This document shows, one piece after another, positions 1-37,176 of a stretch of DNA of 37,176 nucleotides. A model generated the notes under the pieces. The model was not told the origin of the DNA, searched no databases, and was given only the letters and a program-made list of their open reading frames with translations. The stretch comes from Pseudomonadota bacterium. GTDB lineage: Bacteria > Desulfobacterota > Desulfobulbia > Desulfobulbales > Desulfocapsaceae. The position numbers were made by a program, and so were the translations under genes. Location: assembly GCA_018817385.1 (NCBI GenBank), contig JAHIUA010000069.1, forward strand, positions 1-37,176. The letters are read 5' to 3'. The number at the start of each line of letters is the position of its first letter. Position 1 is the first letter of the stretch.

Positions 1-133
1 ATAAAATACCTCCGTGATGGATTGGGGCAACCGGAATAGTTGTCCTTCAAGAGATATTTTACTGAATAAAATCAGAAGAGTGAATAAAAACAGGAGGTGG
101 GGGCCGGGATGTCTTTTCCGCGCCAGCGGTTCA
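1..133 (-). other. 5' end of an integron cassette whose gene lies off the left edge
   Basis: On the minus strand this stretch follows the core site that closes the attC at 134-221, so it is the head of the next cassette. A strong Shine-Dalgarno, GGAGGT on the minus strand (plus 8-13), sits at the very edge. The start codon should fall within the last few bases or just outside, and no coding sequence can be read here. Confidence 0.5.
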
Positions 134-221
134 GTTCAACGCTCCGCATAACCGGCTGGCGGAAGACGCATAGCGAAGCGGAGCGGCTTTTGCCAGTCCG
201 TCGTTAATGCGGTTGTTAGAT
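134..221 (-). other. attC recombination site of an integron cassette
   Basis: On the minus strand the site opens with ATCTAAC (plus 215-221, fits RYYYAAC) and closes with GTTGAAC (plus 134-140, fits GTTRRRY). The inner arms ACCGCATTAAC and GGTTATGCGGAG are imperfectly complementary, as expected for the folded single-stranded attC that integron integrases recombine. The length of 88 bases is normal. It starts 13 bases after the stop of the 104-residue cassette gene, the usual position. Confidence 0.85.
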
Positions 222-233
222 TTTCATAATATT

Positions 234-548
234 TCAATGAACTGAGTCATCTTCTTGGGGCTCCGGTGGCCAAGTATCGAATACATAGGCCTCACCATCG
301 ACCTCAGCCTGTTCAAATAGTTCGAGGCTTTCAGGGAGATCAATATATCTTTCCCTCTCTGCGATGAAAGTGTCATCGACTGTTACAATATCCCATCCAT
401 CATTACGAATAGCAGCCTGTGCTTTCTTTACTGCACTTCCTTCTGAGCTGCCTTTAACCCAGCAACTCACAAATGCGCCTCCAGCTTCGCTAAAGTTCGA
501 GCTTTTGGGCGCTGGTGAAACTTCAATGAGAAAATAAAATATCTTCAT
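234..548 (-). CDS. Integron cassette protein of unknown function (104 aa)
   Basis: I do not recognise a family. The product is small, acidic and soluble-looking, with no signal peptide or membrane segment. The C-terminus is rich in Glu, Asp and Pro and ends EPQEDDSVH. The evidence that it is real is its setting: it is on the minus strand, divergent from the integrase at 894, and a convincing attC follows its stop. The start ATG at 548 lacks a clear Shine-Dalgarno; cassette genes are often expressed from the integron promoter or by coupling. The DNA is AT-richer than the flanking core genes, as is usual for cassettes. Confidence 0.65.
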   Translation of the reverse strand: MKIFYFLIEVSPAPKSSNFSEAGGAFVSCWVKGSSEGSAVKKAQAAIRNDGWDIVTVDDTFIAERERYIDLPESLELFEQAEVDGEAYVFDTWPPEPQEDDSVH

Positions 549-747
549 TTAGAATAATCAAATCTAACGTGGTATAGGCCTCGAACGCATTTGCCGGAAA
601 ATTTTTGTTCGGCCTCGAAGCGTTCCGTATTTGCCCGTAAAGTTCCTGTGAAATCAAAGGCTCCAGGCGCTTAATAATTTTTACTGGTAAAATTTGTTTT
701 AAAATATTATATTCCAAGTAGTTAATACATAGCCGCTGAACCAGCAA
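523..747 (-). CDS. Possible small cassette ORF (74 aa), doubtful
   Basis: This open frame starts at a TTG and overlaps the start of the 104-residue cassette gene by 26 bases. No domain is recognised. A GTTAGAT that fits the attC core (plus 562-568, read on minus) lies inside its 3' end, so a cassette boundary may cut it. I could not find a convincing partner arm for a second attC. A direct repeat (GGCAAAT...TTCGAGGCC, twice on the minus strand within about 575-645) also overlaps it. It may be a decayed cassette rather than a gene. Confidence 0.25.
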   Translation of the reverse strand: MLVQRLCINYLEYNILKQILPVKIIKRLEPLISQELYGQIRNASRPNKNFPANAFEAYTTLDLIILNEDILFSH

Positions 748-749
748 AA

Positions 750-893
750 ATCAATAACTCTTTCTTTTCCATACTCATTTCCCGGTCGCTGTTACCTGGT
801 TAGGCGGATTCCACCTAACTAGTTAACAAGACGTTTCTTTGCGACTAAAAAAGGTCAAGATGGCGCCGTGCCATCATACATGTTTTTATCTAT
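750..893 (-). other. attI-like region with a 21-base near-palindrome
   Basis: This is the gap between the integrase gene and the first cassette, where attI and the cassette promoter belong. On the minus strand GTTAGGT (plus 813-819) fits the GTTRRRY core. With GCCTAAC (plus 799-805), which fits RYYYAAC, it makes a near-perfect 21-base inverted repeat at 799-819. A TTGACC on the minus strand (plus 853-858) could be the -35 of the cassette promoter, but I see no clear -10. The exact attI limits cannot be set from sequence alone. Confidence 0.5.
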
Positions 894-2237
894 ATGGATT
901 CACTACATCGAACAAGAAACCCTGTTTTAGAAAAGCAGTTGGCCAAATTTGGTGAATATCTTTTACAGAAGAGCATTGTCGCTCCTGGTAAGGAACGCTT
1001 TTTGGTCCATTGGGCAAGGCGCTTTTATCAATTTTCCGAAAAATATCCTGGTCATTCCTGGACAGAACAGTTGCAGATGTTTCTGGATTCCCTCGCCGGG
1101 GATAGTCGGGTAGAAGATTGGCAGCTGCAACAGGCAGAAGAGGCAGTGCGACTTCTTTTCACTAATTTTCTCACTCCCTCAGAAAAAGAGCAACAAGGAT
1201 TGGTCCTGATTAATCAAGGTCAGGATACTCATTTTTCTATAAATGAGGCCTTGAGCAAATTCAAAGAAGTCCTCCGCCTGAAACATTACGCCTACCGGAC
1301 CGAACAGACCTATCTCGATTGGCTGCAGCGTTTCTTTGCCTATTGTGCTAAACAGCCCGACAAGAGTACCTCGGAGGGATTAACAATCACTGAGAAGTCG
1401 GTCCAGGATTATCTTGCCTATCTCGCTGTCAAGAGAAAGGTGTCCGCCTCCACACAGAATCAGGCCTTCTGCGCCATCCTGGCCTTTTGCCGATCTGTTC
1501 TTCGCCTCGACCTGGGAGGCATTCAGGAAAATGTTCGAGCCCCGAAAAAAAGAAAATTACCTGTCGTTCTTTCCCCTACAGAGACAGCCGCCCTTTTCAA
1601 TCACGTCAGCGGCCCTATGAATCTTATGCTGCGGCTTATCTATGGCGGAGGGTTGCGCCTGAACGAATGCCTTCGCCTACGGGTAAAGGATCTTGATCTT
1701 AGCCAAAATCTTATCTTTGTCAGAGACGGCAAAGGGGGCAAGGACCGATCCACCTTACTTCCCGAACGACTCAAACCACTCCTGCAAGAACAACTGGAAA
1801 GGATCCAGCTCCTGCATCAACAAGATCTGGCCAAGGGTTTTGGCGAGGTATGGATGCCGGAGGCCCTGGCCAGAAAATATCCCACGGCCTGCCGCGAATT
1901 CGGCTGGCAGTTTGTCTTTCCGAGCAAGAACCTTTCCATTGATCCACGGAGCAAAGTAACCCGTCGCCATCACCTCAGTGACAGTGCGATACAGAAGGCC
2001 ATGAAAAAGGCTGTGCGGGCCGCAGGAATCAACAAACTGGCCTCGGTCCACACCCTTCGCCACAGTTTTGCCACTCACCTCTTGCTTAAGGGTGTCGACC
2101 TGCGGCAGATTCAGGACTACCTCGGCCATGCCAACGTGGAAACCACTATGATCTACACCCATGTCATAAAAGATATGCGAAATCCTGGAGTCAGTCCCTT
2201 GGATTTTCTGGATGAACTGTGTGAGAACAGTCGGTAA
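894..2237 (+). CDS. intI: Integron integrase (tyrosine recombinase)
   Basis: IntI catalyses site-specific recombination between attI and cassette attC sites. The 447-residue protein has a roughly 100-residue N-terminal extension, then a SAM-like DNA-binding domain (about 120-215) and the catalytic domain. Visible catalytic features are Arg in GGGLRLNE, Lys in DGKGGKDR, HTLRH, LGHANVETT and the nucleophile Tyr in MIYTHV. The insert specific to IntI, which binds extrahelical attC bases, is present (ALARKYPTACREFGWQFVFP, then DPRSKVTRRHH). That separates it from XerC/D and phage integrases. It points away from the cassettes to its left, the normal integron layout. The frame is intact, so it may be active. 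Confidence 0.95.
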   Translation: MDSLHRTRNPVLEKQLAKFGEYLLQKSIVAPGKERFLVHWARRFYQFSEKYPGHSWTEQLQMFLDSLAGDSRVEDWQLQQAEEAVRLLFTNFLTPSEKEQQGLVLINQGQDTHFSINEALSKFKEVLRLKHYAYRTEQTYLDWLQRFFAYCAKQPDKSTSEGLTITEKSVQDYLAYLAVKRKVSASTQNQAFCAILAFCRSVLRLDLGGIQENVRAPKKRKLPVVLSPTETAALFNHVSGPMNLMLRLIYGGGLRLNECLRLRVKDLDLSQNLIFVRDGKGGKDRSTLLPERLKPLLQEQLERIQLLHQQDLAKGFGEVWMPEALARKYPTACREFGWQFVFPSKNLSIDPRSKVTRRHHLSDSAIQKAMKKAVRAAGINKLASVHTLRHSFATHLLLKGVDLRQIQDYLGHANVETTMIYTHVIKDMRNPGVSPLDFLDELCENSR

Positions 2238-2326
2238 TCTCTTCGATGACTGCATACAATGACTCATCCAGGGAAAGCAAATCAGTACCTGCTGGAACTC
2301 GACAGGTTGAAGTAGGTGGGGGGCTG

Positions 2327-2349
2327 TTCGCCGCTGAAGCCGCTTGTAG
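2327..2349 (+). repeat. Degenerate REP-like half element
   Basis: The sequence TTCGCCGCTGAAGCCGCTTG followed by TAG resembles the inverted half of the REP family found intact at 6566, 6772, 16778, 25520 and 25727. It has several changes and no partner arm nearby. Confidence 0.45.
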
Positions 2350-2570
2350 TCGGCAATCGCAGCTGCTTTCCTTCCCTTGATACCGCTGCAGGCAGAAACG
2401 CTTCGATATCTTCTCCATGGTACCGTTTTCACAAACAATTACGACTCAAACCTCAACCTGAGGGGAAAGAAAAAAATCCCGATCAACAAAATATTCTGGA
2501 CAAAGGCCGTTGCTCTGGACTTGGTTATGAGTATACGAATCCTGTACCTCTTTTCTCTCCTGGACCGACT

Positions 2571-4205
2571 ATGCAAACTAAACATCTCCTGACAACACTG
2601 TTCCTTATCCCCCTCTTCCCTCTTCCTCTTTGCGACATTCAAGCCGCTGTCCAGGCCCCGGTCCTGAAATGGCAGTATGGCGGCTGTTACTCTTCCTGGT
2701 GTGAGACCGGATGGTACTCTTCACCGGCGGTGGCCGATCTGAATAGAGACGGAATTCCCGAGGTGATTGCCTCGGCCTACTCCATTGTTGTCCTCGACGG
2801 CCCAAGCGGAACCCTGAAATGGCGTGTGGGACCCGGCAAAGACAGAAGCAGCCCCCCATCCTATGATCACCGGACCTGGCCCGGTATCTGGGTCACCGAT
2901 GTGGACAATGACAGTGCCCTCGACATTATCACGGCCCACAGTGGCGGCTATGTCTCTGTCTATGACCAGAATGGCTACTTCAAACCCGGCTGGCCCAGGC
3001 AACCAACCAGTAACGAACTGCGCGGCCTGGTGGTCAATGACATTGACCGGGACGGAACTTCCGAGATCATCGTTACCGGTGCCGTTTACGGCAAAACCAA
3101 CACCTGGGTCTTTGAGCATACCGGCTCGCTTCGCGCCGGCTGGCCGCAACTGGACAACACTTTGAGTTCTGCCTACGGGGTATTCAATGACAATGCCTGG
3201 GTCGATGATCTTGACGGTGATGGCCGCTCTGAAATTGTTGTCCCCTCCGATGTCACCACCCTCTGTACCTATCGACCTGATGGGACAGAGGTAGCTGCCA
3301 CCTCCCTGTATAATGACGAGAAGTGGGGAGGAGTCGGGACCTGGGAAGACCTGACCGTTGAAATCAGAGGTTGGGGGCGCTGCGACGGGACTCGGGCCGA
3401 GAGCTACAGGAGCAATTTTGCCCATGGCGCCTCGGTTATCGTCGACATGGATGGCGACGGGAGCAAAGAGGTAGTGGTCACCGGCAACATGTATGACTGC
3501 TCAGTAGGTCATCCCCCCGGCAAATACACCTCGGTCTTTATCTTTAACAAAGACCGCAGCCGTTTTCGGAAAGGAGTATGGAACTGGGAGCAGGCACCGA
3601 TCAATACCGGCGCACCGCTGAGTGAAGATTACAGCGTCATCGAGAGCTGCCAACCCAACCCGGTTCCAGTGGATATTGATGGAGACGGGGTAAAAGAGAT
3701 CCTCTTTTCCTCCTACGACGGCAAGGTACATGCCTACTGGCTGGACAAGAGCGAACATGACAACTGGCCCTATTCCGTCTCTCAGCCTGGAGAAGGCTTT
3801 TACCGTTTTGCCTCGGAACCGGTGGTTGCCGATCTGGACCAGGACGGCTGCAGCGAAGTACTGTTTACCTCCTGGACCGAAAAGGCAGCAAGCGGTATGC
3901 GCCTGGGCAGGCTCCATATGCTGGACTGCAGAGGAAACCTCATCCACCAGCAGGATCTGCCGCTGCCAAAATCCTCATCTCTGCACGACAACGGAGCCCT
4001 GCCGGCCCCCACCATTGCCAATATCGATACCGACCCCGATTATGAACTGGTGATCAACACCATACACTCTGGTTTTATCGCCTACGATCTGCCCGGATCA
4101 AGGGGAGCTCGCATTCTCTGGCGCAGCGGTCGCAATCGAGGAGGCACAGTTGGCCAACAGATAGCCATCCCGCCGCTGATGCATCTACTGTTGGGAAAAC
4201 CCTAA
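2571..4205 (+). CDS. Exported FG-GAP/VCBS-repeat protein
   Basis: The 544-residue product starts MQTKHLLTTLFLIPLFPLPL, a signal peptide. The frame stays open 85 codons upstream but that part is low-complexity and REP-derived, so I chose the ATG directly before the signal peptide; its Shine-Dalgarno is weak. The body has repeated calcium-loop motifs of the FG-GAP/VCBS beta-propeller: DLNRDGIPE, DVDNDSALD, DIDRDGTSE, DLDGDGRSE, DMDGDGSKE, DIDGDGVKE, DLDQDGCSE. Such domains bind Ca2+ and mediate adhesion or ligand binding outside the cytoplasm. The tail ends in a short hydrophobic stretch, PPLMHLLLGKP. It appears monocistronic; the ligand is unknown. Confidence 0.8.
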   Translation: MQTKHLLTTLFLIPLFPLPLCDIQAAVQAPVLKWQYGGCYSSWCETGWYSSPAVADLNRDGIPEVIASAYSIVVLDGPSGTLKWRVGPGKDRSSPPSYDHRTWPGIWVTDVDNDSALDIITAHSGGYVSVYDQNGYFKPGWPRQPTSNELRGLVVNDIDRDGTSEIIVTGAVYGKTNTWVFEHTGSLRAGWPQLDNTLSSAYGVFNDNAWVDDLDGDGRSEIVVPSDVTTLCTYRPDGTEVAATSLYNDEKWGGVGTWEDLTVEIRGWGRCDGTRAESYRSNFAHGASVIVDMDGDGSKEVVVTGNMYDCSVGHPPGKYTSVFIFNKDRSRFRKGVWNWEQAPINTGAPLSEDYSVIESCQPNPVPVDIDGDGVKEILFSSYDGKVHAYWLDKSEHDNWPYSVSQPGEGFYRFASEPVVADLDQDGCSEVLFTSWTEKAASGMRLGRLHMLDCRGNLIHQQDLPLPKSSSLHDNGALPAPTIANIDTDPDYELVINTIHSGFIAYDLPGSRGARILWRSGRNRGGTVGQQIAIPPLMHLLLGKP

Positions 4206-4237
4206 AAGGTCACCTTCAACAATTGCCATTTCACTCA

Positions 4238-4284
4238 CTCAGGTTCGTATCAGTGGCCGAAAGAGCTACTGATACGAACCTGAG
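4238..4284. terminator. Perfect 17-bp hairpin, terminator-like without a T tract
   Basis: CTCAGGTTCGTATCAGT (4238-4254) and its exact complement (4268-4284) are separated by a 13-base loop. It lies 33 bases after the VCBS-protein stop, so termination or mRNA protection is likely. No T run follows on either strand, so it is not a standard intrinsic terminator. Confidence 0.55.
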
Positions 4285-4472
4285 ACGAGAAAAAGAGAAA
4301 AAATTCCATGCTTTGACCTGCTCCTCTTCCTGTGCTATGGTGAATAAGGGAAAAATGCTATGAGGACAGCCCTCTCATGCCCTGCTCAAAAAATCCACAG
4401 ATACGTTCCTGACAGATAATTCCATAGACACGTGCGAAGAACTGTTCCATTAACCAGCGGAGACCAGAAACA

Positions 4473-4943
4473 ATGATTGCAATCACGTCCATCAAAGGCA
4501 TTGGTCCAAATAGTGCCCTGCTTCTCAAGAAAAACGGCTTTGCTTCAATCAAAGATATTGCCGAAGCCTCAATCGAACAACTGCAGGCTATTCCTGGTTT
4601 TGGTGCCGTTCGTGCAGCCTTGGTTATTAAGGAGGCAAGACGCCTCCTTGCAGAGCAAGCGCCATCCCCTGCCCCTACTCCTGCGACGCCCCCTGAACCT
4701 GAACTTATAGAGGAACCTCTCGTTGCCTCTCTCCCTGAACTCATCTCTGAAATAGAAAAAGAGAAAAAATTGGCAAAGAAGGAAAAGAAGGCCAAGAAAA
4801 AGGCCAAAAAAGAGGAAAAAAAGAAGAAAAAAGAGGAGAAGAAGAAAAAGAAGGAGGAGGAAAAAGAGACTGGTATTGAAAAGTCGCCCAAAAAAGAAAA
4901 GAAAAACAAAAAGGGCTCCGACAAGAAAAAGAAGAAGGAATAG
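4473..4943 (+). CDS. Helix-hairpin-helix protein with a long Lys/Glu tail
   Basis: This 156-residue protein has an N-terminal helix-hairpin-helix pair of the kind that grips DNA backbone non-specifically: SIKGIGPNSALLLKKNGF (about 6-23) and IEQLQAIPGFGAVRAALVI (about 34-52). A Pro/Ala/Glu linker (about 68-86) follows, then about 65 residues made almost only of Lys and Glu with a few Ala. The tail resembles histone-H1-like or other nucleic-acid-associated tails. GGAGA about 10 bases upstream supports the ATG at 4473. It could be a nucleoid-associated or repair accessory protein, but no specific role is shown. The A-rich tail DNA makes it prone to slippage. Confidence 0.7.
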   Translation: MIAITSIKGIGPNSALLLKKNGFASIKDIAEASIEQLQAIPGFGAVRAALVIKEARRLLAEQAPSPAPTPATPPEPELIEEPLVASLPELISEIEKEKKLAKKEKKAKKKAKKEEKKKKKEEKKKKKEEEKETGIEKSPKKEKKNKKGSDKKKKKE

Positions 4944-5325
4944 GGAGCAACTCAGGAGTATTCCATAGGGGCCGCGATATCACCTCGCCTCTCTGCTCGG
5001 ACTGCATATGCTTTTCCGCATAGTCGCGGCAGCCCCCCAGATTTCAAAGACAATTCAAAGCGATCCGGACAGATGTGGCCGTCGTTGGGCATGCAGCGCA
5101 TGACCTTGATCAAGGTCATGCGGGGTGTTGGGGGGTCTTGTCCGGCCTGTTTAGGAGTGGTCAGGGCCTCGAAGATCCATGATGCGCTCAGGGAGAGTGC
5201 GCTGGTCTGCACTCAGGCTGCATGGGTATCCGCTGCCATCCGCTTTTTGACGATGATTCCCTGGCCAATCAGGGCCAGACTGAAATGAATATCCCTGTTC
5301 GATCTTCTTGTGATGGGCCTTACGG
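4944..5325. other. Intergenic stretch without a supported gene
   Basis: Short open frames exist on both strands but none has a start signal or recognisable family. The only clear structure is the 26-base palindrome at 5097-5122. It may be a decayed gene plus its regulatory site. Confidence 0.5.
5097..5122. promoter_or_regulatory. Perfect 26-bp palindrome containing TTGATCAAGGTCA
   Basis: The palindrome is centred on TGACCTTGATCAAGGTCA and is perfectly symmetric over 26 bases. Its inner part resembles the CRP/FNR-type operators upstream of hcp (8012) and the ferredoxin-like gene (11573). No intact gene starts next to it, so the target is unknown. Confidence 0.4.
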
Positions 5326-6228
5326 TCAGCCCTCTCTTCCTTCCAGCTCCAGGACCCATTCACGAGCCAGTTCCTTTGCCTCCTGACTGTGGCAGGGCGG
5401 CATATCCCTGTCAATCACATGGAAAGAGACTGTCAGCTCTTGCAGCAGACTGGTCAGTTGTTTCCACTCCTCACGATTACTGACCTCTTTTCCTTCCCGT
5501 GTCAGCCAGCCGTTTTGCGCCCACCCTTTTACCCAGTTGGAGGCACCGTCTTTCAGATAGCCGGAACTGGTATAGATATGCACAGGCAGTCGTCGCTTCA
5601 GACTGCGCAGAGCACACACAGAGGCCTGAATATGGACACGGTTGGCCGTGGAACCTTCGACACCCTCGCCGATCACCTTGAAATAATCCTGGTACCGGAG
5701 AACCGCAGCCCAGGAGCCGACATGTGTCTTCTGTTTCCAGGTGATACCGAGAAAGATATGGATAGCAGTCTCATCGGAAAGAGGAAGCGGAGTACGCCCC
5801 CTGGCCGCAGCGGCGAGAACGTCTGCTTCCTCATTATAGGGATTATCAGCGTGTCCCTTTACCCAGAACCAGTGGACCTGATGGCGTTCCATCTCCTGAG
5901 CCAGAGACTCCCAGAGATCCTGGTTCTTAACCGGCTCTCTCTCGGCGGTCAGCCAGTTATTCTTCCGCCAGTTGTCGATCCAGGAAGTAATTCCCTTCTG
6001 CACATACTTGGAATCCGTATATAACTCGACGCAATGGGGAGAACCAAGAGAGGCAAGGGCTGCAAGGGCGGCCTGCAGTTCCATCCGATTATTGGTGGTC
6101 GCCTCCTCCCTGCCCGAAAGCTGCACTTTCTTCCCCTGCTCAGGTAAAATGACAACCCCCCACCCTCCCGGCCCAGGATTGGGACTGCAAGAACCATCCG
6201 TATAAATTTTTACAATCGAGAGAGTCAT
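5326..6228 (-). CDS. rnhA: Tandem ribonuclease HI with a degenerate second domain
   Basis: Ribonuclease HI cuts RNA in RNA-DNA hybrids with two metal ions. The N-terminal half (about 1-147) is a complete RNase HI: Asp in IYTDGSCSPNPGPGGWG, Glu in NNRMELQAAL, Asp in LYTDSKYVQ, and the His/Asp segment KGHADNPYNEEAD. The C-terminal half (about 150-300) keeps the fold pattern, including WVKGWAQNGWLT, which matches WIDNWRKNNWLT of the first half. There the catalytic positions are changed: YTDGSC becomes FLGITW, MEL becomes HIQ, YTDSKY becomes YTSSGY. The second domain is probably inactive. Normal RNase HI is about 150 residues, so this is a duplication and fusion. The start ATG at 6228 has a weak Shine-Dalgarno. 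Confidence 0.9.
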   Translation of the reverse strand: MTLSIVKIYTDGSCSPNPGPGGWGVVILPEQGKKVQLSGREEATTNNRMELQAALAALASLGSPHCVELYTDSKYVQKGITSWIDNWRKNNWLTAEREPVKNQDLWESLAQEMERHQVHWFWVKGHADNPYNEEADVLAAAARGRTPLPLSDETAIHIFLGITWKQKTHVGSWAAVLRYQDYFKVIGEGVEGSTANRVHIQASVCALRSLKRRLPVHIYTSSGYLKDGASNWVKGWAQNGWLTREGKEVSNREEWKQLTSLLQELTVSFHVIDRDMPPCHSQEAKELAREWVLELEGREG

Positions 6229-6336
6229 GGAGAAGATTGGTTTTTAAAATAAATGGTTAGTTAGTGAGTTACACGAAATAGCGCATAATTCAGATGAACA
6301 AAACGAAACTGCTTTTTATTGGCCTTTAGCCCTTAG

Positions 6337-6399
6337 CCGCAAACCGAATACCGCACACCGCACACCGAATACCGCATACCGCAAACCGCAAACCGCTAT
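6337..6399. repeat. Nine-copy heptamer tandem repeat
   Basis: Nine consecutive 7-base units follow the pattern CCGMAHA: CCGCAAA, CCGAATA, CCGCACA, CCGCACA, CCGAATA, CCGCATA, CCGCAAA, CCGCAAA, CCGCTAT. It lies between rnhA and the REP array. It is not in a supported coding region, so no phase-variation role can be claimed. Confidence 0.8.
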
Positions 6400-6487
6400 T
6401 GTACAGAAGTTTGAAGAAAAAAACAGCCATGGGAAAGAGAAACAATCCACCCTTGTTCTCTTTGATCGAAAGCAAGGGGAGAACCTC

Positions 6488-6917
6488 AGCATTTTTGTGG
6501 GAGCGGCTTCAGCCGCGAATGGTGGTGGAATAACCACCTGATTGCTTGCACTGTATCGGGGGTGGTTCGCGGCTGAAGCCGGCTCCTACATTTTTCGGAT
6601 GGTGCTTTGAGTTTTGGCTTCTATGGCGGTTTTCGAGCATTCGAGGAATATGAATGCACTGTTTGTACGGCCGGAAATAACAGGGATGAAATTAGCATTT
6701 TTGTGGGAGCGGCTTCAGCCGCGAATGGTGGTGGAATAACCACCTGATTGCTTGAACTGTATCGGGGGTGGTTCGCGGCTGAAGCCGGCTCCTACATTTT
6801 TCGGATGGTGCTTTGAGTCTTGGCTTTTATGGCGGTTTTCGAGCATTCGAGGAATATGAATACAGTGGTACTATGCAGGGAAGCCCTGAATTTCTTCAGC
6901 ATTTTTGTGGGAGCGGC
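6488..6917. repeat. REP-like tandem array, about 205-base unit, two copies plus a fragment
   Basis: The unit begins AGCATTTTTGTGGGAGCGGC at 6488, again at 6694, and as a truncated third copy at 6898. Each full unit holds a forward REP (GTGGGAGCGGCTTCAGCCGC..., at 6497 and 6703) and an inverted one (TTCGCGGCTGAAGCCGGCTC..., at 6566 and 6772). The spacers are nearly identical between copies (GGTGGTGGAATAACCACCTG; GGCGGTTTTCGAGCATTCGA). This is the paired layout of BIME-type elements. The whole 6229-7011 gap holds only this array and the heptamer repeat. Confidence 0.9.
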
Positions 6918-7011
6918 TGGAGTTGCTATTATGGACCTTGTTTTCATGAACAAAAACTGTAAGTTTTACTTCCTTCTTGCCTGCAGCCATAAGGCCGGGT
7001 ACAAAGACTGC

Positions 7012-7812
7012 ATGGATGACCCTTTTCTTAATCATAAAGAACCGGAAGAGATCTTTCTCCCTCTCGGCGAAGTGAGGTATGCGGAGTTCTACTCCATTGA
7101 AATGGCTGGATTTGTGCAGGATATTGGCTTCTACCGTTCGCACTGTGCCCAGGGTTCCCGAGTCCTGGAACTGGGTTGCGGGACAGGTCGAATCAGTCAG
7201 GCCCTTGCCTCTTCCGGCTGCCATGTTACCGGTCTTGATTTTTCTCCCCCTATGCTGGCCCATGCTCAACGACACAAGACCAGTACTCCCTTGTATGTCT
7301 GCATGGACATGACCAGAATGGCCTTTAACCTCCAGTTCGACCACATCCTTATTCCCTACAACACCCTGAACCTGCTCAGAGATGAATCCGCCATCCGCAG
7401 CTGCCTCCGGCAAGTCCATGACCTTCTCCAACCAAGGGGCACCCTTCTCTTCCAGCTCTACATCCCCGACCGACAACTCATCGAGGGGAATGGTCGCAAG
7501 CTCTTTCAGTTTCAGGTTTTTCCTTTGGCCCAGTCGCAAGGAAAACTGATCAAAGAGACCCTGCGCTGGTTCCTCCCCGAACAAAATGAAATCATTTTAG
7601 AAGAACGATACCGGTACAGGCCCATAACGGAAGGGTCCGTCAAAGAGGATCTCAGCCATCGTCTCACTCTTGCCGGATTTCCCAGGCAACAATGGCTTGA
7701 CCTGTTAGACAAAACCGGCTTTCCCAACCCCACCCTCTATGGAGACTACAATTCCCGCCCCTCTCAACCGGGAAAAGAATCCCTCCTCCTCATCAAGGCA
7801 GAACGTTCCTGA
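7012..7812 (+). CDS. Class I SAM-dependent methyltransferase
   Basis: A 266-residue cytoplasmic methyltransferase of unknown substrate. Motif I VLELGCGTGRIS (about 52-63) is the SAM-binding glycine loop, followed by the acidic strand VTGLDFSPPMLAHA and the later strand FDHILIPYNTLNLL. The C-terminal half, including RWFLPEQNEIILEERYRYRP, is seen in small-molecule-type methyltransferases. The open frame extends 64 codons upstream but that part is REP-array sequence, so I chose ATG 7012 (MDDPFLNHKEPEE); no strong Shine-Dalgarno precedes it. It stands alone, and nothing nearby shows the substrate. Confidence 0.8.
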   Translation: MDDPFLNHKEPEEIFLPLGEVRYAEFYSIEMAGFVQDIGFYRSHCAQGSRVLELGCGTGRISQALASSGCHVTGLDFSPPMLAHAQRHKTSTPLYVCMDMTRMAFNLQFDHILIPYNTLNLLRDESAIRSCLRQVHDLLQPRGTLLFQLYIPDRQLIEGNGRKLFQFQVFPLAQSQGKLIKETLRWFLPEQNEIILEERYRYRPITEGSVKEDLSHRLTLAGFPRQQWLDLLDKTGFPNPTLYGDYNSRPSQPGKESLLLIKAERS

Positions 7813-8011
7813 TTTTTTCTCCGCAACCATACCTGAGCCCATTGAGTTCAGCTATTTTGGCCCGATCTCTTCCTTATACAATAAATTGATTTTCCCAATA
7901 TCATGTCGACGCCTGCGATACAATTTCCCCTGTGCCTCAATCTTGAACACACATCCTCTTTCAATCCACAGGCTCACAAAAATACAAAAAAGATAAAAAA
8001 AGTCTGCTTTC

Positions 8012-8053
8012 TTGATCTAGGTCAAGGAGAGAAAGGCTAAGACAGGGTAGATT
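8012..8053 (+). promoter_or_regulatory. CRP/FNR-type (HcpR-like) operator and promoter of hcp
   Basis: TTGATCTAGGTCAA at 8012-8025 is a near-palindrome of the CRP/FNR type. TAGATT at 8048-8053 is a plausible -10. If so, transcription starts near 8060 and the operator centre (8018.5) lies about 41.5 bases upstream, the classical position for activation by this family. HcpR, a CRP/FNR-family regulator, controls hcp in sulfate reducers; assignment to HcpR is inference. Confidence 0.65.
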
Positions 8054-8071
8054 CACCACATATCCTGCAGC

Positions 8072-8106
8072 AACGGATTGGATATCAAGTTGACTTCCAA
8101 TCCGTT
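8072..8106 (+). other. Hairpin in the hcp 5' untranslated region
   Basis: AACGGATTGGA (8072-8082) pairs perfectly with TCCAATCCGTT (8096-8106) across a 13-base loop. It begins about 12 bases after the predicted transcript start and 57 bases before the hcp start. It could stabilise the mRNA; no known riboswitch is recognised. Confidence 0.5.
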
Positions 8107-8163
8107 CTGCCCCATACTTACAAAAAGTTTTTCTAACTAACAATATTCCCAGGAGGAAAGTCT

Positions 8164-9795
8164 ATGTATTGTAACCAGTGTGAACAAACTGCCAAAGGTA
8201 CTGCCTGCACCACCATTGGTGTCTGCGGAAAAACCGAAAGCGTGGCCGTCCTCGAAGATCTCCTCACCCATGCCGTACAGGGACTCTGCATCGTCGCCGA
8301 TGCCGGTCGCAAAGCGGGCGTTGTTGATAACGCAGTTGATCGTTTTGTCTGCGAAGCAATCTTTTCCTGCCTGACCAATGTAGATTTCGACCCTGCCCGT
8401 TTCGAGGATCTTATCTATAAGACCGTTGCAATGCGCGATGCACTCAAGACCAAGGTCGAGGCTGCCGGTGGCACCATTGATTCCTCAGCAGCTGCCCTTA
8501 CCTTCACTCCTGCTGATACCCGTGCCGGACTTGAAGAACAGGGTGCCGCTCTCAATTTCATCAGCACCCTTGATGCCAATGAGGACCTCAAGTCCTTGAA
8601 GCAGATCTCCATGTATGGCATGCGCGGACTTGCCGCCTACGCCGACCATGCCGCAATTCTTGGCCAGGAAGACGAAACAGTTTACGCCTTCATCCATCAG
8701 GCAATGGCCGCTCTGACCACCGAGATGGAACTCAATGACCTGGTAGCTCTGGCTCTGAAAACAGGTGAGGTCAACATCCGGGCCATGGAACTTCTTGATG
8801 CCGGAAACACCGGAACCTACGGTCATCCTGTCCCCACCTCCGTTCCCCTGGGACACATCCCCGGCAAGTGTATCCTGGTTACCGGCCATGACCTGAAAGA
8901 CCTGGGCATGCTTCTGGAGCAGACCAAGGGCAAGGGCATCAACATCTACACCCATGGTGAAATGCTGCCCTGCCACGGCTACCCCGAATTAAAGAAATAT
9001 GACCATTTTTACGGACACTTTGGTACAGCCTGGCAGAACCAGCAGAAAGAGATGCCCAAATTCCCCGGTGCCATCCTCTTCACCACCAACTGTATCCAGA
9101 AACCAGCTGACTCTTACAAGGCCAATGTCTTCACCACCGGCCTCGTTGGCTGGCCCGATGTCGCACACATTGGAGATGACAAAGATTTCACCCCGGTTAT
9201 AGAAAAGGCCCTGTCCCAGGAAGGCTTTACTGATGAAGTAGATAACGACTCTGTCATGGTCGGTTTTGCCCGCAACACCGTACTTGGGGTTGCAGACAAG
9301 GTTATCGAGGCAGTCAAGTCCAAGGCCATCCGCCACTTCTTCCTCGTTGGTGGCTGTGACGGTGCCAAACCTGGCCGTAACTACTTCACCGATATGGCTG
9401 AGCAGATCCCGTCAGACTGTATGATCCTGACCCTGGCCTGCGGCAAGTTCCGTTTCTTTGACAAAAAGCTTGGAGATATCGGCGGCATTCCTCGTCTGCT
9501 CGATGTGGGACAGTGCAACGACGCCTACTCTGCCGTTGCAATCGCCACCGCCCTGGCTGGTGCCTTTGAGTGTGGAGTGAACGACCTCCCCCTCTCTTTT
9601 GTCCTCTCCTGGTACGAGCAGAAGGCCGTGGTTATTCTCCTCTCCCTGCTCCATTTAGGGATCACCGACATCCGTCTTGGACCCTCCCTGCCCGCATTCG
9701 TGACCCCCAACGTCCTGAATGTCCTGGTAGAGAACTTCAACATCATGCCCACAGGCAAGACTGCGGCTGATGACCTGAAGGCAATCCTCGGCTAA
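8164..9795 (+). CDS. hcp: Hybrid cluster protein (hydroxylamine/NO reductase)
   Basis: Hcp is a cytoplasmic Fe-S protein that reduces hydroxylamine in vitro and acts as a nitric oxide reductase in nitrosative stress. The 543-residue length fits the anaerobe class. The N-terminal C3-x2-C6-x8-C15-x5-C21 (CNQCEQTAKGTACTTIGVC) binds the [4Fe-4S] cluster. Hybrid-cluster ligand segments are visible in order: GHDLKDL, HGEMLPCHGYPEL, TNCIQKP, GGCDGAKPGR, LACGKFRF, DVGQCNDAYS and SWYEQKAV. The start at 8164 has an ideal AGGAGG. A terminator follows, with the siroheme gene beyond it. The upstream operator suggests control by an HcpR-like regulator. No Hcr reductase gene is visible; the ferredoxin-like gene at 11662 may supply electrons. 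Confidence 0.97.
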   Translation: MYCNQCEQTAKGTACTTIGVCGKTESVAVLEDLLTHAVQGLCIVADAGRKAGVVDNAVDRFVCEAIFSCLTNVDFDPARFEDLIYKTVAMRDALKTKVEAAGGTIDSSAAALTFTPADTRAGLEEQGAALNFISTLDANEDLKSLKQISMYGMRGLAAYADHAAILGQEDETVYAFIHQAMAALTTEMELNDLVALALKTGEVNIRAMELLDAGNTGTYGHPVPTSVPLGHIPGKCILVTGHDLKDLGMLLEQTKGKGINIYTHGEMLPCHGYPELKKYDHFYGHFGTAWQNQQKEMPKFPGAILFTTNCIQKPADSYKANVFTTGLVGWPDVAHIGDDKDFTPVIEKALSQEGFTDEVDNDSVMVGFARNTVLGVADKVIEAVKSKAIRHFFLVGGCDGAKPGRNYFTDMAEQIPSDCMILTLACGKFRFFDKKLGDIGGIPRLLDVGQCNDAYSAVAIATALAGAFECGVNDLPLSFVLSWYEQKAVVILLSLLHLGITDIRLGPSLPAFVTPNVLNVLVENFNIMPTGKTAADDLKAILG

Positions 9796-9822
9796 GCCTT
9801 TGCCCCATTCTTTTTTTCCTCC

Positions 9823-9861
9823 AGGCAGGGCACGTCGAGCATTTCGTGTCCTGCCTTTTTG
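9823..9861 (+). terminator. Intrinsic terminator after hcp
   Basis: AGGCAGGGCACG (9823-9834) pairs with CGTGTCCTGCCT (9845-9856, one G-T pair), followed by TTTTTGTTTC. It separates hcp from the siroheme gene, so the latter may be expressed by read-through or its own promoter. Confidence 0.85.
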
Positions 9862-9890
9862 TTTCAAGATTCAACATACGGAGTACCAAC

Positions 9891-10526
9891 ATGGACAGTG
9901 AAACTCTCCAAAAAACCTACGCGATTGTTCCCGGCCTCAACATGGGTCTTTTTGCGCCTCAAGACCTGGAGACCATCCTCCAGGTAATCAACAAGTACGA
10001 TGTGCCGGCCACCAAGATCACCTCTGCCCAGCGTCTCGCCCTCCTTGGTATGACTGAAGAGGAATTGGCGGCCCTGCAGACTGAGTTGAAGGGGTATACC
10101 CGAAAAACAGCGGTCAATGGTGTCCATTATGTGCAGGCCTGTCCCGGCCTCAAGTGGTGCAAATATGGAGTTGGCGAGTCCCTGACCTTGGGGAAAAAGC
10201 TGGAAGAGCTCTCCTTTGCAGAACCACTCAAAGCAAAGGTCAAGGTAGGCGTCTCCGGGTGCCGAATGTGTTGCACCGAGCCCTACCTTCGGGATGTGGG
10301 AATCTTTGCCACCAAAAAGGGATGGACCCTGATCTTTGGCGGTAACGGAGGCGGCAGACCACGCATCGGCGACATTATTGCCAAAAACCTGAGTGATGAG
10401 GAAGTCCTTGCCTTGGTCAAAAAATGCCTTAGCGTATACCAAGAGAACAACAAGCCACCTTCGCGCACTGCACGCTTCATGGAACGTTTCGGCGTCGATG
10501 CCTTAAAAGCAAAGTTTTTAGAATAG
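9891..10526 (+). CDS. Small siroheme sulfite/nitrite reductase-like protein
   Basis: At 211 residues this matches the single-subunit, low-molecular-weight siroheme reductases of anaerobes (the Desulfovibrio assimilatory-type sulfite reductase is close in size). It has one ferredoxin-like half domain and one siroheme/[4Fe-4S] module. Cluster ligands are visible as CPGLKWC (C-x5-C, about 83-89) and CRMCC (C-x3-C, about 124-128), in the order C-x5-C...C-x3-C of the sulfite/nitrite reductase family. The segment FGGNGGGRPRIGD fits the substrate-side loop. The ATG at 9891 has GGAG seven bases upstream; earlier codons in the frame are terminator sequence. Next to hcp, a nitrite or NO-related role is as likely as sulfite reduction. 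The next gene follows by 34 bases, so they are probably co-transcribed. Confidence 0.85.
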   Translation: MDSETLQKTYAIVPGLNMGLFAPQDLETILQVINKYDVPATKITSAQRLALLGMTEEELAALQTELKGYTRKTAVNGVHYVQACPGLKWCKYGVGESLTLGKKLEELSFAEPLKAKVKVGVSGCRMCCTEPYLRDVGIFATKKGWTLIFGGNGGGRPRIGDIIAKNLSDEEVLALVKKCLSVYQENNKPPSRTARFMERFGVDALKAKFLE

Positions 10527-10560
10527 TAGTTATCCATGGACACGGAAAGAGGAGGATACC

Positions 10561-11187
10561 ATGCAATGCCCCGGACAAGACAACCGATACTGGGATGGCG
10601 AGGCAGTCTTCGAAGTCTCCTGCCCCCACTGCGGCAACAAACTGGAATTCTTTAAAGACGACAGCCAGCGCAGTTGCAAAAAATGCGGGAACCGCGTCCT
10701 CAATCCCCGCATCGATTTCGGATGCGCCGCCTACTGTTCCCATGCCGAGCAATGCCTGGGGGCCATGCCCCCAGAACTCCTGGCCAAGCAGAAAAATCTC
10801 TTCAAGGACAAACTTTCCCTGGCTGTCCGTAAACGGTTGGTCGGCAGAGATGAGCTCTTCAAAAAAGCAAGTCTCTGCACCGAGATCGCCGAGAAGCTGT
10901 GCAAGAAAGAGCAACGAGGCGACATGGCTGCCGTACTTGCCGCCACCCTTCTCCTCGATATAAACACCCCTGGCATCTTGCTTGCAGAATTAAAGGCCGA
11001 CCTCAAAATGATCGAGGCAGTGACCAGACTGCTCGGTCAGCAACGGCCACACACAGACGAAGAACAGGCATCGGCAGACATCTTCCACGATGCCTGCCTG
11101 CTGACCGAACTGCACGTGGCCCCGCAGCAGAAGTCAGAAGCTTCTTTCAAAACAGCAAGCGGAAGCGAGGCCTATAAAGAGCTGTAA
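10561..11187 (+). CDS. Zinc-ribbon protein with a degenerate HD-like region
   Basis: The 208-residue protein opens with a zinc ribbon (CPHC at 21-24, CKKC at 39-42) and a further Cys cluster (C55, C59, C65 in CAAYCSHAEQC). The rest is helical. ASLCTEIAEKLCKKEQRGDMAAVLAATLLLDIN lies about 102-134 and resembles the core of HD-domain phosphohydrolases, where AALLHDIG would be expected. Here the His is replaced by Leu, so metal-dependent hydrolysis may be lost. A later IFHDACLLTELH may match a second HD-family segment. The start has a perfect AGGAGG. Position after the siroheme gene implies an accessory or sensing role in nitrosative stress. The HD assignment is from pattern only. Confidence 0.65.
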   Translation: MQCPGQDNRYWDGEAVFEVSCPHCGNKLEFFKDDSQRSCKKCGNRVLNPRIDFGCAAYCSHAEQCLGAMPPELLAKQKNLFKDKLSLAVRKRLVGRDELFKKASLCTEIAEKLCKKEQRGDMAAVLAATLLLDINTPGILLAELKADLKMIEAVTRLLGQQRPHTDEEQASADIFHDACLLTELHVAPQQKSEASFKTASGSEAYKEL

Positions 11188-11196
11188 AAGGAAGGT

Positions 11197-11229
11197 CACC
11201 GGCAGAGCGACTGCAAGCTTTTGCCGGTG
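11197..11229 (+). terminator. Hairpin after the zinc-ribbon gene
   Basis: CACCGGCA (11197-11204) pairs with TGCCGGTG (11222-11229). No clear T tract follows, so termination efficiency is uncertain. The remaining gap to 11572 shows no gene I can support; a 64-codon minus frame at 11392-11586 has no recognisable features. Confidence 0.5.
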
Positions 11230-11572
11230 CACCAACAAGCAAAGCAAATTCGCTGCACGGTACTAACTGACAGAACAGTTATCATATCCCATTGCAGACA
11301 AGGTCCCCAACGGCTTGTTCTGCCCTGCTCCCATCGTCGCTGAGATATGCGACAGTCCCCTCACATGACCACGCCCGACACTGGTTCAAAATCAATGCAG
11401 CAAGGACGAGTCTCCCCTTTGCCTTCTGATTCTGGAGCGAGGGAAGAGCTGGTAACAGACCTCAACATCGTAAAGGATTGAGGCGGTCAGGTCTCTCAGA
11501 CGATCAAGCTGAAACAGGCGATCAAGAGGAGCCGTTACGATTCTTAGTTTTTTTAAACAAAAAAACATCCAT

Positions 11573-11586
11573 TTGACCCAGGTCAA
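11573..11586 (+). promoter_or_regulatory. CRP/FNR-type (HcpR-like) operator before the ferredoxin-like gene
   Basis: TTGACCCAGGTCAA is a near-palindrome almost identical to the hcp site (TTGATCTAGGTCAA). A GATAGA about 20 bases downstream (11606-11611) could be a weak -10, giving a start about 40 bases from the operator centre. That is the same geometry as at hcp. Confidence 0.65.
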
Positions 11587-11661
11587 GGATATTGTGTGAC
11601 AAAGTGATAGAGTGGAAGCATAGACAAACGCTACTCCCCTTCACTCAACGAGGATACAGAT

Positions 11662-12405
11662 ATGAAAATCATGCGAAAAATTATCGAAATCGACGAAGAA
11701 CTTTGTAATGGCTGTGGACAGTGCGTACCTGACTGTGCAGAAGGGTCTCTGGTCATTATCGACGGCAAGGCCAAGATGGTTGCCGACAAACTCTGCGACG
11801 GCCTTGGTGCCTGTCTCGGTTCCTGCCCCACCGGAGCCCTGAAGATCATAGAGCGTGAGGCGGAAGACTTCGACGAAGAGGCTGTGGAAAAACACCTGGC
11901 GGCCCAAAAGAGCAAAGAGGCACCACCCAAGTTTTCCGGCTGTCCATCAGCCCAGATCAAGACCTTTGCCCCTCAAACTCCCTGTCAGAATGCCAACAGA
12001 CCGATTATGGCAGCAGGAGACGGTAGTTCAGCATTGACCCATTGGCCGGTTCAGATCCGTCTGGTTCCGCCCACAGCCCCCTTCCTCCAGGGTGCTGACC
12101 TCCTGGTGGCAGCAGATTGCAGCGCCGTATCGGCTCCGAATTTTCAGCAGGATTTTCTTAAGGGGAAGGTGGTCATGATGGGCTGTCCCAAATTTGACGA
12201 CGGCGAAATGTACGTCCAGCGCTTCAGCGAGATTATCGCCAACTGCAATCTCAACAGCATCACCATCCTCATCATGGAGGTGCCCTGCTGCTCTTCCATG
12301 AACGGAATCATCAAGCAGGCCATAGAACGGGCAGGAAAAAGTGTTCCCGTGGAGCAGATCACTCTCTCCACTCAGGGCGCAGTCGTGGAGCGGAAAAACT
12401 GGTAA
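11662..12405 (+). CDS. Ferredoxin-like 4Fe-4S protein with a C-terminal Cys-rich domain
   Basis: The 247-residue protein has an N-terminal ferredoxin domain. The first motif CNGCGQCVPDC (15-25) is complete for a [4Fe-4S] cluster. The second, CDGLGACLGSCP, has Leu where the second Cys normally stands, so that site has only three motif cysteines. The C-terminal domain (about 100-247) has conserved-looking segments AADCSAVS, MGCPKFDD and MEVPCCSSM, which could bind another cofactor. It has its own HcpR-like operator and no signal peptide. A reasonable inference is that it delivers electrons to Hcp or the siroheme protein. The partner has not been shown. The start at 11662 is supported by GAGGATACAG upstream. 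Confidence 0.8.
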   Translation: MKIMRKIIEIDEELCNGCGQCVPDCAEGSLVIIDGKAKMVADKLCDGLGACLGSCPTGALKIIEREAEDFDEEAVEKHLAAQKSKEAPPKFSGCPSAQIKTFAPQTPCQNANRPIMAAGDGSSALTHWPVQIRLVPPTAPFLQGADLLVAADCSAVSAPNFQQDFLKGKVVMMGCPKFDDGEMYVQRFSEIIANCNLNSITILIMEVPCCSSMNGIIKQAIERAGKSVPVEQITLSTQGAVVERKNW

Positions 12406-12453
12406 CTGACCAACCTGTTCAGGTGCTCAGGCAAGAGGCTGAAGACAAAAGGG

Positions 12454-12488
12454 AAGGTGAACGCGTAGCTTGGCTACGAGTTCACCTT
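12454..12488. terminator. Bidirectional hairpin between converging genes
   Basis: AAGGTGAAC (12454-12462) pairs with GTTCACCTT (12480-12488), with inner CGTAGC/GCTACG pairing. It lies between the ferredoxin-like gene (plus) and the selenoprotein gene (minus), so it can serve both. Confidence 0.7.
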
Positions 12489-12524
12489 GGTCTGACAAGG
12501 CCCGAACCCACCGGGCTCCAATTT

Positions 12525-12749
12525 TCACTCTACTGCCTTCATCACCGTAATCAGGACGCCCTGGGCGCACAGCTCTTTGGAACATATAACACCACCTGAA
12601 AAAGTAACCACCCGATCCATCTTCCCTGCCATATCTGCTGCACAGAGGAACTGAAACTCATGCCCTTGAGGCATGTTGCCAAGACGTGCCCGCACATCTT
12701 TAAAGCCTTTTCAGCAATTCCCGCGATAATCGATTTCTATTTTTTCCAT
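12525..12749 (-). CDS. TusA/SirA-like selenoprotein (UGA = Sec at residue 13)
   Basis: Read with UGA as selenocysteine, this is one 74-residue frame: MEKIEIDYRGNC-U-KGFKDVRARLG..., ending VLITVMKAVE. Without that reading it is split by a stop at codon 13 (12711-12713) and would be missed. The fold pattern matches TusA/SirA sulfur carriers: a strand, the D-x-R-G turn, a helix, then a second strand-helix-strand. TusA has DxRGxxCPxP; here Sec falls on the catalytic Cys position and the usual Pro is Lys. Three further cysteines lie later. A hairpin suited to bacterial SECIS follows the UGA (see 12681-12700). The start has AGGGA about 10 bases upstream, and the YkgJ-type gene ends 10 bases before it, so they form an operon. 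It likely handles sulfur, selenium or redox chemistry; the substrate is unknown. Confidence 0.8.
12681..12700 (-). promoter_or_regulatory. Candidate bacterial SECIS element
   Basis: On the minus strand AAGATGTG (12700-12693) pairs with CACGTCTT (12688-12681) as an 8-bp stem with one U-G pair and a CGGG loop. The loop starts 18 bases after the UGA and has G at its second position. Both fit the bacterial SECIS rule (loop about 16-37 bases from UGA, G within the first two loop bases). Confidence 0.7.
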
Positions 12750-12759
12750 GTTTATTTCC

Positions 12760-13455
12760 CTATGTCTTCCGCCTCCACTGAAGACGCAAGCAATTTCCCG
12801 ATTGAAAGACATGCAGGTCAAAAGACTGCACCACCTGAAACAGCGGCCTGCCAAACAAAAACATCTCTTCTTTGCCAACGAGTACAGAATCGTCGACAGC
12901 TTTATTGCGAAAGTGCAAATCCCTGTTGATCAATGCCTCCAGCTCAGCAACCGTTCGTTCCGTATCTTCCTGGAGAGCCAGAGGAAGGGATGTAAAATCA
13001 GGAAGAGGACAGGTGCTGTTGTGAGTCCTGACCAGCTCCTGCAACGACTCCTCTTCTTCCAGAATATCGAGACGGGAAAGGAGATCGGTTTCCACCAGGG
13101 CAAGACTCTCCTCCGGATTCCAGCATTTCAGGGTTCGGCATGCCAGAGGCCGTTTTTTGTAAATGGAACACCTTTTGGTGAGAGGATCATAATAGCAACA
13201 GGTCCACTCCCGGCCCGTCCCCCCCAATTTGACAATTTCGGCCTTGGTTGCCTGTGCCTTGTCAGTAAGAGGATTATAGGCAAACTCCCCCCTGCGGATG
13301 GTAATCAGGTCCTGACGAGGGATCAGTCTCTGGCGCAACAGCAAAAGATCCTCTCCGTGCAGGGCAGCGCCCCCCTTGGTACAGCAGATTCCGCATTGGA
13401 TGCAGGATATTTGTTGTCCTTTTTTTTGTCTCTCTGTTGCCGGCAGCAGGCCCAT
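12760..13455 (-). CDS. YkgJ-type cysteine-cluster protein
   Basis: A 231-residue cytoplasmic protein of the YkgJ/UPF0153 Fe- or Zn-binding cysteine cluster family. The N-terminal CIQCGICCTKGGAALHGEDL (about 18-37) gives C-x2-C-x2-CC. The second half of the site is CCYYDPLTKRCSIYKKRPLACR (about 86-107), the typical YkgJ signature, followed by TLKCW. The C-terminal 100 residues are helical and acidic with no recognised domain. GGAG six bases before the ATG at 13455 supports the start. It is the first gene of a two-gene minus-strand operon with the TusA-like selenoprotein. The family's function is not established. Confidence 0.85.
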   Translation of the reverse strand: MGLLPATERQKKGQQISCIQCGICCTKGGAALHGEDLLLLRQRLIPRQDLITIRRGEFAYNPLTDKAQATKAEIVKLGGTGREWTCCYYDPLTKRCSIYKKRPLACRTLKCWNPEESLALVETDLLSRLDILEEEESLQELVRTHNSTCPLPDFTSLPLALQEDTERTVAELEALINRDLHFRNKAVDDSVLVGKEEMFLFGRPLFQVVQSFDLHVFQSGNCLRLQWRRKT

Positions 13456-13631
13456 CTTTTCTCCATTTTCGGCCTCTCAAAGAAGCACATCTTTATTTGA
13501 TGAATCGTTGCCCCTATATACTCCATTCGCCTCCATCGAGCATCTCTTTTCCCGGACCGCTCTCAGTATGGAAAAGCTATATCTGCCTCGAGAAATGAAG
13601 CAGATTCGCTTTAGCTTTAGAGGAAGACATG

Positions 13632-13637
13632 CTATAA
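13632..13637 (+). promoter_or_regulatory. Candidate -10 (TATAAT) of the pqi operon
   Basis: A consensus TATAAT lies 59 bases before the ATG at 13696. The -35 is weak (TTTAGC at the right distance). If used, transcription starts near 13644, which argues against the TTG at 13645 as start codon. Confidence 0.45.
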
Positions 13638-13695
13638 TTTAACATTGCCGAATCAATTATCACTTCTTTCCGTTCCCTGCCTTGATAAAAAAATC

Positions 13696-14340
13696 ATGAT
13701 TCCTTCCCCAGCCTTCACAGCCTGCCCTGGATGCGACCTGCTCCTGCAAAAGGTGGAAGTACCGGCTGGAAAAAAAACATACTGCCCCCGCTGCCAGACC
13801 CCGCTCTATCAGCAGAAGACCAACTCTGTCACTAAAGTCCTGGCCATCACCATCTGCGGCCTCCTCGCCTACACGCCTGCGATCTTCGCACCTCTGTTGA
13901 CCCTCGATACCATGGGGATGAGTCAGAGCGGCTCGATCTTTGATGCCTTTCTCAATTTTTACCACCATCAATATTATTTTGTCGCGGTGATGGTCTTTCT
14001 CACCAGTATCTTTTTCCCCCTCCTCAAACTGAGTCTCCTTTTTTCCGTGGCCCTGCAAATCAAACTGCGCATCTATACTCCGACACTCCCCTATCTCCTG
14101 CGTATGGCTCATCATTTCGATGAATGGAGCATGCCGGAGATCTATCTCATCGCCATATTAGTCACTATCATCAAAATCAGCAGACAGGCAAGCATCCACT
14201 ACGACCTTGGTTTTTTCTGCTTCCTCTTTCTGGTCCTGACAACCATTGCCTCTGCAGCCGCTTTGGATTCAAGAACCTTCTGGCGGGACATAGAAAAAAT
14301 GAAATCTTTGCCTCTGGAAAATCTGTCCCATGGCCAATAA
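13696..14340 (+). CDS. pqiA: PqiA-family inner-membrane protein (first copy)
   Basis: PqiA proteins are inner-membrane partners of PqiB in envelope lipid homeostasis. From ATG 13696 the product is 214 residues. A zinc-ribbon-like start (CPGCDLLL ... CPRCQTPL, about 10-36) leads to four hydrophobic segments: about 47-70, 86-112, around 146-163 and 172-190. The segment FDEWSMPEIYLIAILVTIIK matches the family's conserved W-SM-E/D-I/V-F/Y region. The frame extends upstream to a TTG at 13645, but the promoter position favours 13696. It overlaps the next pqiA by 11 bases. In E. coli one long PqiA covers both modules; here they are two genes. Confidence 0.85.
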   Translation: MIPSPAFTACPGCDLLLQKVEVPAGKKTYCPRCQTPLYQQKTNSVTKVLAITICGLLAYTPAIFAPLLTLDTMGMSQSGSIFDAFLNFYHHQYYFVAVMVFLTSIFFPLLKLSLLFSVALQIKLRIYTPTLPYLLRMAHHFDEWSMPEIYLIAILVTIIKISRQASIHYDLGFFCFLFLVLTTIASAAALDSRTFWRDIEKMKSLPLENLSHGQ

Positions 14341-14959
14341 ATCCGCCTCCAGAGATACCGCAATGGCTGCAGGTCTTATGCGCTGTCATGACTGTGGAAA
14401 ACTGGTTAGAGCAGACAATGCACCCCAAGATGCCCTCCTGGCCTGCCCTCGATGCGACGCCTCCATACACTATCGGAAATTCGATGCTATTCCAAGGAGC
14501 TGGGCCCTGATCATCACTGCAGCCATCCTTCTTTTTCCGGCAAACCTGCTGCCCATCATGCGTGTCGATTTTTTGGGCTCGCAGAAATATTCAACGATTA
14601 TGGACGGCATCCTCTATTTTTTTCATTCAGGAGAATACGGCATCGGCCTCATTATTTTCATCGCTTCTATCCTGGTTCCCCTCTTTAAAATTATCGGCAT
14701 GACGCTTATCCTCCTTTCCATCCGTTTTAAATGGAAAACCTGGCTTCGCCACAAGGCTGTAATGTTTCGGTTTATACAGTTTGTCGGACGCTGGTCCATG
14801 CTCGATATCTTCATCATAGCCTTGATGTCATCGCTCGTTGATTTTGGCACCTTTACCTCAACCCAGGCCGGTCCTGCGGCCACCTATCTCACCGCGGTGG
14901 TCATCTGTTCCATGTTTGCCGCCATAACCTTTGATTCCAGACTGCTCTGGGATGCCTGA
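14330..14959 (+). CDS. pqiA: PqiA-family inner-membrane protein (second copy)
   Basis: The second half-length PqiA, 209 residues. A zinc ribbon (MRCHDCGKLV ... LACPRCDASI, about 17-48) precedes membrane segments including WALIITAAILLFPANLLPIM, GIGLIIFIASILVPLFKIIG and MLDIFIIALMSSLVDFGTF. WSMLDIFIIAL is the conserved signature. It overlaps the first pqiA and is followed by pqiB after 36 bases in the same frame. Only the UGA stop and 12 codons separate them. The stop comes at the natural family end (SRLLWDA), so I treat it as a true stop. Membrane channel or support for PqiB is the likely role. Confidence 0.9.
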   Translation: MANKSASRDTAMAAGLMRCHDCGKLVRADNAPQDALLACPRCDASIHYRKFDAIPRSWALIITAAILLFPANLLPIMRVDFLGSQKYSTIMDGILYFFHSGEYGIGLIIFIASILVPLFKIIGMTLILLSIRFKWKTWLRHKAVMFRFIQFVGRWSMLDIFIIALMSSLVDFGTFTSTQAGPAATYLTAVVICSMFAAITFDSRLLWDA

Positions 14960-14995
14960 TACCCCAAACCCTCAACCACTCTCACAAAAAATATT

Positions 14996-16576
14996 ATGGA
15001 ACGTCCCGTCATTAAAGAGAAAAAAGGCATCTCTCCCATTTGGATTCTGCCCCTGGTCGCCCTCCTCATTGGCAGCTGGCTGCTGTACAAAGATTTTGAA
15101 GAATCCGGGGTAATGATCACCGTCCGCATAAAAGACGCCAACGGCCTGACCATCGACAAAACTCAAGTGATGTTCAAAGGACTCCCTGTGGGCACCTTGC
15201 GAGGATTCAAAGTGACGCCTGATCTGCAACATATAGATGCCCGTATAGAAATGACCAAGGAAGCAGAGGATGAACTGACAAAGGATACCAAGTTCTGGGT
15301 GGTCCGCCCCGAGGTGTCGATGAATCGTATCACAGGACTCGATACTCTGGTCAGTGGCAGTTATTTTGAAGTTCAACTGGGAACCGGCACAGAACAGTCC
15401 CATTTTTTTACAGCCCTGGACGAAGCACCGCCTCTCTCGAAACACGTTCCAGGTCTGCACCTGACTCTGCAATCCCTCACCGCCACTTCCCTTTCCCCCT
15501 CTTCTCCCGTACTCTTTAAAAAAGTTGAAGTGGGAGAGGTAATCTCCAAAACCCTGGAGGAAGACGGATCCATAACAACCAGGATTATCATCTATCCGCA
15601 ATTCATGGCTCATGTCAGCACCAACAGTCGCTTTTATCTCAACAGTGGTATTTATCTCCAGGCCAATCTGCCAAAGATTTCCTTACAAATCGATCCCATC
15701 AAGACCATTATCAAGGGCGGTGTCAGCTTTGACACAGCTCCGGGAGGCAAAGCGATCGATGACAACACAGCAAAAACCTTTCCTCTGTACAAAGACCGGC
15801 AAACCGCTCAACAGGCTGATGATATAGAAATAGAGCTGACCTTTTCTGTTGACCATGGCCTGGAGGCCGGTGCCGACATCCGCTATCAGGGAGTCAAGAT
15901 TGGATCGGTGACCACAGTAGAACTTGAGGATGATTTCAAGACTGTCCGGGCAAAAGCTCATATCTATAAGTCTCTGAATCGCCTCCTCCGCGACGACACC
16001 TACATCTGGGCTGTCAGCCCCAGATTCAGCCTGGCAGGTGTTTCCAACTTTGATACGATTATGAAGGGATCATATCTTAACCTGATCCCCGGCAACGGCA
16101 AGCCGACAAAATCTTTCCAGGTACGCGATTCAAGACCGGTCAACCAGCCACTCAGCAAGGGACTGAATCTCATCCTGGAAACAGACCGTCTCGGATCCCT
16201 CGGATATGACAAACCAGTATATTATCGCCAGGTACAGGTGGGGCATACCACCGGCTACGAACTCTCAGCCACCGGTCAGAATGTCCTTATCTACCTCAAT
16301 ATCCACGAACCCTATGTCAACCTGATCCGGGAAAACACCAGATTCTGGAACATGAGCGGCCTCCGTATCAAGGGAGGCTTGATGACATTGATGAAAATCA
16401 CTACCGAATCCATGGCAGCGATTCTGGACGGGGGAATCTCGTTCAGTACCCCGGAAAAAGAAGACATGGGAAACCGCGTCGCCAACGACCACCACTTCAC
16501 CCTCCACTCCGACCCTGATGATGCCTGGCTCAACTGGAGCCCGGCCCTGGAACTGGGAGAACTCCCTGACAAATAG
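14996..16576 (+). CDS. pqiB: PqiB-family MCE-domain protein
   Basis: A 526-residue protein anchored by one N-terminal membrane helix (ISPIWILPLVALLIGSWLLY, about 12-31). Repeated MCE domains follow, which in E. coli PqiB assemble into a periplasm-spanning hydrophobic tube for lipid transfer. MCE signatures are visible near 36-60 (VMITVRIKDANGLTIDKTQV...GLPVGTL), 284-310 (IELTFSVDHGLEAGADIRYQ...GVKIGSV) and 390-420 (LILETDRLGSLGYDKPVYYR...QVGHTTG), and a weaker one near 150-180. ATG 14996 is preceded by A-rich sequence, not a clear Shine-Dalgarno; a natural-looking ATG at 14952, overlapping the pqiA stop, is in another frame. No PqiC lipoprotein gene follows. Confidence 0.9.
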   Translation: MERPVIKEKKGISPIWILPLVALLIGSWLLYKDFEESGVMITVRIKDANGLTIDKTQVMFKGLPVGTLRGFKVTPDLQHIDARIEMTKEAEDELTKDTKFWVVRPEVSMNRITGLDTLVSGSYFEVQLGTGTEQSHFFTALDEAPPLSKHVPGLHLTLQSLTATSLSPSSPVLFKKVEVGEVISKTLEEDGSITTRIIIYPQFMAHVSTNSRFYLNSGIYLQANLPKISLQIDPIKTIIKGGVSFDTAPGGKAIDDNTAKTFPLYKDRQTAQQADDIEIELTFSVDHGLEAGADIRYQGVKIGSVTTVELEDDFKTVRAKAHIYKSLNRLLRDDTYIWAVSPRFSLAGVSNFDTIMKGSYLNLIPGNGKPTKSFQVRDSRPVNQPLSKGLNLILETDRLGSLGYDKPVYYRQVQVGHTTGYELSATGQNVLIYLNIHEPYVNLIRENTRFWNMSGLRIKGGLMTLMKITTESMAAILDGGISFSTPEKEDMGNRVANDHHFTLHSDPDDAWLNWSPALELGELPDK

Positions 16577-16704
16577 ATACAAGAAGTAGGGCAGACAAAA
16601 AAAGAAGAAACGACTCCTGGCTCGCAGTAAGTGGGGTTAAAAAAGCAAACTGAAATTCCATCACTTTTGACAACGACTCAACAACGAACAATTCACCCCA
16701 TATT

Positions 16705-17012
16705 GTGGGAGCGGCTTCAGCCGCGAATGGATGTGGCGCGAAGGAAGAATTTCTTTTTCGGATACCTGGGGCTACCATTCGCGGCTGAAGCCGACTCCTA
16801 CTTTGTCTTTCCGTGTTTGCTGGTCTGGGGGTGTTTTTGGGGAGTTGGGATCCCCCTTCGTTTAACAGCCGGCTCCCACAAGAGCCTACTTGCTTCACCG
16901 CACTTCCCCGGCAGCCATATCATGGCAATCTCAATTGTCGATTAAGCAAACATCGCAGCCAGGACTCAGACAAGAAGTATCCTCTCCTTGTGGGAGCGGC
17001 TTCAGCCGCGAA
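16705..17012. repeat. REP-like pair plus single copy
   Basis: Forward copies (GTGGGAGCGGCTTCAGCCGC...) lie at 16705 and 16990, and an inverted copy (TTCGCGGCTGAAGCCGACTC...) at 16778-16801. The spacer at about 16868-16975 (CTCCCACAAG...CTTCCCCGGCAG...ATATCATGGCAATCTCAA) matches the spacer of the array at 25447-25886, so the two belong to one longer repeat family. No gene is supported in the 16577-17340 gap. Confidence 0.85.
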
Positions 17013-17357
17013 CCGCTCTCCAGCAGTGCTGAACTGGACAAGGGGATCACCGCAAGCCCTCTTCCTTGACAAATCCCCCCTTTTTAGGAAAAAAGACAAA
17101 TTTCTTCTCTTCCCTTGTCTCCGATCACACTCCATCCCGAAATACGGATTGAACCTATTAGCCGGCGAAGGCATCTTCTAATCGACATATTTTCCTCTCA
17201 CCCTAATTTTTTTTATTCTTGCCAAAAGCATTACCCTCCAGCATATTCAAGCTTTTTCTTCAAATTATCGCAGCGAACACCACGCTGTAGCATTGCTTAT
17301 CGCCAATCCTTGTTATACAATATATTTAAGATAGATTTCAGTTCAATGAATACAAGA

Positions 17358-17450
17358 AAAAGCCTAACCTGTCGTGAGACAGGGACGGAAAGCCACGGAT
17401 CTGCAGCAGATAGCCGGGCTACCTTGGAATGAGGTAGTTCGGCTTTTTTT
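17358..17450 (+). ncRNA. Cyclic-di-GMP-I (GEMM-I) riboswitch with terminator
   Basis: Aptamer features are all present: CCTGTC-GTGA-GACAGG with a GNRA tetraloop, the conserved GGGACGGAAAGCCACGG, the receptor-side stem ATCTG-CAG-CAGAT, and AGCCGGG. An ungapped alignment with the Vc2 aptamer keeps the ligand-contacting G20. Its G21-C46 pair appears swapped to C-G, a compensatory change. The 3' part of the aptamer also forms the left arm of a 13-bp terminator (17412-17424 with 17432-17444) and seven T's. Ligand binding would therefore affect termination. The first downstream gene starts at 18122. Confidence 0.85.
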
Positions 17451-17900
17451 ATTGACCTGGAAAGTGATGACATCCCTGTTCAGAATCCCCCTCCAGAAAA
17501 AGACAGTATCTTCGGTACAACAGTTGCAATCAGGGCTCTAACAGGAAGACAGAGAAGGAACAGGCAGCTAGAGAGAGGGTTACACTTTTTGTCATAACTA
17601 TTCAGGAATGCCCAATAATTGGCAAACAACCATTCTGTAACTGTTTAGCAGTGCTTTCTATTCGTTCAGTTAGGACTTCGAAGCATACTCGTGCTATTCG
17701 AAAAGACCTCAATGGACGCAGATGACCTGCTGCTGAATAGTTACCTTTTTTTCTTTGTCTCTTTTCATGTGGCAACAGCTCAACGGGTAACCGACTAACG
17801 TCGATCTACGAAGTAAATTCGTCAGCAGCAGGTAGCAGGGACACCGGTCATGAGTCTATCCAACAGGCTATTACACGAGATCCTCTTCAATACCATCAGT
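17451..17900 (+). other. Long leader between the riboswitch and the duplicated segment
   Basis: No gene or recognisable RNA is seen here. It is probably part of the roughly 670-base leader transcribed through the riboswitch when the terminator does not form. Confidence 0.4.
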
Positions 17901-18030
17901 CATGATCTTGAATTGGCTAATTTGACAGGAGTTCTCCTCTACCCGTCAAATCTGACAAACAGGGAGATGATGTGAAATGAACAAGAAAAACAATCTGCTC
18001 AGTAAGTCGGTTAGCGTATGCATTGTAAGC
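17901..18030 (+). repeat. Upstream region duplicated at 19837-20030 (copy 1)
   Basis: Shared blocks in order with 19837-20030 are CATGATCTTGAA, TTTGACAGGAG, TCAAATCTGACAAA, a G-rich ribosome-site block, GTGAAATGAACAA and AACAATCTGCT.AGTAAGTCG. Both copies can fold ATTTGAC with a TCAAAT further on. Copy 2 has about 60 extra bases before the start codon. Confidence 0.8.
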
Positions 18031-18096
18031 CTGATGCGACACCATCACTTGAAGGACCATGAACAGGCCTATCTGTTTGTACAACTCTGCTCGTAA
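17977..18096 (+). pseudogene. Truncated copy of the start of the peroxidase-family cytochrome gene
   Basis: A 39-codon frame starts MNKKNNLLSKSVSVCIVSLM, nearly the same as MNKKNNLLSKSIKVCIMLLV of the diheme cytochrome at 19975, then diverges and stops at 18096. The homology covers the start signal and signal-peptide codons only. The stop lies 25 bases before the propeller gene. It is either a leftover of a duplication or a small translated leader coupled to 18122. Confidence 0.65.
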
Positions 18097-18121
18097 CGGC
18101 GTAAAGGCAAGAGGTGAGTCA

Positions 18122-19657
18122 ATGCAATCATATTCTAGCGTACGAAGCGTCCTTCGGGACATAAGCATCTTGGCAATATCTCTTTTTTTTCTGGCAGTCG
18201 TTCTTCCTGTCTCCCTCGTTCATGGCAGCGATGGTGATTTCGTGTGGGCAAAGGCCATCGGTGCGAAGGAAAGCGATCGTGGCCATAGCATATTCATAGA
18301 TACTTCCGGAAACATCTACACCACCGGCCTGTTTAACGGCACTGTTGACTTTGACCCCGGACCAGGAATTTTCAACCTGACCAGTGCAGGTACGACGAAT
18401 GATATTTTTATAAGCAAATTTGACAGCAACGGCAATCTTGTCTGGGCCAAGGCCATCGGCGGACAATTAAGCTGTATTGGATATGGCATCTCCGTTGATA
18501 CTTCCGGAAACGTCTATACCACCGGTTTTTTTTGGGGCACTGTCGATTTTGATCCCGGACCAGGGATTGCAAACCTGACCAGTATGGGTTGGAGCGATAT
18601 CTTTATCAGCAAGCTGTCCAGCAATGGCAACTTTCTCTGGGCCAAAGCCATAGGCGGTACACTCTATGATAACGGCTATGCTATCTCCCTGGATTCTTCC
18701 GGAAACGTATACACCACCGGCTACTTCGAGGGCACCGTCGATTTTGACCCCGGACCGGGGATTGCAAACCTGACCAGTGCAGGAGGAAATCAAGATATTT
18801 TTATCAGCAAACTGTCAAGCAACGGCGACTTTTTCTGGGCCATAGCCATAGGTGATGTCGCAGACGATATTGGCTATGCCATTGCCGTAGATACTTCCGG
18901 CAACGTCTACAGCACCGGTTTCTTCCAAGGTACTGCCGACTTTGACCCCGGACCAGGGACTGCAAACCTGACCAGTATAGGTGGGATCGATATCTTTATC
19001 AGCAAACTCTCCAGTAACGGCGACTTTGTCTGGGCCAAGGCCATGGGCGGAACTTCAGGCGGTGAGGGACTGGGTATCGCCGTAGACGATTCCGGCAACG
19101 CCTACACTACCGGCTACTTCACCGGCACTGTTGACTTTGACCCCGGCGGAGGGACATTCAACCTGACCAGCCTGGCGGGCAGCCAGGATATTTTTATCAG
19201 CAAACTGTCCAGCAACGGCGATGTTATCTGGGCCAAGGCCATGGGTGGGACTTTGAATGAAGAGGGATATGGTATTTCAGTAGATACTTCCGGAAACGTC
19301 TATACCACCGGCTTCTTCCAAGGAACTGCCGATTTCGACCCGGGAACAGGGAGTTCCGACCTGACCAGCACAGGTTGGAACGATATTTTTATCAGCAAAC
19401 TGTCCAGTAACGGCGATTTCACCTGGGCAAAAGCCATGGGTGGAACCTTAGACGAATATGGAAAGGGTATCGCCGTAGATACTTCCGGGAATACCTACAT
19501 CACCGGCTACTTCTACGACACTGTCGATTTTAACCCGGGAACAGGAACTTTCAACCTGACAGCTGATAGTGATGACATGTTTATCGTTCACCTGAGCGGC
19601 TCTCTTTCCACCTTCCCGTGGCCGATGTTCCTACCAGCCATTACCGGCGGACCTTAG
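18122..19657 (+). CDS. Exported seven-repeat SBBP beta-propeller protein
   Basis: The 511-residue product has a signal peptide (ILAISLFFLAVVLPVSLVHG, about 16-35). Seven repeats of about 65 residues follow, each with WAKAIGG, a DTSGNVYTTG turn, a VDFDPGPG loop and DIFISKLSSNG. This is the SBBP seven-bladed propeller pattern. The Asp-rich turns could bind Ca2+. The C-terminus ends FPWPMFLPAITGGP, a motif shared with the large protein at 32921. The ATG at 18122 has GAGGTGA at good distance; the frame is open 21 codons upstream but lacks a signal. A c-di-GMP-I riboswitch lies 672 bases upstream. It is probably a surface or secreted protein; the partner is unknown. Confidence 0.85.
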   Translation: MQSYSSVRSVLRDISILAISLFFLAVVLPVSLVHGSDGDFVWAKAIGAKESDRGHSIFIDTSGNIYTTGLFNGTVDFDPGPGIFNLTSAGTTNDIFISKFDSNGNLVWAKAIGGQLSCIGYGISVDTSGNVYTTGFFWGTVDFDPGPGIANLTSMGWSDIFISKLSSNGNFLWAKAIGGTLYDNGYAISLDSSGNVYTTGYFEGTVDFDPGPGIANLTSAGGNQDIFISKLSSNGDFFWAIAIGDVADDIGYAIAVDTSGNVYSTGFFQGTADFDPGPGTANLTSIGGIDIFISKLSSNGDFVWAKAMGGTSGGEGLGIAVDDSGNAYTTGYFTGTVDFDPGGGTFNLTSLAGSQDIFISKLSSNGDVIWAKAMGGTLNEEGYGISVDTSGNVYTTGFFQGTADFDPGTGSSDLTSTGWNDIFISKLSSNGDFTWAKAMGGTLDEYGKGIAVDTSGNTYITGYFYDTVDFNPGTGTFNLTADSDDMFIVHLSGSLSTFPWPMFLPAITGGP

Positions 19658-19836
19658 CCATAAAAAAACAATGTAATAAAAAACAGTTATGTCCGGTTGA
19701 AGAATTGTATGTTTTTTCATCGTTTACGCTGCTTCGGATTTTTTTTTCGTTACTCTTTTCTGGCAATTGCCAGTTGTTTTGCTTATTGAATCACCTCATT
19801 TTGAATTTGACTATGAAGCTTACGAATACAATACCT

Positions 19837-20030
19837 CATGATCTTGAAATGACTCATTTGACAGGAGCTCTACTCTGCTCATCAAATCTGACAAATAAGG
19901 AGGTGATATAACAATTAAAGCACTATGGGCAGGAGTGGACCGATAAACAACACTAAAAAATAAAGGACTGTGAAATGAACAAAAAAAACAATCTGCTTAG
20001 TAAGTCGATTAAAGTCTGCATTATGTTACT
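19837..20030 (+). repeat. Upstream region duplicated at 17901-18030 (copy 2)
   Basis: This is the parental-looking copy because it leads into an intact gene (19975). It holds the CATGATCTTGAA, TTTGACAGGAG and TCAAATCTGACAAA blocks and an AAGGAGGTGATATAA that would be an ideal ribosome site, placed about 60 bases before the real start. Confidence 0.8.
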
Positions 20031-21357
20031 TGTAGGGGCCACGTCTACGGTCGTTTTTGCACAGCAGGGAAAAGTCATTTCCAGCTATGGACCAACGAAT
20101 CAGACCGAGACCTTCACTCAAATCAAAGCCGCACGTATGGCGGTGAAAAATGAACGCGCTCAACTGCAAAAGAAGTTATTAACCTCCCGCTATGATCTTT
20201 CAAAAAAGACTGCCGCAATAGACGTCATGTCAGGAGGAAAAGCCCTGCCAATTGGACCGACCGCCAACCTTCAGGGAACAACCTGGAAAGATCTTGATAA
20301 AATGACCCCCGAGCAGATCAAAGCGAAAGGGGTATTCCCTTACAAACCCCTGCCGTTCGCCGATCACGCAGAGGGAGGCATGCTTTTCCCAGAGATGATC
20401 ACCAAAGCTTTACCCCGCCTCGTTCGCTTTGACCTGGATTTCGATCTGCCTGAACATATCCTGCCGGATCCGGCCCCGGCGATTTTCCTCACCACCCGAC
20501 CCGACCTCGGTGATGTGGCCAAGGGACGACTTATCACCATCGACAATTACTATGAGATCTTTAACGGACTCTTAAATCCCAAACAGCTCGAAGGGTTACG
20601 TCTCCTGGTGACCCAGTTTCCCCAACAGCAATTCAACGCCACCGAAGACCGACGTACCGACAGGCCGAGCCTGGGCGTAACCTGTTTCGACTGTCATGCC
20701 AACGGTCATACCAACGGTGCAAATCATCTGGTTGGCGACATTCGGCCACAGGAATTCAGACATCGGATCGAAACCCCTACCTTGCGCGGAGTGAATGTCC
20801 AGCGTCTCTTCGGTTCTCAGCGGGCACTGAAAACAGTGGAAGACTTTACCGAATTTGAGCAACGCGCTGCCTACTTCGACGGAGACCAGTGCATGGCCTC
20901 GAAAAAAGGGGTTAATGTTCTCGAAAGGGGATCGCAAGTGCATTTCATGGCAGAATTTATGGCCCTGCTGGATTTCCCCCCGGCAACCAAGCTCGACATC
21001 TATGGTGAACTCGATCAAGCCCAGGCTACCCCCAGCGAACTGAGCGGCGAAGAGCTTTTCAATGGCAAGGCCCGCTGCTCCACATGCCACCCTGCCCCTT
21101 ACTACACCGACAACAGCATGCATGACCTCAAGGCTGAACGGTTTTATAAGATGGAGCTGGCAAACGGAATGATGATGGCCCACGACGGCAGCATCAAAAC
21201 ATTCCCCTTGCGAGGGATTAAGGACTCCCCTCCCTATATGCACGACGGGAGATGTTTCACCCTTGAAGATACAGTGGAGTATTTCAATCTTATTCAACAA
21301 CTTCACTTGAATGACCAGGAAAAGGCCGATCTGGTGGCCTTCATGCGCTCCTTATAA
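19975..21357 (+). CDS. Diheme cytochrome c peroxidase/MauG-family protein
   Basis: A 460-residue exported cytochrome. The signal peptide is IKVCIMLLVGATSTVVFAQQ (about 12-31). Two c-type heme sites are visible: CFDCH (about 239-243) and CSTCH (about 364-368), in the order and spacing of bacterial diheme peroxidases and MauG relatives. Later segments MMMAHDGSIKTFPLRGIKDS and PPYMHDGRCFTLEDTVEYFN match the family's conserved C-terminal part (LRG...PYMHDG...TLEDTVEHYN). It would act in the periplasm in H2O2 reduction or protein oxidation. The start has AAAGGACTG upstream. A hairpin follows. It is longer than classical CcpA (about 330 aa), owing to an N-terminal extension. Confidence 0.85.
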   Translation: MNKKNNLLSKSIKVCIMLLVGATSTVVFAQQGKVISSYGPTNQTETFTQIKAARMAVKNERAQLQKKLLTSRYDLSKKTAAIDVMSGGKALPIGPTANLQGTTWKDLDKMTPEQIKAKGVFPYKPLPFADHAEGGMLFPEMITKALPRLVRFDLDFDLPEHILPDPAPAIFLTTRPDLGDVAKGRLITIDNYYEIFNGLLNPKQLEGLRLLVTQFPQQQFNATEDRRTDRPSLGVTCFDCHANGHTNGANHLVGDIRPQEFRHRIETPTLRGVNVQRLFGSQRALKTVEDFTEFEQRAAYFDGDQCMASKKGVNVLERGSQVHFMAEFMALLDFPPATKLDIYGELDQAQATPSELSGEELFNGKARCSTCHPAPYYTDNSMHDLKAERFYKMELANGMMMAHDGSIKTFPLRGIKDSPPYMHDGRCFTLEDTVEYFNLIQQLHLNDQEKADLVAFMRSL

Positions 21358-21377
21358 GGACCGGTCTCCAGGAAATC

Positions 21378-21407
21378 GAATGAGGGGGACGCCTGTTCCC
21401 CTCATTC
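21378..21407 (+). terminator. Hairpin after the diheme cytochrome gene
   Basis: GAATGAGGGG (21378-21387) and CCCCTCATTC (21398-21407) form a perfect 10-bp stem with a 10-base loop, 20 bases after the stop. No T tract follows. Confidence 0.6.
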
Positions 21408-21609
21408 CTAGGATCATCCAGAATCTACAAAAACACATTATGGCAGATAAGGGCATGAACACGATCAGGCCCGAATAGAGATGGCCTTTTATTGAACCGA
21501 AAACAAAGGAGTCAGAACAATCTTCCCTGGCAAGGAAGTGAAGGTTTGTCAGTTCAGGGTACATTATTTTAAAAGCTCGCAGACAACCATTATTGACAGG
21601 AGGTGGAGG

Positions 21610-22323
21610 ATGTTCAACATACGGACAAAAATTCAATCACGCACCCTGGTAGCACTATTATTTATTGGCATACTGTTTCCCCCTTCCAGTTCTTTTGCTC
21701 TTGAGGAAGGCGGTTTTGTTTGCCGGGAGGAAAGCGGTGCAGTCAATGAAACATGGAATTTTATCAAACACTTTTCCTACGAACAGTATTACTGGGCAGT
21801 ACCCGAGGTATTTACCACCTGGGATGCATCCTATGTCGACAACATGGATACCGCATTTTTCAGCGGACATGGCGGTAATTTTTCGATAACTACCCTTAGA
21901 AATTGCTGTGACCCGGTTAATTTTGCCGGTGGTGCAGTCTCACTTGGCGATCTGGATCTCGAATTTCTCACTATTGATGCCTGCAGTGTCGTTCCTTCGC
22001 CACTTGAACGAGCTGACTGGGCCAGCGGCTGGTGGAAAGTCTTTCACAAACTTCATCAGTTATTAAGCTTCCGCACCACCGGATGGTATGACGGAAGAGT
22101 GGAAGATCAATACGCTAAAAATCTGCTGGCTGGTCAAAAATATATTGATGCATGGTTTAATGCCGCAAATTCGGTCCGTTCCGGAACCTATCCCGGCTAT
22201 TGTGCTGTCATCTGGGCCTACCCGCAAGGCAGCCATCCCGGCACCGCGAATGACACATATTACAGTCAGGCCTCTGACCCTCCCTATGATTTAGGAATCA
22301 TGGCTATCACCTATCAATATTAA
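21610..22323 (+). CDS. Exported caspase-fold-like (DUF6345-type) protein
   Basis: The 237-residue product has a signal peptide (LVALLFIGILFPPSSSFA). FFSGHGGNFS (about 78-87) and LEFLTIDACSVVPSP (about 118-132) follow. A strand ending in HG(G) and a later strand ending in DAC is the His-Cys dyad layout of clan CD cysteine peptidases (caspases, gingipains). It also resembles proteins labelled DUF6345, by my recollection. The segment FHKLHQLLSFRTTGWYDG is also typical of that group. An excellent GGAGGTGGAGG precedes ATG 21610, so the longer frame to 21538 is not used. The next gene follows by 20 bases. Protease activity is inference. Confidence 0.6.
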   Translation: MFNIRTKIQSRTLVALLFIGILFPPSSSFALEEGGFVCREESGAVNETWNFIKHFSYEQYYWAVPEVFTTWDASYVDNMDTAFFSGHGGNFSITTLRNCCDPVNFAGGAVSLGDLDLEFLTIDACSVVPSPLERADWASGWWKVFHKLHQLLSFRTTGWYDGRVEDQYAKNLLAGQKYIDAWFNAANSVRSGTYPGYCAVIWAYPQGSHPGTANDTYYSQASDPPYDLGIMAITYQY

Positions 22324-22343
22324 TTAAAAAGGAGGGTTTGACA

Positions 22344-23318
22344 ATGAAAAAAAATCAGCCCTGTTTTATACTTAACTCTTTTGTTATATTAACAATATTG
22401 GCATGGAACTATTCTTTACATGCAGCAGAAGTTACAATCATGGCAAAGGTTCCCCAGCCAAAAGCCGAGTACTCCGTCTATAAGATGGAAGGAGCTCCTG
22501 TCAATAATAAAGAGATTATAGCGCGTTGCGCCAACATAGCGAAAGTATCAGGTTTCAAATCATTTTCACGAGAGATGATGAAACCGGTAGAGGATCGCTT
22601 GGCCATGCTTGGCGACGAAATTCAACTCAGCATGAATACGAGCGGATCTGAGTTTTTTTATTCTAATTTTCCTGCCTTAAAGCTGACTGAAAAAACCGGC
22701 CGTCTGTATTCGGATGAAGAGGCTATCAAACTATCTCACAACTATTTGAAAAAAGCAGGTTTAATGCCCAGGTATGAGCAAGAATTGAAGATTGATCATG
22801 TGGGCGGTATCATGCAAATGTTAAGTAATGGAAAATCGCCGGAGAAAAAAGCTGTAGTGGTTTATTTTCGACGTGAACTCGACGGCATACCTGTTCGCAA
22901 TTTCGGCTCTTCCATTACGGTGACCCTTGCCGAATCTGAGATTCCTGTGGGAGTCCAATATCATTGGCGTGAAGTTGCCTCCAGGAGCAAAGTCAGCAGT
23001 CGAAGCTTTTTAAATGCTGATGAAATAACTCAATTGATCAAGGAGGATATCAACCGTGTCTATGCAAAAGATGCCAAGGTGACTGTCGATACTGTTGCAC
23101 TGGTTCTTTATGACAACGGAGGTGATTACATTCAACCTGCCTATCTATACGAGGGTATCAGCAAATCATCAGTAAGAGGTGTCAGTGACATGCCGGTTTT
23201 GGGTTATGTAGCGGCACTCAAGAAAGTATATGAACCGATTCATCACCCGGCGTATTCAGCGGAACTGAAGACTCCGACGGTCCGCATCGAAAAACCGAGT
23301 CATGATAAAGATGAATAG
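22344..23318 (+). CDS. Exported protein with a prodomain-like central part
   Basis: A 324-residue secreted or periplasmic protein; signal peptide CFILNSFVILTILAWNYSLHA. The central part resembles peptidase propeptide folds (PepSY/FTP type). GRLYSDEEAIKLSHNYLKKA is a helix, VVVYFRRELDGIPVRNFGSS fits the pattern (Y-x-R-x-x-D-G-I-P-V), and then ITVTLAESEIPVGVQYHWRE follows. After that, SFLNADEITQLIKEDINRVY repeats the helix pattern. The C-terminus is charged (KPSHDKDE). It starts 20 bases after the caspase-like gene with GGAGGG and is surely co-transcribed. A separately encoded foldase, inhibitor or prodomain for that protein is a reasonable guess. I do not recognise a named family for the whole protein. 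Confidence 0.6.
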   Translation: MKKNQPCFILNSFVILTILAWNYSLHAAEVTIMAKVPQPKAEYSVYKMEGAPVNNKEIIARCANIAKVSGFKSFSREMMKPVEDRLAMLGDEIQLSMNTSGSEFFYSNFPALKLTEKTGRLYSDEEAIKLSHNYLKKAGLMPRYEQELKIDHVGGIMQMLSNGKSPEKKAVVVYFRRELDGIPVRNFGSSITVTLAESEIPVGVQYHWREVASRSKVSSRSFLNADEITQLIKEDINRVYAKDAKVTVDTVALVLYDNGGDYIQPAYLYEGISKSSVRGVSDMPVLGYVAALKKVYEPIHHPAYSAELKTPTVRIEKPSHDKDE

Positions 23319-23329
23319 TAGTCATTTCC

Positions 23330-23366
23330 TCCCCCATTCAGCACTTCAACATGTATGGGGGATTTT
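23330..23366 (+). terminator. Intrinsic terminator after the caspase-like operon
   Basis: TCCCCCAT (23330-23337) pairs with ATGGGGGA (23355-23362), followed by TTTTC. The rest of the gap to 23794 has no supported gene. Confidence 0.65.
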
Positions 23367-23575
23367 CAGGAACAGTTTCCAGGTCATTTCGGGAATGGGT
23401 CCAAGTATCAAAAAATTCTTAGCATACAACGCCCTCCATTTCCTGTGGTGACCTCTACAGAAAAGGGCGCGCATAGAGAAAGGAACCAGGGACAGAACGA
23501 CAAAAGTCTTTCCAATCGAGCCATTTCTCTATTTTCTCTTTGGGTACAAATATCTTTTTTGGAACAGAGAAAGTG

Positions 23576-23584
23576 TGATATAAT
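23576..23584 (+). promoter_or_regulatory. Candidate extended -10 promoter upstream of nrfA
   Basis: TGATATAAT gives a consensus TATAAT with the extended TG. The -35 is poor. If used, nrfA would have a leader of about 200 bases. No HcpR-like palindrome is visible here. Confidence 0.4.
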
Positions 23585-23794
23585 CTGTTTGTGTTCCTGC
23601 GCTATTTCTTTACCCGTTGATAATTCCTCCAAACAAAAAAGACGCATGAACATCTTATGCAAAAAATTTCCCCAGCACATTTGTACCGGTTCAACCGACA
23701 AGAGACGTACCCATTCCTGAGAATCAGTTCATTAGCCACTTTCAAGCAAGATGCTGGAAAGTGATTTGTTTCATTTCACCCAGAGAGGAGAAGA

Positions 23795-25282
23795 ATGAAA
23801 AAAATGTACAAGACATTACTCGTGGGCTCAACACTGGCTATTACAGCCATGACCCTGACAGTCACCACCATGACAGCCACGGCCGAGACCATGATCAAAA
23901 AAGAAGGGATAGAAAACCACAACGAAGCCTGGGCCCCGCATTTCCCTCTCCAATATGATTCATGGAAACAGACAATCCAGAGTGAGCAGATCGATGACAT
24001 GCTCGCCAAGAAACCGCAACTGGCTGTCCTCTGGGCAGGATATGGCTTTGCCAAGGATTACAATGCCCCACGCGGCCACTTCTACGCCGTTCAGGACAAC
24101 ATCAACTCTCTGCGCACCGGTGCCCCGGTGGGACCAATAAGCGGCCCCATGCCCACGGCCTGCTGGAGCTGTAAATCTCCTGATGTGCCGCGCATGATGG
24201 CCGAGGTGGGTGAAATGGAGTACTTTACCGGCAAATGGGCCAAGTACGGAGACGAAATCGTCAACCCCATCGGCTGTGCCGACTGCCATGACAGTCAGAC
24301 CAGCGAACTGGCCCTGTCCCGTCCCTATCTGAAAAAGGCATTAGAGGTCAGTGGAGTGAAGCTTGATGAGATCACCAAGGATGATATGCGCTCCCTCGCC
24401 TGTGCCCAATGCCATGTCGAGTACTACTTCAAAAAAACGGAGTGGACCGACAAAGGCGGCGAGCAGAAAACCGCGGCCGTGGTTACCCTTCCCTGGGCCA
24501 AGGGGCTCGGCGCTGAAGACATGGAAAAATACTATGATGAAATAGAGTTCAAGGACTGGACCCACCAGATCAGTAAGGCACCTATGCTCAAGGCCCAACA
24601 CCCTGGTTACGAACTCTATAAGACCGGTATCCATGCCCGCAGTGATGTCTCCTGTGCCGACTGCCATATGCCGACCAAGAGCAAAGACGGGAAAACCTAC
24701 TCCGACCATAACCTCCAGAGCCCACTCAACGATATCGAAAACATCTGCCTCAACTGTCATGACCAGGCTGAAGAGGATTTCCGAAACATAGTCGAGCAGA
24801 AACTGGAGCGCAAGGAGCAGTTGATGGAAATTGCCATGGACAACCTGGCCAAAGCCCATCTCGAGGCTGGCAAGGCCTGGGAGCTGGGAGCCACCGAGGC
24901 CGAGATGGCTGATATCCTCACAGATATCAGGCACGGCCAGTGGCGCTGGGATTACTCCATCGCCAGCCATGGTTCCTTTTTCCATGCCCCGGAAGAGACC
25001 CTGCGCCTGCTTGCCGTATCCAATGAAATCGCCCAAAGAGCACGCCTGAAACTGGTCAAGGTCCTGGCCAAATATGGTGCTGTGGACTACATGGCTCCCG
25101 ATTTTTCCAGTAAAGAAAAGGCCCAGAAACTGGCCGGTGTAGACCTGGCAACGTTGGTCGCCGAAAAGCAACAGTTCAAGGCCACCCTCCTCCAGGAATG
25201 GAATACCCAGGCGGTCAAGAAGGGAAATCTGAACCTTGACTCCCGTAAGGGCATGAGCGACAAAAGCTCTTACTCCAATTAA
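23795..25282 (+). CDS. nrfA: Ammonia-forming cytochrome c nitrite reductase (pentaheme)
   Basis: NrfA reduces nitrite to ammonium with six electrons in the periplasm. The 495-residue length is typical and a signal peptide is present (about 1-31). Five heme sites occur in order: CWSCK (the catalytic heme with Lys in place of His), CADCH, CAQCH, CADCH and CLNCH. Catalytic neighbourhood residues are visible in DVSCADCHMPTKSKDGKTYSDHN. AGGAG before the ATG supports the start. No nrfH-type quinol oxidase gene is next to it, unlike many deltaproteobacterial loci, so the electron donor must be encoded elsewhere. A strong terminator follows. Confidence 0.97.
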   Translation: MKKMYKTLLVGSTLAITAMTLTVTTMTATAETMIKKEGIENHNEAWAPHFPLQYDSWKQTIQSEQIDDMLAKKPQLAVLWAGYGFAKDYNAPRGHFYAVQDNINSLRTGAPVGPISGPMPTACWSCKSPDVPRMMAEVGEMEYFTGKWAKYGDEIVNPIGCADCHDSQTSELALSRPYLKKALEVSGVKLDEITKDDMRSLACAQCHVEYYFKKTEWTDKGGEQKTAAVVTLPWAKGLGAEDMEKYYDEIEFKDWTHQISKAPMLKAQHPGYELYKTGIHARSDVSCADCHMPTKSKDGKTYSDHNLQSPLNDIENICLNCHDQAEEDFRNIVEQKLERKEQLMEIAMDNLAKAHLEAGKAWELGATEAEMADILTDIRHGQWRWDYSIASHGSFFHAPEETLRLLAVSNEIAQRARLKLVKVLAKYGAVDYMAPDFSSKEKAQKLAGVDLATLVAEKQQFKATLLQEWNTQAVKKGNLNLDSRKGMSDKSSYSN

Positions 25283-25315
25283 GTCTCACTCTCCCCGAAT
25301 GTAGCGGGTGTATAA

Positions 25316-25357
25316 AAAAGGCCCTGACCGGAACTCATTCCGGTCAGGGCCTTTTGT
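25316..25357 (+). terminator. Strong intrinsic terminator after nrfA
   Basis: AAAAGGCCCTGACCGGAA (25316-25333) pairs perfectly with its complement (25338-25355) around a CTCA loop; the 3' arm ends in TTTT. The symmetry with A's upstream allows function on both strands. Confidence 0.95.
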
Positions 25358-25446
25358 GTCCAGTAATTCCAACCCGATCCAGTTTCCGGACCATACAAAA
25401 TCCGCACTATTTTTAACCACGACACAACGAACAATCCGCTCTATAT

Positions 25447-25886
25447 GTGGGAGCCTACTTCAGCCGCGAATTGCTCCCCCATATACCTCAGCCAGACAAG
25501 AGGTCGCTTCACCACCGTATTCGCGGCTGAAGCCGGCTCCCACAAGGGCCTACCTACTTCACCATACTTCCCCGGCTACGATATCATGGCGATCTCAACT
25601 CTCGCTCAAGCAACCTCCGCAGCCAGAACTCAGATAAGGAGTGACATCCTATCCAAGTGGGAGCAGTTTCAGCCACGAATTGCCCCCATATAGTTCAGCC
25701 AGACAAGAGGTCGATTCACCACCGTATTCGCGGCTTCAGCCGGCTCCCACAAGGGCCTACCTACTTCACCATACTTCCCCGGTAGCGATATCATGGCAAT
25801 CTCAACTCTCGCTCAAGCAAACTCCGCAGCCAGAACTCAGACAAGGAGTGACATCCCCTCCAAGTGGGAGCGGCTTCAGCCGCGAA
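25447..25886. repeat. REP-like tandem array, about 208-base unit
   Basis: Forward REP copies start at 25447, 25657 and 25864; inverted copies lie at 25520-25543 and 25727-25750. Between them, the spacers repeat: CAGCCAGACAAGAGGTCG, then CACAAGGGCCTACCTACTTC, then ATATCATGGC.ATCTCAACTC. Two full units and the head of a third are present. The second spacer is shared with 16868-16975. The rest of the gap, 25887-26262, shows no supported gene or RNA. Confidence 0.9.
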
Positions 25887-26262
25887 TTGCCCCCACACTC
25901 CTAAAAAAGTCAAACAGACCCCGCCCCCTGTTCGTCTAAAAGAGAAATGTTTTAAACCTGTTACAAAAACAATAACAATGTGAATCCAAAGGACCCAACC
26001 TTGCCCTCCTGCAGGGGGTGATTTTCCTTCCTCCCTTTGGCACTGGCTAAGCACCACAGGAGATGCCGATGAAGAAATTTGAACTCTTTGAGCAAAGCGA
26101 GTTCCCTTTTGTTCTCCCTGCCTCGAAAAGACAGGGAATTGAAGAGATGCAAGAGAGGGTTCTTAACAAAGAATTACCTTTCAACATCAAGGCAATAAAA
26201 GTATCTTAACCAGGGTTCTCATTGATCTACTGTGATAGTTTTCATCAACCAAGGGGAAAAAT

Positions 26263-29200
26263 ATGAAATTTTTATCGTGGTCCGCCATCTTTTTTGCAGC
26301 CTCAGTCTGCATCCTTATCCCCTGGCACGGCCAGTCGGAAGCTGCTGATAAAGATATCCCTCTTAATCCCATCATTTCCCTACTCCTGTCAAAGAGCCTT
26401 TTTTTTACTCCTCAGAACGTGACGGTCAAGGTGGACGGTATTCAAGGGACACCGCTGACCCTGATACTGAACGACCAGGAGGAAATGACTCTTCCTGCAG
26501 ACGGAAGCACCTCTTTTCAAACACAGTTGAAGAGTTTTGCCAACTATCAGGTCAAGATCAAAAATTCTCCCATCCTCCCCAATCAGGGGTGCAGGATGTC
26601 CAATGCAACGGGCATCATTGTTCTGAAGGAGGCTGTTGTCACAGTGGACTGCACCACCAACGGCTACCCGGTGGGCGGAACGGTGAGCGGTCTTGACGGG
26701 GTCGGCCTGACCTTGGCTCTGGAGGACCAGACCCATGGCGGTATCCAAAGGCGAAAGATGAAGGCAGATGGTGATTTTGTTCTGGCCGCTCTTTTGGATG
26801 GCTCACAGTACAACGTAACGATTCTCTCCCAGCCCATTGATAACTCTCAGATCTGTACTCTGGAGAATGGCAGCGGAACAGTATCCGGAGGAGCTGTGAC
26901 CGACCTTGCCGTCTCCTGTACGACGAGAGCAGTGAAGATGAACATTACTCGGTTCGGACTTCTGAGCGGTGATAGCGTACCCATTGCAGACAATGCTCCC
27001 GGCTGGATTCCAGAGCCCACCTTTTCTGTTTCAGGGGGAACCGATGGGAGCCTGCTGAAGATGACATCAGCCTGGGTGGTGGATGGCGATGCCTATGATT
27101 TTTCGATTGTTGGCACATCACAAGATGGGAAAGAATGCGCGCTCACCAATCGCAGCGGAATCGCCGATGACCTCATTACCATGGAACTGCACTGTTATCC
27201 GGCAAGCTCCAGGACGGTCACTATAGGCGGCAACGTTGATGGTCTCGGCCTCAACATGATCACCCCTACCACTATCACCCTGAGCCTCAACAACGGCTTG
27301 GAGTACCTGGATGTCAGCGGACCCAGCGATGCAAACGGGCAGGACTTCACCTTTAACCTTTCCCTGTACCCATTGCGCGTGGTCGACGGCAGTGTCGTCC
27401 CCAATATCTATTCCGTATCCATTGCCAAACAGCCCCAAAGCGCGATCTGTACCGTGGAAGCCAACGCCACGGGTAACACGACCGTCGATGTCACCGATGT
27501 CCATGTCGCCTGCGTTCCCTATGTGGAGCCTGTAGCCCAGATGAGCCCAGGCATATTTGTCCCCAATGCCGGACCGCTGGACGCAAGCCTGACCACTCTC
27601 GGGGATGCACCCAGCGTCACCTATAGCTGGGGTTCCTCTTCTGTCCATGATTTTTCGTTTACCAACAACGGGACAACAGATCCACAGGGTGTCACCATCC
27701 ATACGGACCTGCTGGAAGACCCTCTTTATCTGGATGAAGCCTCCTGTGTCGATGATCCCCTCTGTTTTACAGATATCATCTCCAACGGCTTCTCAATCGA
27801 CGCCACTGTCGCGGACACCGGTATCAACCTTTATGTCGTTGATAGTGGAGGGCATGAATCGTCAGACAGTGAAACCACATATGTCTATGACGAAAACTAT
27901 GCCTATGTCAAAAGACTCGGAACAGGAACTGGCGCTTCACCCGATAACGCCGCTGGGGATATTAAAGTAGCTATTGCCTATGCAAAAGCCAACGGCAAGA
28001 GCAGGGTCGCCATTGCCCAAGGAACCTATACCATTAACATCGACAATGGTCCTGTCACCATGGTTGAAGGAGTATCCCTCTACGGTGGGTATTCCGCTTC
28101 CACCTGGGAGTATGATCCGAAAACGTATCGAACAGAAATAAGGGCCCAGGGGACAGGAGTAATCGCCGATGTAACACCTGCCAACCCGATCAGCACTGTT
28201 ATTGCCGGGTCTGGTATCACTGAAGCAACTTGGATTCAGGGACTCAATATTTATGGCCCGCTGCTTTTAAATAAGGCACCGGTCACCGCTCTGTTCATTA
28301 CTGGTGGAAATGTGACGGTGCAGGATAACACTCTTGTCAGCTCCAACCAAGGTGCTGGAGGATGGACCGGTCTAACCATTGCCGATCGGAGTAACTCACT
28401 CATTAGAAACAACATTATTATAGCTGATGACGGTCCTTTTGCGGAATTAAGTGAGGTGATTCGCTCTGGAACCGGAATAGTAATTTACGGAGCTGCCCCC
28501 ACCATTGATTCTAACCGTATCCGTGGTGGCGGTGTCCGAGGAATTGGAGTGACAGTCTATGATGCTATGCCAAATATTTTCAACAATACCATCATCGGTT
28601 GTGAAGACAAGACCATGTCTCAGGTCTGTTATGGTGTTGAATATTTAGGTGGGCAGTCGCTTGCTGGCGGTAAACTCTATAACAACACCATCTTTGGCGG
28701 CAAGTCCTATACTGATTCAACAAGTAATCTCGGAGTGCAGAGTGTAGCTGTCATTACCTCCGGCATTTGGGCATCACCAGAAATTGTGAACAATATTCTC
28801 TATGCTCAAAATAATACAGTAGGGGCAGAAATAAAAACTGAGAACCGAGCTACCTGTATTGCAAGCCTGAGTATCTCGCCTGGTGCTCTCCCCGCCAGTA
28901 TCTATAATAATGCATGTATTCGTGGTCAAGAAACCTGTTTTCATAACTTGCAGGTCCGAGATTCTCGGAATATGTGGGAAAAGGCTTGGGATACAATGAC
29001 GGAGAATGTCTCTTCATACGGACCCATTGGTCTATTAGCTTTTCCAGCTGGGGTTTTACAGTATTCTCTTGTAGAGACTGCAGCTCAGTACAATTGGGTG
29101 TGCCGCACAGCAGCAGATTCTAATTTTGATGTTTTTTGGGAACAGTTGTCAGATACTCTTAAAGAACAATATGAAACTGCATTTGAATTCTTCGACTACC

Positions 29201-29481
29201 ATCTGGAATGGCTGCCATCAGGTGGCAACGTCGACGTAAATGATCCTAACTTTTTTGTCGACATCGACGGACCGGATAATAATTTCTCCACCATTGAAGA
29301 CAACAACTGGAACCTGACCGGTTCAGCCCCTGTCGCGATTATCGAGGGCGGTAAATGTCTGGCACCTGAAGTCTTTCGTGATATGGACCGGGGCGCCAGC
29401 CGTACACCTCTCTGGAGCGCCGCCTCCGGCTGTTTTGAGGAGACAGGCTACTCCATGGGCGCTTATGAATATAATTATTGA
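26263..29481 (+). CDS. Large exported protein with Ig-like N-terminal part and right-handed beta-helix
   Basis: A 1072-residue protein with a signal peptide (SWSAIFFAASVCILIPWHGQ). The first about 430 residues hold several beta-sandwich-like units with paired cysteines, each resembling a YxVxIxxQPxxxxCTVxNGxGT module found in Desulfobacterota surface proteins. A linker (about 430-545) precedes a right-handed parallel beta-helix (about 560-900). Its start, GASPDNAAGDIKVAIAYAKA, is the DUF1565-like signature, followed by VSLYGGYSASTWEYDP and NNTI/NNII turns. The C-terminus includes GSAPVAIIEGG and DMDRGASRTPLWSAASG and ends SMGAYEYNY, typical of beta-helix surface proteins. AAGGGGAAAAAT precedes the start. 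It may be an adhesin or polysaccharide-active protein. Confidence 0.8.
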   Translation: MKFLSWSAIFFAASVCILIPWHGQSEAADKDIPLNPIISLLLSKSLFFTPQNVTVKVDGIQGTPLTLILNDQEEMTLPADGSTSFQTQLKSFANYQVKIKNSPILPNQGCRMSNATGIIVLKEAVVTVDCTTNGYPVGGTVSGLDGVGLTLALEDQTHGGIQRRKMKADGDFVLAALLDGSQYNVTILSQPIDNSQICTLENGSGTVSGGAVTDLAVSCTTRAVKMNITRFGLLSGDSVPIADNAPGWIPEPTFSVSGGTDGSLLKMTSAWVVDGDAYDFSIVGTSQDGKECALTNRSGIADDLITMELHCYPASSRTVTIGGNVDGLGLNMITPTTITLSLNNGLEYLDVSGPSDANGQDFTFNLSLYPLRVVDGSVVPNIYSVSIAKQPQSAICTVEANATGNTTVDVTDVHVACVPYVEPVAQMSPGIFVPNAGPLDASLTTLGDAPSVTYSWGSSSVHDFSFTNNGTTDPQGVTIHTDLLEDPLYLDEASCVDDPLCFTDIISNGFSIDATVADTGINLYVVDSGGHESSDSETTYVYDENYAYVKRLGTGTGASPDNAAGDIKVAIAYAKANGKSRVAIAQGTYTINIDNGPVTMVEGVSLYGGYSASTWEYDPKTYRTEIRAQGTGVIADVTPANPISTVIAGSGITEATWIQGLNIYGPLLLNKAPVTALFITGGNVTVQDNTLVSSNQGAGGWTGLTIADRSNSLIRNNIIIADDGPFAELSEVIRSGTGIVIYGAAPTIDSNRIRGGGVRGIGVTVYDAMPNIFNNTIIGCEDKTMSQVCYGVEYLGGQSLAGGKLYNNTIFGGKSYTDSTSNLGVQSVAVITSGIWASPEIVNNILYAQNNTVGAEIKTENRATCIASLSISPGALPASIYNNACIRGQETCFHNLQVRDSRNMWEKAWDTMTENVSSYGPIGLLAFPAGVLQYSLVETAAQYNWVCRTAADSNFDVFWEQLSDTLKEQYETAFEFFDYHLEWLPSGGNVDVNDPNFFVDIDGPDNNFSTIEDNNWNLTGSAPVAIIEGGKCLAPEVFRDMDRGASRTPLWSAASGCFEETGYSMGAYEYNY

Positions 29482-29484
29482 GTT

Positions 29485-29522
29485 AACAACTCTCCGGTGA
29501 AATGATACCGGGGAGTTGTTTT
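29485..29522 (+). terminator. Intrinsic terminator after the beta-helix gene
   Basis: AACAACTCTCCGGT (29485-29498) pairs with ACCGGGGAGTTGTT (29507-29520) with one mismatch, then TT, directly after the stop. Confidence 0.85.
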
Positions 29523-29606
29523 GCCACAGAAATTGCTCTGGGGGAATTTATAAGATAGCAGTGATGATTTATACATTTTATGTTTTTCCGGATCTGTCAA
29601 ACTTTT

Positions 29607-29635
29607 GTTATCCCCCAGCAAAGCCGGGGGATAAC
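29607..29635. other. Perfect 10-bp hairpin in the collagen-like gene leader
   Basis: GTTATCCCCC (29607-29616) pairs with GGGGGATAAC (29626-29635) over a 9-base loop. It is 93 bases before the next start and has no T tract, so it may be an operator or leader structure rather than a terminator. Confidence 0.5.
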
Positions 29636-29727
29636 CGTAAGGAAATTATCCTTCCAGATTGATTTTTTGAGATATATTTTTGTAATGTTGCAACAATAGC
29701 AATCTGGTGTCCAATCAAGGAGATAAA

Positions 29728-31587
29728 ATGAAAAATAAATTATCGGCTTTGTGCCTTGCCAATGTGTTATTTTTTAGCACTGCCATAATGGCTTCCGACA
29801 AAGTCGTCATTATTCCTATGGGGGCTACCACTAATATTGAAGCCTCAATAAACTGGCAGGGAGAATGGGCGGATGGCGTACCCTACGCTAACGGGGACGC
29901 AGTTCAGTACCAGGGAAGCAGCTATCTTTGTGTTGCCAACCATATATCTTCTCCTGTTGATTCTCCACCCCATGCCTATTGGGATTTAGTGGCCTCTGTC
30001 GGAGCCGAGGGGGGCGAAGGTCCGGCCGGTCCGAAAGGTGATACTGGCGATACCGGCTCTCAGGGGCCAGCAGGTGTTCAGGGTGACGCAGGCGATACCG
30101 GTCCTCAGGGACCAGCAGGTGTTCAGGGTGACACAGGCGATACCGGTCCTCAGGGCATCAAAGGTGATACTGGCGATATTGGTCCTCAGGGTCCTGCCGG
30201 AGCTGATGGTATAACTGGCCCCGCCGGTGTTGATGGTGTTGATGGTGTTGATGGCATCAACTGCTGGGATTTGAACGGTAATGGCGCATGTGATCTAAAG
30301 AGTGAGGATGTGGACAAAAATGGTTTTTGCACTGTACTAGACTGCCAAGGACCAGAGGGTCCAGCCGGCCCCGTTGCCGGTACAGATGGGCAACTTGTCT
30401 ATAACGATAACGGCAGCGCAGCTGGTTCTGAAATATATTATGATAAGAGTACAGACAATGTCGGAATCGGTGTAGTTCCGACCTCATCTTATCAGCTTAG
30501 CGTGACGGGTGACGTTACAGACTCAGCTACCGGTCTGTTTGAAAATATAAGCAATTCAAGTGTTGGCTGGGCATTATATGGTAATGCCTTTGGCAACGGA
30601 GGTACCACTCACTATGGCGTATATGGGACGGCAAGTGGGGCCACTACTAACTATGCGGGGTATTTCAAGGGAGACACGGTTATCACCGGAAATGCTGCCA
30701 TAGGCACAACACCATTGACCTCCACAAGACTGAAAGTTGAAGCCACTACTGAAAACATCGGCACTTCATTGGCCGGTTTTTATAACAATCCAAATAACTC
30801 CACAGGTTCCACGAGTATCGGCTTGCAATCTGAAGTAAAAGGCGTTGGAGGTGTCCATCATTACAGTATATCAGGTGAAGCCAGCGGAGCAGAAACTGAT
30901 AATATTGGAGGAAAGTTTAATGCCAATGGTGACAGTACAAATTACAATATGGGTGCGGCCGGCGATGCCAGTGGCTCACAAGGCCTAAATATCGGTGGAA
31001 ACTTTTCAGCAAACTCCGCAGTAGGTATTCAAAATCGTGGTGTTGCTGGATATGCAAGCAGTGGTTCAGAAAATTATGGTGGTTATTTTGAGTCGTTTTA
31101 TGCCGGATCCTCAACTGATGGTTCAGTAGGTTACGGTGCTAAGGGCAAAGCCACTGGAGGTTATTCTGCTTTCGGTGTTTATGGCGAAGCAAGCGATGCC
31201 GTGTACTCTTATGGTGTCTATGGAATATCTTCTGCTTCTAATGGTATCGGTGTTTATGGACAAAGTTCCTTCCGTGCCGGCTATTTTGCTGGAGATGTTT
31301 ATGTAACAAAGGATGTTTCAGCCCTTTCATTCACAGACAGAACCCCATACCCCAAAGACATACAGACTGCCTACGATGCGGTCCTCTCCATGCAGAGGCT
31401 TCCTGAGGGCGAATACGATGCGTTTGACAAAGAAAACCAGCTTGACCATTCTACTTTGCATGAATTTGTAAAATCTAAAGACGGTGAACACAGAGATCTT
31501 TCTGCCACCGTCTCAGCCCAAAATGAAGTAATCAAAGACCTGATCAAGAGGATAGCGCAGCTGGAAGCTCAACAGGCTGCACAATAA
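29728..31587 (+). CDS. Exported collagen-like protein with carbohydrate-binding-like module
   Basis: The 619-residue product has a signal peptide (LSALCLANVLFFSTAIMA). Residues about 36-80 (WQGEWADGVPYANGDAVQYQ, then YLCVANHISSP, YWDL) match the CBM5/12-type chitin-binding pattern W...Y..GD.V.Y.G..Y.C. About 25 Gly-X-Y triplets follow (GPAGPKGDTGDTG...), interrupted by a calcium-loop-like DLNGNGACDLKSEDVDKNG. DGQLVYNDNGSAAGSEIYYD and a long Gly/Ser/Ala-rich beta region then resemble tail-fibre or adhesin stalks. The end is a coiled coil (IKDLIKRIAQLEAQQAAQ), preceded by SFTDRTPYPKDIQTAYDAVL, suggestive of a trimerising domain. AAGGAG precedes ATG 29728. It likely forms a trimeric surface fibre. 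Confidence 0.8.
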   Translation: MKNKLSALCLANVLFFSTAIMASDKVVIIPMGATTNIEASINWQGEWADGVPYANGDAVQYQGSSYLCVANHISSPVDSPPHAYWDLVASVGAEGGEGPAGPKGDTGDTGSQGPAGVQGDAGDTGPQGPAGVQGDTGDTGPQGIKGDTGDIGPQGPAGADGITGPAGVDGVDGVDGINCWDLNGNGACDLKSEDVDKNGFCTVLDCQGPEGPAGPVAGTDGQLVYNDNGSAAGSEIYYDKSTDNVGIGVVPTSSYQLSVTGDVTDSATGLFENISNSSVGWALYGNAFGNGGTTHYGVYGTASGATTNYAGYFKGDTVITGNAAIGTTPLTSTRLKVEATTENIGTSLAGFYNNPNNSTGSTSIGLQSEVKGVGGVHHYSISGEASGAETDNIGGKFNANGDSTNYNMGAAGDASGSQGLNIGGNFSANSAVGIQNRGVAGYASSGSENYGGYFESFYAGSSTDGSVGYGAKGKATGGYSAFGVYGEASDAVYSYGVYGISSASNGIGVYGQSSFRAGYFAGDVYVTKDVSALSFTDRTPYPKDIQTAYDAVLSMQRLPEGEYDAFDKENQLDHSTLHEFVKSKDGEHRDLSATVSAQNEVIKDLIKRIAQLEAQQAAQ

Positions 31588-31610
31588 ATACAGATAATGA
31601 TAGATAACTA

Positions 31611-31652
31611 AAAACGGCAAAGCTTTCTTACTGGTGGGCTTTGGCGTTTTTT
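31611..31652 (+). terminator. Intrinsic terminator after the collagen-like gene
   Basis: AAAACGGCAAAGC (31611-31623) pairs with GCTTTGGCGTTTT (31638-31650) with one mismatch and ends in a T run. Confidence 0.75.
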
Positions 31653-31760
31653 GTTTATAACGACGGCAATCCGCCTCAAAAAAAGGTGCGCATGAGAGCA
31701 TGCCCAAAAGGGCTCACCCATTAGAAGACCCCTTGTTGTGAATGTGTGGTAGAGAAAAAT

Positions 31761-32000
31761 ATGTCTAAACCACTACGCAGAGAATATCCAGGCATGGTAT
31801 CACGTTATGAACCGGGGCAGGCGAAGAGAGAAGATATTCCTCTCGTCCAACTACTATGAACTTTTCAGTGCCGTTCTTCAGGAAACCGTTGAAATGTTTC
31901 ATCTCAAAGTCTCCGCCTACCGCCTCATGTCTAACATTACCATCTGCTACTCCACGCCCCGGACGGCAACATATCCCGCGACATGAGGCATATCAACTTG
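31761..32000 (+). pseudogene. Decayed REP-associated (IS200-like) transposase, RAYT/TnpA-REP
   Basis: Starting ATG at 31761, MSKPLRREYPGMV matches the N-terminus of REP-associated tyrosine transposases. After one frameshift the reading continues HVMNRGRRREKIFLSS, then NYYELFSAVLQETVEMFHLK and VSAYRLMSN. After a second shift it reads YHLLLHAPDGNISRDMRHIN, containing the HUH-type His motif (HYH, with one base missing). The rest of the gene, including the catalytic Tyr, is absent. In bacteria these transposases mobilise REP elements, and the window has three REP clusters. Confidence 0.8.
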
Positions 32001-32146
32001 CCCTTTTTTCTTTGTGATAATTACTATTTTGTAGGAATGAACGTTGGAATTATTTCAAAATATGATGTGAAAATAGGTAAATATACCCATTTTCAAATTA
32101 ATCAATCTGTGGTTAACTTAAAATATAGTTAATTTTAAATTCAATT

Positions 32147-32239
32147 AAAAGCCAAACTTTGAGCGATCAAAGGACGGAAAGCTACGGGACTATACCAGTC
32201 AGCCGGGTTGCAAATTTAATGCAGCCCGGCTTTTTTTTT
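32147..32239 (+). ncRNA. Cyclic-di-GMP-I (GEMM-I) riboswitch with terminator
   Basis: Features match the copy at 17358: CTTTGA-GCGA-TCAAAG with a GNRA loop, GGACGGAAAGCTACGGG, GACT-ATACC-AGTC and AGCCGGG. The G20 equivalent is retained and the C21-G46 swap is the same. The aptamer's 3' end forms the left arm of an 11-bp terminator (32201-32211 with 32221-32231) followed by nine T's. The next gene starts 682 bases further on. Confidence 0.85.
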
Positions 32240-32920
32240 CTGTCCAATCAAAGAAGGCATTGTTTTTACCTAGTGAGTAACCATGTGAACGGGATTAGCA
32301 GTTAAAGGAAAAATAAGGGGTGTCATAGGTTTTTATCACTGTCAGGCCAGGTCAGGGCAAAGGAACATGCGGCTTGTCCCCTGTTATTTCTTTGATAATG
32401 AAGACGCCAAGATAAAAGAATCAAAAGGTGTTTGCAAAAATACAACGGTGTTTCCATGCTCAAGAACAAACAACAGATCCTTGTTGCTATTGAGGCTTTT
32501 TGGGATGACGGCCAGGAATATGTTGTTTAGAGCCGATGGTTCAAATGATAAAAGAAAATTTTGAATTTATCAAACTGAGGAAAAAAATTATTTGAAACAC
32601 CCAAATACCCTACCGACAGAGGATTGATCACTGAAAAGAAGAATTAATAGAACCCTTCAAAGTTAGCCAGTCATGGCTATGTTGCAGATCGTTATTTTCA
32701 CAAATGAGGTCCTTTTTTTTGACAACTCAGGCCTTTGTAAAGAACGTTTTCAGAAGGAATGAAAAAGACGGAAAAATCACCGAAAACTTTTTTTGATAGA
32801 AGAGATATGGAACAAAAGCATCCATTGCCGCAGCAACTCCAGAATAAGAAGGGGGAACACCACTAACCCAGAAAGGAACCTGCCAGGCACCCACACCATC
32901 AATAAAAGGAGGTTAATGTT
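32240..32920 (+). other. Long leader before the InlB-repeat gene
   Basis: No supported gene is seen. A 65-codon frame at 32367-32564 has no family or ribosome site. As at 17451-18121, this is probably the leader of the riboswitch-controlled transcript. Confidence 0.4.
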
Positions 32921-35900
32921 ATGAAGATTCAGACTGTTACTCCCACAACAGTAACTGCGGTTCTGGTTTGCCTACTCGCTTTCGGAGGTGGCGCTATCGA
33001 AGCCATGGGTGAAGAAGGCGCCGGCAACAATTTGTCCTATCCGGCTGTATTGATAGACGGGCCTTCCATTGACCCACACTTTACCATTCAGGGTGAAGTA
33101 CTTGGTGAGACCTATTCGTATGGCTGCGAAGGCAGTGAAATGTACGATGTATTCACCTATCCCAATACCTCTTGTGTCGATGACCTGGCAACTCCGACAA
33201 TTTATTATACTGCGGCGGAATGTACAGCGCCAGGCGGCAAATGCGAAGGCAAATCGGTTACTCGCATGTACTGGCAGAAGGAGGAAGACAACACGTGGAG
33301 CTCTCAGGTTACAGGTGTGCCCACTACAGGCAGCGCTCCCGTCAATGTCCGCTACGTGGATTGGGGCGACAGCATCGAAGTGGTAAACTGGAACGATTAC
33401 TCAGTGCTGCGTGTGGAAACGCAACCTTTTATCGATCTGGGCCAGGATGCGTTGATTGAACTCCCTCCAGGTACACCACAAACCCAGACAGGGTTCCAGA
33501 TGTGGCATGTATCCGGCCAGGGGATTACCGAGCAGTGGGGCGCACGGGTTGAGGAAGATGCTGGAGTGAGGGGGCTGCCCTATGTTTATCAGTCACCTAA
33601 TGCCATTATTAACGCGGGGACCGCTGACCTCTATCTCACCAAGTTGTTTCCTGTGGATGACGATGATCCTGACTACAAATGCCCTAAAATGGGGGGAGAC
33701 CAACCTCCTGCGTATCCTGCAGACTATCCATTTGACCCTGCTTGGATAGCAGGTGAAGGGTGGTCGGGTTCCTGCAACCTCCCAGTTGTGCCGTACACGC
33801 TCGAACAAAATGTCTCTGGGAAGTTTGTCCATGGGTACAACTGGCGGATGCGCGATCTTCCAGATCACTTAGACACGTGTGTGGATCAGGCATGGCATAA
33901 AACCGGATGGTGGCGCCTGACATATGTCCCTAACGGGGACAACTCAAAGATGTTGTTCACCGACAACACAGTGACGGGCCCCCCGGTGATACCGCCTGCT
34001 ATACCAACTGCTTTGTCGACTTTTTTGTCTCTCTCAGAGGAAAGCGACGAAGATGACGATGAGGCATCGTTATATACCCCGGTCGTTGATGTTGCCAATA
34101 ACCTGACCTATATCGATATCTGTATCGTCGAGAAAAAAGATACTGATCCAGATGGATATTATGTAGTTTCGAGCGTAAACGTAACAGGAAGCGGAGCAAT
34201 TTTCCCGGAAGGATATCAATGGGTTGAAAAAGACGAAACTCTCTCGTTTGTCCTGGATCCGGCTACCGGTTATTATTTGGGTGAAATAGAAGGGACCTGT
34301 CCAGCAGGTGCGCCGCCGAGTGACAATGGTGACGGTACCTGGGATTACACGACTGGCAGTATTAAAAGTGACTGTACGGTTATTGCGAATTTCTATGGAT
34401 ATAGTCCGGTTAGCCTGACGGTAAACACGATAGGACCCGGTACGGTAGTAAGCAATCCCTCAGGTATTGACTGTGGGGCCCTATGCATAGGATCCTATCC
34501 TGCTAATACGGAAGTAACCCTGACCGCCACAGCGGATACAGACTACGTCTTTGATGGCTGGAGTGGAGATTGTACGGACGACGGAACGGTGGAGACCAAG
34601 GTGACCGTGGATACGGCAAAAATCTGCACAGCCACCTTTACAGAGCCATCATATACCATCACTGCCTCAGCGTTGCCCACTGCCGGGGGGGAAGTAATCT
34701 GCGCCCCGAATCCTGTTGACCCTGGTTCCACCTCAACCTGTACAATCACCACGAATCCGCACTATACCCTTGATACTGATATAGAGGGCACCTGCGGCGG
34801 TGAGCTTGCGCTTGACGGAATTACCTATACGACAGACGAAATCATAGATGACTGTACGGTCGTAGCGAATTTTGTCGCTGACCAGTTCAACCTGACGGTG
34901 ACCCTTGATGGAGCAGGCACGGTAACCAGCAGTCCTGCAGGTATTGACTGCGGAACTAACTGCATCGAAGCCTATGATTACAATACGGTGGTGAGTCTGA
35001 CCGTCGAAGCGGATGCAGACTCCGTCTTTACTGGATGGAGCGGGGATGCGGACTGCTTGGACGGAACGGTGACCATGGATGAGGCAAAGAGCTGCACGGC
35101 GACCTTTACAGAGGCACACATCATCACTGCTATCGCATCGCCCACTGCCGGGGGAGGAGTAAACTGCGCCCCGAATCCTGTTCCCGATAGTTCCACCTCA
35201 ACCTGTACAATCAGCCCAAATCCGTACTATACCATTAATACAGTAACGGGGACCTGTCCATATGTTGCGGATCCGAGTGACAATGGTGATGGTACCTGGG
35301 ATTACACTACTGGCAGTATTGAAACTGACTGTACAGTCGTAGCGAATTTTGACATAGACCAGTTCAGCCTGACGGTGGACACTGATGGCCCCGGTACGGT
35401 AAGCAGCAGTCCCTCAGGTATTGCTTGCCCGGGCGACTGCAGCGAAGGCTATGATGCTAATACGGAAGTGACTCTGACCGCCACACCGGATGCAGGCTCA
35501 GGTTTTGACGGATGGAGCGGGGATGCGGACTGCTCGGACGGCGTGGTGACCATGGATGCGGCTAAGAACTGCACAGCCACCTTTACAGAGCTATTATACA
35601 CCATCACCGCCTCCGCATTGCCAGTTGACGGAGGAGGAGTAAGCTGCGCCCCCAATCCTGTGCCTGACAGTTCCGCCTCAACCTGTACAGTCACTCCAAA
35701 TCCCTACTATTCCCTTGAGAGCGTAACGGGTACCTGCGGCGGCACGCTTGTCGGAAGTCTCTATACGACAGACGCAATCAGGGCAGATTGTACGGTCGTT
35801 GCGAACTTTGTCACTGACCGGTTCAGGCTGACGGTGAACACTGTCGGGACAGGCTCGGTAACCAGTCTCCCCACAGGTATTGACTGCGGGAGCGACTGCA

Positions 35901-36331
35901 GCGAAGAGTATGATTACAATACGGTAGTGAACCTGACCACCACTGCAGATACAGGATCCGTCTTTAGCGGCTGGAGCGGGGATGCGGACTGCTTGGACGG
36001 CATGGTGAGCATGGATGCGGCAAAGAACTGCACGGCCACCTTTACAGAGCTATTATACACCATCACCACCTCCGCATTGCCAGTTGACGGAGGAGGAGTA
36101 AGCTGCTCCCCCAATCCTGTGCCTGACAGTTCCACCTCAACCTGTACAGTCAGTACGAATCCCTCCTATACCCTTAGTAGCGTAACGAGCACCTGCGGTG
36201 GTATGCTTGTCGGAGGTATCTATACGACAGACGTAATCAGCGCAGACTGTTCGATCATTGCAACTTTTGAGGGGGGATTCCCCTGGAATATTTACCTGCC
36301 GGCCATACTGAATCAGAACCAGAGACAGTAA
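32921..36331 (+). CDS. Large exported protein with InlB-type B repeats
   Basis: A 1136-residue protein with a signal peptide (about 1-30). A unique Cys-containing domain (about 35-370) that I do not recognise comes first. Then about 730 residues of alternating repeats follow. Type A (LTVNT.GPGTV.S.PSGIDCG then GWSGDADC and CTATFTE) is the divergent InlB B-repeat and occurs four times. Type B (YTITASALP..GGGV.CAPNP, then STCT, TGTCGG, DCTVVANF) occurs four times plus a leading variant. Each unit has paired cysteines, probably disulfides. The end FPWNIYLPAILNQNQRQ shares FPW-x3-LPAI with the propeller protein at 18122. AGGAGG supports the start. A riboswitch lies upstream. It is probably a c-di-GMP-regulated surface adhesin. 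Confidence 0.85.
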   Translation: MKIQTVTPTTVTAVLVCLLAFGGGAIEAMGEEGAGNNLSYPAVLIDGPSIDPHFTIQGEVLGETYSYGCEGSEMYDVFTYPNTSCVDDLATPTIYYTAAECTAPGGKCEGKSVTRMYWQKEEDNTWSSQVTGVPTTGSAPVNVRYVDWGDSIEVVNWNDYSVLRVETQPFIDLGQDALIELPPGTPQTQTGFQMWHVSGQGITEQWGARVEEDAGVRGLPYVYQSPNAIINAGTADLYLTKLFPVDDDDPDYKCPKMGGDQPPAYPADYPFDPAWIAGEGWSGSCNLPVVPYTLEQNVSGKFVHGYNWRMRDLPDHLDTCVDQAWHKTGWWRLTYVPNGDNSKMLFTDNTVTGPPVIPPAIPTALSTFLSLSEESDEDDDEASLYTPVVDVANNLTYIDICIVEKKDTDPDGYYVVSSVNVTGSGAIFPEGYQWVEKDETLSFVLDPATGYYLGEIEGTCPAGAPPSDNGDGTWDYTTGSIKSDCTVIANFYGYSPVSLTVNTIGPGTVVSNPSGIDCGALCIGSYPANTEVTLTATADTDYVFDGWSGDCTDDGTVETKVTVDTAKICTATFTEPSYTITASALPTAGGEVICAPNPVDPGSTSTCTITTNPHYTLDTDIEGTCGGELALDGITYTTDEIIDDCTVVANFVADQFNLTVTLDGAGTVTSSPAGIDCGTNCIEAYDYNTVVSLTVEADADSVFTGWSGDADCLDGTVTMDEAKSCTATFTEAHIITAIASPTAGGGVNCAPNPVPDSSTSTCTISPNPYYTINTVTGTCPYVADPSDNGDGTWDYTTGSIETDCTVVANFDIDQFSLTVDTDGPGTVSSSPSGIACPGDCSEGYDANTEVTLTATPDAGSGFDGWSGDADCSDGVVTMDAAKNCTATFTELLYTITASALPVDGGGVSCAPNPVPDSSASTCTVTPNPYYSLESVTGTCGGTLVGSLYTTDAIRADCTVVANFVTDRFRLTVNTVGTGSVTSLPTGIDCGSDCSEEYDYNTVVNLTTTADTGSVFSGWSGDADCLDGMVSMDAAKNCTATFTELLYTITTSALPVDGGGVSCSPNPVPDSSTSTCTVSTNPSYTLSSVTSTCGGMLVGGIYTTDVISADCSIIATFEGGFPWNIYLPAILNQNQRQ

Positions 36332-36353
36332 ACTCAGAACGAAAGAAGACTTC

Positions 36354-36390
36354 CGGCAGCCTGCTCCAAGAACTGTGGAGCAGGCTGCCG
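36354..36390 (+). terminator. Strong hairpin after the InlB-repeat gene
   Basis: CGGCAGCCTGCTCCA (36354-36368) pairs perfectly with its complement (36376-36390) over a 7-base loop; a short T run follows at about 36403. Confidence 0.8.
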
Positions 36391-36493
36391 CCTCGCTGCA
36401 TTTTTCTTCTTGCGGTTAAGATTGACATGGAAGCTACCAATCTTTATTTAAAGGTAGAATCCCCCAACTGTTTTCAACTCATAACTTATCAAC

Positions 36494-36530
36494 CTCAATC
36501 AACCTGTCTCGTTAAGTTATATTGATTGAG
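36494..36530. other. 9-bp inverted repeat in the gap before the MGMT gene
   Basis: CTCAATCAA (36494-36502) and TTGATTGAG (36522-36530) flank 19 bases. It could be an operator or hairpin. The rest of the gap 36391-36723 shows nothing else I can support. Confidence 0.35.
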
Positions 36531-36723
36531 CCAGCTGAAAATGATATGTAAGGTTCTGTTGAAAGAATACTCCTCAAAAGGAATTGGGATTCAATAAGCA
36601 GGATTTGGGGGGCAGACTCGTTCTGTCTTTATGGATAATAGAGTGGTGTGATAAAGGTATCAACGAGTTATTGAAACGCTTTTTTTGCCGGGTATTTTTT
36701 TGCGTTAAAGAGAAGAGGAAAAA

Positions 36724-37077
36724 ATGAAGACCTTTGCCGATGAAGCATACGATCTTTTACGGAAGGTGCCTAAAGGGCGGGTAACGACCTATAAAGAAAT
36801 TGCCCATGCCTTGGGAACCAGAGCATATCGCGGGGTCGGGCAGGCCATGCGAAAAAACCCCTATGCACCGGAGGTTCCATGACACCGGGTTGTTGCCACA
36901 TCCGGTCGGATTGGGGGATTTCAAGGAAAGACATCGGGAACAGCTATAGAGAAAAAAATAAAAATGCTCAAAGACGAAGGGATCGAGTTCCGCGAAGGAA
37001 ACGTAATGAATTTTGAAGAAGTTCTTTTTCGATTTCCTAGGAGTCTGTCGGATTTAGAGAATCGTAGCGAAAATTAG
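36724..37077 (+). CDS. MGMT-family protein with Sec (UGA) at the methyl-acceptor position
   Basis: Read with UGA as selenocysteine, the 117-residue product is a full C-terminal alkyltransferase domain: FADEAYDLLRKVPKGRVTTY, KEIAHALGTRAYRGVGQAMR, KNPYAPEVP-U-HRVV, GRIGGFQGK, then KIKMLKDEGIEF. Methylguanine-DNA methyltransferases use the Cys of PCHRV to take the alkyl group from O6-alkylguanine; here that codon is UGA (36880-36882, residue 53). Everything around it is intact: the Arg finger region (RAYRGVGQAMRKNP), HRVV and the GG turn. The N-terminal domain of Ada/Ogt is absent, as in small MGMT-like proteins. The ATG has GAGAAGAGG upstream. A SECIS-like hairpin follows the UGA. Alternatives are a point-mutated pseudogene or a sequencing error. 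Confidence 0.8.
36896..36914 (+). promoter_or_regulatory. Candidate bacterial SECIS element
   Basis: CCA-C-ATCC (36896-36903, one bulged C) pairs with GGAT-TGG (36908-36914) around a GGTC loop. The loop begins 21 bases after the UGA and opens with GG. The GGUC loop resembles the apical loop of the E. coli fdhF SECIS. Confidence 0.65.
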
Positions 37078-37090
37078 AGAAATCGAGACC

Positions 37091-37139
37091 AGATTTTCAT
37101 GGATTTGAGGCGAATAGCAGGCCTATTTAACGAAAATCT
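37091..37139. other. Inverted repeat near the right edge
   Basis: AGATTTTC (37091-37098) and GAAAATCT (37132-37139) flank 33 bases. It follows the MGMT-type gene by 14 bases. The window ends before its context can be read. Confidence 0.3.
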
Positions 37140-37176
37140 ATGGAAATATGGGCCGATTTGTCAAATTTGCAGCAGA

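Follow-up and report, generated by a model that had tools for sequence, protein, structure and literature searches.

A short alkyltransferase-family gene with a predicted selenocysteine acceptor

Proteins of the MGMT family are spent after one reaction. Since selenium is costly, its use at the acceptor position would be odd, and selenocysteine (Sec) should bring some gain, such as a higher rate or a lower pKa. This puzzle is raised by the last gene of the window (the whole stretch of DNA analysed here, 37,176 nucleotides), at 36724-37077. Is its in-frame UGA read as Sec and, if so, what does the protein do? From comparison of sequences, we consider the product likely to be a short O6-alkylguanine-DNA alkyltransferase of one domain, with a Sec acceptor. 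It would be an unusual selenoprotein, with alkyl transfer, not redox, as the expected chemistry. The features concerned are as follows.

36714 to 36719, forward strand: AGAGGA, picked out by eye as a probable Shine-Dalgarno-like sequence, 4 nucleotides upstream of the ATG
36724 to 37077, forward strand: predicted Sec-MGMT frame, 117 residues with UGA as Sec; TAG stop at 37075-37077
36880 to 36882, forward strand: in-frame UGA (predicted Sec 53), aligned with the alkyl-accepting residue of PCHRV
36896 to 36914, forward strand: SECIS-like hairpin of 3 base pairs, a bulged C (36899) and 4 base pairs, with a GGUC loop at 36904-36907
37036 to 37077, forward strand: C-terminal tail (residues 105-117) and stop, both derived from the repeat and replacing the stop of relatives such as L042
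37037 to 37176, forward strand: MITE-like repeat with terminal inverted repeats, the first 140 bp of about 168 bp, cut by the contig end

The UGA codon and its conservation among relatives

The readthrough product has the form MKTFADEAYDLL...NPYAPEVP-U-HRVVATSGRIGGF... and the frame contains a single TGA, at codon 53, in the context PUHRVV. Residues 4-87 match PF01035 (Pfam, E 6.1e-26). The protein also exceeds the cut-off of the NCBIfam ogt model (TIGR00589; 69.6 versus 46.4 bits). In three PDB alignments, the UGA coincides with the Cys of PCHRV in solved MGMTs. Hence, a sequence-only reading, in which UGA replaces the acceptor Cys of an MGMT domain, holds for the assembled sequence, where TGA occupies 36880-36882. 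An in-frame UGA matched to a conserved Cys of homologues is a pattern that marks bacterial selenoproteins, and the window gene shows it.

Relatives were drawn from 96 relatives, 257 genomes of the same order and 395 of the same phylum (these sets overlap), and from one contig scan. The scan used two patterns, one with PCHR, and was limited to the best 80 of 547 matches; Sec and Cys counts there are not frequencies. We found at least 17 UGA-bearing loci. Removing duplicates L004, L122, and L129 from 17 Sec-class loci left 14 non-redundant genes, including that of the window (L001). The strict motif was lacking at five loci: L009, which has a deletion, L059 and L096, which show PCHR, L061, and L084. 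The 13 other Sec genes are 72.6-90.4% identical to the window gene. In all 14, TGA is at codon 53 and no further stop occurs through codon 104.

Could the UGA be a real stop, or the gene be decaying? A repeat has inserted in the 3' end of the window gene and one relative has suffered a deletion. This is locus L009, on the minus strand of genome G065, where an apparent 78-nucleotide in-frame deletion, either a real loss or an assembly error, removes the NP motif, the acceptor, and the SECIS. Conversely, pairwise dN/dS among the 14 Sec genes is 0.08 for codons 1-52 and 0.21 for codons 54-104. Taken with the shared TGA and the open frame beyond it, this makes a stop or decay highly improbable and bears out the earlier view that simple decay is not the cause. 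Unrelated stops with decayed 3' ends, which would have spoken for decay, are absent from the 13 other Sec genes; it is L009 that has lost its acceptor region. Genome G065 also has another, stop-free PF01035 gene.

The 3' end of the window gene differs from those of relatives. In 12 of 13 comparisons, homology to other Sec genes stops at 37034-37040; in the remaining one, with L130, it stops at 36991. The repeat starts at 37037. Hence, residues 105-117 derive from the repeat. Relative L042 ends TTC TCC TAG; in the window, the repeat is located at the corresponding CTAG, and the frame enters it for 13 residues. At least 40 places in the genome hold copies with 97-100% identity, and several copies lie at contig ends; the repeat explains why this contig ends at 37176. 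A whole copy (L139) is about 168 bp long with ends CTAGGAGTCTGTCGGA and TCCGACAGGCTCCTAG. The proposal of an intact C-terminal half thus stands for residues 54-104, but not for the last 13 residues.

The window also carries other features. The gene at 32921-36331 encodes a protein of 1136 residues, six stretches of which are InlB-B-type repeats (PF18998); within it, 35509-35809 and 35968-36267 form a 301-bp direct repeat of 90% identity. Rfam matches identify two c-di-GMP-I riboswitches, at 17353-17427 and 32141-32215, the second upstream of the InlB-repeat protein gene. The protein encoded at 29707-31587 has collagen triple-helix repeats and a carbohydrate-binding module.

Counting Sec and Cys forms in the order, as proposed from sequence alone, gave matches in 15 of 257 genomes (E <= 1e-15). 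Four are Sec forms (G000, the window genome, with G051, G075, and G218), one has its acceptor deleted, and ten are Cys forms, all confined to one family. In the phylum sample, 12 of 395 genomes match: four with Sec (G000, G075, G457, and G499) and eight with Cys. The window's genus is represented by 19 further genomes, none of which has a match at E <= 1e-15. Among the matches listed, Sec-bearing records include MAGs labelled Desulfobacterales, Desulfobacteraceae, Desulfurivibrio, and Desulfosarcina, with two labelled Deltaproteobacteria and one merely Proteobacteria. The Desulfurivibrio gene (L043) is identical to that of G218, from the same order as the window. Two further loci, G637:C96:718-819 and G638:C170:3640-3747, match PF01035 weakly and in part, under the family cut-off, and contain an in-frame TGA; these are possibly fragments of another Sec copy.

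A midpoint-rooted tree was built from 90 proteins (14 Sec and 76 Cys) and 101 columns, excluding L009, L059, L061, L084, L096, L002, L004, L122, L124, L129, and Cys rows with E >= 1e-20. Sec forms occupy one side of a branch with SH-aLRT 89, below the starred level. With this rooting, they nest among Cys forms of DPANN archaea, Patescibacteria, and others. A single change between Sec and Cys would suffice for this tree, in which 101 columns give little resolution. The nearest Cys form of the same phylum (L131) has the SGRI residues in common with Sec forms, five of the seven hairpin pairs described below, and a GGGC loop. It may be a sister of the Sec forms or a return from Sec to Cys.

The gene stands alone and has a patchy distribution; it has probably moved between lineages. 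We considered a mobile cassette, suggested by the flanks of L043, L044, and L046 (from about -110 to +435 or +516), and rejected it, since block ends vary by pair. Among ORFs of at least 110 residues, L052 and L130 alone clearly have a neighbour in common (96%). Other links are the gene's own antisense shadow and, among L046, L048, and L049, weak matches of 25-29%. Carriage by phages or plasmids was also rejected, all 24 phage and 281 plasmid matching records being below 60% identity. In IMG/VR, neither the protein nor a UGA-specific DNA pattern gave a match.

The SECIS-like hairpin and selenocysteine machinery

The sequence-only reading described a 7-bp hairpin with a GGUC loop 21 nucleotides past the UGA. 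The loop start, at 36904, agrees with this, and we add one bulged C. Written out, the hairpin is CCA[C]AUCC-GGUC-GGAUUGG, with seven pairs and one bulge. The SECIS of E. coli fdhF has a like plan, with a bulged U and a GGUC loop, one codon closer to the UGA.

Note that single-sequence folding was rejected as support for the hairpin. The 19-mer has a z-score of -0.76, so its stability is not unusual versus shuffles. For the 46-nucleotide stretch starting at the UGA, z is +1.25 and 185 of 200 shuffles are at least equally stable. The minimum-energy fold of this stretch is a different, competing hairpin, which a ribosome covering the first bases after the UGA would be expected to hinder. In L050, the minimum-energy fold lacks the bulge. 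Since folding gave no excess stability, the case was made by comparing homologues.

All seven pairs and the GGUC loop are kept in 14 of 14 Sec genes. Conversely, seven pairs occur in none of 105 Cys loci and six pairs in two of them (duplicates included); among 39 Cys homologues with at least 50% identity, the best pairing is five of seven. Codons 60-62 read TCC GGT CGG in every one of the 14 Sec genes, although each of the amino acids encoded (Ser, Gly, and Arg) has a choice of four to six codons. Of 93 six-codon windows scanned for synonymous change (mean 0.25; windows containing codon 53 excluded), codons 58-63 alone have none. Covariation is less informative. The 14 Sec genes give 11 distinct hairpin rows, which are nearly identical, and 39 of 500 shuffles equalled the covariation measures. 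Only a single hairpin pair has changed on both sides, from A-U to U-G in L050 and G-U in L003.

In the Cys set, position 60 is Asp in 26 of 39 proteins and Ser is commonest at position 62 (13 of 39). The Sec genes have Ser and Arg at these positions. Hence, the RNA signal may shape the protein loop. The available text of PMC1088965 describes the bacterial SECIS as a hairpin just past the UGA, with a guanosine in its small apical loop; the conserved hairpin and its GGUC loop conform to that description.

The window genome encodes SelA, SelB, tRNA-Sec (anticodon tca), and two copies of SelD (G000:C3:26672-27613 and G000:C54:26403-27329), with an in-frame TGA in each selD gene. Lack of such machinery would have counted against Sec, and selA, selB, selC, and selD are all present. 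In G051, tRNA-Sec is over the Rfam cut-off, without an ARAGORN call. Note that the genome of the nearest Cys form of the same phylum (G301) also has selA. Hence, the presence of machinery alone does not decide between Sec and Cys.

Might the UGA instead be read as Trp, by a near-cognate tRNA? The product would contain PWHRV, an ATL-like signature that a distant relative (L013) does encode. However, codon 53 is TGG in none of the 14 Sec genes, the remaining motifs are MGMT-like, and both hairpin and Sec machinery are present. We regard reading as Trp as extremely improbable. Because the UGA, the hairpin, and codons 58-63 are conserved, and the genome has Sec machinery, the gene very probably encodes a selenoprotein and is not decaying. 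These observations, with purifying selection past the UGA, favour the original assignment of Sec to the acceptor site.

Predicted function of the protein

Residues Y23, R36, N45, P52, H54, R55, and E85 are conserved in all 14 Sec proteins, and NP and GG motifs are present in each. The MGMT active-site set (Asn, His, Arg, Tyr, arginine finger, and Glu) is thus complete, with Sec as acceptor; we take the Tyr and Arg residues to have the active-site roles given to them in MGMTs. By motif alignment, N45, H54, and E85 correspond to N137, H146, and E172 of human AGT, as numbered in the available text of PMC4150793. An AlphaFold model of the protein, lettered with Cys, has a pLDDT of 93.7. The top Foldseek match is the S. 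pombe ATL, followed by archaeal and human MGMTs; an E. coli MGMT structure also matched. The N-terminal domain of classical MGMTs is absent.

Hence the protein might bind lesions or sense damage in the manner of an alkyltransferase-like (ATL) protein, not act as a repair enzyme, given its single-domain size, the top Foldseek match, and the ordinary Cys MGMT also present in the window's host (209 residues, G000:C93). Yet ATLs have Trp or another non-nucleophile at the acceptor position and no NP motif. The aligned ATL has Trp and lacks both NP and GG; the 14 Sec forms have neither ATL trait and keep N45, H54, and E85. A strong nucleophile would also be pointless in a pure binder, and five hosts have no other PF01035 match. 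An ATL role is therefore unlikely.

It is quite unlikely that the MGMT scaffold houses a redox selenoenzyme, acting as a peroxidase or thiol oxidoreductase. The idea has precedent. In its available text, PMC2673044 puts 6-O-methylguanine-DNA methylase forward as a possible thiol oxidoreductase, in part on the basis of Cys/Sec pairs, and oxidoreductases are most of the selenoproteins of known function, according to that of PMC2398784. However, no resolving Cys is apparent: up to residue 104, 13 of 14 Sec proteins are free of Cys and the remaining one has a single Cys. Conservation of the MGMT active site also argues against a redox role.

Most likely, we predict, the protein is a suicide O6-alkylguanine transferase that uses a selenolate. 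It would bind DNA and flip out O6-alkylguanine. In a single step, Sec53, a selenolate at neutral pH, would take over the alkyl group; the resulting Se-alkyl protein would be dead, just as Cys MGMT is once its sulphur has been alkylated. The sequence-only reading raised a faster, reusable, or non-suicide acceptor, for and against which the present comparisons do not speak. We consider it very unlikely that the acceptor is reusable. In that case, the Se-alkyl adduct would undergo cleavage or onward transfer, with thiols or the methyl-transfer chemistry of these anaerobes as possible agents, making a multiple-turnover MGMT rather than a suicide protein.

The predicted suicide transferase would act beside a Cys MGMT in the window's host and as the only MGMT-domain protein matched in some others. 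In 5 of 14 Sec-bearing genomes, the Sec form is the sole PF01035 match at E <= 0.001 (G075, G457, and G499, with completeness of 98-100%, and G640 and G643, with none stated). These hosts offer a natural test of why Sec is used in preference to Cys. The other nine genomes have further PF01035 matches, some partial or broken. Hence, repair need not depend on the Sec form there.

Comparison with known systems

The sequence-only reading supposed that Sec-MGMT relatives might already be on selenoprotein lists, and they are. The available texts of PMC2398784, PMC9312934, and PMC13188914 list a Sec-containing methylated-DNA-protein-cysteine methyltransferase (COG0350/PF01035). Its exemplar is ABB14497.1, which PMC9312934 attributes to Zhang and Gladyshev 2007, and Table 2 of PMC2398784 counts one Sec sequence and 2,879 Cys sequences in GOS data. 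Like the protein predicted from the window, this family is PF01035 with Sec; ABB14497.1 was compared by its table entry alone. Hence, the kind of protein is already known. Whereas the published tables, as available, give one exemplar or one sequence, we group 14 non-redundant genes and identify genomes where the Sec form is the sole match. Our literature search found no protein, 75Se, or activity experiments on natural Sec-MGMT, and MGMT terms are absent from PMC12013277, PMC8318568, and PMC1794560.

The Cys MGMT/Ogt proteins (human AGT, the C-terminal part of E. coli Ada, and archaeal forms) have the same fold, acceptor position, and active-site residues. The window protein differs in having predicted Sec for Cys and no N-terminal domain. 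ATL1 is likewise a single domain of about 105 residues with this fold, but differs by the Trp acceptor and missing NP motif of the aligned ATL. The closest functional parallel to our prediction is man-made. According to the available text of PMC4150793, human AGT carrying Sec145, made as a Sec/Ser mixture, gave E. coli protection against MNNG, which the Ser145 form failed to do. The N137A change abolished activity in the Cys form but did not do so in the Sec form. In 14 of 14 cases, natural Sec proteins retain the equivalent Asn, N45. The engineered protein has the Sec acceptor predicted here and is active in an E. coli repair selection; unlike the window gene, it is decoded at UAG and has no SECIS.
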